Shown here piece by piece: positions 1 to 64,000 of a stretch of DNA of 64,000 nt. The notes under the pieces are model-generated. The model was given only the letters and a program-made list of their open reading frames with translations. It made no database searches and was not told the DNA's origin. Position numbers and translations under genes: made by a program. How positions within the stretch are numbered: position 1 is the stretch's first letter; every line of letters starts with the position of its first letter. Origin of the DNA: Sphaerochaeta sp. (GTDB taxonomy: Bacteria > Spirochaetota > Spirochaetia > Sphaerochaetales > Sphaerochaetaceae); contig JAGYOG010000001.1 in assembly GCA_018399495.1 (NCBI GenBank), forward strand, positions 62,001 through 126,000. The letters are read 5' to 3'.

Positions 1-924
1 TGGATCCTGATGAATACTGCTCAAAGCTGGACGTGTTATGTCACTGAGGTAGGATGCATCGTACCCTATCACAGACACCTGCCTCGGAACATCAATATTT
101 TGCTCCCTGAGCGCCTGCAGGACTCCAGCAGCAACCGAGTCATTACAGCAAATAATTGCTGTAAAATCGCATAATGAAGAGAGAACGTTCTTGGTCATTG
201 CATATCCGCTCTCATAGGTATACCCCGTACTGTAGAGCAGTTCCTTCTGTATCTTCAGGTTATATTCGTTCAACGCTTTCTGGTACCCCTTCAAACGGTC
301 GAGGGAAGAATAGCTGCCCATGAGTCTCCTGTCATGAAAATTGAGAAGGACTGAAGGCTTATCACCCCAGAAACTTGCAAAGAAGGCAATTTGTCGATGC
401 CCAGCCTTCAAGAGGTACTTGGTTGCCAGGTACCCTCCCAGCTCATTATCATAGTAGATATGACTTGCATAATCGCAGTAATCGTGTCGATAGATGATCA
501 CGATCGGGGTGGAAATTGCAAACAACGCAGGCAGCAATGACGATGAATTCTCACTGAGTGGGCAGAACAGGATTCCATCCACACCAATCTTGGCAGCCCT
601 ACGAAGATTCTCTTCTTCCTGGACGGCACTTCCTTCTGAGGAAAGCACCATAAGTGTCTCCCTTTCACGGTTCGCTTGGGCGAGGATTCCTTCAACAACC
701 AAGGAGAAGAACGTGTTCTCCATACTGGGAACCACCAGTGCAATCATGGCATGGGGACGTTTGGGCTTCTTGGGAATATAACCCAAGGAATGCATCGCCT
801 CACGTACCCGTTTTGCAGCAGATGGTTCCACACGATTGGCATGGTTCACAACCCTGGAAACCGTAGCAATGGAAACCCCTGCAGCCTTTGCGACATCGGT
901 AATGGTTATTTTCTTCCTATTCAT
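1..924 (-). CDS. LacI-family transcriptional regulator (C-terminus cut by window edge)
   Basis: The reading frame stays open from 924 to the window edge, giving 308 residues of a family that is usually 330-350 long, so about 30 residues are missing. Residues 6-25 form the typical LacI helix-turn-helix (ITDVAKAAGVSIATVSRVVN). The rest reads as a periplasmic-binding-protein-like effector domain, and close to the edge there is the family motif GYDASYLSDITRPALSSI. The start ATG overlaps the aroA stop (ATGA), so translation is probably coupled to aroA. As last gene of the tctCBA-aroA operon it is the natural candidate regulator of that operon. The ligand is unknown; sugars are usual for the family, but the neighbouring transporter suggests a carboxylate. 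Confidence 0.9.
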   Translation of the reverse strand, partial: MNRKKITITDVAKAAGVSIATVSRVVNHANRVEPSAAKRVREAMHSLGYIPKKPKRPHAMIALVVPSMENTFFSLVVEGILAQANRERETLMVLSSEGSAVQEEENLRRAAKIGVDGILFCPLSENSSSLLPALFAISTPIVIIYRHDYCDYASHIYYDNELGGYLATKYLLKAGHRQIAFFASFWGDKPSVLLNFHDRRLMGSYSSLDRLKGYQKALNEYNLKIQKELLYSTGYTYESGYAMTKNVLSSLCDFTAIICCNDSVAAGVLQALREQNIDVPRQVSVIGYDASYLSDITRPALSSIHQDP

Positions 925-2216
925 GCATCCATCTCCCTGATTTCTACACCACAAGCGCGAAAGGCATCAAAAAAACCGGGGAAAGAAACGGAAACACACT
1001 CTGCATCCTCAACTACCAGACCTTCCTCTGTAGAGAGAGCAAGCGCAACCATCGCCATTGCTATACGATGGTCGTGGGAGGAAGTAACCACTCCCCCTCT
1101 CACCTTTGTAGGGCCTCTTACAACTAGTGAGTCCTCTCCAACCTCAAGGTCGCAACCCAACGCATTAAGCTTGGTTGCCATCTCAGCGACCCGGTCTGTC
1201 TCCTTCTGGCGGACATGGCGTAGATTAGTAAATGTAGTAATACCATGAGCTTGGGTAGCGGCAACAGCAAGTGCAGGCAATGAGTCAGGGATATCACCAA
1301 GGTCAATCGTTTGGCCTCCTTGCAAGGTTGCGCATCCCTGTACCCTGAGAATCCCCTTCTCCTCATGCTTTACCACATTGGCACCCATGGCTCTCAGAAC
1401 CTCAATCACGCGCTTATCTCCCTGGCTGTCTTTGAAATCAAGAGAGGTAAGGAGCAAATCTGAATCACTGAGAATGGCTGCAACCAAGGGAAACGCTACG
1501 GCAGAGAAATCCGCAGGAATGGTAAACGTTCCTGGACGATAGTTCTGTCTCCCCTTGATGTAAAACCTGGTATAGTCATCACTTCTCTCAACCTGGACTC
1601 CATAGCGTTGCATCCAGTCAAGGGTAATCTGTACATAGGGAGTCTCCAAAGGCTCATCTACCACTATTTCAGTATCTCCCTTTGCTAACGGACAGGAGAG
1701 CAGAAGACTCGAAACATACTGACTGTTATTTCCATTGATCCTGACCTTTCCTCCCTTCATGATCCCCTTGATCACCACAGGAGGAGACTCCTGACCTGTA
1801 CGAGTCAGGAAGGCAGTCGCACCAAGCGTGTTCAATGCATCAACCAATCGCTTGATAGGGCGTCTGCGTATCTGTTCATCGCCGGTGATCACCGTCCATC
1901 CATCCCCTAAGGCAGCAACAGAAGTAAAGAAGCAGGTGGTGGTACCTGAGTTTCCCGTGTTGATGCAATCATCGGGTGCTACCAAGGCAGCACCTTTTCC
2001 ATCGATAACCCAACACCCCTCTCTCTCTTCTACTGTTGCACCAAAAGCCTTTGCAGCAGAAAGGGCATTCAATCCATCCCCACTGCTAAGTGGATTGCAG
2101 ATGATTGATTGACCTTCAGAGAGCAAGCTCAACAATGCCGCACGTATGGTGTGGCTCTTGGAACCAGGGACTTGGAGACTTCCATGCAAGGAACCGGGCT
2201 TAACGAATACACGCAT
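921..2216 (-). CDS. aroA: 3-phosphoshikimate 1-carboxyvinyltransferase (EPSP synthase)
   Basis: Joins shikimate-3-phosphate and phosphoenolpyruvate in step six of the shikimate pathway, in the cytoplasm. At 431 aa it has the usual length. The substrate-binding motif PGSKSHTIR lies at residues 17-25, GNSGTT at 88-93 and RQKETDRV in the C-terminal half, all hallmarks of AroA. It lies 15 bases after tctA and overlaps the lacI start by 4 bases, so it appears to be carried in a transporter operon rather than an aro operon. All expected motifs are present, so I see no sign that it is a degenerate paralogue. Confidence 0.95.
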   Translation of the reverse strand: MRVFVKPGSLHGSLQVPGSKSHTIRAALLSLLSEGQSIICNPLSSGDGLNALSAAKAFGATVEEREGCWVIDGKGAALVAPDDCINTGNSGTTTCFFTSVAALGDGWTVITGDEQIRRRPIKRLVDALNTLGATAFLTRTGQESPPVVIKGIMKGGKVRINGNNSQYVSSLLLSCPLAKGDTEIVVDEPLETPYVQITLDWMQRYGVQVERSDDYTRFYIKGRQNYRPGTFTIPADFSAVAFPLVAAILSDSDLLLTSLDFKDSQGDKRVIEVLRAMGANVVKHEEKGILRVQGCATLQGGQTIDLGDIPDSLPALAVAATQAHGITTFTNLRHVRQKETDRVAEMATKLNALGCDLEVGEDSLVVRGPTKVRGGVVTSSHDHRIAMAMVALALSTEEGLVVEDAECVSVSFPGFFDAFRACGVEIREMDA

Positions 2217-2231
2217 ATATCACATCCTTTT

Positions 2232-3713
2232 TTATCTAATAAACCGTTTCAAAGCCCTGCTGTTGGAGAGCAAGGTTACAATCACCAATAAGAGCAAGAC
2301 CAATGTAATGGGTCTGCCCAGCAATGCCACAAGGAATGCATCCTCACTGGAAGCAAGTGAGATAGCTCTCCTGAAGTTGGAATCCATCATCCCTCCAAGC
2401 ACGATGGCAAGTGTCATGGGAGCAACCGAGTAGGAACGACGTCGCATAAAAAAGCCCAATACACCAAAAAAGAACATCAGGTAAACATCAAACATCCTGT
2501 TGTTTGTTGCAAAAGATCCAATAATGCAGAGTACGGTAACCAAGGGGAGAAGAATCCGCTTCTGTACCGCAATGATTTTGCTGATCCTTGGAGCAACCAG
2601 CAGCCCCAGGACCAAGAGAAAGATACTCCCAATAAAGCCACCTGCGAGAATTGCATGGAACATAGGGGCACTGGTCTTGATGAACATCGGACCGGGCCGC
2701 AATCCATGTACATAGAAAACTGAAAGTATGATCGCGGTGACTGCGTCTCCCGGAATTGCGAGGGTCAGCATGGGAATCATAGCCCCTCCAATACAGGCAT
2801 TATTGGCTGATTCACTGGCAACAATACCCTCTACAGCTCCCTCTCCGAACGGGACCGATGGATTTTTTACCAATTTTTTTGCCTGGCTGTAGGCAAGAAA
2901 AGCTGCAACAGGTCCGCCCGCACCAGGCAGTGCGCCAATGACAACCCCGATGGTCGCATACCACAGTGAGATGGGGGTATGGCGAATCACTTCCTTAGTC
3001 TGTAGTTTCTGATAAGAAAGTGAGTGTACACCACCTCCCTTGAGACTGGTGGAGATGACCATCAACACCTCAGAAAACCCATAGAGACCAACCAAGGCTG
3101 GGACGATGTTGATGCCTGCCTGAAGATTCTTAACACCAAAGGTCATCCTGGCGGTACCCATGACCGAGTCGATGCCGACCATGCTGAAGAATAGACCAAG
3201 ACAAGCACTAATAAGCCCCTTGGCAAAATGTTTCGTGGTCAATGAACCAACGGTGGTCAAACCAAAGGTAGCAAGTAAAAAGTAGTCCATGGGGGTGAAT
3301 TTCAACGCTATAGAGGAAATCGGCTTAGCAACAACAGCCAACGCGAGGAATCCAAAGAGTGTACCAATGAATGAGTATAGTACTGCATAGATCAAGGCCT
3401 TGTAGGCCTCTCCCGCTCTTGCAAGTGGAAAACCATCAAGGGTAGTTACCACTGAAGAGGGAGCTCCAGGAATATTAATCAGGATAGCTGAGAGCGCTCC
3501 ACTGAACACGCCTACCACATAGACACCCATGATGGTGGCAAGGGCATTGGTGGTTTGCCACGAGTAGGTGATGGATACCAGAAGCGCTGTTGCCATGGAG
3601 ACTGACAAACCAGGAATGGAGCCCACAAAAAGACCGGCAAGTGATCCGGCAAAAACAAGCAATACAAACTGAAGATCGAGCGCATAGAAAAAAATTCCAA
3701 GAAACGTATTCAT
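2232..3713 (-). CDS. tctA: Tripartite tricarboxylate transporter, large membrane subunit TctA
   Basis: Large permease subunit of a TTT transporter, which imports carboxylates using an ion gradient. The 493 aa length is normal for TctA, the protein is almost entirely hydrophobic with about eleven to twelve membrane segments, and it carries the family's glycine-rich motif GALPGAGGPVAAFLAYS near the middle. The start ATG follows AGGAGG at a spacing of five. It sits 12 bases after tctB and 15 before aroA. Substrate is not readable from sequence; citrate-like acids are common but the family is broad. Confidence 0.93.
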   Translation of the reverse strand: MNTFLGIFFYALDLQFVLLVFAGSLAGLFVGSIPGLSVSMATALLVSITYSWQTTNALATIMGVYVVGVFSGALSAILINIPGAPSSVVTTLDGFPLARAGEAYKALIYAVLYSFIGTLFGFLALAVVAKPISSIALKFTPMDYFLLATFGLTTVGSLTTKHFAKGLISACLGLFFSMVGIDSVMGTARMTFGVKNLQAGINIVPALVGLYGFSEVLMVISTSLKGGGVHSLSYQKLQTKEVIRHTPISLWYATIGVVIGALPGAGGPVAAFLAYSQAKKLVKNPSVPFGEGAVEGIVASESANNACIGGAMIPMLTLAIPGDAVTAIILSVFYVHGLRPGPMFIKTSAPMFHAILAGGFIGSIFLLVLGLLVAPRISKIIAVQKRILLPLVTVLCIIGSFATNNRMFDVYLMFFFGVLGFFMRRRSYSVAPMTLAIVLGGMMDSNFRRAISLASSEDAFLVALLGRPITLVLLLLVIVTLLSNSRALKRFIR

Positions 3714-3725
3714 TATTCCCTCCTC

Positions 3726-4181
3726 CTATGGAAGCATTACATGCAACAGCTTTCCAAAGAGAAGATACATCAGAGAAGGAAACCCCACAGAAAGCAAGCT
3801 TATCAAGAGATACCTCCGCTCTCCAAGGTAAAAGAGCAAGCCGAAAAGGAATAAGGTTGTGGAGACAAGAAACGTAAGATACGGCATCACAATGATATAG
3901 GCAAAGGTCCCAAGCGCGACCACAGTAGTATCACGTACCAAGAACAATACTTGTGTGTCATCTCTATTCTCTTTGCCTGCAGAACGAATAAGCAATAGCG
4001 ACAAGGGGAGCAGGAATACCGCAACAAGAAGTGGGAACAGATAGGGAGACTGCTGCCATACCACTTTTGCTCGTTGATGCTCCACCAGCGAATACACAAT
4101 GGCTGAGAAGGATAAAAGGAGAAACACGAATCCTTCGACTCGCGTGTAGGTTCCACTTCTTGACAGGTGTGTTTCTTCCAT
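3726..4181 (-). CDS. tctB: Tripartite tricarboxylate transporter, small membrane subunit TctB
   Basis: Small membrane subunit that partners TctA. The 151 aa protein has four predicted hydrophobic segments (about residues 13-30, 37-58, 78-100 and 105-145), as TctB proteins do. TctB is poorly conserved, so the call leans on position between tctC and tctA as well as size and topology. I chose the ATG at 4181 because AAGGAG stands six bases upstream; an upstream in-frame start five codons earlier has no such site. Confidence 0.85.
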   Translation of the reverse strand: MEETHLSRSGTYTRVEGFVFLLLSFSAIVYSLVEHQRAKVVWQQSPYLFPLLVAVFLLPLSLLLIRSAGKENRDDTQVLFLVRDTTVVALGTFAYIIVMPYLTFLVSTTLFLFGLLFYLGERRYLLISLLSVGFPSLMYLLFGKLLHVMLP

Positions 4182-4235
4182 GTGAACTCCTTGCAAAGGG
4201 TCTTGCAGAATAACTTCTGTAAGACCTACTAGTCA

Positions 4236-5267
4236 TTAGTACTGTGATTTCTCAATCCCGAACTTCTCAGGACTGAATTTAGCTACCCCACTATCGTAGA
4301 GCATCCAAGAAACCAGGGACTCCCAATCTTTGTAGAAATCACGCATTGACGATTCTTCAGGGTACTTCTCATAGAGCTTGTCCAGCGAATTCTTTGCTAC
4401 AAACTCTTTCCAAGCAGGTTCCTGTACAGCTTTCTTGGCTGCATCACGAAGGATGGTCACAATCTCGGAAGGAACATCCTTGTCCACCAAGAAAGAAAGC
4501 GGAGTAAATGGATTGGAGAGATAACGTTCTGAACCAGGGAGAATCTCACCTAGGGTAGGAACATCATGGTGTGCTTCCAGCCGGTCAAGGGCAGAGATGC
4601 CCAGCAACTTCAAGTCACCACTTTCCAGATATCCGGTAACCGTTGAGTAGTTTGAGTTGGTGAAATCAACTTGGTCTCCCAATACAGCAAGGATGCAGTC
4701 AGCGCCACCTGGGTATGCGGTAAGGGCCATTTCCATCCCGAACTTGCCATAGATCATTGCCTGCACGTGCCCTGATCCGCCTGGTCCGGTATAACTCATT
4801 TTCACTTTCCCGGGGCGGTTCTTGATGTCATCCACGAGATCCTGAAGGGTCTCATATTTTGAATATTTGCCTACAACAATTACCTTCGGGTCATTGACCG
4901 CCACCATGATCGGGGTGAAATCATCATAACTCATCTCACTCAGTCCCATTACTCTCTGGGTTCCCAGTGATTCAGCAGTAAAGAGGACGGTATACCCATC
5001 ACTCTTCGCGTCAAGAACGGTGCGAGCACCGATGGAACCGCTTGCACCACCCTGATTGATGACAGTGATGCTCTTTCCAAGATGTTTTTCCAATTGGACA
5101 GCCAGTTGTCTGCCGCTGATGTCGGTGGTTCCCCCAGCTCCATAGGGAACGATCATGGTAATCGGTTTGGTAGGGTACGAAGCATCCACCGATTCAGTGG
5201 TTCCAGCGCCCCAGAGCATCGAGATGGACAAAAGCAACAGAGAGAAAACAAGCAACTTGTGTTTCAT
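4236..5267 (-). CDS. tctC: Tripartite tricarboxylate transporter solute-binding receptor TctC (Bug family)
   Basis: Periplasmic receptor that delivers the substrate to TctA/TctB. Residues 1-22 form a signal peptide (lysine-rich start, then a leucine/serine-rich core ending near WGAG), with no lipobox cysteine. The mature part starts with the family pattern YPTKPITMIVPYGAGGTTD followed by an SGSIGART segment. The 343 aa length is slightly above the usual 320. Start ATG follows AGGAGG at short spacing. First gene of the operon; about 190 bases of AT-rich DNA upstream hold the likely promoter and operator region. Confidence 0.92.
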   Translation of the reverse strand: MKHKLLVFSLLLLSISMLWGAGTTESVDASYPTKPITMIVPYGAGGTTDISGRQLAVQLEKHLGKSITVINQGGASGSIGARTVLDAKSDGYTVLFTAESLGTQRVMGLSEMSYDDFTPIMVAVNDPKVIVVGKYSKYETLQDLVDDIKNRPGKVKMSYTGPGGSGHVQAMIYGKFGMEMALTAYPGGADCILAVLGDQVDFTNSNYSTVTGYLESGDLKLLGISALDRLEAHHDVPTLGEILPGSERYLSNPFTPLSFLVDKDVPSEIVTILRDAAKKAVQEPAWKEFVAKNSLDKLYEKYPEESSMRDFYKDWESLVSWMLYDSGVAKFSPEKFGIEKSQY

Positions 5268-5390
5268 ATGACCTCCTGAAATACAAATTGTAAATTATCA
5301 TAAAGTATGCACAAAATTGTATCTATATGCAATATATATACACTATTTAGAAACATTAGTCTATATCTTACTTACTTATAATTAGTTATA

Positions 5391-5428
5391 TTTTACATTT
5401 TACATTCTTTTCGTTGTAAATTTACATT
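5391..5428. promoter_or_regulatory. Repeated TTTACATT boxes and a 12-bp palindrome upstream of tctC
   Basis: Three copies of WTTTACATT stand at 5391-5399, 5398-5406 and 5420-5428, and TGTAAATTTACA at 5415-5426 is a perfect palindrome. A related TGTAAATTATCA lies closer to tctC at about 5288. The stretch lies in the AT-rich gap between the aroH terminator and tctC. It could be an operator or an upstream activating region for the tct-aroA-lacI operon. It lacks the central CG typical of LacI operators, so the binding protein is open. Confidence 0.4.
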
Positions 5429-5437
5429 CTGTGTGAA

Positions 5438-5473
5438 AAAAAATATCCCACCCTTCTTACAAGGATGGGTGGG
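5438..5473 (-). terminator. Rho-independent terminator after aroH
   Basis: On the minus strand CCCACCC (5473-5467) pairs perfectly with GGGTGGG (5453-5447) and is followed by ATATTTTTTTT. The upstream arm lies inside the last codons of aroH and the stop codon falls in the 13-base loop. It separates the thiN-aroH transcript from the tct operon. Confidence 0.8.
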
Positions 5474-5837
5474 CAAACTCAGGACGGAGGACCTCCGCAC
5501 CCTGCATGAATACGGGAACTGTTTTTTCCATTGAATGATTAACCACCACCATCATCCTTATGACTCTTTCCAACATCCCATCAATCTCAAGCTCTTGCAT
5601 GCAAAACAAAGGAGTGGAAGCACAATAGCCAGCCTTTCTCAACCCCGTGGCAGGATTTCGACTTTTCAGATCACTTGTTTGTGTAATCAGGAGAAATGCA
5701 ACTTCCTGTTCTTCAAGAGAATTGAGAGCAAGGACTTCGCGGTAAAGTGTTGCAGCAGCAGTTTCGATTAGCTCAGGGACATCCTTCGGTACACATATAG
5801 CTCCCCTAATGGCACAGATGGTAGGTGGCAATTCCAT
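5457..5837 (-). CDS. aroH: Chorismate mutase, AroH type
   Basis: Converts chorismate to prephenate for phenylalanine and tyrosine synthesis. The 126 aa protein matches the monofunctional AroH (Bacillus-type trimer) family: an N-terminal AIRGAICV strand, a TSDLKSRNPATGLRKAG segment and a C-terminal end with FMQGAEVLRPEF. Start ATG follows GAGGAG at a spacing of five. It is third in a minus-strand group with thiN and a small membrane protein and is closed by its own terminator. It is separate from aroA only by the tct operon. Confidence 0.88.
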   Translation of the reverse strand: MELPPTICAIRGAICVPKDVPELIETAAATLYREVLALNSLEEQEVAFLLITQTSDLKSRNPATGLRKAGYCASTPLFCMQELEIDGMLERVIRMMVVVNHSMEKTVPVFMQGAEVLRPEFAHPSL

Positions 5838-5865
5838 GGTTACTCCTCAATAAATGTTTTACAAA

Positions 5866-6207
5866 TCATCCTATCGTAATTCCCCTGGTGATCACATGTT
5901 CCAACAATCCCACAATTAGGCTCAACGCAAATACCGCGAGCATCTTGAGTACGGTAAGCAACACTGCAGATGCGGGAAAAATACGGTCGCCAGCCCATAC
6001 CAAGAGGGAAAAAACCAAAATCCAGAAACCAAAAAGCAAACTGGTCCAGCTGATTAAAGAAAGGAAAAAATGCAAAAGTCCCACGAAGTCCTGGCGAACG
6101 GCAAAAAAACTACTTGCTATATACACGAAAAAAAAGAAAATATAAAGCAAGAGTGTATAGGTATGTACCCGACTGGAGAATGCCAGCAAGCGCCGTGTCT
6201 GCAACAT
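5866..6207 (-). CDS. Small integral membrane protein, unrecognised
   Basis: I do not recognise this 113 aa protein. It has about three hydrophobic segments (residues 18-36, 43-70 and 78-105), very rich in Phe and Leu, and only short polar loops, so an inner membrane location is likely. It starts 16 bases after thiN and ends 28 before aroH, all in the same direction. No clear SD precedes the ATG at 6207, so the start is uncertain. The frame is open and its composition fits its neighbours, but a protein this hydrophobic gives few clues. Confidence 0.55.
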   Translation of the reverse strand: MLQTRRLLAFSSRVHTYTLLLYIFFFFVYIASSFFAVRQDFVGLLHFFLSLISWTSLLFGFWILVFSLLVWAGDRIFPASAVLLTVLKMLAVFALSLIVGLLEHVITRGITIG

Positions 6208-6223
6208 AGATTGATGGTATCAC

Positions 6224-6856
6224 CTAAGATAGCTTGTCTGCAACCGGGAAACTCATGAAGAGTTTTCCTTCCCCGGTGGTAAACACGTCAAGAATCGGCG
6301 ATTCTGCACGGTTTGACAATGAAATAGTGGCCATTGAGAGTGCATAGTGACTAAGCGGCCATTGCAACTGCTTTGCAGTCACCCTGACATCTTTTGTAAA
6401 ACTTGCCGGGAGAAAGCTCACTGTCTGGGGTGGATTCTCAATTTCGAAGCGGTGATACGTGCCAACCAGGTACAAGCTCTCATAAGCTGTGTACCAGGCA
6501 GCGGGGGGACCGTACTGATCAAAAAGGCTGTAGGTGGAAAAGAGGTGGTCCATCCGGAACCCTCCCCCTCCAACCAATATGTAGTTGGCAAACCCAAGGG
6601 ACGCAGCCTTTCGAAGCGCAAGCTCTGTGTCGCTCTCATCTTTCTCTGAAAGACTCTTCTCATATTTCATGTTGCGTATCTCGGAGAAGAATCGTGTGGA
6701 GTCGAAATCTCCAATACAAAGGGAAACAGGAAAGCCCAAGGCTTTGGCTGCCTCATACCCACTGTCCGCTGCGATTACCATATCATCTTTCTGCAGGAGA
6801 TCTGCTGGTAGTCGGGAAGGTGCCCCACCACCAGTAAATATTATAGCTTTACTCAT
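6224..6856 (-). CDS. thiN: Thiamine pyrophosphokinase
   Basis: Transfers pyrophosphate from ATP to thiamine to give thiamine diphosphate. The 210 aa protein has the family motifs in order: an N-terminal FTGGGAP strand, IAADSGYEAAKALG, IGDFDS (metal and nucleotide binding, about residue 49), ESDTELALRKA, and GGGGFRMDH at about 100, where the thiamine site lies. Starts divergently from the DUF1015 gene with 79 bases between. No TPP riboswitch is visible upstream. Spacing suggests cotranscription with the next two genes. Confidence 0.88.
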   Translation of the reverse strand: MSKAIIFTGGGAPSRLPADLLQKDDMVIAADSGYEAAKALGFPVSLCIGDFDSTRFFSEIRNMKYEKSLSEKDESDTELALRKAASLGFANYILVGGGGFRMDHLFSTYSLFDQYGPPAAWYTAYESLYLVGTYHRFEIENPPQTVSFLPASFTKDVRVTAKQLQWPLSHYALSMATISLSNRAESPILDVFTTGEGKLFMSFPVADKLS

Positions 6857-6889
6857 AAACGCTCACTTTATGTTGCGGATTTGGCAATA

Positions 6890-6918
6890 TTGTCATAGTA
6901 TATTACCACATTCATAAA
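6890..6918 (+). promoter_or_regulatory. Possible sigma-70 promoter for the DUF1015 gene
   Basis: TTGTCA at 6890-6895 and CATAAA at 6913-6918 are separated by 17 bases. The predicted start of transcription would be only about ten bases from the ATG at 6936, close to the SD, so the assignment is weak. Confidence 0.3.
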
Positions 6919-6935
6919 TATAAAGAGGAATGAAC

Positions 6936-8255
6936 ATGTCCAACGTAGCTCATCATCTCGCGAAGGTTGCGCTCAAACGCGCAGATATCATGATACCAAA
7001 AGCAACAGTAGATCTCTCCAAATGGGCAGTTGTTGCTTGCGACCAGTATACTTCAGAACCCAAATATTGGGAACAGGTTAAACAACTTGTAGGAGAAAAT
7101 CCTTCCACACTTAATCTTATCTATCCTGAAGTATATCTAGAGGAATCACATCCAGAGAAACGGATTGAATCAATTAATACCACCATGAAACGTTATGTTC
7201 AGGAGGATCTCTTTACCGTATACAAGAACGCGTTCTTCTTGGTCCACCGCACTACACCTTCTTGCAAGGTCGGCCGGTGGGGACTGCTTGTCACACTGGA
7301 TCTTGAACAGTATGACTATACTCCTGATTCGCGCAGCCTTATCAGGGCAACAGAGGGGACAATTCTTTCCAGGATTCCGCCTAGAAAAGAGATCAGGAAG
7401 AATGCACCGCTTGAACTTCCCCATATCATGGTCTTGATTAATGACGAGAAACGCTCTGTCATTGAACCACTTGCCAAGAAAAAAGAACAACTTCCGCTCG
7501 CCTATGAAACCGATTTGATGGCTGGTGGCGGGGCATTGAGGGCCTGGGTTGTCGATGCTGATGAAGATATGCTGAAGATAGCAGATGCGTTGGAAGGGAT
7601 GCTTGAATCCCTCCCCCAAGACAATCCCCTGCTCTATGCAATGGGAGACGGCAACCACAGCTTGGCAACTGCCAAGAGCTGCTGGATGGATATCAGGAAA
7701 ACGCTCCCAGAAGAAGAGAAAGAACATCATCCTGCACGTTTTGCACTGGTTGAACTGGAAAACATCTTTGATGAGGGGTTGGAGTTCGAGCCGATCCACC
7801 GCGTACTCTTCGGTCTTGACCAGCGTGCGTTCGAATCAGAACTTTCCAAAGTCTGTTCACAGTATGAATCAAAAAAGGTATCCTCTCTTGAATCTCTTGA
7901 CGTTGCGATCAATGAAGTGGATGGAGTACAGAAGTTCGGGCTCTGTGACAAAAAGGGCTATCATCTCTACAAGCTCACTGGTCCAAAGGCTTCCATTACA
8001 GCAGGTACCCTGCAACTAATCATAGATTCGTTGCTTGAACAGAAAACTGCTAGCGTAGACTATATCCACGGAAAGGATGTAACAGCAACCTTGGGAAGCA
8101 AGGAAGGTAACATAGGACTTATCCTGCCGGAAGTGTCCAAGGCTACCTTCTTTGATTCAATCATCAAGGATAACGCTTTGCCAAGAAAAACCTTCTCCAT
8201 GGGAGAAGCACATGAGAAGCGTTATTACATGGAAGCAAGGAAGATACAGCGCTAG
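6936..8255 (+). CDS. DUF1015 family protein
   Basis: Function unknown; DUF1015 proteins are widespread in anaerobes and often lie near amino-acid or ribosome-related genes. The 439 aa protein opens with the family pattern (ALKRADIMIPKATVDLSKWAV, then ACDQYTSEPKYWE) and holds the conserved YAMGDGNHSLATAKSCW segment around residue 235 and HPARFALVELENI after it. I chose the ATG at 6936 because GAGG at 6925-6928 lies seven bases upstream; the ATG at 6930 is too close to it. The 3' end overlaps the convergent YrdC-family gene by 4 bases. Confidence 0.85.
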   Translation: MSNVAHHLAKVALKRADIMIPKATVDLSKWAVVACDQYTSEPKYWEQVKQLVGENPSTLNLIYPEVYLEESHPEKRIESINTTMKRYVQEDLFTVYKNAFFLVHRTTPSCKVGRWGLLVTLDLEQYDYTPDSRSLIRATEGTILSRIPPRKEIRKNAPLELPHIMVLINDEKRSVIEPLAKKKEQLPLAYETDLMAGGGALRAWVVDADEDMLKIADALEGMLESLPQDNPLLYAMGDGNHSLATAKSCWMDIRKTLPEEEKEHHPARFALVELENIFDEGLEFEPIHRVLFGLDQRAFESELSKVCSQYESKKVSSLESLDVAINEVDGVQKFGLCDKKGYHLYKLTGPKASITAGTLQLIIDSLLEQKTASVDYIHGKDVTATLGSKEGNIGLILPEVSKATFFDSIIKDNALPRKTFSMGEAHEKRYYMEARKIQR

Positions 8256-8830
8256 GTAAGAAGCGAAGACGCGTCATAGTCGCCACAACGCAATAAGGTG
8301 TAAGGAGTTGTCGTGCAATCGATCAAGGTGGAGGGAGTATCCCGCTGCCTGAGAGGATCCACGACAATGGCCTGCACCTTTTCTTTGTACGTGAAGATGA
8401 TATCGGTAATATTGGTTATAGAGTACCCATGGGGATTTACCGCAGTTGAATAGATTGGGGAACCAAGGCGTGAAAGCAGTTCCTGCATGAAGGGATCCTT
8501 TGGAACCCTTACCGCGCTATTCCCTTCCCCATCCCTATTGGGAAGAATGCATGTCAGTGCACAGGGCCAATGTTCTTGAAGTACCGCCGGAACAATACAA
8601 AGCTGATGCACTTGCTCGAGGGTAGACAAGATAGCAAACTGCTGTTGTCCCATATGCTCTTTCAATTCGCGTAATTTATGCAGTGTTGTATTAACCTTCC
8701 CACTGAGACCATAGATTGTATCACAGGGAAGGATCATAAGTTTGTCTTCCTGTAGATGAAGTACACATCGATCCAATGTCTCTGGTTCTGATTTATAGAG
8801 GAGTTCAGCTTCCTCATCTGTCCAGTTCAT
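8252..8830 (-). CDS. Sua5/YciO/YrdC family protein, probable threonylcarbamoyl-AMP synthase
   Basis: Family members make threonylcarbamoyl-AMP from threonine, bicarbonate and ATP for the t6A37 tRNA modification. The 192 aa protein has the family landmarks: LPCDTIYGLSG near residue 35, KLRELKEHMGQQQFAIL (the usual KxR...P nucleotide region, somewhat diverged), WPCALTCIL, VRVPKDPF and STAVNPHG. The start at 8830 has GGAGG seven bases upstream; it overlaps the preceding gene by 17 bases. The divergence from the classic KxRP core leaves open a YciO-like paralogue of unknown function. Confidence 0.78.
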   Translation of the reverse strand: MNWTDEEAELLYKSEPETLDRCVLHLQEDKLMILPCDTIYGLSGKVNTTLHKLRELKEHMGQQQFAILSTLEQVHQLCIVPAVLQEHWPCALTCILPNRDGEGNSAVRVPKDPFMQELLSRLGSPIYSTAVNPHGYSITNITDIIFTYKEKVQAIVVDPLRQRDTPSTLIDCTTTPYTLLRCGDYDASSLLT

Positions 8831-9272
8831 ACATCTGCCTCCGCCTTTTTTGCATCCATGCATAGCATAGCGTAATAAACGATGCAATGACTAGGGAGGC
8901 AAGAGCTAGATAGATGGTAGGAATTCCAGCAAATGCCAGCGACCCTCCTGACTCAAAGGTAAGTATTTTTCCATCTTCATGAGAAAGAGAACCATTCTCT
9001 TCATCAGAGAAGTAATATACCTGTTCCCCTTCAATTTGATACCCATATTTGAAGGCAGCATCCCTGAGCGCATCCTCACTTGTCGCTTCCTCTCTCTGTC
9101 GCTTGAGGGAATCTACCTGCAATGAGAGGACAGTTTGTTCGTAGGAGAATCGCTCAATTTCAGCTTTTAGCGCACGATTATGCAGATATCCACCATTGCC
9201 AAACACTGCCATGAGCAAGGAAAAGATAAAAACTAGGCTGAAAGCGAATAGTAGCGGAATTTTTCTTGTCAT
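8814..9272 (-). CDS. FtsB/DivIC-like septum formation initiator protein with an extra C-terminal membrane segment
   Basis: The 152 aa protein has an N-terminal membrane segment (6-25), a coiled coil (about 32-65) and then DALRDAAFKYGYQIEGEQVYYF, the tail motif of FtsB/DivIC cell-division proteins that bridge FtsL and FtsQ. Unlike the usual single-pass 100 aa FtsB it continues with an acidic linker and a second hydrophobic segment (about 113-135) and a basic end. Start at 9272 is supported by AAGGA four bases upstream; a TTG four codons earlier is less likely. Overlaps the YrdC-family gene by 17 bases, so they are probably coupled. Confidence 0.7.
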   Translation of the reverse strand: MTRKIPLLFAFSLVFIFSLLMAVFGNGGYLHNRALKAEIERFSYEQTVLSLQVDSLKRQREEATSEDALRDAAFKYGYQIEGEQVYYFSDEENGSLSHEDGKILTFESGGSLAFAGIPTIYLALASLVIASFITLCYAWMQKRRRQMYELDR

Positions 9273-9346
9273 GCCATCCTTCAATCACTATACTATGTAT
9301 GATACTATACTATTAATACAGGTGTAAAGTTTGCATGGAGGTGGCA

Positions 9347-10255
9347 ATGTCTGAAAATAAACACTATGGACGGCAAATATTCTTGAGCTTGTTCCTTACC
9401 GTATTTCTTCTCTTGGCCGGCCTCTATGTTGCCTCACGGTATCTGTTGCCGCTTTATGATGTCAACCAACAACAAATCTACGACATTTTGGTAAAGTTGT
9501 TCCCCATCCTCCTTGGTCTTATTATGATTGAGATTGGTGTTATGATCGCTCGTAGACGAGATGAAGAGTATGCCGATCAAGTCGACAAACTTCCACCCAA
9601 TGCATATGACAAGCCCTTCTATACCCTTCCCGGTGACGATCCAAGCCATCTTCACAGTGATGAACTGCTGCTCAGTCAACAGAAAGTGGAACCGAATATC
9701 CCCTTATCACATGAAGCCATTGAGGAAGAAGAACTAAAACCACAAGCCGTCGCTTCTGTTGAGTCCATGGTTCCAAAAGAGGAAGAAGCAATGGTTGAGC
9801 GATTTGAAAAGGCAGAACCACAGCAGGAAGCACTGCAAGGTAAAGCTGAAATTGCGGAACCGGTTGCTGAAAACATTACCTATAATACGGACTTTGATAC
9901 TATTCTGGAAATGGAATTGGACAACTCCAGGGAGATGGATTACGATCTCACTTTGGTCATGATTGAAGTCACAGAGGGTCCTGCATCCCTGATAGCAAAC
10001 AAACTGATGATGCTCAGTGGCGAACTTGCCTACAGCTTCACACTTGAAGGTGGAAAGATTGCCATGGTACTTCCCTTCTACAATGGAGATGAAGCACGCT
10101 CATTTACCCTCTCTATCATTGAGAGTTGCCAGAAAGAGTTCTCTGGTTCTTCATTGCAGCTTGGCTTTGCTTCACGAAACGGAAGGATTATTGACAAGGA
10201 ACAATTACTGCATGAAGCACAGAGTGCTTGCAGCAGTAACTGGGAAGAGCATTAA
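9347..10255 (+). CDS. Membrane protein with C-terminal degenerate GGDEF-like domain
   Basis: The 302 aa protein has two N-terminal membrane segments (about 9-31 and 45-65), then an acidic, Glu/Pro-rich linker (75-185), then a C-terminal domain. The domain reads like a diguanylate cyclase fold: a start like DFDTILEMELDNSREMDYDLTLVMIEV, a middle IAMVLPFYNGDEA, and an end with LQLGFASRNG and LLHEAQSA. There is no GG(D/E)EF loop, so it is not expected to make c-di-GMP; it may be a structural or binding remnant. Start at 9347 follows GGAGG with good spacing. It converges with rnz, sharing 4 bases at the stops. Confidence 0.65.
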   Translation: MSENKHYGRQIFLSLFLTVFLLLAGLYVASRYLLPLYDVNQQQIYDILVKLFPILLGLIMIEIGVMIARRRDEEYADQVDKLPPNAYDKPFYTLPGDDPSHLHSDELLLSQQKVEPNIPLSHEAIEEEELKPQAVASVESMVPKEEEAMVERFEKAEPQQEALQGKAEIAEPVAENITYNTDFDTILEMELDNSREMDYDLTLVMIEVTEGPASLIANKLMMLSGELAYSFTLEGGKIAMVLPFYNGDEARSFTLSIIESCQKEFSGSSLQLGFASRNGRIIDKEQLLHEAQSACSSNWEEH

Positions 10256-11175
10256 TCTTTCAAAGGAATCTCAAAACTCATCCTGTCCCTGGTTAGAATC
10301 GTATCAGGAAAGATTTTCTTTGCATCCTTAAGCAAAAAGCGTAGTTCCCAGTCCCCATAGCGTGGGCTGTAATGGAGAAGACCGAGCTTTGCTACCTCTG
10401 CATCTTTTGCAATCTGTGCGGCTTGGCCGGCTGTCATGTGCTTTTTCTCAAATGCTGTCTCTTCCATATCGGAAGTAAACATTCCCTCACAAAGCAAGAG
10501 ATCACTATGCTGCACTTCCTTGGCAATTGAAGGAAGATAGAGAGAGTCAGTGACATAACTGAACTTCCTTCCTTCTCGCTTCTCTCCTATCACCTCTGAG
10601 CTCGATATCTCCCTGCCATCGCTGAGGGTAACAGTTTCTCCCCTCTGTAGTTTTCCCCATAGGGGGCCAACCGGGATTCCGAGCTCCTGTGCTTTCTCAG
10701 GATGGAACTCACCTGGACGGTCCTTCTCTTGCATGACATATCCCAAACAGGGTTTTGTATGATTGAGCCTAAAAGCACGTACGATGAAGTCTTCCGTCTC
10801 CAGGATTACACCAGGCTCTGCTATCTTCACAATGATTTCATAGTTGATGTACATGTCAAGGATTCTGCGATTGGCATCTACATACTCCTTGAGTTTGGGA
10901 GGTCCATAGAGCGTCAGCGGCTCATCCCGGTCAACCTGACTGGAAAGCATGAGTATACCAGGAAGTCCTGTCACATGGTCTGCATGCATATGGCTTATAA
11001 AGATGGAGTGGATTTTCTTCCACTTCAAATTCAGCATTTTCAGAGAGACCTGCGTACCTTCCCCGCAATCGAAGAGAAAGAGTTCGCCGTCGCGACGAAC
11101 CATGGCACTAGTAAGAAATCTATTGGGAAGGGGCATCATGCCGCTGGTCCCGAGTACAAACACTTCAAAATTCAT
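10252..11175 (-). CDS. rnz: Ribonuclease Z (tRNA 3' processing endonuclease)
   Basis: Removes 3' trailers from tRNA precursors, especially those lacking encoded CCA, which fits the CCA-less tRNA-Gly in this window. The 307 aa length is typical of the short RNase Z form. The metallo-beta-lactamase motif HMHADH is at residues 62-67, preceded by FLFDCGEGTQ, with the TGLPG turn after it and LLCEGMF, HMTAGQAA and LGLLHYSPRY later. No SD precedes the ATG; instead TATACT ends six bases upstream (see the promoter entry), suggesting a leaderless message from within the 26-base gap and the end of the permease gene. Confidence 0.93.
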   Translation of the reverse strand: MNFEVFVLGTSGMMPLPNRFLTSAMVRRDGELFLFDCGEGTQVSLKMLNLKWKKIHSIFISHMHADHVTGLPGILMLSSQVDRDEPLTLYGPPKLKEYVDANRRILDMYINYEIIVKIAEPGVILETEDFIVRAFRLNHTKPCLGYVMQEKDRPGEFHPEKAQELGIPVGPLWGKLQRGETVTLSDGREISSSEVIGEKREGRKFSYVTDSLYLPSIAKEVQHSDLLLCEGMFTSDMEETAFEKKHMTAGQAAQIAKDAEVAKLGLLHYSPRYGDWELRFLLKDAKKIFPDTILTRDRMSFEIPLKD

Positions 11176-11181
11176 AGAGCA

Positions 11182-11209
11182 AGTATACTGAAAAACACCG
11201 GTTAATCAA
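11182..11209 (-). promoter_or_regulatory. Possible promoter for rnz, placed for a leaderless transcript
   Basis: On the minus strand TTGATT (11209-11204) and TATACT (11187-11182) are 16 bases apart, and the rnz ATG begins six bases after the -10 hexamer. Transcription would start at or next to the start codon. Confidence 0.4.
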
Positions 11210-12374
11210 AGTGTGTACAGCTTAAAGGTTCAATTCGTTTTACCCGTCTCAAACTGAACTGCACTGATAACACGCTTACCAAGAGCAAAACCAATACAAT
11301 GAAGAGAATGTCCCCCAGCGGATAGACCACGTTAAACTCCAGCAGGTAGTAGGAAAGGGAAGGAATCGAGCGATCGGCAACCATACTGAGTATTGGGGAC
11401 AGATTGCTTGACATCAGAATACCCAGCAGGGTTCCTCCAAGAATGGAGAGTACGGTCACCATCATGACAGTATAGAAATAAACACTGCGGACTAGGGAGT
11501 GACGCGCTCCAAGCAGTGTGAGCATTGCTATCTGATGTTTATCATCCTCAACCAGTTCCCTGCTCAGTTCGCTGATAAAATAGCCACAGAGCATTGCGAC
11601 AGCTACCATGACACCAAGTACAGCCTGTCGGCTAGTATTGAGGTTTGTAGCGATAGTGAAATTCTCCTCATCCCAAGAAGTGACCGTATACCCTTCTACC
11701 TTGTAATCCTGCTTCAAGGATTCAATCCTCTCTGGTTCCACCAATAGCTCGTAGTAGGTTTCCTCACTTCCCTTGAAGAGCCGATGTATCAGGTCATAGT
11801 CACAGAAGGCCAAATTTGCATCGAGCTCCTGATACCCTGAGTCATAGAGATTACCCACCACACAGAACTGCGGACGAATTCCACTCTCACCGACAAGCAT
11901 CAGGGCAACCCGATCGCCAATCCCTACCTGGAGTTCCCTTGCCAAGGTGGTACTTAAAAGTACCTGTTCAAGCGTTGTGCTCTCCTTTGGGATTCCCTCC
12001 TGCAAGGTAATCTGGGAAGTTCTCAAATCGTTGAAATACTCAGCCTCAACTCCTTTGAGCCTCACCATCTTGTTTCCTTCAGGACTATAGATCAAAGCAT
12101 AGCTTTGTGCGACCAGTTGTATATCCAGCACGCCTTCTTTCTCAGGCACTGCGAGCATTGAACCCTCATGAATCTGCAAATGGCCATTACCCAGCAGAGC
12201 GTATTTGTCTGCGATACCCCTACTCATGGATACGACAAATACCTGGGCAAAGACCAAGGCACTGACTACCAGTGTAATCAGGATGAGATTAAAAAGGATT
12301 CTTTTTTTTGCTGCTCTGCTTCCTTTGTATCCGAGTTTCCTCAGTACCAGAAGGCGAAGAAGGGCTTGCTTCAA
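11202..12374 (-). CDS. ABC transporter permease, FtsX/LolE-like
   Basis: The 390 aa protein has the MacB/LolC/LolE plan: one membrane segment near residues 27-48, a large periplasmic domain (about 50-265), then three membrane segments (about 268-290, 312-335 and 355-380). Together with the ATPase and second permease it would make a Lol-type exporter that extracts lipoproteins from the inner membrane, or a MacB-like export system. Start is TTG at 12374 with GGAGG seven bases upstream and a 4-base TTGA overlap with the ATPase stop, so it is translationally coupled. It is the last gene before rnz in the long minus-strand run. Confidence 0.8.
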   Translation of the reverse strand: MKQALLRLLVLRKLGYKGSRAAKKRILFNLILITLVVSALVFAQVFVVSMSRGIADKYALLGNGHLQIHEGSMLAVPEKEGVLDIQLVAQSYALIYSPEGNKMVRLKGVEAEYFNDLRTSQITLQEGIPKESTTLEQVLLSTTLARELQVGIGDRVALMLVGESGIRPQFCVVGNLYDSGYQELDANLAFCDYDLIHRLFKGSEETYYELLVEPERIESLKQDYKVEGYTVTSWDEENFTIATNLNTSRQAVLGVMVAVAMLCGYFISELSRELVEDDKHQIAMLTLLGARHSLVRSVYFYTVMMVTVLSILGGTLLGILMSSNLSPILSMVADRSIPSLSYYLLEFNVVYPLGDILFIVLVLLLVSVLSVQFSLRRVKRIEPLSCTHFD

Positions 12375-13069
12375 GAGCGCACCTCCACAATTCGGTTATG
12401 AAGTTGATAGACTGTATTGCAACGCTTGGCAAAGGGAAGGTTGTGCGTTATCAGCATCAAAGCCACCTCCCTCTCTGCTACCAACGAGAAAAGCAGATCT
12501 TCTACCAGCGCTGCATTTCTCTCATCGAGGGAACCAGTAGGCTCATCGGCAAAGATGAGTGAGGGCTCATTTACCAGTGCCCTGGCAATCGCTACACGTT
12601 GCCGTTCCCCTCCGGAGAGCTGGTCACTGGTGTGGCTTAGGCGGTCCTGCATTCCAACCAACTCAAGCATTTCTAAGGCTTTTCGGGAAGCCTCTTTCTC
12701 ACTGAAGCCAGCGATCATGGCAGAAATCTGTACATTCTCAAGAGCCGTAAAATCATCCAAGAGCAAACTACTCTGGAAAATGAATCCCATTGAACGACTT
12801 CTCAGCCTACTGAGATGTTCATCATCAAGCTTGGGAATTTCCTTTCCCTCGAATCGAATGCTCCCGCTGTCTGCTGAGAGCAAGCCTGCACTGACCTGCA
12901 ACAGCGTCGATTTCCCGCTTCCGCTTCGACCTGTTATTGCAATACTCGTGGAACGGTTCAAGGAGAGAGTAACCCCTTCCAATATCTGAATGGGCTCCCC
13001 TCCTCTGAGGGTTGCAGGGAAACTCTTTGAGACTTGTTCAAGAGTGAGAACCTCAGTTGACTTCATCAT
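12371..13069 (-). CDS. ABC transporter ATP-binding protein, LolD/MacB-like
   Basis: The 232 aa ATPase has every canonical motif: Walker A GRSGSGKST (about 46-54), Q-loop FIFQSSLLLDDFTALENV, signature LSGGERQRVAIARAL (about 148-162), Walker B LIFADEPTGSLD and switch histidine ITH. The sequence around the Q-loop and the TGSLD end place it in the LolD/MacB/FtsE group. It sits between two four-segment permeases, overlapping the upstream one by 17 bases and the downstream one by 4. Spirochaetes carry abundant outer membrane lipoproteins, so a Lol role is plausible but not shown. Confidence 0.88.
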   Translation of the reverse strand: MMKSTEVLTLEQVSKSFPATLRGGEPIQILEGVTLSLNRSTSIAITGRSGSGKSTLLQVSAGLLSADSGSIRFEGKEIPKLDDEHLSRLRSRSMGFIFQSSLLLDDFTALENVQISAMIAGFSEKEASRKALEMLELVGMQDRLSHTSDQLSGGERQRVAIARALVNEPSLIFADEPTGSLDERNAALVEDLLFSLVAEREVALMLITHNLPFAKRCNTVYQLHNRIVEVRS

Positions 13070-14222
13070 GTGTAAACATCTCCATGATATCAGCCTTCAG
13101 AATTCTGTGGGTCCCGTGATAGGACGCCAAGAGGCTGAAGACTACAATTACTATAAACAGAACCAGAAGTTCCATACTCCTGATCTCAAGTTCCAGATGG
13201 ACACCCATCGATCGGTACACATAGGAAGAAATTGTTGGATAAATGGCAATTCCTCCATAGGAGAGGAATATTCCAACTAGACTGCCAATGACTGCCACTA
13301 CCACAGCCTGTAACACAAACAGTGTTTGCACCTTTGCCTTTGTAAGACCAATGGCTCTAAGCATGGCAATCTCAGTCTGCTTTGCAAGCAACAACCTCCG
13401 TGAGCTGTTCCTGATATGTACCAGGATGACCACCACCATCAAGAAGAGCATGAGAGCCATCATCTTCTGTTCAAGCTCCATGGCACCATATAGGGAAGCA
13501 TTTATCTCCATCCAGGTATTTGTTTGCCCATAGCCCAACTGCACAATCTCACCCTTCACTACATTGACATCCTCAAGGGTAAAAACCCCGATTTTCAAGG
13601 GAACGTCTCCTTGCAGCGCAAGCAAGGTCCCTACATCACAGAGGAATGTTGAGTGGTCAAAGTCATAGCTGCTGGTGTAGTAGATGGCTCCCACCTCGAT
13701 TTCCCTTCTGGAAGGGACCACTGTCGCTTGTCTTCCTTTCTTGAGAAACGTTAGGGTAATGGATTCTCCCATATCAAGTGAGCGGGTATTTGAGTAGGAA
13801 GAGGCAATCTGCCCTTCCTGGAAAAGAAATCCACGATAGCTGTTCAGATTTGAAAGAAACCTACCCTTCCCCTCAATTCCTCTTAGGCGGCCTGCAATGG
13901 TAGAGCCATCGATGCCTTGGGCGATGACAGGAATATCTGCATACACAAATGCATGTTGGACAGACTCCAGTTCCTCGATCTGTTTTGTAGCTTCCTTGGC
14001 TGTAACGTAGTCATTACTCTGTAAATCTATCTGAATATCAAATGACTCAAAGGTTCTGATATCCTCAAATTGGTTGCGTTGGAGGGCCTGCATAAAAGAG
14101 AGTACTGCAACTATGGCGAAAAGACAGAGGGCTAGACCGAGGGCAATACGCACACTTGTCCCACGATGTCGGTTTTGCCTAGAAAAGGCATATCGGGTGG
14201 CAAGTTGCAACAATAACCGCAT
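13053..14222 (-). CDS. ABC transporter permease, FtsX/LolC-like
   Basis: Second permease of the exporter, 389 aa, with a membrane segment at about 22-45, a large extracytoplasmic domain and three C-terminal membrane segments (about 262-285, 312-340 and 350-375). The linker after the first C-terminal segment, KQTEIAMLRAIGLTKAKV, is the characteristic coupling region of the FtsX/MacB permease family. It starts two bases after the preceding gene with no obvious SD, which suggests translational coupling. Confidence 0.82.
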   Translation of the reverse strand: MRLLLQLATRYAFSRQNRHRGTSVRIALGLALCLFAIVAVLSFMQALQRNQFEDIRTFESFDIQIDLQSNDYVTAKEATKQIEELESVQHAFVYADIPVIAQGIDGSTIAGRLRGIEGKGRFLSNLNSYRGFLFQEGQIASSYSNTRSLDMGESITLTFLKKGRQATVVPSRREIEVGAIYYTSSYDFDHSTFLCDVGTLLALQGDVPLKIGVFTLEDVNVVKGEIVQLGYGQTNTWMEINASLYGAMELEQKMMALMLFLMVVVILVHIRNSSRRLLLAKQTEIAMLRAIGLTKAKVQTLFVLQAVVVAVIGSLVGIFLSYGGIAIYPTISSYVYRSMGVHLELEIRSMELLVLFIVIVVFSLLASYHGTHRILKADIMEMFTHDEVN

Positions 14223-14224
14223 AA

Positions 14225-15199
14225 TTACCGGTACGAGATGGAAAGAATACGCTTTCCACCTGCAGCATAGGTGATATCACAATACGGACGTCCCTCACTG
14301 TAGAGCGTCTGGACCCGTTTTCCGTCATCAAGGTAATGTAAGATGCTGGTAGTGCGACCTGCTTCTCGCTCTTCAACCATCATTTTTTCTCCCTTTTCAT
14401 ATCGGCTTACAATCTCACTTCCATCATTATTAATGGTGTATTCACTAAGCAGTACGTTCTCTTCATTATACCGGTATTCAGTCTCACTGAAAGGACTTTT
14501 CTTCAAAACCAATAAACCCTGCTCATCGTAGCTCTCTTGGACTTGCCTGCCGTCTGCCAAAGTGCGATTAACAGTAAAGGATCCTGTCTCTTCCACAACC
14601 ACATCCAATTGCTCATCCTCTGTTTCAGTGGAAAAAGGCTTGGTGATGGTACTTCCCTTGATGGTAAGAAATGTTTGTCCTCCCTTGGTATCTGCATAGG
14701 TGAACGAGTGCTGCTTCCCTTCCTGATTGAAGTAGCGGATTGAACTTGCTTCTCCCTTCACCGTAACAACAGCAAGCAAACTCCCAGTAGTTGCAGAATA
14801 GGTGAAGAGCTGTGCCTCTTGAAAAGAGCCATCCTGATAGGTAGTGATTCTCTCAAGCTTCCCATCCTCCCCATAATAATACGAGTAGGAGATAGTCCCA
14901 ATTTGTTCCTCGCGCAACACCCCATCCCTGAAGATGCGTGAAGACTTCACCTCACCATCAGCGGTGGAACGATGAACAATCCGTATACCATCCTCGCTAT
15001 CGGAAGTGGTCTCTTTCCAGAGTAACCCCTCAGGACCCCAGAGTTCCCTGCTCCCTTCTTCGGTAAGAACAAGATGATAGGGGCTGCTTCCTGATAACGT
15101 TATACGCTCCTGGGCAATGCTGTTTGATTCTACCAAGGTTGAAGCAAACACCAAGGAAAAACAGAGAAACATAGCTAGGCTAAACAGGATGTGTTTCAT
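14225..15199 (-). CDS. Secreted or periplasmic protein with tandem YD-like repeats
   Basis: A 324 aa protein with a signal peptide (residues 1-19, ending near VFAST). The body is made of many short beta-rich units of the kind YxYxEDGKLxRIxxYxDG or YxEQGLLVLKKxx, reminiscent of the YD repeats of Rhs proteins and of MORN-like toxin-immunity families, without any catalytic domain. I do not recognise a specific family. It lies one base after ftsY and two before the exporter permease, so it probably belongs with the exporter, for example as an envelope partner or cargo; this is inference from position only. Confidence 0.7.
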   Translation of the reverse strand: MKHILFSLAMFLCFSLVFASTLVESNSIAQERITLSGSSPYHLVLTEEGSRELWGPEGLLWKETTSDSEDGIRIVHRSTADGEVKSSRIFRDGVLREEQIGTISYSYYYGEDGKLERITTYQDGSFQEAQLFTYSATTGSLLAVVTVKGEASSIRYFNQEGKQHSFTYADTKGGQTFLTIKGSTITKPFSTETEDEQLDVVVEETGSFTVNRTLADGRQVQESYDEQGLLVLKKSPFSETEYRYNEENVLLSEYTINNDGSEIVSRYEKGEKMMVEEREAGRTTSILHYLDDGKRVQTLYSEGRPYCDITYAAGGKRILSISYR

Positions 15200-15200
15200 C

Positions 15201-16076
15201 TTAATCAGTCAGACCTACCAAAGTGTTAAGGAATTCTTCCTTGTCAAAGACCTTAATATCCTGATATTTCTCACCTGTACCCACAAATGAAACAGGAATA
15301 CCAAACTTTTCACCGATTTGGACCAAGGATCCACCTTTTGCAAGACTATCATATTTGGAAAGAATCAGACCATCAAGCTTTACTGCCTGATTGAACAGTT
15401 CTGCCTGGCTGATCCCGTTTTGACCGGTAGTGCTGTCAATTACAAGAAACTTCTTGTAGTTGATTTCTTCTATACCCCTACCCTTTACAATCTTGTCAAT
15501 CTTGGAGAGTTCTCTAAGCAGATTTTCCTTGTTGTGCATTCTCCCAGCAGTATCAACCAAGATAAGGTCTTCCCCTCTTGCTTGAGCAGAGGTGATTGCA
15601 TCGAAAACAACTGCCCCAGGATCACTTCCGCTCTTCTGTTTTACAATCCTGCAACCCAGGCGGGTCGCATGCACTTCCAGCTGGTCTATTGCAGCAGCTC
15701 GAAAAGTATCAGCTGCAGCAAGCAAAACTTGTTTCCCTTGTTTCTTGTACATACTTGCAAGTTTTGCAATCGTGGTGGTCTTTCCAACCCCGTTGACTCC
15801 CAGGATCAGGAATACTGTCAATTTTCCCGATTCCAGCTTAGGCTGGAACGCATCTATCTTTCCTTGAAGGTGTTTTTTAACCAACAACTGCAAATCTTCT
15901 GTTGTCTTCGATTTTTCACTTTTTGCCCGTTTTCTGACCTCATCACTGATAGTGAAGGCAAGCTTGGCTCCCAAATCACCTTCAATGAGGAAATCCTCAA
16001 GTTGTTCAAAATATGACTCATCAAACGTATTGATTCCAAACAGGGCTTTCAACTTTGCCCCAAAACCTTTCAACAT
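15201..16076 (-). CDS. ftsY: Signal recognition particle receptor FtsY
   Basis: Docks ribosome-SRP complexes at the membrane. The 291 aa protein is the short NG-domain form without the acidic A domain. The N domain covers about 1-85, and the GTPase domain has G1 GVNGVGKTT (93-101), ADTFRAAA, DTAGRMHN, SKYD in place of the usual TKxD, and GTGEKYQD near the end. I chose the ATG at 16076 because GAGGAG stands six bases upstream; an earlier in-frame start would overlap the PEGA gene. Ffh, its partner, is at 52.7-54.0 kb. Confidence 0.95.
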   Translation of the reverse strand: MLKGFGAKLKALFGINTFDESYFEQLEDFLIEGDLGAKLAFTISDEVRKRAKSEKSKTTEDLQLLVKKHLQGKIDAFQPKLESGKLTVFLILGVNGVGKTTTIAKLASMYKKQGKQVLLAAADTFRAAAIDQLEVHATRLGCRIVKQKSGSDPGAVVFDAITSAQARGEDLILVDTAGRMHNKENLLRELSKIDKIVKGRGIEEINYKKFLVIDSTTGQNGISQAELFNQAVKLDGLILSKYDSLAKGGSLVQIGEKFGIPVSFVGTGEKYQDIKVFDKEEFLNTLVGLTD

Positions 16077-16095
16077 ATAATGCTCCTCATCATAT

Positions 16096-17373
16096 TCAAA
16101 TACCTGCTTCGGCCATGGATTCATAGGAGAGAAAGTCCACTACCATTGCAATCGAGCTTACCAGCGCCAACGAACTGGTTCCAACCAAGCCTACCTGCCA
16201 AAGCGGATTGTCAGTCGCATACATTTGGCTCAAGACGGTACTCCCAATATAGGTACCGAACCACAGAATAGTATTTCTCAGCCGTTTGTAGAAGTCCTTC
16301 TGTGCATCATCACGCAGAGATGGGGAGGCTAATTCCTTTGTATTAAGCGTAATCGACAACGCTTGAGAAGGGGGACTATCGAGATGGACAACCTTCTGGG
16401 CAAATTCTTCCCCACTCAAGGTAAGCATCATTGGATATGTTGGATCAGAAAGAGAAATGGAAAGATGCTCACCCAAAGGTTTCCCATTAAGGAACCAATG
16501 GACTTTCCCCATTTCACTATGCAATACAACAGGGGGAAAGCTTACTTCCTCAAAAGAGAATTGGAGAGGTTGAATGATATCAGCCTTACTCTCCACCTCC
16601 ATCTCCACCGGTTGGTACCCTGGAGCATGCAACTTCAAGGAATGGTTTCCTGGAGAAAGAATAAGTCTGGTATCGAGAGAATCACTAGGTTTTCCATCTA
16701 CCGAAATTGCTAGTCCAGGAGGAACGTTCGTAAGTGTTAGTATCCCAAGATTGCCCTTGCTCATACTTGCAAAAAGTGCTTTCCCAAAGGGTTCCTCCAA
16801 CACTTGATAATAAGCGTTTTGAACCAAGGAGTCAGTGAGAGTCTTCTTCGCTATCAAGAACGGATAATAGTATTGAATTTTTATTCGCTGGAAACCAGCA
16901 AGGTCCTCAGAATCCAGTAGCAATAACGCATTAAACTTGTTTTTTGAACAGAACCAAGCAAGGGCATCATCACTTTCTTGCAAGGCACTTGCTAAGTCAG
17001 GGTTGAATGGTATTACCTGATATATAACCGAAAGGGGCTCAATCCTTACTGGTGCTTCTTGCAGTCCTTCATCTAAAATCTGTTGTATTTTCTCTTGATC
17101 ATGTAAATCATATGCTCTTGCAAGCTCAATATGTTGTTGGATCTGTGCCTGTTTTTCCCAAGCAGCAGTGAGTGATTTTTGTTCAGATTCATCAAGAAAG
17201 AGTTGGCTACCATAGCGTTCAGCTACGGTAACTACCATCTCAGTCAGTGTATCAAGCCTTGCATCAAGGGGAACAATACCAACAGAGAAAGGCAACGTTC
17301 CCTCTTGTGCTACCAAAGGTGAGACGAAGAAGAGAAGCAGCATACATACTGTAAGGGCCATGTTTTTGCCCAT
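16096..17373 (-). CDS. PEGA-domain protein, envelope associated
   Basis: A 425 aa protein with a signal peptide (1-22, ending VAQ), an extracytoplasmic region, a PEGA-like domain at about 215-275 (TNVPPGLAISVDGKPSD, LSPGNHSLKLHAPGYQP) followed by a second similar beta unit, and a C-terminal hydrophobic stretch (about 370-415) that could hold two membrane segments. PEGA domains are found in surface-layer and envelope proteins of many spirochaetes. Starts three bases after prfB behind a GGAGGAG site and ends 19 before ftsY. The exact role is unknown. Confidence 0.75.
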   Translation of the reverse strand: MGKNMALTVCMLLLFFVSPLVAQEGTLPFSVGIVPLDARLDTLTEMVVTVAERYGSQLFLDESEQKSLTAAWEKQAQIQQHIELARAYDLHDQEKIQQILDEGLQEAPVRIEPLSVIYQVIPFNPDLASALQESDDALAWFCSKNKFNALLLLDSEDLAGFQRIKIQYYYPFLIAKKTLTDSLVQNAYYQVLEEPFGKALFASMSKGNLGILTLTNVPPGLAISVDGKPSDSLDTRLILSPGNHSLKLHAPGYQPVEMEVESKADIIQPLQFSFEEVSFPPVVLHSEMGKVHWFLNGKPLGEHLSISLSDPTYPMMLTLSGEEFAQKVVHLDSPPSQALSITLNTKELASPSLRDDAQKDFYKRLRNTILWFGTYIGSTVLSQMYATDNPLWQVGLVGTSSLALVSSIAMVVDFLSYESMAEAGI

Positions 17374-17376
17374 GCC

Positions 17377-18481
17377 CTACTCCTCCTTTTGCCCCCATTG
17401 CAAATAGCTTTCGATGAGAGGTTCTATCTCTCCATCCATTACTGCCTGGATATTTCCGATGGTAGCGCCTGTACGATGGTCCTTGACCATGGTATAGGGT
17501 TGGAACACATAGGAACGTATCTGGCTACCCCAGGTTATTTCTTTCTTTTCAATCGCATTTTTTTGATGCTCCTTCTCCTTCTCTGCTCGATAATACTCGT
17601 AGAGTCGGCTTTTAAGCATTTTAAATGCGACATCTTTATTCATCACTTGGCTTCGCTCGTTCTGACACTGTACAACAATTCCGCTAGCATAGTGTGTAAT
17701 TCTTACTGCACTGTCAGTTTTGTTGACGTGCTGTCCTCCAGCACCGCCAGCCCGATATGTATCAAGACGGTAATCTTCAGGTTTCAGATCAATCTCAATC
17801 GTGTCATCAATAACAGGAGAGGCATATACACTGGTGAAAGAGGTATGACGACGTTTCTGGGAATCGAAAGGACTGATACGCACCAATCGGTGAACTCCAG
17901 CTTCGCCCTTCAAATAGCCAAAAACGTAAGGACCGGAGATTTTGATGGTGGCACTCTTGATACCTCCCTCATCCTCCTGCAGATCGAGAACTTGGCTCTT
18001 GAATCTGTTTCGTTCACAATACCTGAGATACATACGCATCAACATGTTTGCCCAGTCACTGGCTTCAGTTCCGCCTGCTCCTGCATGAATGGTAAGAAAA
18101 CAGTCATTCTTGTCGAACTTTCCATCGAGCAGTGTTTTTACCCGGAGTTTTTGATAAACAGCAAGCAATGTCTCAACTTGCTCGTTGATCTGTGCTTCTT
18201 CCACCGGGTTATCCGGTTCGTCTGCATAGATATCCATGAGCTCGCTCATCTCATCCATCTTATCTAGCAATTCTTTCCAGGTGTTATACGTTTCCTTCAA
18301 ACCGTTGAGCTCAGTAAACAAAGCTTGTGCATTGTTGGGATCGTCCCAAAATCCAGGTACCAACGTTTTCGCCTCAAGATTTGCTATTTGAGTTTCCATC
18401 CCTTGCGGGTCAAAGACGCCTCCATACGGTGTAGGCTTCTTCTTTTACTGATTCAAACTGTGATTTATTCTGAAAAAACAT
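17377..18481 (-). CDS. prfB: Peptide chain release factor 2, expressed by programmed +1 frameshift
   Basis: Recognises UAA and UGA and triggers peptide release. The first 23 codons (18481-18413) end in CTT followed by an in-frame TGA at 18412-18410. Reading slips by one base (T at 18412 skipped) to GAC at 18411-18409 and continues to the stop at 17377, giving about 367 aa, the usual RF2 length. The RF2-specific SPF tripeptide appears as ISPFDSQKRRH and the catalytic GGQ as AGGAGGQHVNK. The start ATG at 18481 has AGGAG seven bases upstream, 11 bases after the stop of the GH57-like gene. Scarce RF2 favours frameshifting, so the gene is autoregulated by its own product. Confidence 0.96.
18409..18423 (-). 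promoter_or_regulatory. prfB programmed +1 frameshift site
   Basis: Minus strand reads GGAGG CGT CTT TGA C. An SD-like GGAGG (18423-18419) stands three bases before the slippery CTT codon, and the stop is TGA followed by C, a weak termination context. Spacing and order equal those of the well-studied Escherichia coli prfB element. Confidence 0.95.
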
Positions 18482-18491
18482 GTGTGTACTC

Positions 18492-20390
18492 CTATTTTCG
18501 TTCAACACGAAGGCCCAAGGTAAGCTTCTTTTCTTCACCACTAGCCAAGACAAGCGGCCATGAGGCCATAAACAGGGTGTGTTGGTAGAGGGTTTCGTTT
18601 CCAAGGATCGTTTCGCTCTCAATAGTATAGTCTTCCTTGAGCAAGGTAAAGCGGGTATCGCCCACTAGGGTCAGGGAAGTACTGTTTGGTTCATCATAGA
18701 TTCTTAACGATTTTACTTGATCAAGGACCACTTCCTTCTCATTCCATGTAAGATTTTTCTTGTTCTCCAACTGGATGAAGGAGAGAGGAAAAGCGTAGGA
18801 GCCAACAGAAAGGGGTATCTCACACCCATATATGCAACTGATCGCTTCCTCTCCAATGTTGGTCAACGTAATATCAACCAAAATTGTGTTCTGACGAAGT
18901 TTAAAATGCTTGGTGACTTGCAAGCTCCCACCTATGATTGGACTGTATCCCGTAGTACAGGATGCCAAATACTCAGTATTTCGTCGATCAACACCTTTGA
19001 TATCATAGACTTGTGTCCCCATGTATAAGCAACTCTTCTCATTACGTTTATCAAACTCGTCCATGATAAAGTGCTCGCCGAGGAATACATCACTGAACAA
19101 CCTTTGCTTTTGTCCTGGTGAAAGCCGGTGTTGGTTACTACTCGTACTCCCAAACTGTGAAAGAGGACTAAAAGTATCGCCATAATTATACAAGGAAGGC
19201 AAATAGGTAAGTTCAGAAAGCGCCCCCCCTTTCGCATCAACCACACAACTTAGGTACTTTCCGATAAACAGATACTCTGTAAGGGCATCATGATCAAAGT
19301 CATTATTGACTGGATAACTATAATCCTTAAGTGAAGAAAGCACACTGTCCGCTTCGCTGATATATCTCCAAAACATTTTTCTCACTGATGAGCGGAGCAT
19401 TGAAGCATTAGCATCACAGAGATACATGCTTCCACATGACATTTTCTGAATCAACGCTTCCAAGCGTTTTCTTACATCCTTGTCCTTCTTGTACAAACGG
19501 GCAGTCTCCACCATCGTGGTATAGCGTCCGTAGAGATAGGCAAGGCTTTCATCCTTGACAAACAACTCATTGATACAGCCAAGGCCTTCCTTACATGCAT
19601 CGTTACCATACCACCCGGCTTGCAGATATCCTTTTTTTGGAGGGTCGTTTTGCAGATGAGCCTCTTCTATAGAGCTCGTCTCAAACCCAAATAGAAGATC
19701 AAATAGTTGTATAATCTGCTGAGCGGTTATTCCACCTTGCAACAAATGATCAAGATTGATCATTGCCATGACAAAGGGCGCTTTATTCTCTAGGTATCCT
19801 CTAATCTGTTCAATAAGATTACCAAAACTAATAGTTCTTCTTGCAAAGGATTCTATCAAGCCATTGATGATATCATCAGTGGGAATGATGGAAATAGACT
19901 TACCCATTTCCTGCATGATGAACGGTTCACTAAATTGTTGTCCACCATTCCCATCAGAAGTGGAAATAACTATAGAATCAATAAAACAAAGATTTGCTGT
20001 ATTGATGTAGAGCGGGTTAAAAACTTGTCCATAGCTAAAAAGTGTCTTTGAACGCTGCGAAAAACGCTTTCTCAAATACGTAGTGGTCATCTCTATTTGG
20101 TTGGAACGATCCTTTGGAGAGAGCAAACTCAAAACACTCTGATTGAATGAACCGGTCAACAATTCAATCTTTCCGTTCTTGGCAAGGTCGGATATCAAAA
20201 GATTTACTGAACTATGGTTTACATCAAGCCAATTAAGCAAGGGAATACTCAAGGAGAGTTGCATAATTGCACCCTCATGAGCATGTAGATTCGTAAGCAA
20301 AGGTTTGCATACAGCTTCCAATGCCCGTTCGTAAACGGGCATTGGTTCAGCATTCGTGATTTGGCTGTACGCACCTACTAATAATTTCAT
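18492..20390 (-). CDS. GH57-like glucanotransferase relative, probably catalytically inactive
   Basis: The 632 aa protein follows the GH57 4-alpha-glucanotransferase layout: an N-terminal barrel-like part with IPLLNWLD, IELLTGSFNQSVLSLLSPKDRSNQIE and an FNP segment, then a C-terminal beta domain of the DUF1926 kind (GGALSELTYLPSLYNYGDTFSP). From memory of the Thermococcus enzyme, the nucleophile Glu in TERVWQP aligns with Gly121 in SYGQVFNP, the N-terminal HNHQP motif reads AYSQITN, and the HDDGEKFG acid/base region is replaced by INLDHLLQG. So the fold may remain but the chemistry appears lost. It lies 3 bases after rnfB and 11 before prfB. A sugar-binding or regulatory role is possible. Confidence 0.7.
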   Translation of the reverse strand: MKLLVGAYSQITNAEPMPVYERALEAVCKPLLTNLHAHEGAIMQLSLSIPLLNWLDVNHSSVNLLISDLAKNGKIELLTGSFNQSVLSLLSPKDRSNQIEMTTTYLRKRFSQRSKTLFSYGQVFNPLYINTANLCFIDSIVISTSDGNGGQQFSEPFIMQEMGKSISIIPTDDIINGLIESFARRTISFGNLIEQIRGYLENKAPFVMAMINLDHLLQGGITAQQIIQLFDLLFGFETSSIEEAHLQNDPPKKGYLQAGWYGNDACKEGLGCINELFVKDESLAYLYGRYTTMVETARLYKKDKDVRKRLEALIQKMSCGSMYLCDANASMLRSSVRKMFWRYISEADSVLSSLKDYSYPVNNDFDHDALTEYLFIGKYLSCVVDAKGGALSELTYLPSLYNYGDTFSPLSQFGSTSSNQHRLSPGQKQRLFSDVFLGEHFIMDEFDKRNEKSCLYMGTQVYDIKGVDRRNTEYLASCTTGYSPIIGGSLQVTKHFKLRQNTILVDITLTNIGEEAISCIYGCEIPLSVGSYAFPLSFIQLENKKNLTWNEKEVVLDQVKSLRIYDEPNSTSLTLVGDTRFTLLKEDYTIESETILGNETLYQHTLFMASWPLVLASGEEKKLTLGLRVERK

Positions 20391-20393
20391 GCA

Positions 20394-21194
20394 TTACCGC
20401 TTAATGATACACTTAGTCGGACACGCCTCTGCAGCATCAGCTATCTGGCTGTGTGGGAGTGTCTGATCGAAGGTAGAAAGGAATCTGTCAACTTTACATC
20501 CAGATTCATGATACTTGTTTTCACAGATTTTGCAACCAATACAACCGACAGTACATACTTTTCGTACCTTGCCGCCTGGTTCGTGGCTGTTGCATTCAAT
20601 AACATATTCACTATCTTCATATATCATCTGCATTGCCCCAGTTGGGCAGATATCCACACACTTTTCACAGCTGATACACTTCTTCTCATCAACAATAATG
20701 TACCCTTCAGCATCCCTGCTGATGGCACCGGTGGGACAAACATTAATACAAGAACCAAGATGCAGACAGGCTGTCTTGCAACTATAATCCCCACCAAAGA
20801 GGAGGAATGCTGCATTACAATCCTCAAGACCTTCGTAGTTATAGTCTTTGGAACTCACCTCGACATTTCCGCGGCACATGACGTGAGCAACTTTCCGTCT
20901 CGTTTCTCCCGTAGTCTCCACCTTCTGCCCCATGATTTCAGCCATCTTGGCTACCAAATCAGGGCCACCAGGACTACAAAGTCCAATCGGTGCCTCTCCA
21001 CTTGCTACGGCTGCAGCATAGGCAGCACAACCTGCATATCCACAAACACCACAGTTTGCTCCCGGCATAATGGGTTCCAAAGCCAACGCTTTTGGATCTT
21101 TTTTAACTGCTAACTTCTTTTCAGCATAGGAGAGACCAAATCCGAAAAGTCCACCCAATACGGCGACTACAATTATTGCCATTATAATATTCAC
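20394..21194 (-). CDS. rnfB: Rnf complex subunit RnfB (iron-sulfur ferredoxin-like)
   Basis: Entry point for electrons from reduced ferredoxin. The 266 aa protein has an N-terminal membrane anchor (3-22), an Fe-S cluster motif with C48, C51, C56 and C73 (GANCGVCGYAGC ... GLCSPGG), and a ferredoxin-like region with repeated CxxCxxCxxxCP-type motifs (CINVCPTGA, CISCEKCVDICPTGA) plus a further cysteine cluster (CTVGCIGCKICE) near the C-terminus. Sixth in rnfCDGEAB, 11 bases after rnfA. Confidence 0.95.
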   Translation of the reverse strand: MNIIMAIIVVAVLGGLFGFGLSYAEKKLAVKKDPKALALEPIMPGANCGVCGYAGCAAYAAAVASGEAPIGLCSPGGPDLVAKMAEIMGQKVETTGETRRKVAHVMCRGNVEVSSKDYNYEGLEDCNAAFLLFGGDYSCKTACLHLGSCINVCPTGAISRDAEGYIIVDEKKCISCEKCVDICPTGAMQMIYEDSEYVIECNSHEPGGKVRKVCTVGCIGCKICENKYHESGCKVDRFLSTFDQTLPHSQIADAAEACPTKCIIKR

Positions 21195-21205
21195 AACGAT
21201 CCCCC

Positions 21206-21799
21206 TTATACCAGATGCAGATTGGTGAGCAGTGACTTATCAAAAGCCATGAAGGCCAAAGCCATCAGCCCAGCTGAAATGAAAGCGATGGGAACGCCAC
21301 GATATGCTTTTCTCACTGGTTGTAGATCAAGTTTTTCCCGAATATTGCTCATCAGTACGATGGCCAAGGTAAAACCAAGCCCTGCTGCAATACCACCTAC
21401 AAACGCTTCCATGACGTTGTACTCATTGGTGATGTTGATTATTGCAATACCCAGAACTGCACAGTTGGTGGTAATCAAGGGGAGATAGATACCCAATGCC
21501 TTGTACAAGGCTGGACTGATCTTCTGTATTACCATTTCCAATAGTTGTACCAAACTCGCAATAACTAGAATGAAGGTCAATGTCTGCAGATACTGCAGAT
21601 TGAAGGGAACCAACAAAAAGTAATAAATCGCCCACGTCACCACAGATGCAACGGTGGTTACAAAAGTTACCGAGGCACCCATTCCGATGGCATTTTCACT
21701 GTTCTTGGAGACACCAATGAAGGGACAAACTCCCAAGAACTGTACAAGAATGAAGTTATTGATGAAAATAAATGTTATTAGAATTGCAATATAACTCAT
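21206..21799 (-). CDS. rnfA: Rnf complex membrane subunit RnfA
   Basis: One of two paired membrane subunits that, with RnfE, carry an intramembrane Fe-S cluster and the ion path. The 197 aa protein has six hydrophobic segments, the family start FIFINNFILVQFLGVCPFIGVS with its cysteine, and the later LPLITTNCAVLGIAI with the second conserved cysteine. Starts one base after the rnfE stop. Confidence 0.95.
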   Translation of the reverse strand: MSYIAILITFIFINNFILVQFLGVCPFIGVSKNSENAIGMGASVTFVTTVASVVTWAIYYFLLVPFNLQYLQTLTFILVIASLVQLLEMVIQKISPALYKALGIYLPLITTNCAVLGIAIINITNEYNVMEAFVGGIAAGLGFTLAIVLMSNIREKLDLQPVRKAYRGVPIAFISAGLMALAFMAFDKSLLTNLHLV

Positions 21800-21800
21800 C

Positions 21801-22430
21801 TTACCTGTCCTTCTTTCGTGAGGAGTTCCAATCGAAGAACGCCTTCAAGAATCCCATGATCAACAAAGCACCCGGAGCCAGGGAAAGAACCCTGATAGGA
21901 TTATCATAAAACCAAGGGATGTTGATGACACCACTAAAGTCCCCCATCGGGAACAAGGTGATGGTACCTGAACCGAACAACTCACGGATCAATGCAATGA
22001 GTGTGAGGCCCAAAGCAAAGCCTATAGCCATTCCGAGTGCATCCAAGATGCTGTCCACAATGGTATTCTTGCTTGCAAATGCCTCAGCTCTACCTAAAAT
22101 GATACAGTTTACTACAATCAAGGGAAGATACACGCCCAACGCACTGTATACCGCGGGAACAAAAGCATGCATAACCATCTCGGTAATGGTAACCAAAGTG
22201 GCGATGACGACAATATACGCCGGAATATGGATGGATGGGGGAATTACATGTCGTAGGCCGGAGATGATGATGTTGCTGAAAAGCAACACAAACAATACTC
22301 CTGCTGACATACCAATTGCATTGGAGACCTGTGTGGAAACACCAAGTACCGGACAGAGTCCCAACATGAGGACAAAAATCGGGTTTTCCTTGAAAAATCC
22401 TTTGGTGAGCTCTTTTGACCCCTTATTCAT
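21801..22430 (-). CDS. rnfE: Rnf complex membrane subunit RnfE
   Basis: Partner of RnfA, 209 aa with about six membrane segments. It has the matching cysteine motifs MLGLCPVLGVS and LPLIVVNCIILGRAEAF, which distinguish RnfE by the RAEAF extension. Overlaps the end of rnfG by 4 bases and is followed by rnfA after one base. Confidence 0.95.
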   Translation of the reverse strand: MNKGSKELTKGFFKENPIFVLMLGLCPVLGVSTQVSNAIGMSAGVLFVLLFSNIIISGLRHVIPPSIHIPAYIVVIATLVTITEMVMHAFVPAVYSALGVYLPLIVVNCIILGRAEAFASKNTIVDSILDALGMAIGFALGLTLIALIRELFGSGTITLFPMGDFSGVINIPWFYDNPIRVLSLAPGALLIMGFLKAFFDWNSSRKKDR

Positions 22431-22984
22431 TTCGTACCTCCAAGCGCTTTCACATAGGCACTACCAGCGTCAATCGCCTTCCCTACCGCAGTGAATGTAA
22501 CGGATGCTCCACTTACTGACTGTGCATCACTGTCAGAAAGCATATCTTTGGAAGTGGGAACTGCTCTCTCACTCCCTGTTCCCTTGAACTTATCCATGTA
22601 GGAGGCCTGTGCCGCTTTTGCACCAAGGCCTGGTGTTTCACCATGGTTTAAAAGCTGTGCAGCAAGCATCTTACCAGAGAGAGCATAGGATGCTACCAAG
22701 GTCATCTGCCCGCCATAGCCGGCACTCTGTAAGCCGACGATATAGCCCATCAATTCGTTATTTTCTGTAAGATCAATAGAATAGGTAACATATTTGTTTC
22801 CTTCAACCATCTCCTGTTCTCCAAACGTATAGCCAGCACTAACTGCCTCTAGGGCTTTGTTTTTCTTTTCAAGATCAAGCTGCACGATGACTGGTGCAGT
22901 CACTGAATTGGTAAGTGCCAAGGCAAAAGCACAGACCGCACAGATGGAAAACAATATCAGTGAATATTTCAGATTCTTTGTCAT
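22427..22984 (-). CDS. rnfG: Rnf complex FMN-binding subunit RnfG
   Basis: Periplasm-facing flavoprotein of the complex. The 185 aa protein has an N-terminal membrane anchor (7-28) and the covalent flavinylation motif SGASVT at residues 158-163, where the last Thr carries FMN through a phosphoester. HGETPGLGAKA, typical of the FMN-binding domain, is at about 114-124. Overlaps rnfD by 4 bases and rnfE by 4 bases. Confidence 0.94.
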   Translation of the reverse strand: MTKNLKYSLILFSICAVCAFALALTNSVTAPVIVQLDLEKKNKALEAVSAGYTFGEQEMVEGNKYVTYSIDLTENNELMGYIVGLQSAGYGGQMTLVASYALSGKMLAAQLLNHGETPGLGAKAAQASYMDKFKGTGSERAVPTSKDMLSDSDAQSVSGASVTFTAVGKAIDAGSAYVKALGGTK

Positions 22985-24075
22985 GCCCTTGCCTCCTTCT
23001 GTTTCTTTCTAAGTTCTCTGGTATCACCAAACTTACGGGGAATGATATATCTGTCTATCATGGGCGTGAAGATATTCATTAACAGAATAGAGACAGAGAC
23101 AGCCTCAGGCATGCTGCCGAAATATCTGAAGAGGAATGTAAAGAACCCACATCCTATGGCATACACGAATTGACCTTTATGGCTGATTGGGCTGGTAACA
23201 TAATCAGTTGCCATGAAAATGGCTCCAAGCATCAGACCACCACTGAACATTGAAGAGAGGAAGCTTCCCCCGAACAGGCCCAAGCCAGAAGGGATTCCAC
23301 CAAACATCCAAGACAGTAGTGCGGTTGAGAGGAGATAGGTTACCGGGATATGCCAGGTAATGATCTGTCTTGCCAGTAAGTAGATTCCTCCAATAAGTAG
23401 AGCCAGTGAACTTACCTCACCAATACATCCAGCAACATTGCCGAGGAAGGTATCAATGGTAAAAGCTGAAATTCCTGTCATGGCAGAAATGTTCTGGGCA
23501 AGATCTGTTGCAGGATACCCCATTGAGGAAAGCAAAGAACTGCCATCCAATCCTAAAGTCCCTCCAGAAACCGCCGTCTTGCTTAACGAAAGAGGAGTTG
23601 CAGAGGAAAGTGCATCAGGAAGTACTGAAGCAAGGGTTCTGGGAGCAACAAAACTACTCATCGGTGTAGTAAACGAGAAAAATACGAATATACGACCAGA
23701 GAGTGCAGGATTTGCCCAGTTTGCACCAAGTCCACCAAAAACCCATTTTGCCACAAAAATAGCAAAAACACTGGCAATACAAGGAATAAACAAAGGAATC
23801 GAAGGGCTCATGTTCATTCCGACCAATAGCCCAGTCAAAAACGCTGAACCATCCCACAGGGTTGATTCCTTATATAACCTGCCCAGAAAGTATTCACATA
23901 CCATTGCAGTTATAATTGAGACCCCAAGCACCAAGAGTGACCTAATGCCAAATACATACACACCCCAAAGCACTGCAGGCGTAAGGGCAATTGATACACT
24001 CCACATAATGGAAGCGGTATCCGTCTTCGCATGGAGATGCGGCGAAGAGGAAACCGTGAGAGTAGGCTTATTCAT
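22981..24075 (-). CDS. rnfD: Rnf complex membrane subunit RnfD
   Basis: Large membrane subunit with covalent FMN. The 364 aa protein has about nine to ten membrane segments, the flavinylation motif SATPLS in the middle, and the NWANPALSGR and ATDYVTSP segments of the RnfD/NqrB family. I chose the ATG at 24075, which overlaps the rnfC stop as ATGA and gives the family's typical N-terminus; an upstream extension of 71 codons lies inside rnfC and is not used. Confidence 0.95.
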   Translation of the reverse strand: MNKPTLTVSSSPHLHAKTDTASIMWSVSIALTPAVLWGVYVFGIRSLLVLGVSIITAMVCEYFLGRLYKESTLWDGSAFLTGLLVGMNMSPSIPLFIPCIASVFAIFVAKWVFGGLGANWANPALSGRIFVFFSFTTPMSSFVAPRTLASVLPDALSSATPLSLSKTAVSGGTLGLDGSSLLSSMGYPATDLAQNISAMTGISAFTIDTFLGNVAGCIGEVSSLALLIGGIYLLARQIITWHIPVTYLLSTALLSWMFGGIPSGLGLFGGSFLSSMFSGGLMLGAIFMATDYVTSPISHKGQFVYAIGCGFFTFLFRYFGSMPEAVSVSILLMNIFTPMIDRYIIPRKFGDTRELRKKQKEARA

Positions 24076-25382
24076 TTCTTCTTTCTCCCCAATTTCTTTC
24101 CAGTCTTCATCGTATGAACCAACGGTAGCTGTGCAGGACAAACATAAGCACAACACCCACACTCCTTGCAATCCATCAATGAGATTTTCATGGCTTCTTC
24201 GTACTGACCATTGTTGATATAGCGATAGAGTTTTGCCGGCATCAGTCCAATGGGACAGGCAGCCACGCACCGACCGCAATTGAGACAAGCAGTCGAACGA
24301 AATTTCTTTTGAGCACCAAGAGCAAGCAGTCCACTGGAGCCCTTGGTCATTGGTGTTTCGGTATCAAAGAAAGAAAAACCCATCATCGGTCCACCGCTCA
24401 CTAACTTCTCCGGCTCACTGGAAAAGCCTCCACAAAATGCAAGCAAATCGCTCATTTTCGTCCCTACCGGAGCAAGAACGTTTTTTGGATTGGTAATACA
24501 CTCACCGGTAACGCTGATAACACGTTCGTAGAGACTTTTCTTTAAGACGATTGCCTCATAGATTGCATTACACGTACCGATATTCGCAACCACAGCACCT
24601 ACATCAAGAGGAAGCTTGCCAGAGGGGATTTCCCGGTTGAGCGTTGCCTTGAGCAACTGCTTCTCATCTCCTTGGGGATACTTCATCTTAAGAGCGACAA
24701 TCTCAATGGGATATCCCTTCTGGGCAACTATTTTCTTGAGATGGCTTATACAGTCAGGTTTATTCATCTCGATTCCAACAATAACCCGTGTTGCCTTGAT
24801 AATCTTGGCAGCTATCATGGCGCCTTCAAGAGCTTGTTCACCTTTCTCCAGCATAATCCTGTAGTCAGCTGTCAGATAGGGCTCACATTCCACTCCGTTG
24901 ACCACGAAACTATCAACCTTCTTGTCCTTAGGAATAGAGAATTTCACATGCGCAGGGAAAGCCGCCCCTCCCATGCCAACGATACCCATATCCTTGATAC
25001 TGCTGAGCAGGGTACTCCCATCAAAACTCTTCCAATCAATTTTTTCTTCAACATCAGCGGGTTGTTCTGCATCAGGAATAATAATAAAAGCGTCACATTG
25101 GACGCTGTTGACGAGGGTAACCTTGCGAATTTCCTTGATGGTTCCCGTTACTGGAGAGTGAACATCGCTACTGATAAAGCCTGAGGCTTCCCCAATCTTT
25201 TCACCTTTTACTACGGTATCCCCTTTTGTTTTCAGGGCTTTTGCAGGGGCACCAAGATGCTGGGACAAAGCAACAATCAATTCTGAAGGCATGGGCAATC
25301 GTTCAATTACCTCTGAGCGACTGTATACTTTTCTATCGTCAGGATGCACACCACCCTTACTGAACGTAAGTATTCTTTGCAT
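24072..25382 (-). CDS. rnfC: Rnf complex NADH-binding subunit RnfC
   Basis: Peripheral subunit where NAD is reduced. The 436 aa protein begins GGVHPDDRK, has the FMN/NAD-binding region GMGGAAFPAHVKF and a DSFVVNGVECEPY segment, and ends with two 4Fe-4S motifs (CLNCGRCVAACP and CKECGCCAYVCP) around residues 369-415. Start ATG has AAGGAG eight bases upstream. It is first in the rnf operon and therefore probably heads the whole fifteen-gene run down to rnz. Confidence 0.96.
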   Translation of the reverse strand: MQRILTFSKGGVHPDDRKVYSRSEVIERLPMPSELIVALSQHLGAPAKALKTKGDTVVKGEKIGEASGFISSDVHSPVTGTIKEIRKVTLVNSVQCDAFIIIPDAEQPADVEEKIDWKSFDGSTLLSSIKDMGIVGMGGAAFPAHVKFSIPKDKKVDSFVVNGVECEPYLTADYRIMLEKGEQALEGAMIAAKIIKATRVIVGIEMNKPDCISHLKKIVAQKGYPIEIVALKMKYPQGDEKQLLKATLNREIPSGKLPLDVGAVVANIGTCNAIYEAIVLKKSLYERVISVTGECITNPKNVLAPVGTKMSDLLAFCGGFSSEPEKLVSGGPMMGFSFFDTETPMTKGSSGLLALGAQKKFRSTACLNCGRCVAACPIGLMPAKLYRYINNGQYEEAMKISLMDCKECGCCAYVCPAQLPLVHTMKTGKKLGRKKK

Positions 25383-25407
25383 GCATAACGCTCCTTATGT
25401 ATGGTGA

Positions 25408-25436
25408 TTATTAGTACAGACTGTATATTTTAACAA
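25408..25436 (-). promoter_or_regulatory. Possible promoter for the rnf operon
   Basis: On the minus strand TTGTTA (25436-25431) and TAATAA (25413-25408) are 17 bases apart, about 25 bases before rnfC. The -10 match is only partial. Confidence 0.35.
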
Positions 25437-25464
25437 ATGCTATTCTATTGTACAAGAATTTCGG

Positions 25465-25470
25465 TATAAT
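25465..25470 (+). promoter_or_regulatory. Consensus -10 TATAAT immediately before the P-loop/Asp23 gene
   Basis: A perfect TATAAT lies seven bases before the ATG at 25478. No convincing -35 is visible (the best spaced hexamer is weak). If used, transcription would begin at the start codon. Confidence 0.4.
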
Positions 25471-25477
25471 GAAAACC

Positions 25478-26341
25478 ATGAATCGAGTATTTAAATATGC
25501 TTTCTGGAAATTAAAGGGCATCAAAGTGTATGCCTTGGTCGGTAAGAGCGGAACAGGAAAAAGCTTTCGTTCTAAGCTGATATCCCAAAAATTTCGTATA
25601 GATTTGATAATAGACGATGGGCTCCTTATCCGTGGAGACCGCATTATTGCTGGCAAATCCGCAAAGCGTGAGGAAAATATGCTTTCCGCTGTGAGAACTG
25701 CTGTTTTCGATGATGCAAACCATCAAGATGAAGTACGACAAGCGCTCAGCAAGGATAAATACCATAGAATTCTAATAATTGGAACCAGTGAGAAGATGGT
25801 ATACAAGATTGCTGCCAGGCTTAATCTTCCCCAACCAGAAAAGCTGATGCGTATAGAGGATATCGCAACAAAAGAGCAAATTGATACAGCAATGCGTATC
25901 CGCTACAGCGAGGGGAAACATGTAATTCCTGTCCCTTCTATTGAAATCACACGCAATTATCCTCAAATCGTGTACGACTCAATGCGTGTTTTTTTCAAAC
26001 ATGGAAGGCAAGCTCCTTTCCAGCGGAGAAATGTCAGCTTTGAGAAAACCATTGTTCGTCCCGAATTCAGCAAATACGGTAAGATTACCGTTAGTGAGGC
26101 TGCACTTACGCAGATGGTGGCCCATTGTCTTGATGAGTTCGATAGTCAGATAAAAGTAAAACGAGTACAGGTGCAGGTAAAGGCAGAAGGGTATGCACTT
26201 ACCGTCAAGTTGCGTGTACCGATGCAACATCAAATAGCAACAACTCTTGGGGAACTACAAGAGTACATCGCAGATAGTCTTGAAAAATACGGAGGTATCT
26301 TCGTTTCAAGCGTCAATATCGAAATTGAGGAATGGGGCTAG
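25478..26341 (+). CDS. P-loop ATPase fused to a C-terminal Asp23/Gls24-like domain
   Basis: The 287 aa protein starts with a P-loop NTPase: Walker A VGKSGTGKS (21-29), a following IDLIIDDGLLIRGDRIIAGKSA stretch and an ILIIGTS strand. After about residue 195 there is a domain like alkaline shock protein Asp23/Gls24: GKITVSEAALTQMVAHCLDE, then VQVKAEGYALTVKLRVP and a VSSVNIEIEEWG end. Asp23-family domains act near the envelope in Firmicutes, but the fusion to an ATPase is not something I can assign. No SD precedes either ATG (25469 or 25478). I prefer 25478 because of the TATAAT position. It is divergent from rnf and converges with pcnB by a 4-base overlap. Confidence 0.75.
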   Translation: MNRVFKYAFWKLKGIKVYALVGKSGTGKSFRSKLISQKFRIDLIIDDGLLIRGDRIIAGKSAKREENMLSAVRTAVFDDANHQDEVRQALSKDKYHRILIIGTSEKMVYKIAARLNLPQPEKLMRIEDIATKEQIDTAMRIRYSEGKHVIPVPSIEITRNYPQIVYDSMRVFFKHGRQAPFQRRNVSFEKTIVRPEFSKYGKITVSEAALTQMVAHCLDEFDSQIKVKRVQVQVKAEGYALTVKLRVPMQHQIATTLGELQEYIADSLEKYGGIFVSSVNIEIEEWG

Positions 26342-27606
26342 AGATCATGTGCCTCTGCACTGGTCTTCGGCTGTTCGGTATTGTCCCCTCCACCCTTTGG
26401 GGCGGGGGCTCCTTTTTTGGGACCCCTTCGGTTGTTTCTTCTGCGTGAGCCAGCCTGTGCTTCCCCTGCTCCTTCTGTCCTACCCTTTCTCTTTTGGTTG
26501 GGATTGGGCTTTCGCCGTTGTGGAACTCGGTTCACTGGTCTGCGCATCCTTACACAATTACGCGGGGTCTTGAATCCCCGTTCACTCAAGAGTCGCTCAC
26601 TTGCCAACTCAATATCATAATTGGAAGGGGTCATCGGACTAATCAATACCTTGATTTGACGGAAAGTTTCCTTGAATCGTTCATCAGGGCTCATATGATC
26701 ATCAGCAAAGATGACCAATGGGTCTACCAATGCTTTGATCATATCGGCTAGTTCAACTTCATTACTCTTACCCTGCTTAGCAAGCATGACCTTTGCATCT
26801 AAATCTTCCAGGCTTTTCTGAACCTGAGGAAAATTGCAATAGATTGAAAAAGCGGGAAGCAGGAAAACCAGTAGTTTATACCGATTCAATTCATTGAAAA
26901 TTTTGACACTATGTCCACTGGCAAGAATCTTGTTTACCTCTTCAGTCAGACGGCTGGTGGAGACTCGTGAAAGTTCCCCCGAATGTTTGCGTATGGCTAC
27001 ACGGATACTCCAACGAAGAGCAAACCCTGTGGTGGATGCATATTTGATAGCCCTGATCATACGGACAGGGTCCTCATTGAATGTCACATCCAATGGTATT
27101 ATGGAACTGATACGCTTCTTCTTGAAATCTTCCATGGCATTGTTGAAATCAAGCAACTGTCCGTTGGTTGGATCATAATACAGGCTGTTTACCGAGAAGT
27201 CACGGCGTTTTGCATCCTGATCTATGGACCCAAATACGTTATTGTTTCCTTCCATTGCCTCTTCGCCACTTCTAAAGGTAGAAACTTCCAGCACTTTATC
27301 CTTGAATACGAGATGCACCAACTTGAAACGCTTGCCAATAATCCTCGCATTCCAAAACAAACGCTGGATCTGACGTGGGGAAGCGCTGGTGGCCAGGTCA
27401 AAATCCTTTGGGGTATTTCCTAGCAACAGGTCTCTGACTGCTCCACCTACCAAGTATGCTTCGGCTCCGGAATTTTGTAGTTTACGGATTGCCCAAAGGG
27501 CATCACGATCAATTAGATGGTTCGGTATTTTGTGTTCAAATTGGGTATAAATATTCGCAATAGGTAGCGTTTTCCCATGTTCGTCTTGTTTGTATCGTAT
27601 CAGCAT
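26338..27606 (-). CDS. pcnB: Poly(A) polymerase / tRNA nucleotidyltransferase family protein, PcnB-like
   Basis: Class II nucleotidyltransferase of the PcnB/CCA family. The 422 aa protein has AYLVGGAVRDLLLG and KDFDLATSASPRQI (the catalytic DxD), RRDFSVNSLYYD and FNEDPVRMIRAIKYA in order. It ends with a strongly basic, Arg/Lys/Pro/Gly-rich tail of about 70 residues (RRPVNRVPQRRK ... GPKKGAPAP), probably RNA binding. A separate CCA-adding enzyme is present at 46.8 kb, so this is more likely a poly(A) polymerase. Start at 27606 is chosen because a longer frame would run into the hisS promoter; TATGAG six bases upstream may mark another leaderless start. Confidence 0.85.
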   Translation of the reverse strand: MLIRYKQDEHGKTLPIANIYTQFEHKIPNHLIDRDALWAIRKLQNSGAEAYLVGGAVRDLLLGNTPKDFDLATSASPRQIQRLFWNARIIGKRFKLVHLVFKDKVLEVSTFRSGEEAMEGNNNVFGSIDQDAKRRDFSVNSLYYDPTNGQLLDFNNAMEDFKKKRISSIIPLDVTFNEDPVRMIRAIKYASTTGFALRWSIRVAIRKHSGELSRVSTSRLTEEVNKILASGHSVKIFNELNRYKLLVFLLPAFSIYCNFPQVQKSLEDLDAKVMLAKQGKSNEVELADMIKALVDPLVIFADDHMSPDERFKETFRQIKVLISPMTPSNYDIELASERLLSERGFKTPRNCVRMRRPVNRVPQRRKPNPNQKRKGRTEGAGEAQAGSRRRNNRRGPKKGAPAPKGGGDNTEQPKTSAEAHDL

Positions 27607-27647
27607 ATCGCTCTCATAGAAGTATTGGTTGTTGAAAGAACCGCGTA

Positions 27648-27675
27648 TTGCAGTGCACAAGCGATTCGTTATACA
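27648..27675 (+). promoter_or_regulatory. Probable sigma-70 promoter for hisS
   Basis: TTGCAG (27648-27653) and TATACA (27670-27675) are 16 bases apart, 47 bases before the hisS ATG. Confidence 0.45.
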
Positions 27676-27722
27676 CTCTTTGTACACCATCCACACCAAA
27701 AATACAACAGGAGTATGAATCA

Positions 27723-29063
27723 ATGAGTAAGGAACCGAAGGCAAAGAGCATTATAGAACCCAGGGTTCTCAAAGGCTTCAGAGACTTTTTGCCCTCCATG
27801 GAAATTCCCAAGAAAGCAATCACCAACAACCTTGAGAAACACTTTCGATCCTATGGATTTGTTCCTATTGATACTCCGGTACTTGAATATACTGAAGTCC
27901 TTCTGGGCAAGGGTGGAGGCGAGACCGACAAGCAAATCTTCCATTTCAAGGACAACGGGGATAGAGATGTTGCACTTCGATTTGATTTGACCGTCCCCTT
28001 CGCCCGATTTCTTGCCCAACACCACAGTGAACTTGCCCTCCCCTTCAAGCGATTTCATATAGATAAGGTCTGGCGTGGCGAAAATCCTCAGAAGGGGCGA
28101 TACCGTGAATTCACCCAATGCGACTTTGATATTGTTGGAGTAGACAATGCTGAAGCTGACTTTGAAATCCTCTCCATGATGGACAGTTCGTTTTCAGTCA
28201 TGGGTGTAAAAAACTATCAATTTTGTATCGCACACCGAGGCTTATTCAATGCCTTTCTTGCCCACCATGGAGTGCTTGAGCAGAGCGTTGAAATCCTCAG
28301 AACGGTGGATAAACTCAGAAAAATTGGAAAAGATGAAGTATTGGCCCTCTTGCATGAGCTTACAAGCGACCAAGAAAAAGCAAAAGCCATCCTGCAATAC
28401 ATCAGCAAAGAAGATGAACAAGAACCATTCCTCACCACCTTGGATAGGCTCACCGCTCTTTCAGGAGGAGAAAATCCATTTAGTGAACGAATGAGAACAA
28501 TTTATTCGTATCTCTGTAATGCTGGAATAGAAGCACATTTCACCTTTGACCCTTCAATAACCCGTGGACTGGACTACTACACAGGAATTGTATATGAAAC
28601 GTTCCTAACTGAACTCCCTCATTTCGGTTCTGTATGCAGCGGTGGTAGATACAATGACCTGGCCAGCCTCTATACCAAGGAAAAACTTCCTGGAGTGGGA
28701 AGTTCCATCGGATTGGATCGCCTGCTTGCAGCACTTGAGGAGTTGGGTAGCCCACTGGTCGCATCTGCCAGCTCTGCTGATGTGGCACTATTCAACACTG
28801 ATGTAACGCAATTTTCCACCTATGATCGTATCGCCCGGGCAATGCGTAAGCATGGGCTAAGAGTCTCCATCTATCTGCTCAACAAGAAACAAGGAGCCCA
28901 ATACAAGTGGGCTGAAACCAATGCAATTCCGTTTGCCGTTATCCTTTCAGAGGATGATGTACAGAACAATACCCTTACCCTTAAAAACCTCCGGACAAGA
29001 GAAATGCAAAACGCACTCTCTACGGAAGCGGCGATTGCAGTTATCACAAAGGAATTATTTTGA
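27723..29063 (+). CDS. hisS: Histidyl-tRNA synthetase
   Basis: Class II synthetase charging tRNA-His. The 446 aa protein begins RVLKGFRDFLP, has motif 1 followed by DTPVLEYTEVLLG, motif 2 with FKRFHIDKVWRGENPQKGRYREFTQCD, the HisRS-specific GLDYYTG, and motif 3 with GVGSSIGLDRLL. An anticodon-binding domain follows. ATG at 27723 is preceded by CAGGAG nine bases upstream. Its stop overlaps the helicase start (TTGA), so the two are coupled. Confidence 0.95.
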   Translation: MSKEPKAKSIIEPRVLKGFRDFLPSMEIPKKAITNNLEKHFRSYGFVPIDTPVLEYTEVLLGKGGGETDKQIFHFKDNGDRDVALRFDLTVPFARFLAQHHSELALPFKRFHIDKVWRGENPQKGRYREFTQCDFDIVGVDNAEADFEILSMMDSSFSVMGVKNYQFCIAHRGLFNAFLAHHGVLEQSVEILRTVDKLRKIGKDEVLALLHELTSDQEKAKAILQYISKEDEQEPFLTTLDRLTALSGGENPFSERMRTIYSYLCNAGIEAHFTFDPSITRGLDYYTGIVYETFLTELPHFGSVCSGGRYNDLASLYTKEKLPGVGSSIGLDRLLAALEELGSPLVASASSADVALFNTDVTQFSTYDRIARAMRKHGLRVSIYLLNKKQGAQYKWAETNAIPFAVILSEDDVQNNTLTLKNLRTREMQNALSTEAAIAVITKELF

Positions 29064-31579
29064 AAGACATGAAACATTTGCCGGTCTATATGCACCGGCA
29101 GGAGATTCTTGATGGCCTTGAGAAAAATCAGGTCATCATCGTCGAAAGCCCAACAGGAAGTGGAAAAACCACACAGATTCCCCTCATACTGAATGAAGCT
29201 GGTTATGCAGATGCTCTACAGGTCGGCATTACCCAACCAAGGCGAATCGCCACCCTCAGCGTAAGTGAATTCATAAAGAAACAAGTAGCCCGTGATGACG
29301 AATTCGTAGGCTACAAAATGCGCTTCGAGGACACCACCAGCCCAGGCACACGAATTAAGGTCATGACAGATGGTATTCTTTTGATGGAATTGAAAGCCGA
29401 CCCATTGCTTCGTTCCTATTCAGTCATCCTTGTCGATGAAGCACACGAGCGTTCACTCAATATTGACTTCATTCTGGGACTGCTCAAACATGTTATGAAG
29501 GAACGGCCAGAGTTCAAGGTCATCATTTCCAGTGCGACCATCAACACCAAAGTGTTCAGTGATTTCTTTGACAAGGCTCCAATTGTAAGCATCGATGCAC
29601 GGGTCTATCCTGTGAAGGTTTTCTACAAACCATTGCAACGTGAATCGCTCGAGTACCAAGTGGAGGCCATTACCAAGATTGTTACTGGTGAGGCTAAAAA
29701 ACAAAGCGGCGATATTCTGGTCTTCATGAGCGGGGAATTTGACATCACCAACTGTGTGAATGCACTGTACATGGCCGATACCGACAAACGACTGGAGATT
29801 TATCCGTTGTATGGAAGACTCAGCAAAGAAGAACAAGAATCTGTATTCAATGATACCTCCCCAGAAAAAACAAAGGTGGTTGTTGCCACCAACATCGCAG
29901 AGACGTCAGTTACCATCGATGGCATTACTACCGTTATTGATTGTGGTATCGCAAAAATAAACTTCTACAACCAGAAGGATTTTACGTCCTCCTTGGTTCC
30001 TCTTCCTACCAGTCGTTCAAGTTGTGAACAACGAAAAGGACGTGCTGGTCGTACCAGTCCTGGTGTGTGCTATCGCCTCTACAGTGAAGATGATTACAAG
30101 AGCAGACTTACCTATGGGACAGAAGAGATCCTCAGAACCGATCTGAGCGAGGTTGTCCTCCGGATGAGTGACTTGGGTATTTCCGACTACGAGCATTTTC
30201 CTTTCATAACAAGGCCGAAGCATAGTGCCATCACCAGTGCTGAGGATACACTCAGGTTCATCGGGGCAATCGATGAGAAGCGTCAGCTGACCACAGTTGG
30301 CAACCTGATGTGCAGGTTCCCACTGCTTCCCCGTCATTCCCGTGTGATCGTGGAAGCAATGATGAATCATCCGGATGTACTGGAAGAGGTCTTGATCGCT
30401 GTCAGTTTTCTCTCCACCAAGACTCCATTCCTACTCCCTCCGGGTGAAGAGGACCTGAGCCGGGCCGCACACCGCAGGTTCAACAATACCGAGTATGGGG
30501 ATTTTGCTTCCTACCTGAATATCTACCATCAATATACTGATAATACCGGCAAGGATGCCAAACAGCGGTTCTGCAAGAAGAACTATCTCGATTTCCAAGG
30601 AATGCAAGAGATAGTCCACGTCAATGAACAGCTGGGTGAAATCTGCGGGGATGTAGGATTCCCCTTAGCAAGTGGCGGATCTGTAAGAGAATACCTTTGT
30701 TGTATAGCCAGTGGCCTGATGCAATATGTGTGTATCAAGGCACGTGGTAACATGTACAAAAGTCTTACCGCAAACCAGGTGTTCTTACACCCGGGAAGTG
30801 CATACTTCAAGAGCCTTCCACAGTTCATCATAGCTGGTGAGATTGTACAGACCAGCAGGCTCTACGCCCGTAGTGTCAGTCCCCTGGACAAGGCATGGCT
30901 GGACGACATCTCCCCAGAGCTCTACCCTAAGCTCACTGCATTGGTACAGAAGGAACGTCCTTCAGGCAAACTGCAAAAGCAGGAAATTCGAGAGAAAGCC
31001 ATCAAGGAACGCGAGGAGAAGGGAAAAGCCACCATCACGGTGTACAAGCGAACCTACCCTACGCTGGTACTTGGTGGAAAGAAAAAGAAAGAGCGGCTTG
31101 TCGCTCTCATTCCGCTTGAGGATTTGAACTACCTCAATCAGATGAACGAAAAGGCCCCCAAGAGGCCAAAGAACTTTCCAGTGGCCATCCTCTACAGGAG
31201 TTTCTACATCCACTATGGTGATAAGTTTTTCTCAGCACTTGAGTTGCAGGGTAAAGTAAATCCAGGTAAGGGTATTCTGGACAACCCCCCATCGGGAATC
31301 TATACCATTGAGGATGCCGACACACTTATCGACAATCTGCACTGGTTGCTCGCTTTTACCAAGAGCAAGAAACAGAGAAAACATCTCTATTTTGTAGCAT
31401 TGGAAGAGAGTGGCAACGGCAATTATCGTTTCACCGCTGATGATGATTGTTTTGATGCTTTGGACACCTCGCTCTACACACTTCTTACCCTTTCTGACTC
31501 ATTGGAGGCAAGGCAGATGAGTAACCAAGCGAAGCAGGTAAGCAAGATATATGGTAAACTGCTTAAATTGGTGGAGTAG
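29060..31579 (+). CDS. hrpA: DEAH-box ATP-dependent RNA helicase, HrpA-like
   Basis: An 839 aa helicase with Walker A PTGSGKTT (31-38), QPRR (59-62), DEAH at 126-129, SAT in IISSATIN, TNIAETSVTIDG and QRKGRAGRTSPG (motif VI), then a winged-helix/ratchet and OB-fold region. It lacks the long C-terminal part of 1300 aa Gammaproteobacterial HrpA, so it is the shorter form. Start is TTG at 29060 with AAAGGA six bases upstream; it overlaps the hisS stop by 4 bases. Role may be in mRNA processing or ribosome rescue; the substrate is unknown. Confidence 0.88.
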   Translation: MKDMKHLPVYMHRQEILDGLEKNQVIIVESPTGSGKTTQIPLILNEAGYADALQVGITQPRRIATLSVSEFIKKQVARDDEFVGYKMRFEDTTSPGTRIKVMTDGILLMELKADPLLRSYSVILVDEAHERSLNIDFILGLLKHVMKERPEFKVIISSATINTKVFSDFFDKAPIVSIDARVYPVKVFYKPLQRESLEYQVEAITKIVTGEAKKQSGDILVFMSGEFDITNCVNALYMADTDKRLEIYPLYGRLSKEEQESVFNDTSPEKTKVVVATNIAETSVTIDGITTVIDCGIAKINFYNQKDFTSSLVPLPTSRSSCEQRKGRAGRTSPGVCYRLYSEDDYKSRLTYGTEEILRTDLSEVVLRMSDLGISDYEHFPFITRPKHSAITSAEDTLRFIGAIDEKRQLTTVGNLMCRFPLLPRHSRVIVEAMMNHPDVLEEVLIAVSFLSTKTPFLLPPGEEDLSRAAHRRFNNTEYGDFASYLNIYHQYTDNTGKDAKQRFCKKNYLDFQGMQEIVHVNEQLGEICGDVGFPLASGGSVREYLCCIASGLMQYVCIKARGNMYKSLTANQVFLHPGSAYFKSLPQFIIAGEIVQTSRLYARSVSPLDKAWLDDISPELYPKLTALVQKERPSGKLQKQEIREKAIKEREEKGKATITVYKRTYPTLVLGGKKKKERLVALIPLEDLNYLNQMNEKAPKRPKNFPVAILYRSFYIHYGDKFFSALELQGKVNPGKGILDNPPSGIYTIEDADTLIDNLHWLLAFTKSKKQRKHLYFVALEESGNGNYRFTADDDCFDALDTSLYTLLTLSDSLEARQMSNQAKQVSKIYGKLLKLVE

Positions 31580-31583
31580 CTCC

Positions 31584-32648
31584 CTAGAAAATTGGCTTGG
31601 CAATGACCAAGTGCTGTATAAGCTGTATATCAAGCGGACTCAAGATAGTCGAACCCTGTTTTTTCAACAGGACAAAACGCACTTTCCCGTCCGCCTTCTT
31701 TTTGTCCTTGAGTAGGTGGTCACGGTATTCGATCCAGTCCCCACGTCCAATGCGGTATTCAATGTCATAGCCAAAACTCTTGAAGAGTTTGGTTGCCCCA
31801 CTAGCGTAGGCCTTGTTGGTAATCCCAAGGGCTACACCAGCATCAAGGGCGCGACAGGTCCCCCAAGCAACGCATGCACCATGTCCCCACATCAGATAGT
31901 GGGAGGATGACTCCAGTGCATGGCCAAAGGTATGACCCAGGTTCAAGCTCTGCCTGATGCCCAAGGTCTCTGATGGGTCCTGTTCAATGTACCACTGCTT
32001 GACCTTGAGCGATAGATCAACCAAGGCAGCCAAGGTTTTGGGATCCCTGCTGAGAATTTCATTCTTTCGTACCAAAAGGAATTTATAGAGTTCCTCATCC
32101 TGACTGAGTAGTGCATGCTTGACTACCTCAGCCAGTCCATTAAGAAATTCTTTTTCATTAAGAGTACGCAGCGTATCAATGGAAATGAGCACCTCACTGG
32201 CTGGGTAGAATGAACCCACCATGTTCTTCATTCCTTTGAAATCGATGGCTGTCTTGCCTCCTACCGAAGCATCAACCATCGCAAGCAGGGTAGTCGGTAC
32301 TAGGGTGAGCCGGCATCCACGCATGTACACAGAGGCAGCAAAGGCGGACATATCACAAACCACTCCCCCACCAAATCCGATGATCCTGCCGTCGCGTGCA
32401 AGCCCCTCATCCAGTGCAGCACTGAGAATACGTTCCAGTGATGTGAAATTCTTCGCACTCTCTCCACTTTCCAGTACCACATGGCTGGGAGGAAGCTGTT
32501 TGAACAGTTTTGCCGTATTCGTATCGAACACCCATAATACCAAGCGTCCATACTCACCAAGATGGGCAGAAAGGTCTTTTAAGTCGTCAGCAAGCAATAC
32601 CTCTGTCTGCCTGCCATTTTCTAGCTGCGTTGTCACCATGCTTTTCAT
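31584..32648 (-). CDS. aroB: 3-dehydroquinate synthase
   Basis: Second step of the shikimate pathway, cyclising DAHP using NAD and a divalent metal. The 354 aa protein has SGESAKNFTSLERIL, the NAD-binding GRIIGFGGGVVCDMSAFAAS segment, VPTTLLAMVDASVGGKTAID, and the metal-ligand region NLGHTFGHALE. It stands alone and converges with the helicase gene. The ATG at 32648 has no SD in range (a GAGG is 12 bases away) and lies six bases after TATAAC, pointing to a leaderless start; the next in-frame ATG is 32639. Confidence 0.93.
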   Translation of the reverse strand: MKSMVTTQLENGRQTEVLLADDLKDLSAHLGEYGRLVLWVFDTNTAKLFKQLPPSHVVLESGESAKNFTSLERILSAALDEGLARDGRIIGFGGGVVCDMSAFAASVYMRGCRLTLVPTTLLAMVDASVGGKTAIDFKGMKNMVGSFYPASEVLISIDTLRTLNEKEFLNGLAEVVKHALLSQDEELYKFLLVRKNEILSRDPKTLAALVDLSLKVKQWYIEQDPSETLGIRQSLNLGHTFGHALESSSHYLMWGHGACVAWGTCRALDAGVALGITNKAYASGATKLFKSFGYDIEYRIGRGDWIEYRDHLLKDKKKADGKVRFVLLKKQGSTILSPLDIQLIQHLVIAKPIF

Positions 32649-32654
32649 AGTCTT

Positions 32655-32684
32655 GTTATACCTCAGAGCAGGGGTGCAAGACAA
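32655..32684 (-). promoter_or_regulatory. Probable promoter for aroB, leaderless placement
   Basis: On the minus strand TTGTCT (32684-32679) and TATAAC (32660-32655) are 18 bases apart, six bases before the ATG at 32648. Confidence 0.45.
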
Positions 32685-32706
32685 GCGCTCTTGCACGCAT
32701 ACATAC

Positions 32707-32735
32707 TTGCAAAATTCCACCCATTATCCCACAAT
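32707..32735 (+). promoter_or_regulatory. Probable promoter for the cysteine desulfurase gene, leaderless placement
   Basis: TTGCAA (32707-32712) and CACAAT (32730-32735) are 17 bases apart, six bases before the ATG at 32742. It is close to and divergent from the aroB promoter. Confidence 0.4.
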
Positions 32736-32741
32736 ACCGAT

Positions 32742-33881
32742 ATGCAAGAAATTCGATATTTTGACAGCGCTGCCACCACCATTATGAGCAGGATTGCTCT
32801 TGATGTGTACCAACAGGTGGCAACGACATACATCGGCAACCCAAGCAGCCTTCACGCTGAGGGTATACGGGCAAAGGAAAAATTGGAACAAGCCAGGGAT
32901 AACCTGGCTGGGCTTCTCTCTGTACCCAAGGGAAACCTCACCTTCACAGCAGGAGCAAGCGAGGCAAATGCCATCGTTTTCAACAGTCTGGTCTGGAGAC
33001 TTCAGAAACCCCATGTGATCATCAGCAACATTGAACACTCCTCCATCAAGGAGTATATCCGGCTCATGAAACAATTGGGCTGGAAAGTCACCACACTTAA
33101 TGCACCTGGAGGGTTCATTAAAGCTGAAGATCTCCGTAAAGCCTTGACCAAACAGACCCGTTTGGTCTCACTGATGCTTGTAAACAACGTAGTTGGGACC
33201 ATCCAAGACATCCAGGCTCTGGTAGCAGAAGTACGTGCCTATGAACAGGAACAGGGGGGAAGGAAAATCCACTTCCATACTGATGCAACTCAGGCCTTCG
33301 GCAAGATCCCATTTTCGCTGGAAACACTCGGTGTGGACAGTGCTGCCTTCAGCGCGCATAAATTCCATGGACCGAAGGGCGTTGGCTTTCTCTACAACAA
33401 TGACCCAGCTATCGAGAACCTTAGCAGAGGCGGCGGACAGGAAGCAGGACTGAGACCGGGGACAGAAAATCTGCCTGGAATCGTCAGCATGGTTGAAGCG
33501 GCAAAGGAAGCCATGGTAAATGTTTTCGACCATGAGAAACACGTCATGCAGATCAACACGCTGCTTCGTCAACGTCTCTCATTTTTACCGAGTATCAGTC
33601 CTGAGAGGTCGTGTTCACCTTATATTCTGAACGTTGCTACAAGGCCTCTTCCCAGCGAGGTTTTTACCCGGATGCTCTATGACAAGGGGTTTTGTGTCTC
33701 CTCCGGTTCTGCTTGCAGCAACAATGCCAAGCAGAAAAGAGAAGGAGTCCTTGACTCCATGCAGATAACCCCATCCTTGGCAAAGAGCAGCATCAGGATC
33801 TCATTCAGTGCTGATACCACTACAGAAGAAACCGAAGCATTGGCCGAGGCAATCACCACACTCATCCAGGAGCATGCATGA
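32742..33881 (+). CDS. Cysteine desulfurase, NifS/IscS-like
   Basis: A PLP enzyme of 379 aa that takes sulfur from cysteine. It has DSAATT at the start, FTAGASEANA, SNIEHSSIKE (His of the PLP pocket), HTDATQAFGK, the PLP-binding lysine in FSAHKFHGPKGVG, and the active-site cysteine in SSGSACSNNAK, a context typical of the family. It overlaps thiI by 4 bases, so it is probably the dedicated sulfur donor for ThiI, as with the NifZ-ThiI pair of Bacillus subtilis. No SD; see the promoter note. Confidence 0.9.
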   Translation: MQEIRYFDSAATTIMSRIALDVYQQVATTYIGNPSSLHAEGIRAKEKLEQARDNLAGLLSVPKGNLTFTAGASEANAIVFNSLVWRLQKPHVIISNIEHSSIKEYIRLMKQLGWKVTTLNAPGGFIKAEDLRKALTKQTRLVSLMLVNNVVGTIQDIQALVAEVRAYEQEQGGRKIHFHTDATQAFGKIPFSLETLGVDSAAFSAHKFHGPKGVGFLYNNDPAIENLSRGGGQEAGLRPGTENLPGIVSMVEAAKEAMVNVFDHEKHVMQINTLLRQRLSFLPSISPERSCSPYILNVATRPLPSEVFTRMLYDKGFCVSSGSACSNNAKQKREGVLDSMQITPSLAKSSIRISFSADTTTEETEALAEAITTLIQEHA

Positions 33882-35071
33882 AAAATTCCACTCTCTATTT
33901 GTTACGACTCGGGGAAATCTCCCTGAAAGGCTTGAACCGCGATTCCTTTGAGAAGCGTCTGAAGCAGAACATCAAGCAGAAGTTGAAAGGATACAGGACA
34001 CAGGTCAATCGGCAAAAAGGCCGCATATTCTTTGAAATCAGCAATGAATGCCCAAAAGAAACCGTTGAAATGGCACTGGGGACCACCTTCGGGGTGGTAG
34101 GATATTCCCGTTGCCTGCGCTGTGAAAAAGAAATCACGGTAATCCGGGAAACGGCAAAAAGACTTATTGCTGACGAACCTTTCAACAAGGGAGTCGGCAC
34201 CTTCAAGTCCATCGCCAAGCGCGCAGACAAGAGTTTTCCCATGACCAGCTATGAGATTGACTGCTCCCTTGGAGAGGTAGTCCATGAGATGTACCCCGAT
34301 ATGACAGTCGATGTAAAGCATCCTAAACTGACCATACACTGTGAAATCCGTGACCAAGCCTATCTCTATACCACTCCCAAACAAGGACCAGGTGGATTGC
34401 CTGTTTCCACTGCAGGAAAGGGGATGTTGCTCTTAAGCGGAGGTATCGACAGTCCGGTTGCAGCCTACCGTATGGCACAAAGGGGATTGAAGATGGATTG
34501 CATCTACTTCCACGCCTACCCTTACACCAGTGACCAAGCCTTGGAAAAAGTAAAAACCTTAGCAAGTCTCATTGCCCCGTATCTCCAGGGAACGAGACTG
34601 CATGTAGTACCCTTTACCGAAGGACAGCTCTGGATAAAGCAACACAGCAGGGAGGATGAAACCACCCTGATGTTCCGCGCTGCCATGATGCACATAGCCA
34701 ATACCATCAGTGTAAGCCAAGAAGGAAGTTGTATCGTCACCGGTGAGGCACTCAGCCAAGTGGCTAGCCAGACTCTTGAATCAATGGCATTCACTGACAG
34801 TATGAGTGATCAGCTGGTTCTTCGCCCACTTGTGGGTATGGATAAACAAGAAATCATGAATCTCGCCATGAAAATCGGCACCTACGAGACTTCGATTCTT
34901 CCGTACGAAGATTGCTGTGTACTTTTCAGCCCGAAACACCCATTGGTACATCCAGTCAAGTTGGTGGAACAGGAGCATTACCGCTCCATGGCGATTGAGC
35001 CACTGCTTGAGGAAGCTATTAAAAACACTGAGATTGTTGATTTCGGTGCAAATGGGGTCGAAAGAAAATAG
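33878..35071 (+). CDS. thiI: tRNA 4-thiouridine synthase ThiI
   Basis: Makes 4-thiouridine at position 8 of tRNA and in some species contributes to thiamine thiazole. The 397 aa protein has an N-terminal ferredoxin-like/THUMP region (1-165) and a PP-loop ATPase domain with LLSGGIDSPVAAYRM. It ends without the C-terminal rhodanese domain of the Escherichia coli enzyme, matching the Bacillus type that relies on a partner desulfurase. Start ATG overlaps the desulfurase stop. Confidence 0.92.
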   Translation: MKNSTLYLLRLGEISLKGLNRDSFEKRLKQNIKQKLKGYRTQVNRQKGRIFFEISNECPKETVEMALGTTFGVVGYSRCLRCEKEITVIRETAKRLIADEPFNKGVGTFKSIAKRADKSFPMTSYEIDCSLGEVVHEMYPDMTVDVKHPKLTIHCEIRDQAYLYTTPKQGPGGLPVSTAGKGMLLLSGGIDSPVAAYRMAQRGLKMDCIYFHAYPYTSDQALEKVKTLASLIAPYLQGTRLHVVPFTEGQLWIKQHSREDETTLMFRAAMMHIANTISVSQEGSCIVTGEALSQVASQTLESMAFTDSMSDQLVLRPLVGMDKQEIMNLAMKIGTYETSILPYEDCCVLFSPKHPLVHPVKLVEQEHYRSMAIEPLLEEAIKNTEIVDFGANGVERK

Positions 35072-35163
35072 ACAGTTTTTACTATTTTGTATAAATACTA
35101 ATTATATTCACTGTACCATACATCAAAAAATGGATATGGTTTGGTTATTCGGAGGCTTTCTTG

Positions 35164-38094
35164 ATGAAGATCGGCTTGGATGTTGGTTCCACGACCATGA
35201 AATGTGTCGTGCTTGATGATACGTTGCAGGTACTACACACAGATTATAGACGTCACTACTCTCAGATAGCTGAAACCGCATGTACCATGCTCGCTGACAT
35301 CAAGGATTTGTGTGCAGGACACCTCACCTCGTTTGCGCTCTCTGGCTCAGCGGGTATGGGTCTTGCGCAGAACCTGCATTTTCCCTTTGTCCAAGAAGTA
35401 TACGCAACCAGAATAGCGATAATGAAATTTCTTCCCCATACTGATGTTGTCATTGAACTTGGTGGAGAAGATGCAAAAATCCTGTTTTTTTCCCAGAACA
35501 TGGAAGTCAGGATGAACGGAACCTGTGCCGGTGGTACGGGTTCCTTTATTGACCAGATGGCAAGTCTACTGCATGTCGACCAGATGGATCTGAATGAACT
35601 TGCAAAACAAGCAAAGCAGATCTACTCCATTGCATCAAGGTGCGGTGTTTTTGCAAAGAGTGACATACAGCCCTTGGTAAACCAGGGAGCAGAAAAGAGT
35701 GACATCTCACTCTCTGTCCTCCAATCTGTGGTGAACCAGAGTATCGGGGGCTTGGCCCAAGGACGGCCTATCAAGGGCCAGGTGGTCTATCTTGGAGGAC
35801 CACTTACGTTCCTCAGTGAGCTGAGAAAGGCGTTCGACAAGACGCTTGGCCTCGAAGGCATTTGTCCTGAGAACTCCCTTTACTATGTAGCCATGGGAAC
35901 AGCCCTTAGTGCAGAGGAACAGGTTATTGAACTGGATGAGCTAATCTATAACCTTGAGCACTATGATACAGGAAAAGCATTTACCTCCATCCCTCCCCTG
36001 TTCAAAGACCTTGGGGCATATGAAACATTCAAGAACCGTCATGCAAAGGCAACCCTGCATAAAATTGAACCAAAAAACTACTCAGGCCCAGCGTTCTTGG
36101 GTGTAGATGCAGGTTCAACAACCATAAAGGCGTGCATCATCGACCCGGATGGAAGACTGCTGTTCAGTCGCTATGATGCAAACAACGGCAACCCTGTACA
36201 GGCCATCAAGGAGTTCTTGGGAAGCTTCTACACAACACACCCCCAAATCACCATCGAAAAAGCTTGTTCTACCGGATATGGGGAACATCTTATACAGAAT
36301 GCTTTTGCTTTTGAGTACTCACTCGTAGAGACCATGGCCCACTACAAAAGTGCAAAGACCTTCCAGAAAAATGTGGACTTTATCATCGACATTGGAGGAC
36401 AGGATATTAAATGCTTCAAGATTAAGGATGGCACGATTGATGATATCTTCCTCAATGAAGCTTGCTCATCAGGGTGTGGTTCTTTCCTGCAAACATTTTC
36501 CAACGCACTTGGTTATACTCCGCAGGAGGCAGCAGAACTCGCGATCAAAGCAAAAAATCCTGTTGATTTGGGTTCTCGTTGTACTGTGTTCATGAACAGT
36601 TCGGTCAAGCAAGCCCAGAAGGACGGAGCAAGCGTTTCTGATATTTTTGCAGGATTGGCCATCAGCGTGGTGAAAAATGCTCTCTACAAAGTAATACGGT
36701 CCACCGACCCAGCGATGTTGGGAAAACACATTGTCGTACAGGGGGGAACATTCCTCAACGATGCAGTACTCCGTTCGTTTGAACTGGAACTGGGTAGTGA
36801 AGTAATCAGGATTGATGAAGCTGGACTCATGGGTGCATATGGATGCGCTTTACATGCCCGTGACCAGCACATGAAAGTCCCACAACAAAGCACTACCCTT
36901 TCACTCGCTCAACTGGAACAATTCACTCATCGTACCAAGACCACTCACTGTAAAGGATGTACCAATAACTGCCTGCTGACAATCAACATCTTCGATGACG
37001 GACGCAAGCTGGTAAGCGGGAATAAATGTGACCGAATTGTCAGCCCTGAAACCTTCATCAGTAATCCAGAGCAGTTGAACATGTATGTATTCAAACAACA
37101 GTATCTCTCACAACTGAAGTCCAGAAAAGGTGAACGTGGTAAAATTGGATTGCCTTTGCAACTCAATTTCTATGAGCAGTTGCCATTCTGGCACAGCTTC
37201 TTCACCCACCTAGGCTTTGAAGTCGTGGTCTCAACCCCTTCCACCAGGGAAACCTATCTCAAGGGACAGTCCACTATCTCCAGTGATACGATTTGCTATC
37301 CAGCAAAACTTATGCATGGTCATATCAAGGAGTTGCTTGAGAAACAGGTTCCTGCCATCTTCTATCCTTGTTCGAGCTACAATATCAACGAAGAGAAGGG
37401 AGATAACCATTTCAATTGCCCAGTTGTTGCCTACTACCCTGAAGTTCTCCGTCACAACATTAGTGAGTTGCAGGATGGCTCAGTTACATTCATCAGCGAC
37501 TATCTCTCGCTTGCTGACCGTTCTTTTCTCCCCAAGCGGATGCATCAGGTTCTCAGCCAATACTACCCTGTCAAGAAACAGGAGATCAAAGCTGCCGTAA
37601 AGGCAGGCTATGCAAGTCTAGACGCTTATCAGAAAGCCATCAGGGACCAAGGAAAAATCATTATGGAGCAAGCACGTAAGAGAAATTGGCCAATCATGGT
37701 CCTTGCGGGCAGACCGTACCATGCAGATGCAGAGGTCAACCATGGGATCGATGGACTACTGTTGCAGTGCAGCTGTGCAGTCATCAGTGAGGATGCAATT
37801 GCCCATCTGGTGGAGAAGCAACCACGAAAGGTACTCAACCAATGGACCTACCATGCTCGGATGTATGATGCTGCCCGATATGTTACAAGACAGGAAGACA
37901 TGCAGTTAATTCAGCTTGTCTCGTTTGGCTGTGGACTTGATGCGGTAACGAGCGATGAAATCAGGGATATCCTTCGAGAAACCAATAAGATTTACACCCA
38001 GATCAAGATTGATGAAATTGCAAATCTAGGAGCAGTGAAAATACGTATCCGCAGTCTGCTTGCAGCGTTACAGGAGACCAAGGAAGAACAATGA
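35164..38094 (+). CDS. Acyl-CoA dehydratase activase-like protein, two BadF/BcrA ATPase domains plus DUF2229
   Basis: A 976 aa protein with two ASKHA ATPase modules: the first begins LDVGSTTMKCV and has cluster cysteines at 121 (TCAGGTGSF) and 160 (ASRCGVFAKS); the second begins LGVDAGSTTIKAC with CSSGCGSF and GSRCTVFMNSS. The C-terminal third resembles DUF2229 (KGQSTISSDTICYPAKLMHGHI, FYPCSSYN). By analogy with HgdC-type archerases it would pass electrons using ATP to a 2-hydroxyacyl-CoA dehydratase or related radical enzyme, but no dehydratase genes lie nearby. ATG at 35164 follows GGAGG by eight bases. Confidence 0.82.
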   Translation: MKIGLDVGSTTMKCVVLDDTLQVLHTDYRRHYSQIAETACTMLADIKDLCAGHLTSFALSGSAGMGLAQNLHFPFVQEVYATRIAIMKFLPHTDVVIELGGEDAKILFFSQNMEVRMNGTCAGGTGSFIDQMASLLHVDQMDLNELAKQAKQIYSIASRCGVFAKSDIQPLVNQGAEKSDISLSVLQSVVNQSIGGLAQGRPIKGQVVYLGGPLTFLSELRKAFDKTLGLEGICPENSLYYVAMGTALSAEEQVIELDELIYNLEHYDTGKAFTSIPPLFKDLGAYETFKNRHAKATLHKIEPKNYSGPAFLGVDAGSTTIKACIIDPDGRLLFSRYDANNGNPVQAIKEFLGSFYTTHPQITIEKACSTGYGEHLIQNAFAFEYSLVETMAHYKSAKTFQKNVDFIIDIGGQDIKCFKIKDGTIDDIFLNEACSSGCGSFLQTFSNALGYTPQEAAELAIKAKNPVDLGSRCTVFMNSSVKQAQKDGASVSDIFAGLAISVVKNALYKVIRSTDPAMLGKHIVVQGGTFLNDAVLRSFELELGSEVIRIDEAGLMGAYGCALHARDQHMKVPQQSTTLSLAQLEQFTHRTKTTHCKGCTNNCLLTINIFDDGRKLVSGNKCDRIVSPETFISNPEQLNMYVFKQQYLSQLKSRKGERGKIGLPLQLNFYEQLPFWHSFFTHLGFEVVVSTPSTRETYLKGQSTISSDTICYPAKLMHGHIKELLEKQVPAIFYPCSSYNINEEKGDNHFNCPVVAYYPEVLRHNISELQDGSVTFISDYLSLADRSFLPKRMHQVLSQYYPVKKQEIKAAVKAGYASLDAYQKAIRDQGKIIMEQARKRNWPIMVLAGRPYHADAEVNHGIDGLLLQCSCAVISEDAIAHLVEKQPRKVLNQWTYHARMYDAARYVTRQEDMQLIQLVSFGCGLDAVTSDEIRDILRETNKIYTQIKIDEIANLGAVKIRIRSLLAALQETKEEQ

Positions 38095-39335
38095 GTACAC
38101 CGTTCACCAAGGATATGAAGAAGGATTACACCATCCTGATCCCCAATATGAGCCCAATCCACTTCAATATTGTCAAGGAGGTGATCTCCAACCATGGCTA
38201 TAACGTGGTGCTTCTTGACAACCAAGGGCCTAACGTAATCCGCGAAGGACTACGCTATGTACATAATGACATCTGTTATCCTGCTCAGCTCGTAATTGGG
38301 CAGTTTATCGATGCCATCAAGCATGGAGGTTACGACACTGACAAAGTTGCCTTGGTCATCACCCAGACCGGTGGGGGGTGCAGGGCAAGCAATTACATTT
38401 TCTTACTCAGGAAGGCGCTTGAGAAATGTAATCTTCCACAAATTCCAGTAATCAGCCTCAATCTCAAGAGGATGGAAAAAAACCCAGGGTTCAAAATCAC
38501 TCCATTCATGCTGTTGCAAACGTACAGCGCTTTCATATATGGAGATCTGCTGATGGCACTCAGCAACCAGATTCGCCCCTATGAGGTGCATAAGGGTAAA
38601 GCTGATGCTCTGGTGATCAAGTGGACTGCTTATCTCTCTGACTGTTTTACTCATAACCGTGGGTACATTGGTTGGGCGATGAAGCGAAATCTCAACAGAA
38701 TCTGTGCGGAGTTTGCTGCAATAGAGATGCGTGAAGAAGAACGTATCAAGGTGGGTATCGTTGGTGAGATCTATATGAAGTATTCTCCCTTGGGAAACAA
38801 CCACCTCCAGGAATATCTTGAGGAACAAGGATGTGAGGTCATGGTACCCTCCATGATGGGATTCCTCTATTACGGTGCAGACAACGCCATTACTGACCGA
38901 AAGTACTATGGTGGAAGGTTCATCAGTGCGAAAGTCACCCAATTTTTGCTTCGCCAGCTTTACAAGGTAGAGAAGATGAGCCGACAAGCGATGATGAAAA
39001 GCGGCAAGTTCACCATCCCGATCCCCTACACCGAGATGAAGAAACTTGATGAAGGTTTGCTTGACTATGGGGTAAAGATGGGAGAGGGGTGGCTGCTTAC
39101 CGCTGAGATGCTCGATCTTGTGCATAGTGGGTACCACAACATCGTCTGCACCCAACCGTTCGGGTGTCTTCCCAACCATATCTGTGCAAAGGGAATGATC
39201 AGGGCAGTGACAGAGCGCAGCAAGGATGCAAACATCGTACCAATCGATTATGACCCTTCCGCTACCGGGGTAAATCAGGAGAATAGAATCAAACTCATGC
39301 TTGCGATTGCACGTGAGAAGTTGGAAAATGCCTGA
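38091..39335 (+). CDS. Partner of the acyl-CoA dehydratase activase (HgdB-like, DUF2229-associated)
   Basis: A 414 aa protein that overlaps the activase gene by 4 bases. It resembles the C-terminal part of the roughly 1400 aa single-chain activase proteins of many Clostridia: YVHNDICYPAQLVIGQF, a QTGGGCRASNYIFLLRKAL segment and a final TQPFGCLPNHICAKGM with cysteines that could hold an Fe-S cluster. So the large protein seems to be split into two genes here. Substrate unknown. Confidence 0.78.
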   Translation: MSTPFTKDMKKDYTILIPNMSPIHFNIVKEVISNHGYNVVLLDNQGPNVIREGLRYVHNDICYPAQLVIGQFIDAIKHGGYDTDKVALVITQTGGGCRASNYIFLLRKALEKCNLPQIPVISLNLKRMEKNPGFKITPFMLLQTYSAFIYGDLLMALSNQIRPYEVHKGKADALVIKWTAYLSDCFTHNRGYIGWAMKRNLNRICAEFAAIEMREEERIKVGIVGEIYMKYSPLGNNHLQEYLEEQGCEVMVPSMMGFLYYGADNAITDRKYYGGRFISAKVTQFLLRQLYKVEKMSRQAMMKSGKFTIPIPYTEMKKLDEGLLDYGVKMGEGWLLTAEMLDLVHSGYHNIVCTQPFGCLPNHICAKGMIRAVTERSKDANIVPIDYDPSATGVNQENRIKLMLAIAREKLENA

Positions 39336-39388
39336 GTCTGCCTTATCTCCTACTATTCTACTTCCATTTTATTGAGTACATTATGGGT

Positions 39389-40033
39389 ATGAATATCGAG
39401 AGAATAGACACAACCAAGGATTTTGAACGCATGGTCAGAGATGACCTTCTCTCACTTTCTCAAGAAAAACCTGGTCCCTTGCACATAGCCTTGCCCGGAG
39501 GTAGAAGTGCATCTCATCTTATCAAGGCATTGCTGGATCTTCCAAAGAATACGCTTGAGAGGACCCATCTCTATCTCATCGACGAACGCCTGGAGGGTGA
39601 ACGTAACGAAAAAACACTCAGGGAAGCTGGAATACAGACGGCATTGGACCAAGGGACCACACTCTCTATTGTCAGTGAAGGGACCCCCCTTTCTACTGAG
39701 CCCTTTGACCGTGTTTATCTTGGTGTAGGGGAAGATGGACATATAGCAAGCCTCTTCCCTGGTTCTTGGCCCAACAGTGCAGAGGCTCAGACCATGGTTG
39801 TACGTGACAGTCCCAAACCACCCAAGAAGCGAGTCACACTCACCTACCATGGGTTTCTCACCCTTGCCAGAGAGGCAAAAGTGTATCTCCTCTTTTTAGG
39901 AGAGGGAAAAAGAGAAGCACTGAAGCGGTTATTGTCCGGCAACGAGGATGCACATACACTGCCGTGTGCCTTCTTTGTTCACCAACCATTCCATGGTACG
40001 ATAGTAACAGACTTGAGGGAGAACACACCATGA
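39389..40033 (+). CDS. pgl: 6-phosphogluconolactonase
   Basis: Hydrolyses 6-phosphogluconolactone in the oxidative pentose phosphate pathway. The 214 aa protein has IALPGGRSASHLI, HLYLIDERLEGE and LGVGEDGHIASLFPGS, the DevB-type core motifs. It overlaps zwf by 4 bases. The start could be the ATG at 39383 or at 39389; neither has a clear SD. TACATT ends six bases before 39389, which fits the leaderless pattern weakly. Confidence 0.88.
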   Translation: MNIERIDTTKDFERMVRDDLLSLSQEKPGPLHIALPGGRSASHLIKALLDLPKNTLERTHLYLIDERLEGERNEKTLREAGIQTALDQGTTLSIVSEGTPLSTEPFDRVYLGVGEDGHIASLFPGSWPNSAEAQTMVVRDSPKPPKKRVTLTYHGFLTLAREAKVYLLFLGEGKREALKRLLSGNEDAHTLPCAFFVHQPFHGTIVTDLRENTP

Positions 40034-41382
40034 AACGGATCATCATACAATACGGCGGCACGGGAGACCTTGCGCTGAAGAAACTCTATCCTGCCTATGA
40101 GCATCTCATGGAAAAGGGAGATGTTTTCGAGGTAATTGCACTAGGAAGACGGTTCACCACTAGGGAAGAATTTATCTCTGAGATCATCAGAAAGGATGCT
40201 CCCTCCTCCTTCACCGACCACCTCGATTATCTCTACTACGACATGAGTGACAAAAGTGCTGTCACGATTCTCACTGATCGTTTAAAAACCATGTGTGAGG
40301 AGTGCGATGAGGTAGAGTTCATTTACTATCTAGCCTTACAGCCCTCTCTCTATGAGATAGCCATTGAACAGATCCAACAAGTGGACAAACAGCTGGATTG
40401 TGTCTGTTCACTTACAAAAAAAATAGTGGTGGAAAAACCATTTGGATTTGACCTTGAGAGTGCCCAACGTTACAACGACATATTGGAGAAGGCCTTCACT
40501 GATGAGGAAATCTTCCGAATTGACCACTATCTGGGCAAGGAGTTCATGCAGAACCTCCTGTTGATGCGTTTTCATAATGATATCATCAGAAGGATCTGGG
40601 ACAACCGAACCATTGAGTCGATTGAGATCATCTTCGACGAGACCCATGGCGTAGACCAACGTCTTGGGTTCTATGAGAAGATCGGGGTGGTACGAGATAC
40701 CATCCAGAACCATATCATGCAGATCATCACCTACCTGACCATGGGTGAACCTGCAAGTCTGACTCCAAAGGATATCGCTGCTGAAAAAGAGAAGGTACTT
40801 AGGTCAATCCCCCCTATCCAGGAGTTTCATATGGGTCGGTATGAATCACTTGGAGCCAACAGTGGCCATGTGGTACATACTCCCACGTATGCTGCCTTTA
40901 AGCTGTTTGTAAACACCTACTACTTCACCGGCATCCCAATCTATGTACGAACGGGAAAGATGCAAAGCGAGGCAAAAAGCTTGATCTATATCAAGTTCAA
41001 GAATGCAACCAAGCAGGTAATGCATGATGATTCTATCGCGGAGAATGCTGTAATCATCACCATACACCCTGAGCTTACCATCGACATCAACATGAATCTG
41101 AAGATGCCTGGTACCAGTTGGAAATCAAAACCTGTTCGTTTCCGTTTCAATCAGAGTGAAACCTTCGGTGCCAATACACCAGAAGCATATGAGCAAATTG
41201 TTGAGAAAATCCTACAGGGGGACAAGAGTCTTTTCCCCACCATGCAGGAGATCACCGAGTCCTGGCGTATTGTCGAACCGATGCTCAAGGAAAACCTGCC
41301 TGTTGAGGTGTACCCGATCAGGACACTACCTCGATTTGCTGAAAACTTGGCAAAGGAGAACGGGTTTACCTGGTTTGATTGA
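40030..41382 (+). CDS. zwf: Glucose-6-phosphate 1-dehydrogenase
   Basis: Oxidises glucose-6-phosphate with NADP. The 450 aa protein has an unusual cofactor motif GGTGDLALKKLYPA in place of the common GASGDLAKRKL, followed by the active-site RIDHYLGKE and the long alpha/beta domain ending KENLPVEVYPI. ATG at 40030 overlaps the pgl stop (ATGA) and has GAGGGAG upstream, so the pgl-zwf pair is translated together. The gene ends just before a perfect hairpin. Confidence 0.92.
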   Translation: MKRIIIQYGGTGDLALKKLYPAYEHLMEKGDVFEVIALGRRFTTREEFISEIIRKDAPSSFTDHLDYLYYDMSDKSAVTILTDRLKTMCEECDEVEFIYYLALQPSLYEIAIEQIQQVDKQLDCVCSLTKKIVVEKPFGFDLESAQRYNDILEKAFTDEEIFRIDHYLGKEFMQNLLLMRFHNDIIRRIWDNRTIESIEIIFDETHGVDQRLGFYEKIGVVRDTIQNHIMQIITYLTMGEPASLTPKDIAAEKEKVLRSIPPIQEFHMGRYESLGANSGHVVHTPTYAAFKLFVNTYYFTGIPIYVRTGKMQSEAKSLIYIKFKNATKQVMHDDSIAENAVIITIHPELTIDINMNLKMPGTSWKSKPVRFRFNQSETFGANTPEAYEQIVEKILQGDKSLFPTMQEITESWRIVEPMLKENLPVEVYPIRTLPRFAENLAKENGFTWFD

Positions 41383-41389
41383 TTTGAAA

Positions 41390-41418
41390 GAAGCCACCGA
41401 TTTTCAGTCGGTGGCTTC
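41390..41418. terminator. Bidirectional terminator hairpin between zwf and trpS
   Basis: GAAGCCACCGA (41390-41400) pairs perfectly with TCGGTGGCTTC (41408-41418) across a seven-base loop. The T-tract is short on both sides (TCCTT on plus, TTTC on minus), so efficiency is uncertain. It lies between convergent genes. Confidence 0.65.
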
Positions 41419-41443
41419 TCCTTGCAATATATGATCATTTTTC

Positions 41444-42436
41444 TCAGATCAGAACGTGCATCTTCTCCTTGATTGCGTGCAGGTTCTCATTACCGATAGC
41501 ATTTGCCTTACGAGTCCCTTCAACAATGAGGTCCCTTACCTCCTCGCGATGTGCTTCATAGTAAGCACGTTTTTCCCGTATGGGATCCAACATCTCGTTG
41601 ATAACTGTATTGAGGCGCTTCTTACAGGCAACACATCCAATCTGTGCAGTCCTGCACATTTCAGCGATATTGTCTTTCTCACCTTCATTGAATACACAAT
41701 GATACTTGTACACATTACAGATTTCGGGAGTCCCAGGAATCTTGACCGTAATACGGGCAGGATCGGTAACCGCATTGCGAACTCTCTCCCATACCGCTTC
41801 AGGGGTGTCAGAAAGATAGATGGCATTGCCCATGCTCTTGCCCATTTTTGCATTCCCGTCCAGTCCGGCAAGCCGTCCCACCGTACTGAGCTTTACCTGG
41901 GGTTCAACAATGCTGGTTCCATACATATCATTGAACTTCCTAACAATCTTTCGCGCCAATTCAATATGCGGGACCTGATCTTCCCCAACCGGTACCAAAT
42001 CAGCATTGCAGAAGGTAATGTCTGCAGTCTGGCTGACAGGGTAACCCAAAAATCCGTAGGTAAGATCTGCATAGCCATAGTTTTTTGCTTCGGTTTTGAT
42101 GGTTGGATTATGACGGAGTTGGTTTACCGTTACAATCATTGAATAGAAAACCGTCAACTCAGCGATGGAGGCAATCTGGGATTGCTGGACCAGGGTCGCT
42201 TTCTTAGGATCCAATCCAACGGAAAGATTATCAATCGCAACATCATAGATACTGCTGTTTATCAGTTCCGGGTGTTCAAAATGGGTTGTGAGAGCTTGCA
42301 CATCAGCAAGAAGAATGAACGTGTCATATGTATGCTGCAACTCAACCCGGCTCTTGAGGGAGCCCACATAGTGACCAAGATGCAGTTTACCCGTTGTCCT
42401 ATCACCGGTGAGGATTCGTTTCTGTTTCGTTTCCAA
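41444..42436 (-). CDS. trpS: Tryptophanyl-tRNA synthetase
   Basis: Class I synthetase charging tRNA-Trp, 330 aa. GKLHLGHYVGSL is the HIGH motif and AKMGKSMGN the KMSKS loop; ADVQALTTH and GEDQVPHIELAR are further TrpRS features. The start is TTG at 42436, with AGGAG seven bases upstream inside the end of the zinc ribbon gene. An upstream in-frame ATG would run 60 bases into that gene and has no SD. Confidence 0.93.
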   Translation of the reverse strand: METKQKRILTGDRTTGKLHLGHYVGSLKSRVELQHTYDTFILLADVQALTTHFEHPELINSSIYDVAIDNLSVGLDPKKATLVQQSQIASIAELTVFYSMIVTVNQLRHNPTIKTEAKNYGYADLTYGFLGYPVSQTADITFCNADLVPVGEDQVPHIELARKIVRKFNDMYGTSIVEPQVKLSTVGRLAGLDGNAKMGKSMGNAIYLSDTPEAVWERVRNAVTDPARITVKIPGTPEICNVYKYHCVFNEGEKDNIAEMCRTAQIGCVACKKRLNTVINEMLDPIREKRAYYEAHREEVRDLIVEGTRKANAIGNENLHAIKEKMHVLI

Positions 42437-42440
42437 GTGT

Positions 42441-42641
42441 CTACTCCTTCTCGTCTTCTTGCTTTTGTTCAGCAAATTGCTCTTCTTGTGCGCCATGTAA
42501 TGAAGAGGGCTTGTTAACCCGGATCATCGTGTGCTCCATATTACAGGAAGGGCAGACGGCAGGAGGCTCGTGCTTGTCCAGGGACTGGACCAATTCAACC
42601 CGTGCCTTGCAAAGCTGGCACTCATATTCATACGAAGGCAT
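42441..42641 (-). CDS. FmdB-type zinc ribbon protein
   Basis: A 66 aa protein with MPSYEYECQLCKARVE at the start and CPSCNMEH later, giving the CxxC...CxxC zinc ribbon of the FmdB family of putative regulators. The C-terminal third is polar and Glu/Gln-rich. It ends four bases before trpS, so the two are likely cotranscribed; function unknown. Confidence 0.8.
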   Translation of the reverse strand: MPSYEYECQLCKARVELVQSLDKHEPPAVCPSCNMEHTMIRVNKPSSLHGAQEEQFAEQKQEDEKE

Positions 42642-42665
42642 AATGTGGTATCTCCTCTTCTAGGC

Positions 42666-43553
42666 TTACAGCAGACCACTCAAGCTTTGCTTGAGATTAT
42701 CCATCTGCTCTTTGCCCAAATCCATATGTTTGATCGTAACTAGATCATCTTCAATTAAAAACATTTTCATCAAGTCAGCAATCTTGAAAGGAATATTCTC
42801 TCGTTTCAGCCGAGCCAGATATCCAGTTCTCACCATTTGGGACAACGTTGTTGCAAGCTTGGGCGTGTCCATCGTTATATATGCATCCATGCTGTACCCA
42901 CCATCCTCTTTCTGATTAATCAGCAATAGCATTACCTTTGCCTTCGTAATCACCGTATCCGGCAATTCGAGACCAAGATCAAAAAACGTTTCCGGTTCCA
43001 TCGAATAGACTGCGATGTTTGATGAAATCATATCATTTGCCGTAGGAAGGTCTATCAGCTTCCTTTCAGCATTATAGAGTTCATATACCTCAGGATACTC
43101 CCTATTGGTAAATAAGATCTTATCGTTGTTGGGGGCATACAGGCTCAACTCTCCTTCCTTTTGCTGGAAGTACGTCAAATCATCCTGCGCATACTGCCGT
43201 CTCAATTCTCTCGAGTACATCATGGATGTATTGGCCAACCATTTGGGATAATCGCCTTCGACTACCCCATAGGCATCCAACTCCTCAACTTCCAAAGGAT
43301 AGGCATCCAATCTAGGGGAAAGGGAAAGAGAAATTCGCTCAGCTCGATCAGCAAACTCCTCCATATCGGCAAAAACACTTTTGATGAGTTCATGTTCCTT
43401 TTGGGCATCAACGGTTACAACAATGACTCCGTTGTCTGCCATTCCCTGGAAATCATAATAGGGAACCTCTTTCCTTGCCATTGTGGCACAGGAAGAAAGG
43501 AAAAGAACCAAAAAAACCCCGATAGGAACCAGTTTGACAAATTGTTTCATCAC
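42666..43553 (-). CDS. Putative outer or inner membrane lipoprotein, unrecognised
   Basis: A 295 aa protein with a lipoprotein signal peptide: lysine-containing start, hydrophobic core, lipobox LSSC with the acylated cysteine at about residue 22. The mature part is soluble and shows no family I recognise. It ends with KHMDLGKEQMDNLKQSLSGLL. It follows ileS by two bases and may start at GTG 43553 or the ATG one codon later (43550); AAGGA lies six and nine bases upstream respectively. It is conserved in position with trpS and ileS only in the sense seen here. Confidence 0.7.
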   Translation of the reverse strand: MMKQFVKLVPIGVFLVLFLSSCATMARKEVPYYDFQGMADNGVIVVTVDAQKEHELIKSVFADMEEFADRAERISLSLSPRLDAYPLEVEELDAYGVVEGDYPKWLANTSMMYSRELRRQYAQDDLTYFQQKEGELSLYAPNNDKILFTNREYPEVYELYNAERKLIDLPTANDMISSNIAVYSMEPETFFDLGLELPDTVITKAKVMLLLINQKEDGGYSMDAYITMDTPKLATTLSQMVRTGYLARLKRENIPFKIADLMKMFLIEDDLVTIKHMDLGKEQMDNLKQSLSGLL

Positions 43554-43555
43554 GC

Positions 43556-46500
43556 TTAATCCTTCTCTACTTGCAACCTCACTATATGATCATTGCATTC
43601 AATACCTTCTCCTTTTAGTGTACCAAAGCGCAGGGTATTGGACAACGTCTCCTTGGCAATGGTCTGTCCATGCTGGTCAAAAACCCGCTGGATTACCTCA
43701 TCACCATCATAGGTCAATATAATCCTATCAGATACGGCAAATCCGCTCTCCTTTCTGAGGTTCTGTACTGAACGAATAATATCACGTGCAATCCCCTCAT
43801 CTGCGAGTTCCTGGGTAACCTTTGTGTCAAATCCTACAGTCAGAGACCCTTCATTGATTACCTTCACCCCTTCCCTCTCAGTTCTCTGGACGATGATTTC
43901 ATCCTTAGAGATTGAGATCTCACCATTGCTGTAGGAGAAAGTGTACGGCTTACCGTCAAGAATTGATGCAATCTGGGTACCGTCAAAAGTAGCAATCCTG
44001 GATGCAACTTCCTTCATATCCTTACCCAGTGATTTGCCCAGTACTTTGAAGTTGGCCTTTGCATTATATACCACAAGAGAAGACTCATCAGATTGCAGAT
44101 GTACTTCTTTAACATTCAGTTCCTCTGCAATGATTGACTCCATGCTCCCCAGAATTTCCCGCTCATCCTCTTCTCGGTCTACGAGGAAAAGCTTCTGCAG
44201 TGGTTGACGAATTTTCAGATTGTTGGAGGCTCTCAGAGACCGACCCATGGCAATAGCTTTCTGGGTCAGGGACATCTGGCTTTCAAGCGTCCAATCCCTC
44301 TGACTCTCATCATAATCAGGATACATACAGAGATGTACACTCTGTTCCATATCATCCTTCTTCAAGTTCTGGTAAATTTCTTCACTCGTGAACGGAATAA
44401 TCGGGGCCACAACCTTGATGAAGGTCATCAGAACATTATAGAGGGTGTCATAAGCCTGTTTCTTATCAGTATCATTCTCACCTTTCCAGAACCGTCTCCT
44501 ACTCCGGCGGATATACCAGTTGTTCAAATCATCAATGAACGGAACGAAAGAAGCACAAGCCTTCTGAATATCATAGGCATCAAAGGCATCTGTGGCAGTC
44601 TGCACAAAACGTTGAGTCGCACTGACGATCCAGCGGTCCATTGGGTTCGTAAGGTCCTCAAACGCCGTTTCAGAAGGTTCGTACCCATCGATATTTGCGT
44701 AGGTAACAAAGAATGAGTATGCATTCCAGAGGGGGATGATCAAAGTCTTGAGTACTTCCTTGACTGATTCCTCACTGAATTTTAAATCTTCTGCACGAAC
44801 TACTGCACTATTCATCAAGGCAAAACGCAGACTGTCGGCACCGTAGGAGTTAACAATTTCCATCGGGTCGGTGTAGTTGCGTTCGCTTTTACTCATCTTT
44901 TTCCCATCTGCAGTCAGTACAATTCCGTTGGTAATGCAGTGGGTAAATGCTGGCTTCTCCCACAATCCTGCTGCGATGACCGTCAAGGTGTAGAACCAAC
45001 CACGAGTCTGGTCCAATCCTTCACAGATGAAGTCAGCGGGGAAGTTGTTTTCAAAGTACTCTTTGTTCTCGAATGGATAATGTTGTTGGGCATATGGCAT
45101 GGAGCCTGACTCAAACCAGCAGTCAAGGACATCTCCAATGCGCCGCATCGTACCCTTGCCATCAGGGCTTGGCCAAGTAAGATCATCAACAAAATGCTTA
45201 TGCAAATCTTCAACCTTCTGACCACATTTTGCTTCTAGCTCTTCTCTGCTGCCAATGACCTCAAGATACTCACTACCATCGCACTTCCAAACAGGAATCG
45301 GGTTACCCCAGAATCGGTTTCTGCTGATTGCCCAGTCACGTGCCCCTTCCAGCCACTTTCCGAAACGTCCATACTTGAGATGCTCAGGCATCCAGTAAAT
45401 TTGCTCATTTGCATCAAGCATGTGCTTCTTGATCTTCTGAATGTCTACAAACCAGCAACTCATAGCACGGTAGATCAAAGGCTTTTTGGTGCGGTAACAG
45501 AATGGATAGGAGTGAAGATAGTTTTCCCGTTTCACCAAAAGTTCATGCTCTTTCAAATAGGAAATGATGTCCTTATCCGTATCCTTGACAAAACGACCGG
45601 AAAAATCAGGTACCTCGTCAGTAAAACGGCACTCCAAATCAACGGGGCATACAACAGGGATATTTGTTTCTTTAAGTACTTGGTAGTCGTCTTCACCGAA
45701 ACCAGGGGCAGTGTGGACAATACCACAACCATCTGCTGTGGTGACATAGTCCCCCATCACACAGACAAAGGCACCTTGCTTCTTGAGATCAGCAAAGTAT
45801 GGGAACAGAGGTTCATAGCGCATTCCTTCATAGAAGGTACCCTTCTGTTCCTCGACAATTTCATAGGTGTCATCATCCTTGTAATAATGATCAAGGCGGG
45901 CTTTACCTAGGATGTAATAATTCCCATCACTTTTATCCTTGACCTTCACATAGTCGATGTCTGGGCCAAAAGCAAGCGCGAGGTTGCTTGGTAGCGTCCA
46001 AGGAGTGGTCGTCCAAGCGAGGAAATAGGTATTTTCTTGACCATCAACTGCAAATCTAACCGTTACAGCCTGATCGACTACATCCTGATAACCTCCAAGA
46101 TTAACTTCGAAATTGGAGAGAGGGCTTGCCAATGCAGGACTATAGGGAAGGATATTGTATCCTTCGTAAATATATCCCTTTTCAAAGAGCGTCTTGAATA
46201 CCCACCAGATGGACTCCATGTAGCTGGTATCCATGGTGCGATACCCATGTTCCCAGTCAACCCAACGTCCCATGCGATTGATCGTTTGCTTCCACTCTTC
46301 GGTGTAACGTAACACAATCGAACGACACTGTTCGTTGAACTTGGCAACTCCATACTCGGTAATCGCGGAGTGTCCGCTGATCCCCAGCGTCTTCTCCATC
46401 TCATACTCAACAGGTAGTCCATGGCAGTCCCAACCGAAACCACGTCTGACCCGTTTGCCTTTCATGGTCTGATACCGGGGAATTGCATCCTTTATGGTTC

Positions 46501-46684
46501 CTGGAACCAAATGCCCAAAATGGGGAAGCCCGGTTGCAAACGGAGGTCCGTCATAAAATACATATTCATTTTCTTCAGATCGTGTTTCGATTGATTTCTT
46601 GAAAATATCCTCTGTCTCCCAGAAAGAGAGAACGTTCTCTTCCATCGCAGGGAAATCCACTTTGGTGGTTACTGGACGAAACAT
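43556..46684 (-). CDS. ileS: Isoleucyl-tRNA synthetase, eukaryote-like (IleRS2) type
   Basis: Class I synthetase of 1042 aa. HIGH motif is PHFGH in TGLPHFGHLVPGT, KMSKS is KKMSKSERN, and the DCHGLPVEYEMEKTLGISG start and GCGIVHTAPGFGEDDY editing-domain segment agree with IleRS. The length and the lack of a C-terminal zinc finger put it in the eukaryote-like group. ATG at 46684 has AAGGAG five bases upstream. First gene of the ileS-lipoprotein-zinc ribbon-trpS run. Confidence 0.94.
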   Translation of the reverse strand: MFRPVTTKVDFPAMEENVLSFWETEDIFKKSIETRSEENEYVFYDGPPFATGLPHFGHLVPGTIKDAIPRYQTMKGKRVRRGFGWDCHGLPVEYEMEKTLGISGHSAITEYGVAKFNEQCRSIVLRYTEEWKQTINRMGRWVDWEHGYRTMDTSYMESIWWVFKTLFEKGYIYEGYNILPYSPALASPLSNFEVNLGGYQDVVDQAVTVRFAVDGQENTYFLAWTTTPWTLPSNLALAFGPDIDYVKVKDKSDGNYYILGKARLDHYYKDDDTYEIVEEQKGTFYEGMRYEPLFPYFADLKKQGAFVCVMGDYVTTADGCGIVHTAPGFGEDDYQVLKETNIPVVCPVDLECRFTDEVPDFSGRFVKDTDKDIISYLKEHELLVKRENYLHSYPFCYRTKKPLIYRAMSCWFVDIQKIKKHMLDANEQIYWMPEHLKYGRFGKWLEGARDWAISRNRFWGNPIPVWKCDGSEYLEVIGSREELEAKCGQKVEDLHKHFVDDLTWPSPDGKGTMRRIGDVLDCWFESGSMPYAQQHYPFENKEYFENNFPADFICEGLDQTRGWFYTLTVIAAGLWEKPAFTHCITNGIVLTADGKKMSKSERNYTDPMEIVNSYGADSLRFALMNSAVVRAEDLKFSEESVKEVLKTLIIPLWNAYSFFVTYANIDGYEPSETAFEDLTNPMDRWIVSATQRFVQTATDAFDAYDIQKACASFVPFIDDLNNWYIRRSRRRFWKGENDTDKKQAYDTLYNVLMTFIKVVAPIIPFTSEEIYQNLKKDDMEQSVHLCMYPDYDESQRDWTLESQMSLTQKAIAMGRSLRASNNLKIRQPLQKLFLVDREEDEREILGSMESIIAEELNVKEVHLQSDESSLVVYNAKANFKVLGKSLGKDMKEVASRIATFDGTQIASILDGKPYTFSYSNGEISISKDEIIVQRTEREGVKVINEGSLTVGFDTKVTQELADEGIARDIIRSVQNLRKESGFAVSDRIILTYDGDEVIQRVFDQHGQTIAKETLSNTLRFGTLKGEGIECNDHIVRLQVEKD

Positions 46685-46779
46685 ATACACTCCTTCAACT
46701 TGCCCGTATCGGGTTATCGCATAGATGCCATTCTATTCAGAATACGTGTTCATGACAACCTTTATGGCTCGTTTTTCCG

Positions 46780-46808
46780 TTGACCTTCTTCCCTTGTCGC
46801 GATACTGT
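46780..46808 (+). promoter_or_regulatory. Probable promoter for cca, leaderless placement
   Basis: TTGACC (46780-46785) and TACTGT (46803-46808) are 17 bases apart, and the ATG at 46815 follows six bases after the -10 hexamer. No SD is present. Confidence 0.45.
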
Positions 46809-46814
46809 CATGGT

Positions 46815-48173
46815 ATGCAGCAATTCCCAATTCCATCTGTGATACGCAGGTTCTCACAACAGTTCAGTCAAGCTGGTTTCAGCCTCTATATTGTAGGTGG
46901 AGCGGTACGTGACCATCTCTTGGGTATAGAAAATGAAGACTTCGATTTCACAACCGATGCAAAACCAGAAGAGGTCATGCAACTGTTCAATGCTGTCATT
47001 CCCACAGGTATCGACCATGGGACTGTTACAGTGCGTTTTGAGAAACACAGTTTTGAAGTAACCACCTTCCGCAGTGAAGGCTCCTACCAAGACGGGAGAC
47101 ACCCCAGCAGTGTGACCTTCCTCACCAACCTTGAAGAAGACCTGAAACGACGTGACTTTACCATCAATGCATTTGCTGTTGACCTGAATGACAGCAAGAT
47201 CATCGATCTCAATGGTGGGAAAAAAGATCTCAAACAGAGGACCATCAAGGCGATCGGAGATCCTAGGGAACGATTTGAAGAGGATGGGCTGAGAATCCTG
47301 AGAGCATGCCGTTTTGCTGGAAAATTGAATTTCAACATTACTGAGGATACCCTAAAGGCAATGCATGCTTGCAGGGAGAATCTTCGCAATGTAAGTGGTG
47401 AGCGCATCCGCGATGAATTATTCAGGCTCGTGCTGTCCGACCATCCAGAGATGGGGCTCAATTATATGAGGGAGTGTGGCATATTGCCGATCATTCTTCC
47501 TGAGCTTGCTGCAGGGGATCAGATTGACCAGAAGGGAATGCATCATGAGGATGTGCTCTCACATGCGATCAGTACCTGCCAAGCTTCTGTTGCCATCTCA
47601 AATCGCCTAGAAGTCCGCCTCGCTGCACTCTTACATGACATAGGAAAAAGTGAGGTAATGGAAGAAGGAGAGACCCGTAACACATTCTACAACCACGACC
47701 TCGTTGGTGAAAAACTCACTATTAGCCTTTTGAAACGGCTAAAGGCCAGCAATGATCAAATTCGTCTGGTCAGCCTTTTGGTCCGCCATCATATGTTTAG
47801 CTACCAGAGCAACTGGAGTGACAGCGCTGTCAGACGTTTTCTTACCCGTGTGGGCAAGGAACACGTCGGTATGCTCTTCAGCCTCAGGATAGCCGACCAG
47901 ATTGCCATCCACGGAAAGCCAGACATCAGATTACTAGAAGAATTGGAACAGAGAATCAAGAGCATCCTTGATGCCCAAGATGCCCTATCCATTAAGGACT
48001 TGGCTGTGAATGGAAATGACTTGATGCAAGCGGGAATTCCTAAAGGAAAACAGCTTGGCAAGATCCTTGAATATCTGCTGGAGACAGTACTTGATGACCC
48101 CAAACAGAATACAAGAGAACAACTATTGGAGATAGCAAAGCACTATCAATCCTTGTCCAATTTTACCAACTGA
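46815..48173 (+). CDS. cca: CCA-adding tRNA nucleotidyltransferase with HD domain
   Basis: Adds CCA to tRNA 3' ends. The 452 aa protein has LYIVGGAVRDHLLG, NEDFDFTTDAKPEEV (catalytic DxD), RRDFTINAFAVD, DGLRILRACRFAGKL, and then an HD-type phosphohydrolase segment with AALLHDIGKSE and HDLVGE. The start at 46815 gives the family's usual N-terminus; earlier in-frame starts would cross the putative promoter. It runs convergently into rnc with a 28-base overlap. Confidence 0.9.
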   Translation: MQQFPIPSVIRRFSQQFSQAGFSLYIVGGAVRDHLLGIENEDFDFTTDAKPEEVMQLFNAVIPTGIDHGTVTVRFEKHSFEVTTFRSEGSYQDGRHPSSVTFLTNLEEDLKRRDFTINAFAVDLNDSKIIDLNGGKKDLKQRTIKAIGDPRERFEEDGLRILRACRFAGKLNFNITEDTLKAMHACRENLRNVSGERIRDELFRLVLSDHPEMGLNYMRECGILPIILPELAAGDQIDQKGMHHEDVLSHAISTCQASVAISNRLEVRLAALLHDIGKSEVMEEGETRNTFYNHDLVGEKLTISLLKRLKASNDQIRLVSLLVRHHMFSYQSNWSDSAVRRFLTRVGKEHVGMLFSLRIADQIAIHGKPDIRLLEELEQRIKSILDAQDALSIKDLAVNGNDLMQAGIPKGKQLGKILEYLLETVLDDPKQNTREQLLEIAKHYQSLSNFTN

Positions 48174-48892
48174 TCATAAGCAAGCTTGGCTGCATGTTGT
48201 TCGGCCTGTTTCTTGTTCCGTCCCTGTGCGAGACCAAAGATCTGGCCATTTACATCCACTTGCATGAAAAAAGTAAAATCGTGCTCAGGACCAGTCTTCT
48301 TGACCAGTGTATAGGTAGGGACCATGCGCCATTTTTTCTGCATGTATTCCTGTAGTGCTGTCTTGTAGTCGCGATGGTAGTCATCTTCCAACACCGCTCT
48401 GATCTGGTTTTCCAGATACCGCATGATGAAATTCTTTGCCGCTTCAAATCCACTATCGAGATAGCAGGCTGCAAAGATGGCTTCCATACAGTCAGCGAGC
48501 AAGGCTTTCTTATTCCTTCCCCCACTGTTCTCTTCCCCTTTCCCTATAAGCAGATATTTATCCACCTCAAGAGAGCGGGCAATCATGGCCAGGCTATCTT
48601 CACTGACTACAATGCTCTTGATTTTTGAGAAATCTCCTTCAGCTTTTGCAGGAAGATTTGTGAAAAGCCAATCTGCCACACACATACCAAGTACACTATC
48701 GCCGAGGAACTCCAGACGCTCATTGGTGTCAACTAGTTCACTGGATTCATTGGCAAAGGAACGGTGTGTGAATGCAAGATTCAACAAGGAAAGATCCTTG
48801 ATTTCCATCTCACTTTTTTCAACGAATAGGAGAAGCTCCCGCTCTCTTTCTTGTGAGATTACGGGAGCTTTCTTGAAGAGTCTACTCTCCAT
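48146..48892 (-). CDS. rnc: Ribonuclease III
   Basis: Cuts double-stranded RNA in rRNA maturation and regulation. The 248 aa protein has the signature NERLEFLGDSVLG, ALLADCMEAIFAACYLDSG with the second acidic set, and a C-terminal dsRNA-binding domain with NKKQAEQHAAKLAYDQL. ATG at 48892 is preceded by AAGGA ten bases upstream. It is third in rpmF-acpP-rnc and its 3' end overlaps cca on the opposite strand. Confidence 0.93.
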   Translation of the reverse strand: MESRLFKKAPVISQERERELLLFVEKSEMEIKDLSLLNLAFTHRSFANESSELVDTNERLEFLGDSVLGMCVADWLFTNLPAKAEGDFSKIKSIVVSEDSLAMIARSLEVDKYLLIGKGEENSGGRNKKALLADCMEAIFAACYLDSGFEAAKNFIMRYLENQIRAVLEDDYHRDYKTALQEYMQKKWRMVPTYTLVKKTGPEHDFTFFMQVDVNGQIFGLAQGRNKKQAEQHAAKLAYDQLVKLDKD

Positions 48893-48905
48893 AGACAGGG
48901 AATCC

Positions 48906-49145
48906 TTACAGTTGTACGGAAAGGAAGTCGACAGCGTCCTTAACGGTTTCGAACTCGTTGGCTTTCTCATCAGGGATGGAAATTCCAAGCTCTTCCTCAA
49001 TAGCGTATACAAGCTCATAGGTATCCAAACTATCTGCACCAAGATCCTTTCTGAAGGATGCGTTCATGGTGATTTTGCTTTCATCAATCTCGAGCTTTTC
49101 TGCAATTAAAGTTTTAACTTTTTCAAATACTTCTTTGCTATCCAT
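48906..49145 (-). CDS. acpP: Acyl carrier protein
   Basis: Carrier of growing fatty acids. The 79 aa acidic protein has the phosphopantetheine attachment motif GADSLDTYE with Ser39. AcpP next to rnc and rpmF is a common bacterial arrangement. Confidence 0.95.
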   Translation of the reverse strand: MDSKEVFEKVKTLIAEKLEIDESKITMNASFRKDLGADSLDTYELVYAIEEELGISIPDEKANEFETVKDAVDFLSVQL

Positions 49146-49170
49146 TAATAAACTCCTCTAATCGTCGTAT

Positions 49171-49356
49171 CTATTTATCCTGCAACTCAATAATCTGCAC
49201 GCCACGGTAGAAACCACATTTCGGGCAGACACGGTGAGGAAGAACCATATTTCCACAGGTGCTACAACGAGAGAGTGTCGGGGTTGCAAGACGCATATTA
49301 GCAGCCTTTCTTGATGCTGCGCTTGCCTTGGAAGTCTTATATTTCGGTGTTGCCAT
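49171..49356 (-). CDS. rpmF: Ribosomal protein L32
   Basis: A 61 aa basic protein with MATPKYKTSKASAASRKA and the zinc ribbon CSTCGNMVLPHRVCPKCGFYRG, as in zinc-containing L32. A good sigma-70 promoter lies upstream within the end of coaD. Confidence 0.95.
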   Translation of the reverse strand: MATPKYKTSKASAASRKAANMRLATPTLSRCSTCGNMVLPHRVCPKCGFYRGVQIIELQDK

Positions 49357-49399
49357 GTTGATAACCTCTTACACTATGCTAATTTTTGACACGTAAGCA

Positions 49400-49428
49400 A
49401 GAATAACGGAAAAGCACTAAAGCGTCAA
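49400..49428 (-). promoter_or_regulatory. Sigma-70-like promoter for rpmF-acpP-rnc
   Basis: Minus strand TTGACG (49428-49423) and TATTCT (49405-49400) are 17 bases apart, overlapping the last codons of coaD and placed about 44 bases before rpmF. Confidence 0.6.
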
Positions 49429-49917
49429 CAACTTGATTCGATTTCTCATCATTTGTACGACAAGTGGGGGTACCATTGGGGAGATATCGGCCCCATAGGC
49501 CGCCATTTCCTTGATTGCACTGCTTCTCAGCTGAAAATATTTAGGACTGGTCGGCATGAAGAGTACCTCCAAGTCAGGATTCAGCTGCTTGTTGGTCATA
49601 GCCAATTCGAATTCATACCCAAAATCGACCAAGGCCCTAACTCCTCGGACCATGACCCCTACCCCATGTTCACGGGCAAAATCCACCACCAGTCCACGAT
49701 AACTCACAACCTCGATGTTCTCGTGCTCCTGGAGAATATCCTTGAGCATGTCCATCCGCTCATCTGCGGTAAACAAACACTGCTTTTGAACATTGTCTGC
49801 AACCACCACAAAGAGTTTTTCAAAAAGATGGGAAGACCGTTCGATAATATCAATATGTCCGTTGGTAGGAGGATCAAATGAACCTGGAAGCATGGCGATA
49901 CGTTCTTTTCTGTTCAT
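49417..49917 (-). CDS. coaD: Phosphopantetheine adenylyltransferase
   Basis: Penultimate step of CoA synthesis. The 166 aa protein has the nucleotidyltransferase motif LPGSFDPPTNGHIDII, MVRGVRALVDFGYEF and a SSSAI-like end (LRSSAIKEMA). Start ATG overlaps the end of the preceding gene by 4 bases (ATGA), so translation is coupled. Confidence 0.94.
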   Translation of the reverse strand: MNRKERIAMLPGSFDPPTNGHIDIIERSSHLFEKLFVVVADNVQKQCLFTADERMDMLKDILQEHENIEVVSYRGLVVDFAREHGVGVMVRGVRALVDFGYEFELAMTNKQLNPDLEVLFMPTSPKYFQLRSSAIKEMAAYGADISPMVPPLVVQMMRNRIKLLTL

Positions 49918-50393
49918 TTCTTGATCTCCTCAACGTATTGCTTCATCTTGGCAAAAGCCTCTGAACTCTCCCATACAATTTTCTTGGTAAAACTGAAGGA
50001 TCCATCCTCTTCCTGATTCACCACAGCAAAAGTACCCTTGCCAATGTAGCTGACCTTCTGTAAGAGTGAAAGTTTTTCATCTTCCTTAATCTTGTTGAGC
50101 ACACAATCAAAATGGCAGAAGCCCCCATCTGGATGGGTAAGTGCACTGGCAATACCCTCGATAACCTCTCCACAGATCACACAGGTCTCTTTTGGTTCAT
50201 GTACCTTCTTCACGGGAAGTTGGGGAAGATTGCTATGATAAGGTTTATGATGTTGTTCGGGGAGCAGACTGTTCTTTCCACTACCCTTCTTTACCTTTTC
50301 CTTTGGAGTGCCCTTGGCCTTGGATTGCTTCTTTGAACGGGTTCGCCGTTTTTGCCGTCCCTGGCTGTTTGTTTGTTTCTTTTCCGTTTCCAT
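49914..50393 (-). CDS. Basic protein with a probable zinc-binding CxxC...CHxxC motif, unrecognised
   Basis: A 159 aa protein in two parts. Residues 1-45 are Lys/Arg/Gln/Ser-rich and likely disordered and nucleic-acid binding. Residues 65-159 form a small domain with C71, C74, C93, H94 and C97 (ETCVICGE ... GGFCHFDCVLNK) that suggests a treble-clef-like zinc site, then IGKGTFAVVNQEEDGSFSFTKKI. It is translationally coupled to coaD and follows the rplS terminator by about 70 bases. I do not know the family. Confidence 0.7.
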   Translation of the reverse strand: METEKKQTNSQGRQKRRTRSKKQSKAKGTPKEKVKKGSGKNSLLPEQHHKPYHSNLPQLPVKKVHEPKETCVICGEVIEGIASALTHPDGGFCHFDCVLNKIKEDEKLSLLQKVSYIGKGTFAVVNQEEDGSFSFTKKIVWESSEAFAKMKQYVEEIKK

Positions 50394-50461
50394 TGCCTAC
50401 CTCATGACTGCAAGACTATCCTGTTTTTCCCCCAGCGACAAGCACTCAGGATACACAGAAA

Positions 50462-50482
50462 GGGACGACTGTACGCCGTCCC
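50462..50482 (-). terminator. Terminator after rplS
   Basis: On the minus strand GGGACG (50482-50477) pairs with CGTCCC (50467-50462) and is followed by TTTCT. It lies about 27 bases after the rplS stop and closes the ffh-to-rplS operon. A second perfect inverted repeat AAACGCC/GGCGTTT (50502-50518) surrounds the stop codon itself. Confidence 0.6.
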
Positions 50483-50508
50483 CTCCAGATATTCGCTTGG
50501 TAAACGCC

Positions 50509-50865
50509 TTAGGCGTTTTTTCTGCGGATGAGCTCTTTGACTTTTGCCTTCTTGCCCACCTTCTTGCGAATGTAGTAGAGTTTTGCTCTTCTAACACGAC
50601 CTCTACGAACAACCTCGATTCTTTCGACACGAGGTGAGTGCAAGGGAAAAATTCTTTCCACACCTACCCCGTAGGAAATCTTGCGGACTATAAATGTCCT
50701 GCGGATTCCACCATGGTTCTTTGCAATGACCAAGCCTTCAAACACCTGGACACGTTCGTTGGCGCCCTCAATAATTTTGAAAAACACCTTAACGGTATCA
50801 CCAACGCAGAAGTTCTCTGCATTTTCCTTCATCTGTTCCGACTCAATAGCCTTAATTACATCCAT
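50509..50865 (-). CDS. rplS: Ribosomal protein L19
   Basis: A 118 aa basic protein with [25 protein letters not shown] at the start (shown shortened) and [19 protein letters not shown], the L19 core. ATG at 50865 has GGAG close upstream and lies inside the end of trmD (14-base overlap), the standard trmD-rplS order. Confidence 0.94.
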
Positions 50866-51604
50866 CGTCTCCGGTCCCCTTCGCACTATGTTCTTTCAAT
50901 GCATTTAAAATCTTTCTGGAGTTCACATCAAGAGATGCCGTCTCCAACAAATCCGATCGGTTCAACAAGGTTTTTTCCAACCGTTTCTGTAGCCGCCACT
51001 GACCTATTTTGGCGTGATGCCCGCTCAATAATACATCAGGGACATCTTTTGAGCAATAGGTCTCAGGCCTTGTATACTGGGGATATTCGAGTAACCCACC
51101 GTGAAAACTCTCTTCACTGAGTGATTCACTACTAATCACACCGTCAATTAAACGATACACAGCGTCAATGATTACCAGAGTGGAAACCTCCCCGCTACTG
51201 ATCACATAATCCCCAATACTAATTTCATCATCAACATATAGGTCAATCACCCGTTGGTCAATACCTTCATAATGGCCACAGATGAAGACCAACTCATCTT
51301 CCTTGCTTAGGTCTTCGGCATATGCCTGACTCAGACGCTTTCCCGAGGGAGAAGCATACACCACCCGCTTCTTGTTAGCCTGTATGGAATCGAGAGCTTT
51401 GCAGAGGGGATCACACTTTATCACCATTCCCGCTCCCCCACCATAGGGCACGTCATCACAACTCTGATGCTTATCTGTTGCAAAGTTCCGGAAGTCGATA
51501 ATCTCATACTCTACAGAACCATTTTGCACAGCCCGCTTCATGATCGAATTTTCGAAAAACCCTTCCAGAATTGCAGGAAACAGGGTGACTATCTGAATCT
51601 TCAC
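50852..51604 (-). CDS. trmD: tRNA (guanine-N1)-methyltransferase
   Basis: Methylates G37 to prevent frameshifting. The 250 aa protein has [19 protein letters not shown], the knot motif region [28 protein letters not shown] and [13 protein letters not shown]. Start is GTG at 51604, overlapping the rimM stop as GTGA; an in-frame TTG four codons upstream lies inside rimM and is less likely. Confidence 0.94.
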
Positions 51605-52107
51605 GCAAGAATCCAAGGAGTCTTTAACTCAATCGTCCGATCCTCCAGGCTAACATCGCCAATAAATTCCTTGAGATACGGAACCATATAGAGGGATCCA
51701 TCTGGACTACGGACTTCAAGCATCACAGCCTGAGCCCCATCGACACTACTGACTACTTCAGCCAGATGTTCGCCATCATGCATTAAGGCACAACCGATGA
51801 GATCAGCGATGTAGTACTGTCCCTTTTTCAAAGGAGCTGCCCATTTCCTAGGAACCATCATATGACGGCCGTTGAGTACCCTTGCATCCTCAGGATTATC
51901 AAAACCCGCAAATTTCATCAAAGGTTGGGAGCTCATCATCCGAAAACTCTCAATGATGAACGTTTGCTCTGATCCATCCTTCGCACGCAACACAACCTCC
52001 TTGATTTTAGCAAGGTAGGCACAGTCATCATTGTGAGGGTGGATTTTCACCTCACCGTTTACTCCAAAAGGAGATTTAACGGTAGCAGTCCAGAGCAATT
52101 CTTCCAT
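51601..52107 (-). CDS. rimM: 16S rRNA processing protein RimM
   Basis: Assembly factor for the 30S head, binding S19. The 168 aa protein has the N-terminal WTATVKSPFGVNGEVKIHPHN and the C-terminal PRC-barrel-like YYIADLIGCALMHDGE and VPYLKEFIGDV segments. Sits three bases after khpA and is coupled to trmD. Confidence 0.92.
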   Translation of the reverse strand: MEELLWTATVKSPFGVNGEVKIHPHNDDCAYLAKIKEVVLRAKDGSEQTFIIESFRMMSSQPLMKFAGFDNPEDARVLNGRHMMVPRKWAAPLKKGQYYIADLIGCALMHDGEHLAEVVSSVDGAQAVMLEVRSPDGSLYMVPYLKEFIGDVSLEDRTIELKTPWILA

Positions 52108-52110
52108 AAT

Positions 52111-52350
52111 TCAGTCCAGTATTTCCAGCACAGCACGCTTTCCACCCTTGGTGGCTGAGGCGCTCAGGATGGTCCTGATTGCCTTTGCTATGCGGCCCTG
52201 CTTGCCGATCACCTTGCCGACATCCTCACTGGCTACCTTCAGCTCAAGGATCGTGGATTTTTCACCCTCGATCACATTGATGCTGACCTCATCAGGGACA
52301 TCAACTAGTGATTTTACAATGTATTCAACAAGATCTTTTTCCACAACCAT
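52111..52350 (-). CDS. khpA: KH-domain RNA-binding protein KhpA
   Basis: A 79 aa KH protein between rpsP and rimM. It starts [16 protein letters not shown] and contains the KH GxxG loop as [16 protein letters not shown]. This position and size are typical of KhpA (YlqC). Confidence 0.92.
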
Positions 52351-52360
52351 CTCCTGGAAG

Positions 52361-52627
52361 TTATTCCTGGACAGTTCTGTTCACCGTCACGCCATTCTTA
52401 TTGAGCAGTCCTCTTACGGTATCGCTTGGCTGTGCACCCTTAGCGAGCCAGTCCTGAATTTTCTCAACCTTTAAGATAACCTGCTGATCCTTCTCTGCCA
52501 GAGGATGGTACTGACCAACCTCATCGAGGGTCCTACCTTGTGTCTTTGCCCTGGAGTCAATCACCACGATACGGTAGTCAGGTCTCTTCTTTGTACCAAA
52601 TCTCTTCAGTCTCATGCTTGTGCTCAC
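52361..52627 (-). CDS. rpsP: Ribosomal protein S16
   Basis: An 88 aa basic protein with [20 protein letters not shown] and [14 protein letters not shown]. The frame starts with GTG at 52627, which has GAGGA six bases upstream; the alternative ATG at 52615 would give the usual MRLKRFG N-terminus but lacks an SD. Follows ffh by 25 bases. Confidence 0.92.
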
Positions 52628-52652
52628 GTCAATTCCTCCTACGAATTCAACT

Positions 52653-53987
52653 CTACATACCCATCTGTTTAAGCATTGCAGCCTGGTATTTTTTATTTTT
52701 TGCTAACTTCTTCATCGTAAGTCGCATTTTCTCAAACTTCTTCAACAAACGGTTCACATCAGAAACGGTAGTTCCGCTTCCTTTTGCAACACGTTTGCGT
52801 CTCGTCGGTCCCATTATATGGTAATTCACTCGTTCCGCATAGGTCATTGAGAGGATAATTGCTTTCTCTCGCCGAATTTCCTCTGTATCAATGTCATCTT
52901 CACTAACCTGACCCTTTGCACCGGGAATCATTTCCAGAAGTTGGTCCATCGAACCCATCTTATCCATGGAGTTCAATTGGTCAAGATAGTCTTGCAGGTC
53001 GAAGGTATTCTTTGCCATCTTCTCCTGCATGCGGATTGCCTCGTTCTCATCAACAACACTCTGGGCTTTCTCAACAAGTGAGACAATGTCACCCATCCCG
53101 AGAATTCGACTTGCAATACGTTCTGGATAGAAGGGATCGAGATCCTCAATCTTCTCTCCAACACCAATAAACTTGATTGGCTTTCCGACAACCGAACGAA
53201 GGGAGAGCGCAGCACCGCCACGCGTATCACTATCAAACTTACTGAGAACGACACCACTGATACCAACTTTCTCTTCGAACTCCTTGGCAATGGTGACAGC
53301 ATTCTGCCCAGTCATCGCATCTGCAACAAAGAGCGTCTCATCAGGGGAAATTGCATCACGGACCCTCTGGATCTCATCCATAAGGGTCTCGTCAAGGTGC
53401 ATACGTCCACTGGTGTCTACAATCAGTACATCCCTCTGATCCTTCTTTGCCTGTGCAAATGCAGCCTTGGCTACTTTTGCCGGGTTCTTCTCCCCTTCGA
53501 TACTGAAAACAGGAACCCCTACAGCCTCACCAAGAACCTGGAGTTGCAGAATTGCAGCTGGTCGGACCAAGTCGGCAGCAACAAGCATTACACGACGGCC
53601 TTCCTTTTTCAGACGTGAAGCCAGCTTAGCAGCAGTTGTGGTCTTACCAGAACCCTGGAGCCCCATCATCAGAATGACGCTGGTTGTATCAGGACCCTTG
53701 AGCAGAAGCTTCTCGTTCTCTTTGTCCCCAAGCAAGGCAACCATCCGATCATAGACAATCTTCACAAATTGTTGACCAGGGTCGACAGCCTTGAGAACTT
53801 TCTCCCCCGTGGCCTCTTCCATTGTCCCATTAATGAATCGTCGTACGACCCGAAGGTTCACATCAGCGTCCAGCAAGGCCATCTTGATTTCTTCGACGGC
53901 TTCCTGGACGTTCTTCTCTGTTATCTTGGACTTTCCGGCAAGACTACGCATGATGCCGGAGAACTTATCGCTTATTGAATCAAACAT
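52653..53987 (-). CDS. ffh: Signal recognition particle protein Ffh
   Basis: GTPase that binds signal sequences with 4.5S RNA. The 444 aa protein has an N domain, G1 GLQGSGKTT (109-117), DTSGRMHLD, SKFDSDTRGG and a Met-rich M domain at the C-terminus (KFEKMRLTMKK, AAMLKQMGM). First gene of the ffh-rpsP-khpA-rimM-trmD-rplS operon; SD AAGG stands close to the ATG. Receptor FtsY is at 15.2-16.1 kb. Confidence 0.96.
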   Translation of the reverse strand: MFDSISDKFSGIMRSLAGKSKITEKNVQEAVEEIKMALLDADVNLRVVRRFINGTMEEATGEKVLKAVDPGQQFVKIVYDRMVALLGDKENEKLLLKGPDTTSVILMMGLQGSGKTTTAAKLASRLKKEGRRVMLVAADLVRPAAILQLQVLGEAVGVPVFSIEGEKNPAKVAKAAFAQAKKDQRDVLIVDTSGRMHLDETLMDEIQRVRDAISPDETLFVADAMTGQNAVTIAKEFEEKVGISGVVLSKFDSDTRGGAALSLRSVVGKPIKFIGVGEKIEDLDPFYPERIASRILGMGDIVSLVEKAQSVVDENEAIRMQEKMAKNTFDLQDYLDQLNSMDKMGSMDQLLEMIPGAKGQVSEDDIDTEEIRREKAIILSMTYAERVNYHIMGPTRRKRVAKGSGTTVSDVNRLLKKFEKMRLTMKKLAKNKKYQAAMLKQMGM

Positions 53988-54023
53988 TACCTTACTCTAT
54001 TGTCGTTTTCGCTCAAGTTACAT

Positions 54024-54053
54024 CTTATACCGTACACCAGACTTTTCTGTCAA
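54024..54053 (-). promoter_or_regulatory. Strong sigma-70 promoter for the ffh-rplS operon
   Basis: On the minus strand a perfect TTGACA (54053-54048) and TATAAG (54029-54024) are 18 bases apart, about 37 bases before the ffh ATG. Confidence 0.7.
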
Positions 54054-54073
54054 GGAGTGGTGCAACATGCAAC

Positions 54074-56899
54074 CTATTCTTCTATGGTAACCAGCTCCTG
54101 ATCGTCATTGACGATTACGTCCTCACCGGCAACGTTGCCGATCTTGTAACTGACCATGCTGGAAACCCCTGGTTCCATCTGGGTAACCCCTAAGAGGGTC
54201 TGGCTTCCCATGACGGTGTGCTTATTGTGGGTGATAATGATGAATTGGCTTTTCATGGCGAATTCATCCAATACGGAAAGAAAATACCCGATATTCCTAT
54301 CATCGAGCGCTGCATCAATCTCATCGAGGACACAGAACGGAGAAGGTTTCACCTGATAGGTGGCAAACAGCAGTGCTACAGCTGTCATTGACCGCTCCCC
54401 ACCACTCAAGAGGGAAAGATGGGTAAGCTTCTTCCCCGGAGGCTGAGCCAGAATATCGATACCACTCTCCAGGACATTGTCAGGGTCTACAAGGGTGAGT
54501 TCGGCTTTTCCACCTCCGAACAGACGACGGAACATCTCCTGGAAGTTATGTGCAATCTGTTTGTAGGAAGCAATAAAAAGCTCTTCACTGCGTGTTTTAA
54601 TCTGGGTGATGACTGTATCCAAATCATTCTTGGCCCTGTAAAGGTCATCCAATTGCTTACTCAAGAAATCGTATTGTTCCTTTACCTCAGCATATTCTTC
54701 TTCCGCCATCTGGTTGATGTATCCCATGCCATCAATCTTCCGCCTGACTTCCTCCAGGCGGCTCTTTAGTACAGGGATGTCTGGGACTTCCTCATCCAGC
54801 CGATTCTCGAACTCCTTCAAGCTCTTGCCGTAGTTCTCAAAGAATGTGGTGTAGACTCCGGTAATATTGGTGGCAAGCTGGTCTATCTGCAGTTCCAGCT
54901 TTTCTTTCTCTGTCCTGAGGGTTTGCAGTTGTTCATATGAAGCATTTTTTTGTTCCTGCTTTTCCCGGATTATTCTGCTCTGTTCATCTATGACTACAAC
55001 CAAATCCTTGAGTTCTGTATTCAGAAAAGCAATCCGTTCTTTTATCTGCCCTACTTCAGCCTCAACACTACGGATATCTTCCTGTGTTTCATAAATTCTC
55101 TCCTGGGCGGTTTCACTAAGCTTCAATGCATCCTTATATTGATACTCCTGCTCGGTTAGGGAACGCTGGAGTTTCGTGACCCACTCTTTTGCTCCCTGTT
55201 TTTGGGTGAGGAGTTGGTTCATCGCAACTTTCTGGTCACTGATGGCTTCTTGGTACCGTTCTGAAGCCATTGAGAGAATGCTGTTCTCCTCCCTGAGATA
55301 TGTAATCCTCTCACGATTTGTCTGGATCTGTTTTCTCAGATTGACCATTTCCTGATCGAGTCTGCGTTTCTCACTGATAGTCCCCTCATCAGAGATGAGT
55401 TCATCAAGAAAGGTTGGTTGCATCGCCTCATACGAGTTGAAAAGGATCTGAACCTGTGCAAGCTCCTTCAGCAACGCTCCCTGGAATTGTGTCTGTCTGT
55501 TCAGGAGATCCTCTGCTGAGATTCCAGTCTGTTTCAGCGTAGCAAGAAAGGTCTGTTCTTCGGCTATATGACCCTTGAGATGCTCAATACTCTTGAGTAA
55601 AGCGCTCCTTGCCTTTTCCTTGTTTTCAAGTGTATAGCCACTCTGCTTCAGTTTCTCTTCAAGCTGGACAACAATGACATCGCTCAACTCCTTGATACGG
55701 AGGGAGAGCGAATCACTATCAGCTTCATAGCAGCTGTTTGCATCCTCGAGATCGAGAATTTCTTGATTTTGGTTACTGATCAAGTTCCTTGTCTGTTCCA
55801 AGGATTTCTGGTTCTGTTCAGTCTCCGCCTGCAGTTGCTCGATTGACTCGTAAAGGGTGGCAATATCAGTGAGTTTCTGGTCTATTTCCTCGGTATCTCG
55901 CTCGATATGTTCCTGAATCAGTTCAGCACGCGCGCCAGCTTGGTCTTTCTGCTGCAGGAAATCACGGAAGCGTTGGGTCAGCAAGTCAAGCTTTTCAGAC
56001 CTGCCTTTCGTTGCTTCATCCAATCTTTGTAGTTCAGTCTGCTTATTGATCCGCTGTGACCCAAGGGCTCGCATTTGCTCCTGAAGCTGCTCAATCTCCT
56101 GGTCAAATTCTGTAAGGGAACCTCTTTGCGATGTATAGGCTTCCTCTAAGCGCTGTTTCTGCTCAATTTTGCTCTCTCGCAACAAGAGAAATGATTTGAG
56201 CGTAGCCAGCTGCACATCGACCTCCAGAGAAAACTGTTCTGTTTTGAGCTCCCGGTAGCTGATTGCCTTCGCTGCCTGGTTTTTCTTTGTTTCGTAATTT
56301 CGCTTTACTTCCTTTAGAATGGTTTCCACTTGCAGAATATTCTCATCAGTCCTTATAAGTTTCCGTTCTGCTTCCTTACTCTGGACTTTGAAACGGGAGA
56401 TACCGGCAGCTTCTTCAAAGATATATCTTCGGTCCTCGGGTTTAGATGAGAGTATCTGGTCAATTTTGCCTTGTTCCAAAATGGAATATGCACTCTTCCC
56501 CACACCGGTGTCAAAAAAGAGTTCCCTGATATTCTTCAGCAAGACACGGTTCTTATTCAGATAGTACTCACTCTCACCCGTACGGAAAATTCTTCTCTTG
56601 ATTTCCACTTCAGGTGCATCAAGTGGAAGATGGCGTTCTTCGTTGGAGATGACTAAAGAGACTTCTGCAACCTGGAGGGGTTTCCGATTATCTGTTCCGT
56701 TGAATATGACATCTTCCATCTTCCCGGCACGTAAGGTCTTGGTTGACTGTTCCCCCAAAACCCATTTGATGGCATCAACAATGTTGCTCTTGCCACAACC
56801 ATTGGGACCAAGCAAGCTGGTGATTCCATCGGCAAAATCCAAACTTACTTTTTCTGGAAAAGATTTGAAGCCATATAGTTCCAAGCTTTTTAGAAACAA
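54074..56899 (-). CDS. smc: Chromosome segregation protein SMC, short and without a visible hinge domain
   Basis: ABC-type ATPase that organises the chromosome. The N-terminal head has Walker A LGPNGCGKSN (30-39) and the Q-loop/VFNGTDNR region; the C-terminal head has signature LSLLSGGERSMTA (828-840) and Walker B FCVLDEIDAALDD (855-867). Coiled coil runs from about 165 to 780. At 941 aa it is about 200-250 shorter than typical SMC, and I see no globular hinge with the usual GG motifs; the only non-coil stretch is about 455-510 (TGISAEDLL ... FLDELISDEG). Start is TTG at 56899 with GAGG seven bases upstream. ScpA and ScpB are not in the window. Confidence 0.9.
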   Translation of the reverse strand: MFLKSLELYGFKSFPEKVSLDFADGITSLLGPNGCGKSNIVDAIKWVLGEQSTKTLRAGKMEDVIFNGTDNRKPLQVAEVSLVISNEERHLPLDAPEVEIKRRIFRTGESEYYLNKNRVLLKNIRELFFDTGVGKSAYSILEQGKIDQILSSKPEDRRYIFEEAAGISRFKVQSKEAERKLIRTDENILQVETILKEVKRNYETKKNQAAKAISYRELKTEQFSLEVDVQLATLKSFLLLRESKIEQKQRLEEAYTSQRGSLTEFDQEIEQLQEQMRALGSQRINKQTELQRLDEATKGRSEKLDLLTQRFRDFLQQKDQAGARAELIQEHIERDTEEIDQKLTDIATLYESIEQLQAETEQNQKSLEQTRNLISNQNQEILDLEDANSCYEADSDSLSLRIKELSDVIVVQLEEKLKQSGYTLENKEKARSALLKSIEHLKGHIAEEQTFLATLKQTGISAEDLLNRQTQFQGALLKELAQVQILFNSYEAMQPTFLDELISDEGTISEKRRLDQEMVNLRKQIQTNRERITYLREENSILSMASERYQEAISDQKVAMNQLLTQKQGAKEWVTKLQRSLTEQEYQYKDALKLSETAQERIYETQEDIRSVEAEVGQIKERIAFLNTELKDLVVVIDEQSRIIREKQEQKNASYEQLQTLRTEKEKLELQIDQLATNITGVYTTFFENYGKSLKEFENRLDEEVPDIPVLKSRLEEVRRKIDGMGYINQMAEEEYAEVKEQYDFLSKQLDDLYRAKNDLDTVITQIKTRSEELFIASYKQIAHNFQEMFRRLFGGGKAELTLVDPDNVLESGIDILAQPPGKKLTHLSLLSGGERSMTAVALLFATYQVKPSPFCVLDEIDAALDDRNIGYFLSVLDEFAMKSQFIIITHNKHTVMGSQTLLGVTQMEPGVSSMVSYKIGNVAGEDVIVNDDQELVTIEE

Positions 56900-56917
56900 A
56901 TTACACCCTCTTTTTGC

Positions 56918-56946
56918 TTGACGCAGTATTCCGTGGGATTATAGCA
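56918..56946. promoter_or_regulatory. Overlapping divergent promoters for rnhB (+) and smc (-)
   Basis: Plus strand: TTGACG (56918-56923) and TATAGC (56940-56945), 16 bases apart, reading towards rnhB. Minus strand: TATAAT (56943-56938) with an extended TGC just before it (56946-56944), reading towards smc. The two -10 elements lie in the same base pairs. Confidence 0.5.
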
Positions 56947-56980
56947 TAAGTTGGCTTTGGGAAAAAGTAGGAGGTATTGT

Positions 56981-57607
56981 GTGGAATCAATGTTGTTCGA
57001 CCTAAAAGATGAAAAGGGAGTTGTCTGTGGCTTGGATGAAGCCGGGCGAGGCCCATTAGCTGGTCCTGTTTTGGCAGCGGCGGTGGTACTCCCATCAGAT
57101 TTTCCCATTGAAATCCTTGGTGACTCAAAGCAGCTCTCTGAAAAACAACGCATTGAGGCTGAAATTATTATCAAGGAGCAGTCTCTTGCCTGGGCTGTTG
57201 CCTGTGCAACTGCACAGGAGATTGACCAGATCAACATTCTCCAGGCTTCATTGCTTGCCATGAAACGTGCCTACGAAAAAGTGAAAGCTCATATTTCAGT
57301 CGATACAGCACTTGTTGATGGGAACCAGAGGCCTTCTCTTGACTGCACGGTACAGGCAATCATCAAGGGGGATGCCACAATTCCTGAGATCATGGCAGCA
57401 TCCATTTTGGCAAAGAACCAACGTGACCGTTATATGGTACTCTGTGATGCCAAGTGGCCGCTGTACCGTTTTGCAAAGCATAAGGGGTACCCTACCAAGG
57501 AGCATAGGGAGGCCTGTCTGCTCTATGGGATCTCTCCTATTCATCGGAAAACATTCTCCATCAAGCAGGAGGGCTCAAGAAAACAGGATCAGCTGTCACT
57601 TTTCTAG
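56981..57607 (+). CDS. rnhB: Ribonuclease HII
   Basis: Removes ribonucleotides from DNA-RNA hybrids. The 208 aa protein has GLDEAGRGPLAGPVLAAAVV (first acidic residues), GDSKQLSEKQR, and AASILAKNQRDRYM, the RNase HII core. GTG at 56981 is the likely start, with AGGAGG six bases upstream; the ATG at 56990 is too far from it. Divergent from smc. Confidence 0.93.
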   Translation: MESMLFDLKDEKGVVCGLDEAGRGPLAGPVLAAAVVLPSDFPIEILGDSKQLSEKQRIEAEIIIKEQSLAWAVACATAQEIDQINILQASLLAMKRAYEKVKAHISVDTALVDGNQRPSLDCTVQAIIKGDATIPEIMAASILAKNQRDRYMVLCDAKWPLYRFAKHKGYPTKEHREACLLYGISPIHRKTFSIKQEGSRKQDQLSLF

Positions 57608-57635
57608 AAAAACAAAAAGGCAGCCAATGGCTGCC
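57608..57635 (-). terminator. Rho-independent terminator after the PUR-domain gene
   Basis: On the minus strand GGCAGCC (57635-57629) pairs with GGCTGCC (57625-57619) over a three-base loop and is followed by TTTTTGTTTTT. On the plus strand it may also end the rnhB transcript. Confidence 0.85.
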
Positions 57636-57640
57636 GTCTA

Positions 57641-57883
57641 TTAGTCTTTCTTTGCGTTCTGCTTGAGGAAATCCAAGGATTTCTGCAGTTCTTTCAAAAA
57701 TTCTCCCAAATCTTCTTGGTAGACGATAATCGATTGTCTAATGTATCGATCGTTGTCGGGAGTACCTTTGCTTTCCACCAGATTGAGGAACATGTCCCCA
57801 TAGATGTTCTCTTTTACATTAAAGAAATAAGTCCTGTCATTTTTGACAAGTCTTGTAGAATACACTTCTCCACGTTGTCCCAC
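57641..57883 (-). CDS. PUR-domain (DUF3276) nucleic-acid-binding protein, BpuR-like
   Basis: An 80 aa protein with RGEVYSTRLVKNDRTYFF and an IIVYQEDLGEFLKELQKSLD end, matching the single-repeat PUR-alpha-like fold found in spirochaetes and Bacteroidetes, where the Borrelia homologue binds DNA and RNA. Start is GTG at 57883 with GAGGA eight bases upstream, a strong promoter 35 bases further, and its own terminator, so it is a single-gene unit. Confidence 0.85.
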   Translation of the reverse strand: MGQRGEVYSTRLVKNDRTYFFNVKENIYGDMFLNLVESKGTPDNDRYIRQSIIVYQEDLGEFLKELQKSLDFLKQNAKKD

Positions 57884-57916
57884 GCTATTAATCCTCGCTT
57901 AACTGTTTCTATGGTA

Positions 57917-57946
57917 CTTGTACCAGTGTTGTGCTCTCTCTGTCAA
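57917..57946 (-). promoter_or_regulatory. Promoter for the PUR-domain gene
   Basis: On the minus strand TTGACA (57946-57941) and TACAAG (57922-57917) are 18 bases apart. It stands back to back with the tRNA-Gly promoter. Confidence 0.55.
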
Positions 57947-57956
57947 CTGGAGGTAC

Positions 57957-57985
57957 TTGACGGAATTTCCAGAATGTTTTATATA
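57957..57985 (+). promoter_or_regulatory. Promoter for tRNA-Gly
   Basis: TTGACG (57957-57962) and TATATA (57980-57985) are 17 bases apart, 16 bases before the mature tRNA. Confidence 0.6.
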
Positions 57986-58001
57986 CATTGATACAGAGCA
58001 A

Positions 58002-58072
58002 GCGCCTTTCGTATAATGGTATTACCTCAGCCTTCCAAGCTGAAGAAGCGGGTTCGACTCCCGTAGGGCGCT
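58002..58072 (+). tRNA. tRNA-Gly (anticodon TCC)
   Basis: A 71-base cloverleaf: acceptor GCGCCTT pairs with AGGGCGC (one G-U), D arm GTAT...TTAC, anticodon stem TCAGC/GCTGA with loop CTTCCAA giving anticodon TCC, and T arm GCGGG TTCGACT CCCGT. No CCA is encoded, so the CCA-adding enzyme at 46.8 kb and RNase Z at 10.3 kb are needed for maturation. Confidence 0.97.
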
Positions 58073-58757
58073 CTAGTTAACAAAGTCTTATAAGAGAAAG
58101 AGAAAGCAAGAGATTGTTTCAAACACAAAAATATTTTGAAGTAGCCTTTTTGTTTTTCAATACAATTCATTGAATTGTGTATTTCGTTTTAATTTCTTCA
58201 AGATAGTGAAAAGATAGGATTTTTGAAAACATAGCTATTCCCTAGTATCATCTCCATTGACAACAGTAATTGCGTAGATTTGCTACCATGCGAAAATTCC
58301 TATGAAACCTCAAGTGAAGCTTTGTACCATAAGGGTATACTGGATAGGTCCTATGTCATCCTGTGAGCCAGGCAAATAGCGTTCATGGCAATACGCATGA
58401 ATATCCATTCGATATTGGTCCGCTTGCTACCAAAGCACAGGAATCACCTGAAAAAAGTTCACCTTGATTTTGGTAAAGACATGAGAAATAGGAAACCCTC
58501 TAATTTTTCTGGACCCACACCGAGAAAGATTGGAAAAGAAACCAAAAATGTCGTTATAGGTCTATAAATCTGCCACTATAAGATTGTAGGTTTCTTTTTG
58601 TTTTGTAGTGAAAACTGTATACAACAACTAGGAGCTTATATCCCTATCCAATATGTATATAGAGAAAATATATTCTATCATTATAGTATAGTTCTAATAC
58701 TAATGATTTCTTTATAGTTCAAGTGCAAAGGTTACGTACATAAGTCAAGGAGTTACT
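58073..58757. other. AT-rich stretch without a recognisable gene, downstream of tRNA-Gly
   Basis: About 680 bases, clearly richer in A and T than the flanking chromosome. A 60-codon frame at 58385-58567 has no SD and no recognisable content. On the minus strand around 58440-58300 two frames carry short protein-like pieces (for example SKRTNIEWIFMRIAMNA) broken by frame changes, which may be the remains of an older gene. AGAAACC at about 58537 and GGTTTCT at about 58589 could form a large stem followed by TTTTTG. AAGGAG at the right end belongs to the next gene. Confidence 0.5.
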
Positions 58758-59552
58758 ATGAAACAAATAATTGCCTATGTATCATATACATTTTTACTTA
58801 CGTATTTGTCTCATGGTCTATTGGGATATGCGACAGCCCGAGATTTTATTCATTTCCATTCATTGATCGGACAAAGCTTGTTTATTGTGGGGGGGAGTAG
58901 TCCAACAATTTTTGCATGTATTTTTATTTTTAGAAATAAGGATGAAACGGTCAAAAAAGCATTTTTAGAAAAGTTATTATCGTTTAAACACCCCTATCAA
59001 TTTTGGCTGTTTGCTATTTTTCTACCGGTTATTATAGGTGGGGGATTTCAATGGCTCTATATCTTGTTGGGGGATCACACATTTAATGGTGGTATTCCGT
59101 TGTATTACTTTTTTATAGTACTGCTACCATCAATATTTTTTGGTGGACTAGAAGAAATAGGATGGCGAGGTTTCTTACAAGAATATTTTATGGGAAAAGT
59201 AAACCTTGTTGGCCTTGCGGTATTGATTGGCATTATTTGGGGCTTATGGCATGTGCCGTTATTCTATGTTGAAGAAGTATCACATTATTCTTCTGATTTT
59301 CTCCCATTCATGCTTGGGGCCATTATGTTTAGTACCTATTTAACGTGGCTTTATGCTAAGACAAACAGCATTGTATTGGTCGTATGTTTCCACGCAGCTA
59401 TCAATGCTAGTGGCTCAATTGGATTAGGGTTACTATTTGAAAACACCCTTTTAGCAAATGGAATAATTATTGGATTGATGATGATTGGAATATTGATGCT
59501 GATCCAATATGAAAAATCACTAGAGATTAGTAAAAAACAGGCTCAATCATAA
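58758..59552 (+). CDS. CPBP-family intramembrane metalloprotease
   Basis: A 264 aa membrane protein with about seven to eight hydrophobic segments and the CAAX-like motifs EEIGWRGFLQ (E132, E133, R137), WHVPLF (H165) and FHAAIN (H212, N216), all active-site residues of the Rce1-like ABI/CPBP family. Family members cleave membrane peptides or act in bacteriocin immunity. AAGGAG lies five bases upstream of the ATG. The base composition is visibly lower in GC than the neighbours, so it was probably gained horizontally at the tRNA. Confidence 0.88.
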   Translation: MKQIIAYVSYTFLLTYLSHGLLGYATARDFIHFHSLIGQSLFIVGGSSPTIFACIFIFRNKDETVKKAFLEKLLSFKHPYQFWLFAIFLPVIIGGGFQWLYILLGDHTFNGGIPLYYFFIVLLPSIFFGGLEEIGWRGFLQEYFMGKVNLVGLAVLIGIIWGLWHVPLFYVEEVSHYSSDFLPFMLGAIMFSTYLTWLYAKTNSIVLVVCFHAAINASGSIGLGLLFENTLLANGIIIGLMMIGILMLIQYEKSLEISKKQAQS

Positions 59553-59576
59553 ATTCTGTGGGATTTGGTTTGAATC

Positions 59577-59822
59577 ATGATTTCTCACATACGTTTTCCA
59601 TCTGGAACCAAAGAAATAACATGCGGTTGTGTGCCACTTGTAAATATTGGTCTTTACAACACCTGTATGCATGAATGCAAATACTGTTATGCCTCTTTCA
59701 GCAACGAAGCGCTTCTACAAAACCGACAGCACTACGACAAATACTCTTCATATGGGAGTTTAATGATAATTGAGATTCCGCATATAGGTGGTACTCCTGC
59801 CACCACCCTGTCTGATGATTAA
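59577..59822 (+). pseudogene. Truncated remnant of a DUF1848 family protein
   Basis: An 81-codon frame whose first 60 residues resemble the C-terminal end of DUF1848 proteins: CGCVPLVNIGLYNTC then CMHECKYCYAS with the CxxxCxxC cysteines (30, 34, 37) of radical-SAM-like proteins. The family is normally about 270-300 aa, so most of the protein is missing, and the last twenty residues read into the Fic gene end on the other strand. No SD is convincing. Probably non-functional. Confidence 0.6.
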
Positions 59823-60815
59823 CCCTTCCTCCTTGAGTTTTTTGAGTGCAGCCTCTACAGAAGAACTTCCTATGCTGGGACATTGAGCAAGAATCTGCGC
59901 CTTTGTGAACACTCCCAGTGTATTTCCTACGGCCGTACGAACAATATCATACGGGGTACTCATACGATCGAGTGAACCTAGCCGGCTCTCAAGATCTTTG
60001 TAGCTGTTAAGAATTATACCAAGAAGGTACTTGATGAAAGGGGTGTAATCATTCATTCCATCGTGCCAATCTCTTGAGATTTTACCTAGAACATCGTAGT
60101 AGATTTCTTTGGTTTTCTCTATCTTCTTCTCGATACTTATGTATTTTCCCACCATGTAACCACTCTTGTACAGCAGCAGTGTGGTGAGCAGGCGACTCAT
60201 ACGTCCATTACCGTCATTGAATGGATGGATACAAAGGAAGTCGCAGATAAATATTGGGATCAGAACTAGTGGATCAATTACCTGCTTCTCTAGGGCCTGC
60301 TGATACTCCACGCAAATATCATGTACAGCTTGTGGAGTCTCAAACGGCTTTGACGAAGTGAACCGTGTGAAGGATGTTCCGTCAGCATGGAATTCGTTGA
60401 TGAAATTCTGGGTATTTTTGTAGTTTCCCCCGAAGGTCTTATCTGTGTATGATAGTAGGTCGCGATGCAATTGCAGGATAAATTCGCTCTTAAGTGGAAT
60501 ATGCTCGAAGCTTTCGTGTATTGTGTTCAGTATGTCCCGGTATCCGGCAATCTCCTGTTCATCTCGGTTATGTGGCGTTGTTTTCTCTTCCACCAACTGC
60601 CGCAACCTTGCGTTCGATGTCCCAATCCCTTCTATCTTGTTCGAACTCTCAGTGCTTTGAATCCTTGCCAAATCAATAAGACGTTTAAGCTCAACTGGTT
60701 TCTGCCTGAGAAATAACTCCTGCTTTCCCTTGTACTCATGAATCTGAGCGACGAATGAGAGTATCTCACTGTCCCAAGAGCTCCCCCTCAATTTGCTGTA
60801 ATCAAATTGACGCAT
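59760..60815 (-). CDS. Fic-family protein, class II with N-terminal inhibitory helix
   Basis: A 351 aa Fic protein, likely an AMP-transferase acting on a target protein. The catalytic motif HPFNDGNGRMSR begins at His197. The inhibitory (S/T)xxxE(G/N) motif is present as S58...E62-G63, where the Glu blocks the ATP site. Residues from about 285 look like a winged helix (NTLGVFTKAQILAQ, ALKKLKEEGLIIRQGGGR). No antitoxin gene of the FicA type is next to it. GGGAG lies four bases before the ATG and is part of a repeated motif upstream. Confidence 0.9.
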   Translation of the reverse strand: MRQFDYSKLRGSSWDSEILSFVAQIHEYKGKQELFLRQKPVELKRLIDLARIQSTESSNKIEGIGTSNARLRQLVEEKTTPHNRDEQEIAGYRDILNTIHESFEHIPLKSEFILQLHRDLLSYTDKTFGGNYKNTQNFINEFHADGTSFTRFTSSKPFETPQAVHDICVEYQQALEKQVIDPLVLIPIFICDFLCIHPFNDGNGRMSRLLTTLLLYKSGYMVGKYISIEKKIEKTKEIYYDVLGKISRDWHDGMNDYTPFIKYLLGIILNSYKDLESRLGSLDRMSTPYDIVRTAVGNTLGVFTKAQILAQCPSIGSSSVEAALKKLKEEGLIIRQGGGRSTTYMRNLNYH

Positions 60816-60892
60816 AATTCTCCCACCTACTGGCTTATTCTCCCATAGAATAATGCTTCACGGGAGATTGTCAATAACCGTGGGAGAATAAG
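60816..60892. promoter_or_regulatory. Repeated TGGGAGAAT motif upstream of the Fic gene, possible operator
   Basis: CTTATTCTCCCA (60834-60845) and TGGGAGAATAAG (60881-60892) are perfect 12-base inverted repeats 35 bases apart. A third copy, AATTCTCCCA (60816-60825), includes the Fic SD, and a partial copy CGGGAGATT starts at 60861. The winged helix of the Fic protein could bind here. Confidence 0.5.
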
Positions 60893-60952
60893 GAGGAAAC
60901 AATTTCTCTAATTCATTTCCAGAATTACCAGGAAAGTCCAGTCTCGTCATTT

Positions 60953-60968
60953 CACACTGGACAGTGTG
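60953..60968. terminator. Perfect hairpin after pfk
   Basis: CACACTG (60953-60959) and CAGTGTG (60962-60968) form a perfect seven-base stem with a two-base loop just after the pfk stop on the minus strand. No T-tract follows, so a role as terminator is uncertain. Confidence 0.35.
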
Positions 60969-60982
60969 GTTTCTTATAGCAC

Positions 60983-62053
60983 TCAGGATCCCAGGCACAC
61001 CCCTATATCCTTCGCACAGGTGATCTGGTAGTGATCCTTGGGTATGTATTTGACAGGACCTGCAACTTTCTCCAAGGGAACTGTCACTATCTTGTTGTTT
61101 TGGAATGCCATCATGTTCCCCCACTTGTCCTTCATGATCTCCTGTGCACAACGATTACCCAGTGATGTTGAGAGCAATCGATCGTAGGGAGTTGGAGTAC
61201 CACCACGCTGTACATAGCCAAGAATGGTTACCCTCGCTTCCCTTCCCGTGAGACGCTCCAAGTGGGTAGCTAAAAGTGGGGTGCGGGTCTTGAGCATCTC
61301 CTCAACCTTATCCTTGCCACCATCCTCTTCAAGAACCTTTGCCATAGTAGTGGATATAGCTCCCTCAGCAACTACTACAATACTGAACTTCTTCCCTTCC
61401 CTGGTTCGTCTGAGGATTGCATCAGCGACCACCTGTTCATCATAAGGAACCTCAGGGAGCAGAATGACATCAGCACCACCGGCAAGACCGGCACCCAAGG
61501 CTAACCAGCCGACCTTGTGGCCCATTGTCTCTAGGATAATGATCCTATGGTGACTGCTAGCTGTTGTATGTAACCGGTCGACTGCCTCGGTGGCTATCAT
61601 CATCGCCGTATCATAGCCAAAGGAAACATCTGTATACATTATGTCATTGTCGATGGTCTTGGGAAGTGTAAGCACATTCAACCCTGCTTTGGCCAAGCGG
61701 TAGGAGTTCTTCTGCGTTCCCCCTCCCCCAAGGCACACCAACCCACTGAGATGATTCGAGTGGTAGTTTTCTACAATGACATCAGTCATATCCATGATTT
61801 TTCCGCCTACCGGCATTTTATGGGGCTTGTCACGGCTGGAACCGAGAATCGTTCCACCCCGTGTGATAATACCAGAGAGTCGTACATCATTGAGTTCAAC
61901 AAATCGGTTCTCCATCAAACCACGATACCCATCAAGAAACCCTATCAAGGTGTAACCACCTTCATGCAACAATGTTTTTCCTACCGCACGTATCGCTGAA
62001 TTCAATCCAGGAGTATCTCCTCCAGAGGTTAGAATCCCGATCAACTTACTCAT
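60983..62053 (-). CDS. pfkA: 6-phosphofructokinase, phosphoryl donor uncertain
   Basis: Phosphorylates fructose-6-phosphate. The 356 aa protein has [33 protein letters not shown] and [14 protein letters not shown]. In the donor site, the usual GGDGS is GGGGT (111-113 = G, G, T) so the Mg-binding Asp of ATP enzymes is Gly111; Gly112 is as in ATP enzymes, but position 132 is Lys, as in pyrophosphate-dependent enzymes. MGR is MGH. So ATP or pyrophosphate dependence cannot be settled. Follows the ParA-like gene after five bases. Confidence 0.9.
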
Positions 62054-62058
62054 CGATA

Positions 62059-62835
62059 TTACTCCTTTTTCTCAGAACGCCCACTCGGTGAACGCTCTAT
62101 CAGAAATGGTACCAGCTCTTCGTACAAACCACGGAAGGCAAGAGCACTTTTCCCCTTTGGATTGCTTGTTACTACCGGTTTCTGTATCTCACCCATTTTC
62201 TCTATCTCACTAGCGAAAGGGATCACACTTTGCAATGCCTCGCTTCTGTGCAAAAGATCCAATGCTGTCTTCACTTGTAGCTTTTTTCTCCTGTCGAGCA
62301 TGGAAACAACAAGATGCACCCTCGTATCCTTCTGCTGTAAACGTTCCAGCTCACCCCGCAATTGGTCATAGGCAAGTACCGCAAAGGGAGTGGGGACAAC
62401 CGGAACCAACAGCATATCAGAGGCATACAGTACATTTTCACTGACTAGGCTCATGGTAGGGGAAGCATCGATGATGACCAGGTCATACGTGGATCTCAAC
62501 TCCTCCAGTCGTTTTTCCAACCGATGGTGTGAGTGCTTCTTTGCATCAAAAAGAATGGAAAGATAGCGATAAGCCATAGAAGAAGGCAGTACATCGAGTG
62601 AGGAGAAACTGGTGGCCTGAATCTGCTTTTTCAGCTGCTTCCCTCCCTTCACCAATGCTCGAGCATTGTGGCTCTTCTTTGGCTTTACATCCAGCAAGTA
62701 GCTACTTGAGCCCAAGGGGTCAAGATCGACCAACAAGGTTCGTTGTCCGGCCATCGCAGAGAGCACTGCCAGATTCACACTGATGGTGCTCTTGCCTACT
62801 CCCCCCTTGATGCTGTATACGGCCAGTGTTGTCAT
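62059..62835 (-). CDS. ParA/MinD-like ATPase
   Basis: A 258 aa deviant-Walker ATPase: [10 protein letters not shown] (8-17) with the signature lysine, [13 protein letters not shown] (the D.DPQ-type segment), and [12 protein letters not shown] as Walker B. Such proteins position plasmids, chromosomes, carboxysomes or other cargo by gradients on the nucleoid. There is no ParB and no centromere-like repeat nearby. The start at 62835 follows GGAGG by seven bases and overlaps the CHAD gene by 4 bases, tying it to polyphosphate-related functions. Confidence 0.88.
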
Positions 62836-63818
62836 ACCATCTCCTCCCAATATTCACTACTCACTTGTCGATACTCACCCGCAAGATGTTTTACTTCCTT
62901 TTCTAAGTCAACCAATATCCTCAAGGATTCTATTGGTGCCTTTTTTTGCTTCAAAAGTAGATCCTGAAGTAGGATAAGATCATGCCATCGACCTAAAATC
63001 TTCTCGAGGGAATAGAGTTGCTTATCCTGTTTTACTGATGCCATCTCACTCACTGCAAGCAAAGAACGTACCCAACGCAGCACCTTGTGCATTGCCTGCA
63101 CATCCCTCTCTGAGTGTACCTTGTGAACTGCCTTAACCAATTTTCTGTGAGCCTTTGCTACCAGAACCTTTGGATGATACCCTGAGAAGGCAAACCGGTT
63201 CTGCTCTAAAAGTTCCTGAAGATCAGAGACAAAGGAGGCAGAAAGGGTATCCTTCAGTTTTACAAGATGTTTCTTGAACTTCAGCCGTTTCTGCTCTTGC
63301 GCCAGGCCTCTCTCGTCCAACAACTGAAATAGTACCTGATCATCACGAACTTTCCCTGCATAGTTCACCAGTTTCTTGAGCAATCGTTTCAAATCTTTCT
63401 GTCGCTCTTTGGAAAGTGTTTTCCCAATACGTGGAACTATCATATAGAGATTGCACAACGCTGTTCTGAATGCCTGCATCGATTTCATGTCTTCCAGATT
63501 TGCAATATGTTCAGAAAGGATTGCAACCTGTTTCTCACACCAACCAATGATGGGACTGTTGCACATCTCCCTGAAAGCCGGCACGGTAAGCAGTCCTTCA
63601 AGTTGAGCCTGGGTCTCAGAAAGTGGAAAAAGTTCCAGACGCAACTCCTCAGGAAAGTATCTCACTTCCCCTACAGGCTGTTTGTTCAGAAACAGTGTAC
63701 CCTCAAGCGGGATGGATGCTTCCATCCAGGCAATTCGATAGGGAGAGAAAGCCTGTTCCCAAGTTGCAGGAGCAGACTGGGTTTCGAATAACAGATAGTA
63801 CGGGCCGGTATTGTTCAT
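62832..63818 (-). CDS. CHAD-domain protein, probable polyphosphate binder
   Basis: A 328 aa, His/Lys/Arg-rich helical protein. Residues about 100-310 match the CHAD fold: an AFRTALCNLYMIV helix, LKRLLKKLVNYAGKVRDDQVLFQLL, and a second half with AMHKVLRWVRSLLAVSEM and LEKILGRWHDLILLQDLL. CHAD domains bind polyphosphate and target polyphosphate granules. N-terminal 90 residues are of unknown fold. ATG overlaps the stop of the preceding gene (ATGA), and the ParA-like gene overlaps its end. Confidence 0.85.
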   Translation of the reverse strand: MNNTGPYYLLFETQSAPATWEQAFSPYRIAWMEASIPLEGTLFLNKQPVGEVRYFPEELRLELFPLSETQAQLEGLLTVPAFREMCNSPIIGWCEKQVAILSEHIANLEDMKSMQAFRTALCNLYMIVPRIGKTLSKERQKDLKRLLKKLVNYAGKVRDDQVLFQLLDERGLAQEQKRLKFKKHLVKLKDTLSASFVSDLQELLEQNRFAFSGYHPKVLVAKAHRKLVKAVHKVHSERDVQAMHKVLRWVRSLLAVSEMASVKQDKQLYSLEKILGRWHDLILLQDLLLKQKKAPIESLRILVDLEKEVKHLAGEYRQVSSEYWEEMV

Positions 63819-64000
63819 ATAGTTTCCTCCAACTGACTCTGATACCAGAGATACAAATCCCGTTGTGCACGAGGCTCATTGTTTTCACCAGTCTGAAGAC
63901 GCTGGTTGTAATTTTCTTCATGAATACTGAAAGAAGAGGCGGTGTCATTCCAGTGTGCCTGCAGGAACACCTCCAGTTCTTCCTTGATCCTGTCATCAAA
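63815..64000 (-). CDS. ppk: Probable polyphosphate kinase 1, C-terminal end only
   Basis: The last 61 codons of a gene that enters from the right edge. The residues (DDRIKEELEVFLQAHWNDT, then YNQRLQ and AQRDLYLWYQ) resemble the C-terminal end of PPK1, where the final helix bundle has an L...WxDN..A pattern and a closing AQ..LY. The following CHAD gene is a common PPK partner and strengthens the call. With so short a piece the assignment stays tentative. Confidence 0.5.
   Translation of the reverse strand, partial: FDDRIKEELEVFLQAHWNDTASSFSIHEENYNQRLQTGENNEPRAQRDLYLWYQSQLEETI

Follow-up and report, generated by a model that had tools for sequence, protein, structure and literature searches.

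A GH57 4-alpha-glucanotransferase-like protein without the catalytic dyad, encoded between rnfB and prfB in Sphaerochaeta

What does a GH57 protein do when its catalytic residues are gone and its gene lies between rnfB and prfB? The question is raised by a gene in the window, the 64,000-nt stretch of Sphaerochaeta sp. DNA analysed here. We favour, with a probability of roughly 0.55, a GH57 pseudoenzyme that descends from an intracellular 4-alpha-glucanotransferase, is non-catalytic and has a rebuilt pocket. We are highly confident in rejecting a normal GH57 enzyme; binding as the mode of action is somewhat better than an even guess. The features of the locus are as follows.

18492..20390, minus strand: GH57 4-alpha-glucanotransferase-like pseudoenzyme (P0001, 632 aa), from the ORF, Pfam and the model
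19581..20390, minus strand: (beta/alpha)7-barrel domain, residues ~1-270, approximate limits from the model's secondary structure
19311..19580, minus strand: helical domain, residues ~271-360, approximate limits from the model
18495..19310, minus strand: C-terminal beta-sandwich, residues ~361-632, PF09095, from Pfam and the model
20361..20378, minus strand: degenerate CSR-1, VGAYSQ, residues 5-10, Tyr8 and Gln10 opposite His11 and His13 of Thermococcus litoralis 4-alpha-glucanotransferase (TLGT)
20013..20036, minus strand: degenerate CSR-3, SYGQVFNP, residues 119-126, Gly121 opposite the TLGT nucleophile E123
19743..19763, minus strand: degenerate CSR-4, MINLDHL, residues 210-216, Asn212 opposite TLGT D214 (acid/base) and Asp214 opposite TLGT E216
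20394..21194, minus strand: rnfB, immediately upstream, 3 nt from the pseudoenzyme gene, from Pfam/NCBIfam and the neighbourhood
17377..18481, minus strand: prfB with a +1 frameshift, TIGR00020, start ATG 18481 read from the sequence

The pseudoenzyme ORF starts with ATG at 20390 and stops with TAG at 18494-18492. The prfB start at 18481 is 10 nt past the end of the gene, and a ribosome-binding-site-like GGAG for prfB, read from the sequence, overlaps the pseudoenzyme stop codon. Also read from the sequence is CTT TGA C at 18415-18409, which we take to be the prfB +1 frameshift motif. Because of this start and the frameshift, the larger gap between the two genes in the ORF listing, which starts prfB too late (18399), is not real.

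Gene order was counted in 90 loci, our own included, 87 of which were testable (flank of at least 600 bases). RnfB is encoded directly upstream in 74 of the 87, comprising 50/59 loci of the same family and 24/28 loci from 18 other families; 17 of the 19 families have at least one such locus. PrfB is encoded directly downstream in 58/59 same-family loci and in 9/28 loci of other families. The placement between rnfB and prfB, as given in the initial annotation, thus holds in the window and across loci. In three (L040, L075, and L080) of the 13 loci where rnfB was not detected upstream, diverged rnf-like genes occupy this place, as judged from weak matches or by eye. The arrangement is ancient within the class Spirochaetia, so the pseudoenzyme is probably co-produced with Rnf and release factor 2.

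Several other features of the neighbourhood were recorded. In several families (L078, L075, L080, L040, L136, L137, and L141), the rnf-like genes next to the pseudoenzyme gene form a strongly diverged cluster, with weak or no matches to RnfA/E; RnfB is undetected in L040, and L141 was recognised by eye only. In some genomes with a diverged cluster, e.g. G112, G234, and G207, strong Rnf-Nqr matches are located elsewhere. Between prfB and ftsY lies the gene of a PEGA-domain protein (16096-17373, minus strand), whose score drops fast in relatives; the 3' end of this gene and the start of ftsY (16124) overlap by 29 nt. No RNA family reached the gathering threshold within 15000-27000. Promoter-like sites number 18 (18.4 expected) and terminator-like sites 12 (8.5 expected).

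The AlphaFold model of the protein, obtained with 31 sequences, is confident over the full length (mean pLDDT 93.4, pTM 0.90). PDB sequence searches with the protein itself and with a profile built from 30 relatives both returned a sole match, TLGT (1k1w; E 1.6e-82 with the profile). TLGT is also the top structural match of the model (1k1x; Foldseek E 3.2e-39; VIA Z 34.3, rmsd 3.0, 571 residues), compared with a Z of 24.1 for the second-best GH57 structure. By sequence match and best structure Z, the protein is closest to the 4-alpha-glucanotransferases within GH57. The model, the structure matches and PF03065 indicate the GH57 fold, a predicted (beta/alpha)7-barrel with a helical bundle, and the superposition on 1k1x supports the earlier proposal that the segments are ordered as in GH57 4-alpha-glucanotransferases.

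Pfam assigns PF03065 (GH57) to residues 20-127 (E 1.6e-10, above the cut-off) and PF09095 (AmyA-gluTrfs_C; alpha-amylase/4-alpha-glucanotransferase C-terminal domain) to residues 429-620 (E 6.9e-9). PF09094 is not matched by the helical domain, and an NCBIfam search with the protein returned no family at E <= 1. The C-terminal domain, described as full-length at the outset, is complete in the AlphaFold model; galactose-mutarotase-like chains appear among the structure matches of this beta-sandwich. Taken together, the protein shares with TLGT (PDB 1k1w, 1k1x, and 1k1y) the whole-length fold, the domain order and the CSR-2 Glu, but is only 17-19% identical to it in structure alignments, and other residues stand in for the catalytic pair, HNHQP and the YWHG of CSR-5. 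Sphaerochaeta halotolerans is among the named relatives, at 85% identity. Outside the window, our own genome contains two more GH57 matches, at C1:186074-187027(-) (L001) and C1:188809-189615(+) (L002), the open frames around them being 547 and 813 aa long.

All five GH57 CSRs can be located by alignment, but CSR-2 alone is well kept, whereas signature residues of CSR-1, -3, -4, and -5 are altered. We take E123 and D214 to be the catalytic pair of TLGT. The general rule for GH57, as given in part of PMC6037648, is a catalytic Glu at strand 4 and a catalytic Asp at strand 7. Gly121 lies opposite Glu123 in the pairwise, profile, and multiple alignments, and Asn212 lies opposite the proton donor Asp214 in the latter two. 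Therefore, the catalytic dyad is missing from the pseudoenzyme, which has neither the nucleophile Glu nor the proton donor Asp of an active enzyme. A misaligned catalytic Glu was considered and ruled out, since the three alignments concur on G121. In the family, Glu occupies the nucleophile position in one of the 61 rows with a residue there, and Asn occupies the proton donor position in 60 of 62 rows. AYSQI takes the place of the TLGT motif HNHQP. The initial annotation was thus right that the nucleophile is lost at Gly121, that HNHQP is missing and that the acid/base region is not kept. The CSR-2 Glu is retained (TLGT Glu79, pseudoenzyme E76), with a weighted conservation of 73% in the family.

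The dyad is intact in all loci sampled elsewhere in the phylum. Nine loci from other classes, those fetched out of a larger set that includes weaker matches, all keep the active-site motifs HxHQP, ERVW/ERIW, and DDGEK. These proteins (e.g. L143 and L147) match the same profile as the pseudoenzyme, and L143 has both PF03065 and PF09095; they differ in their motifs and in that neither rnf nor prfB was detected within the 6-10 kb fetched for each. Within the class, both residues are kept in 7/27 rows outside the window's family, in none of 7 further loci, and in 0/62 rows of the family, one of which (L051) keeps the Glu alone. A tree of 89 rows, from a short search and with several long branches, was rooted on TLGT as the one outgroup, leaving out rows shorter than 400 residues and one broken copy (L065). 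L069, the most intact class member, branches outside the other class members. The fewest changes on this tree are approximately 6 for the Glu, 6 for the Asp, and 4 for the dyad, or 13, 11, and 12 if only losses are allowed. These sequences indicate that the dyad has been eroded repeatedly and stepwise within the class.

If catalysis is gone, what has become of the pocket? The 556 columns covered well enough in 62 rows of the family were ranked by conservation, in a list numbered from 0. Tyr261 (position 1), Tyr8 (4), Asn212 (6), and Asp214 (9) are among the ten best-conserved columns, and Gln122 is at position 34. In contrast, the nucleophile site drifts: G121 is at position 341, and G, N, A, Y, D, S, H, W, E, F, and Q all occur there (11 residue types). 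Gly121 as a newly conserved feature is ruled out by this rank. In the family, N212 is found in 60/62 rows, D214 in 60/62, Y261 in 62/62, and D264 in 61/62; outside the family, the same residues are found in 4, 7, 10, and 3 of 27 rows, respectively. The catalytic face, defined as the C-terminal ends of the barrel strands in the model's secondary structure, is better conserved, with a median entropy of 1.74, than the remaining barrel (2.41; p 4e-4) and the opposite face (2.38; p 1e-3), the p-values assuming independent columns.

A drifting nucleophile site next to fixed Asn212, Asp214, Tyr8, and Tyr261 indicates a rebuilt pocket, not a lost one, and is consistent with a pseudoenzyme that binds but does not catalyse. 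In sequence terms, the conservation of the pocket supports binding of something, and since both catalytic residues are lost and the altered pocket is strongly conserved, binding rather than cutting is the most likely activity. An intracellular 4-alpha-glucanotransferase ancestor would have lost both catalytic residues and kept its predicted fold. In the window's family, the pocket would then have been rebuilt around Tyr8, Asn212, Asp214, and Tyr261, together with Gln122, and may bind, without turnover, a ligand that is small and polar, perhaps a sugar. The protein may serve as a cytoplasmic ligand-dependent adaptor or regulator. Some points count against this reading. The conserved residues of the catalytic face could be structural, catalysis relocated to the conserved Asp214 and Asp264 is conceivable, and a rebuilt site limited to one family would be odd if the binding function were class-wide.

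The ligand could be a glucan, with the protein acting as a glycogen- or maltodextrin-binding sensor or scaffold, a reading that we consider doubtful. It agrees with descent from a 4-alpha-glucanotransferase and with the presence of glycogen synthase (PF08323; 138/149 genomes) and phosphorylase (PF00343; 137/149 genomes) in our own genome. Among 102 good genomes, synthase is found in 91 of 96 with the gene versus 2 of 6 without it, three of those 6 being from one family. However, three near-complete genomes of one family (G099, G124, and G142) keep the homologue while synthase and phosphorylase matches are absent, as does G200, a 1.1-Mb genome (99% complete) that has no synthase, phosphorylase, or Rnf-Nqr match; the four are 96-99% complete. 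In G028, a 95%-complete genome of our own family, the gene occurs with phosphorylase but with no synthase match, and HNHQP and the CSR-5 YWHG residues, as noted, are replaced. The glucan-binding or sensor role suggested initially stays putative. The four near-complete genomes come from other families and so count less against a glycogen role in Sphaerochaeta than in the class at large, and because our own genome has both enzymes, a glucan role may still apply there; on both counts the glycogen reading gains weight.

Alternatively, the protein could serve the Rnf complex as an accessory or assembly factor, which we regard as unlikely. The position of rnfB directly upstream in most loci and families speaks for it, and in some families the gene stays beside a strongly diverged rnf-like cluster (partly by eye). 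However, several genera of the family keep the gene at prfB with Rnf-Nqr matches on other contigs (e.g. G071, G032, G058, and G043). Rnf-Nqr (PF02508) is found in 144/149 genomes, including three (G006, G097, and G102; 92-96% complete, G006 in 410 contigs) that have no pseudoenzyme match. Rate covariation was computed for six genes, all present in 42/93 rows (92 loci and the window) and 38 after duplicate removal, using 69/73 branches. The partial rho with the pseudoenzyme is 0.38 for rnfB, equalling that for ftsY (0.39), followed by rnfA (0.32), prfB (0.20), and rnfE (0.05), with no clear partner. The positional tie to Rnf is strong, and a working partnership is no more than possible.

A more specific scenario is that in the Spirochaetia a 4-alpha-glucanotransferase beside rnf lost its chemistry stepwise and now couples a metabolite signal to the Rnf pump. 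The fixed site of the Sphaerochaeta family (Tyr8, Gln122, Asn212-x-Asp214, Tyr261, and Asp264) would bind the metabolite, and the dead homologues elsewhere would have diverged otherwise, one of them in the 1.1-Mb genome without detectable synthase, phosphorylase, or RnfA/E. We consider this scenario speculative and improbable as a whole; the confinement of the rebuilt site to one family makes it less likely.

The protein could also still be an enzyme that acts on a new substrate with relocated catalytic residues (e.g. Asp214 or Asp264 with Tyr8 or Tyr261). Y8, N212, D214, Y261, and D264 are nearly invariant in the 62 rows despite the drifting nucleophile site, and the active face is better conserved than the rest of the barrel. 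However, of the conserved carboxylates only D214 has been placed on the face (strand ends), whereas D264 may lie elsewhere, the CSR-2 Glu is conserved at only 73%, and TLGT is the sole PDB sequence relative. We therefore think relocated catalysis quite unlikely.

The pseudoenzyme is widespread and under constraint. Homologues (E <= 0.001) are found in 136 of the 149 genomes searched, our own included, and in 23 of 25 other genomes of the genus. Pairwise dN/dS is 0.04-0.10, similar ranges being obtained for prfB (0.02-0.07) and rnfB (0.03-0.10); a number of the dS values are above 1, and no ratio was obtained for saturated pairs. Strong purifying selection acts on the pseudoenzyme, and its conservation as a protein, with open frames, agrees with the earlier view that it is not decaying. 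One gene copy (L065, in G137, 3189-5102) is split into two ORFs, whereas its same-genus neighbour L062 (G117) is intact. A decaying gene retained by operon position alone, which the degenerate motifs and the broken L065 might suggest, is largely refuted by the dN/dS, by the absence of internal stops from nearly all listed homologue matches and by the confident full-length predicted fold, and is very improbable.

A non-catalytic GH57 pseudoenzyme of this kind is already in print. PMC6037648 (3 Biotech 2018) describes GH57 'like' groups without one or both catalytic residues, among them '4AGT-like proteins', 63 bacterial GH57 homologues with an average of 623 aa. Compared by description only, on the available parts of that paper, our protein resembles them in being bacterial, of the same size, near the 4-alpha-glucanotransferases and without catalytic residues, both of which are gone here. 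Those parts of PMC6037648 do not mention gene neighbourhood and defer a detailed analysis elsewhere. A search of the open-access literature returned no report of the rnf/prfB locus, of a rebuilt pocket, of a drifting nucleophile versus a fixed Asn, or of retention without detectable glycogen enzymes. The GH57 'like' groups are reportedly also treated in a 2020 paper.

The Pfam annotation of the protein is glycosyl hydrolase, yet the dyad is absent here and is kept in only 7 of the 27 sampled class members outside the family. The relatives form a natural series from enzyme to conserved non-enzyme, being intact outside the class, partly eroded in some of its families and apparently rebuilt in that of Sphaerochaeta. 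That even a 1.1-Mb genome retains a homologue points to a function in spirochaete physiology that is approachable in the free-living Sphaerochaeta.

Follow-up and report, generated by a model that had tools for sequence, protein, structure and literature searches.

A gene for a CHAD-domain protein and a gene for a ParA-like ATPase form a conserved unit that is wider than the four-gene operon in which we encountered it, at the end of a 64,000-nucleotide stretch of Sphaerochaeta sp. DNA (hereafter the window). We propose that the two proteins probably make up a two-component cargo system that works on polyphosphate without ParB and through which granules would be spread or shared along the nucleoid. 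The link of the CHAD-ParA pair with polyphosphate is strong; granule positioning is inferred.

The ppk1-CHAD-parA-pfk operon and its conservation in the genus

The four genes lie on the minus strand in the tight arrangement that the first-pass annotation had described. The stop codon of ppk1 overlaps the start codon of the CHAD gene by 4 nt (ATGA), CHAD and parA are joined by the same kind of stop/start overlap (again ATGA, 4 nt), and 5 nt separate the parA stop from the pfk start. The gene at the edge, of which the window contains the 3' end (63815..64000, minus strand), had been taken for a polyphosphate kinase gene. This is indeed the case, as the full ORF encodes a complete PPK1 of 687 aa that scores 652 bits against the NCBIfam equivalog TIGR03705 (polyphosphate kinase 1, cut-off 466). 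The extent first assigned to the operon has to be corrected, since the window spans contig positions 62001-126000 and the bulk of ppk1 lies beyond its edge, up to about contig position 127878 (L002:5816-7879).

Among the 26 genomes of the genus, 12 possess ppk1, and in all nine where the locus is assembled from ppk1 to pfk the order and strand of the four genes are the same. Two of the remaining three (G108 and G111) end at a contig edge and the third, G104, differs. In this 81% complete genome (locus L053), a ppk1 with an in-frame TAA leads straight into a pfk devoid of its N-terminus, and CHAD and parA are missing; the arrangement is due either to a deletion or to an assembly fault. A CHAD match was found in none of the 14 ppk1-negative congeners. 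The four-gene order emphasized in the first-pass annotation thus extends beyond one genome, but it is not itself the conserved unit: this is CHAD-parA, and pfk goes with ppk1.

A search with a single CHAD sequence recovered only 10 of the 139 genomes of the family because CHAD evolves fast, and profile and ParA searches were needed. In the genus, dN/dS is about 0.1 for both CHAD and ParA, and 0.06 for PFK; the first two are faster-evolving than PFK, yet both are under purifying selection. In the sister genus, G090 keeps ppk1-CHAD-pfk with a decayed parA. The parA genes of this genome (L012) and of the congener G109 (L062) both carry an internal deletion and a frameshift, ppk1, CHAD and pfk being intact, and both deletions stop just ahead of the MLDRRKK motif. 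The breakage of parA indicates that the gene is dispensable in these two lineages.

The CHAD-parA pair recurs across phyla

In the distant genome G212, from the phylum sample, CHAD adjoins a ParA gene away from ppk1. This ParA scores 132 bits against that of the window, and at most 83 bits against unlinked ParAs including Soj. The GTDB genomes were then scanned with an alignment of CHAD-linked ParAs and the best 80 relatives were taken. A CHAD gene lies within 600 nt of the ParA gene in 44 of these 80; as a rule it precedes parA in the same orientation and overlaps or abuts it. Among the best 80, these CHAD-adjacent loci spread over about a dozen phyla: they belong to Chlorobiota, KSB1, Latescibacterota, Desulfobacterota, Calditrichota, Gemmatimonadota, Ignavibacteriota, Verrucomicrobiota, Binatota, Acidobacteriota and Gammaproteobacteria, with further examples in MAGs named Actinomycetota and Deferribacterota and in one Methanophagales archaeon. 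Most of the loci come from MAGs, so that isolated odd placements carry little weight. On the contig of the Methanophagales archaeal MAG (L113), the genes are ordered ppk1-CHAD-parA. PPK1 is present at 16 of the 44 CHAD-adjacent loci, and at one CHAD-parA-PPK1 locus (L128) pfk is found downstream as well. This linkage across phyla rules out a chance adjacency of CHAD and ParA.

The CHAD-linked proteins group with their unlinked relatives in one clade (support 99/99) of a maximum-likelihood tree built from 108 ParAs. The window ParA falls in this unnamed clade, apart from Soj/ParB and from the other ParAs of the family. The 36 relatives of the best 80 that are not CHAD-adjacent come mainly from Methylococcaceae, Halomonas and Marinobacter. 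A CHAD gene is located elsewhere in 23 of the 29 genomes with an unlinked ParA that were checked, of the long type in 15 of them, and in the other six no CHAD was detectable. We also considered whether the CHAD-negative members of the clade could be BcsQ proteins encoded next to cellulose synthase; this was rejected, as Pfam identified the neighbors as glycogen phosphorylase, MgtE, tRNA-editing and other proteins. In Methylococcaceae, unlinked members of the clade (L117, L137, L138, L142 and L162) stand beside a gene for glycogen phosphorylase or for the magnesium transporter MgtE.

The ParA-like ATPase

The parA gene (62059..62835, minus strand) encodes 258 aa that match PF13614 (AAA_31, 1.8e-34). 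The protein displays a deviant Walker A motif, KGGVGKS, with the signature lysine of the ParA/MinD family in addition to the AAA_31 fold, and it matches PDB chains of ParA/Soj with up to 108 bits. Its best NCBIfam match, ParA_partition, is far under the cut-off, and the BcsQ model, among the better curated matches, reaches 74 bits, also under its cut-off. No curated NCBIfam model attains its cut-off on any of the four clade members checked. The clade is characterized by the motifs YSIKGGVGK[TS] and M-x-D-R-R-K-K, in which the D-x-R of Soj is enlarged to a basic D-R-R-K-K. No obvious C-terminal membrane-targeting helix was seen in the CHAD-associated clade.

No ParB is encoded near the operon, as had been pointed out from the start; the only ParB_N match of the genome sits on another contig, C12, beside Soj (L014). 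The window ParA resembles Soj of the ParABS system by its deviant Walker A ATPase domain, its length and its fold. It differs by the lack of an associated ParB, the genome having a separate Soj/ParB pair, by its clade, by YSIKGGVGK in place of NQKGGVGKT and by the DRRKK motif. The separate clade and the lack of ParB at the locus rule out a ParA for chromosome or plasmid partition. One could still argue that an ordinary orphan partition ParA came by accident into a ppk1 operon, given that the Acidithiobacillus counterpart has been annotated as a plasmid partition ParA (PMC10892726) and that ParA_partition is the best, if far sub-cut-off, NCBIfam match. We hold this to be extremely improbable: the ParA belongs to a clade distinct from the Soj of the same genome, ParB is not nearby, and the CHAD linkage in many phyla refutes the idea in practice.

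The CHAD protein of the window and its long relatives

The product of the second gene (62832..63818, minus strand; 328 aa) is identified as a CHAD-domain protein by its AlphaFold2 fold; it is the proposed cargo adaptor, in a reduced form. Its helical CHAD part covers about residues 89-327, and some 70 N-terminal residues lack a resolved structure. The PF05235 score is weak (22.1 bits, under the curated cut-off of 25.6), but the orthologue of the congener G101 scores 63.6 bits. In addition, the six best PDB matches of the AlphaFold2 model (pLDDT mostly 75-92 in the CHAD part) are without exception CHAD structures, 6qva, 3e0s, 6qv7, 6qv5 and 6rn5 among them, all with a probability of 1.00 and a TM of about 0.5-0.6. 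The CHAD identity given in the first-pass annotation is therefore upheld, and the model predicts a two-bundle helical CHAD fold despite the sub-cut-off Pfam score.

The CHAD protein of Chlorobium tepidum (CtCHAD, 6QVA) has been crystallized with polyphosphate occupying its pore; it binds the polymer with dissociation constants of 1.9 uM and 147 nM, and mutation of six residues (H253, R256, R260, R296, R418 and Y419 in CtCHAD numbering) lowers polyphosphate binding (PMC6537752). Compared at these positions, the window protein retains two of the six, R256 and R296, and has lost the equivalents of H253, R260, R418 and Y419. H253 is additionally retained in sibling CHADs, and all six residues in the G101 orthologue. 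The C-terminal tail and the greater part of the N-terminal module are missing from the window protein as well. With these losses the window CHAD and its operon are a reduced example of the CHAD-ParA type, and the short divergent CHAD of this genus may have a weaker grip on polyphosphate. As a reduced form, it would be a poor first choice for experiments.

The long ParA-linked CHADs are directly connected with the solved structure. That of Pelodictyon luteolum matches PDB entries 3E0S, 6QV7 and 6QVA with 321 bits, and the 3E0S sequence itself was found at 100% identity in one genome of the same family, which we took as C. tepidum. In that genome the CHAD gene overlaps the ParA gene (L216), as it does at 30 of the 34 loci of its set. 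The polyphosphate-binding CtCHAD is consequently of the ParA-linked type.

Compared by Foldseek, the N-terminal domain of the long CHADs resembles triphosphate tunnel enzymes as well as full-length YgiF; no Pfam family matches this TTM-like domain. In the N-terminal 200 residues (L110-L177), YDTFDWRLY, ILNxDxKTV and PxRGY are conserved; the ExExK motif at the start of the domain gave a match in only one of 30 long CHADs. The long ParA-linked CHADs end with an F-rich tail (F..F......F..LF) that occurs in none of 26 control CHADs, and this tail is a candidate for a contact with ParA. A basic N-terminal peptide is the usual activating element in partners of ParA/MinD ATPases (PMC10241942). On inspection, none of the ParA-linked CHADs has a clearly basic disordered N-terminus such as would be expected of an McdB-like adaptor.

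A putative ParB-less system for polyphosphate granules

That the CHAD protein could be the adaptor between the ATPase and the granule, as first suggested for this operon, has gained weight. With a pairing that recurs across phyla, a single ParA clade and no ParB, no other candidate for the adaptor comes close to CHAD. In our proposal, PPK1 would make polyphosphate, and the resulting granule would be bound or coated by the CHAD protein. The ParA ATPase, in its ATP dimer form, would sit on nucleoid DNA, from which CHAD would release it locally. As a result, the granules would be spread along the nucleoid or shared at division, in the manner of carboxysomes with McdA/McdB. The direct contact between CHAD and ParA, the DNA binding and the ATP-driven movement in this scheme are inferred. 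The scheme is based on the linkage of the two genes, the co-occurrence of the ParA with CHAD in genomes, the single ParA clade, the linkage to ppk1, a locus devoid of ParB and the identity of CtCHAD with a ParA-linked CHAD; the TTM-like fold and the F-rich tail common to the long CHADs, and the purifying selection on both genes, also speak for it. The loss of four of the six residues, of the N-terminal module and of the tail in the window CHAD, the broken parA of G109 and G090, the lack of a clearly basic N-terminus, the 36 of 80 relatives that are not CHAD-adjacent and the six genomes with no detectable CHAD count against it. The broader idea of an ancient, phylum-spanning ParA subfamily dedicated to polyphosphate granules, which would position and partition them with a TTM-like-CHAD adaptor, stands in our opinion an even chance of being correct.

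The main rival to positioning is a regulatory role in polyphosphate synthesis. ParA would then be a switch acting on the assembly of CHAD on the polymer, or on PPK1 activity and granule number, with no movement along the nucleoid. This would agree with the frequency of ppk1 as third partner of the pair, with ParA relatives such as BcsQ that work with biosynthetic enzymes (the BcsQ model giving its sub-cut-off 74 bits here), and with the two lineages that dropped ParA and yet keep ppk1 and CHAD. We consider it unlikely, since the D-R-R-K-K motif and the lack of an obvious membrane-targeting helix fit a nucleoid-bound ParA/McdA, and since it is the polymer itself that CHAD binds in the crystal structure (PMC6537752). 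Even less probable in our view is a passive tether between granule and DNA, like AlgP or PhaF, in which ATP would control assembly only and no gradient would drive spacing: a conserved Walker A ATPase would be superfluous for this purpose and CHAD shows no other DNA-binding module, although AlgP, the only named granule positioning factor, is thought to be such a DNA tether (PMC9239181, PMC13052382).

Another question concerns the genus rather than the pair as a whole. Its CHAD could have been repurposed and no longer bind polyphosphate, the window operon being a decaying or redirected remnant. The missing residues (four of six), N-terminal module and tail, the sub-cut-off Pfam score and the broken parA in G109 and G090 would all be understandable on this basis. 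On the other hand, dN/dS values of about 0.1 for CHAD and parA in the genus, the strict co-occurrence with ppk1, a CHAD part that carries net positive charge and the preservation of all six residues in the congener G101 speak against a remnant, and we see repurposing as a rather doubtful explanation. We favor the two-component cargo system, of which the window would hold a reduced version.

Comparison with known systems

A parallel can be drawn with McdA/McdB, where a ParA-type ATPase works with one cargo-bound adaptor in the absence of ParB and parS, and where the adaptor and ATPase genes are adjacent, often beside the cargo's own genes. Here too, a ParA-type gene adjoins the gene of a cargo-binding adaptor across lineages (44 of the best 80 relatives). 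However, McdB is small and disordered, whereas CHAD, to which a TTM-like domain is often attached, is folded and binds polyphosphate; moreover, the proposed cargo is a polymer granule and the activity of the system is a predicted one. Phosins coat polyphosphate granules. The window protein shares the CHAD fold with the CHAD proteins and phosins CtCHAD, PptA and YgiF, and CtCHAD (6QVA) is itself ParA-linked. In contrast, most control CHADs have neither a ParA neighbor nor the C-terminal tail, and the window CHAD has lost most of the mutation-tested binding residues.

AlgP of Pseudomonas aeruginosa deals with the same problem, how polyphosphate granules are spaced along the nucleoid, but it is a histone H1-like DNA-binding protein and no ATPase. 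Its DNA-binding tail is believed to anchor the granules to DNA (PMC9239181, PMC13052382). According to a 2025 review, granule positioning is an open question: AlgP is the only named factor, the Caulobacter proteins are unidentified, and neither the need for ATP nor the proteins that space the granules are known (PMC13052382). The CHAD-ParA pair would offer a concrete and testable ATP-driven candidate for this placement machinery. A group of orphan ParA ATPases would thereby acquire a probable partner and cargo, and CHADs of the ParA-linked type a function in the cell. If true, bacteria and some archaea would have an ATP-driven means of passing a mineral-like storage organelle on to their daughter cells.

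A 2024 paper described a folD-ppk-parA-CHAD cluster in Acidithiobacillus, in which ParA was called a plasmid partition protein (PMC10892726). The adjacency in itself is therefore not new in Acidithiobacillus, where ppk, parA and CHAD are neighbors as in the window; that report differs in that it concerns one genus and contains neither a positioning hypothesis nor a subfamily analysis (PMC10892726). In the literature searched, no paper combined "CHAD domain" with "ParA family", an earlier mention in older CHAD papers being possible. Within the ParA cargo systems, what we propose as new is the adaptor and the putative cargo.

The pfk gene

The last gene of the operon (60983..62053, minus strand) encodes a 6-phosphofructokinase of 356 aa (PF00365, 1.3e-93). 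Its mixed ATP/pyrophosphate donor site had been noted previously, and the residues are indeed visible (GGGGT / PKTIDND); however, curated models name the enzyme ATP-dependent, and the donor site adds little. Adjacent ppk1 and pfk genes also exist, in either order, in lineages without CHAD or ParA, which rules out pfk as a member of the positioning unit: pfk is a partner of ppk1, not of parA. In distant relatives (L017-L019), a histidine phosphatase gene (His_Phos_1) lies between pfk and ppk1, and these three genes are a recurring polyphosphate neighborhood. The next gene after the operon in the window, on the same strand, encodes a Fic/DOC family protein (PF02661; 59760-60815, minus strand).
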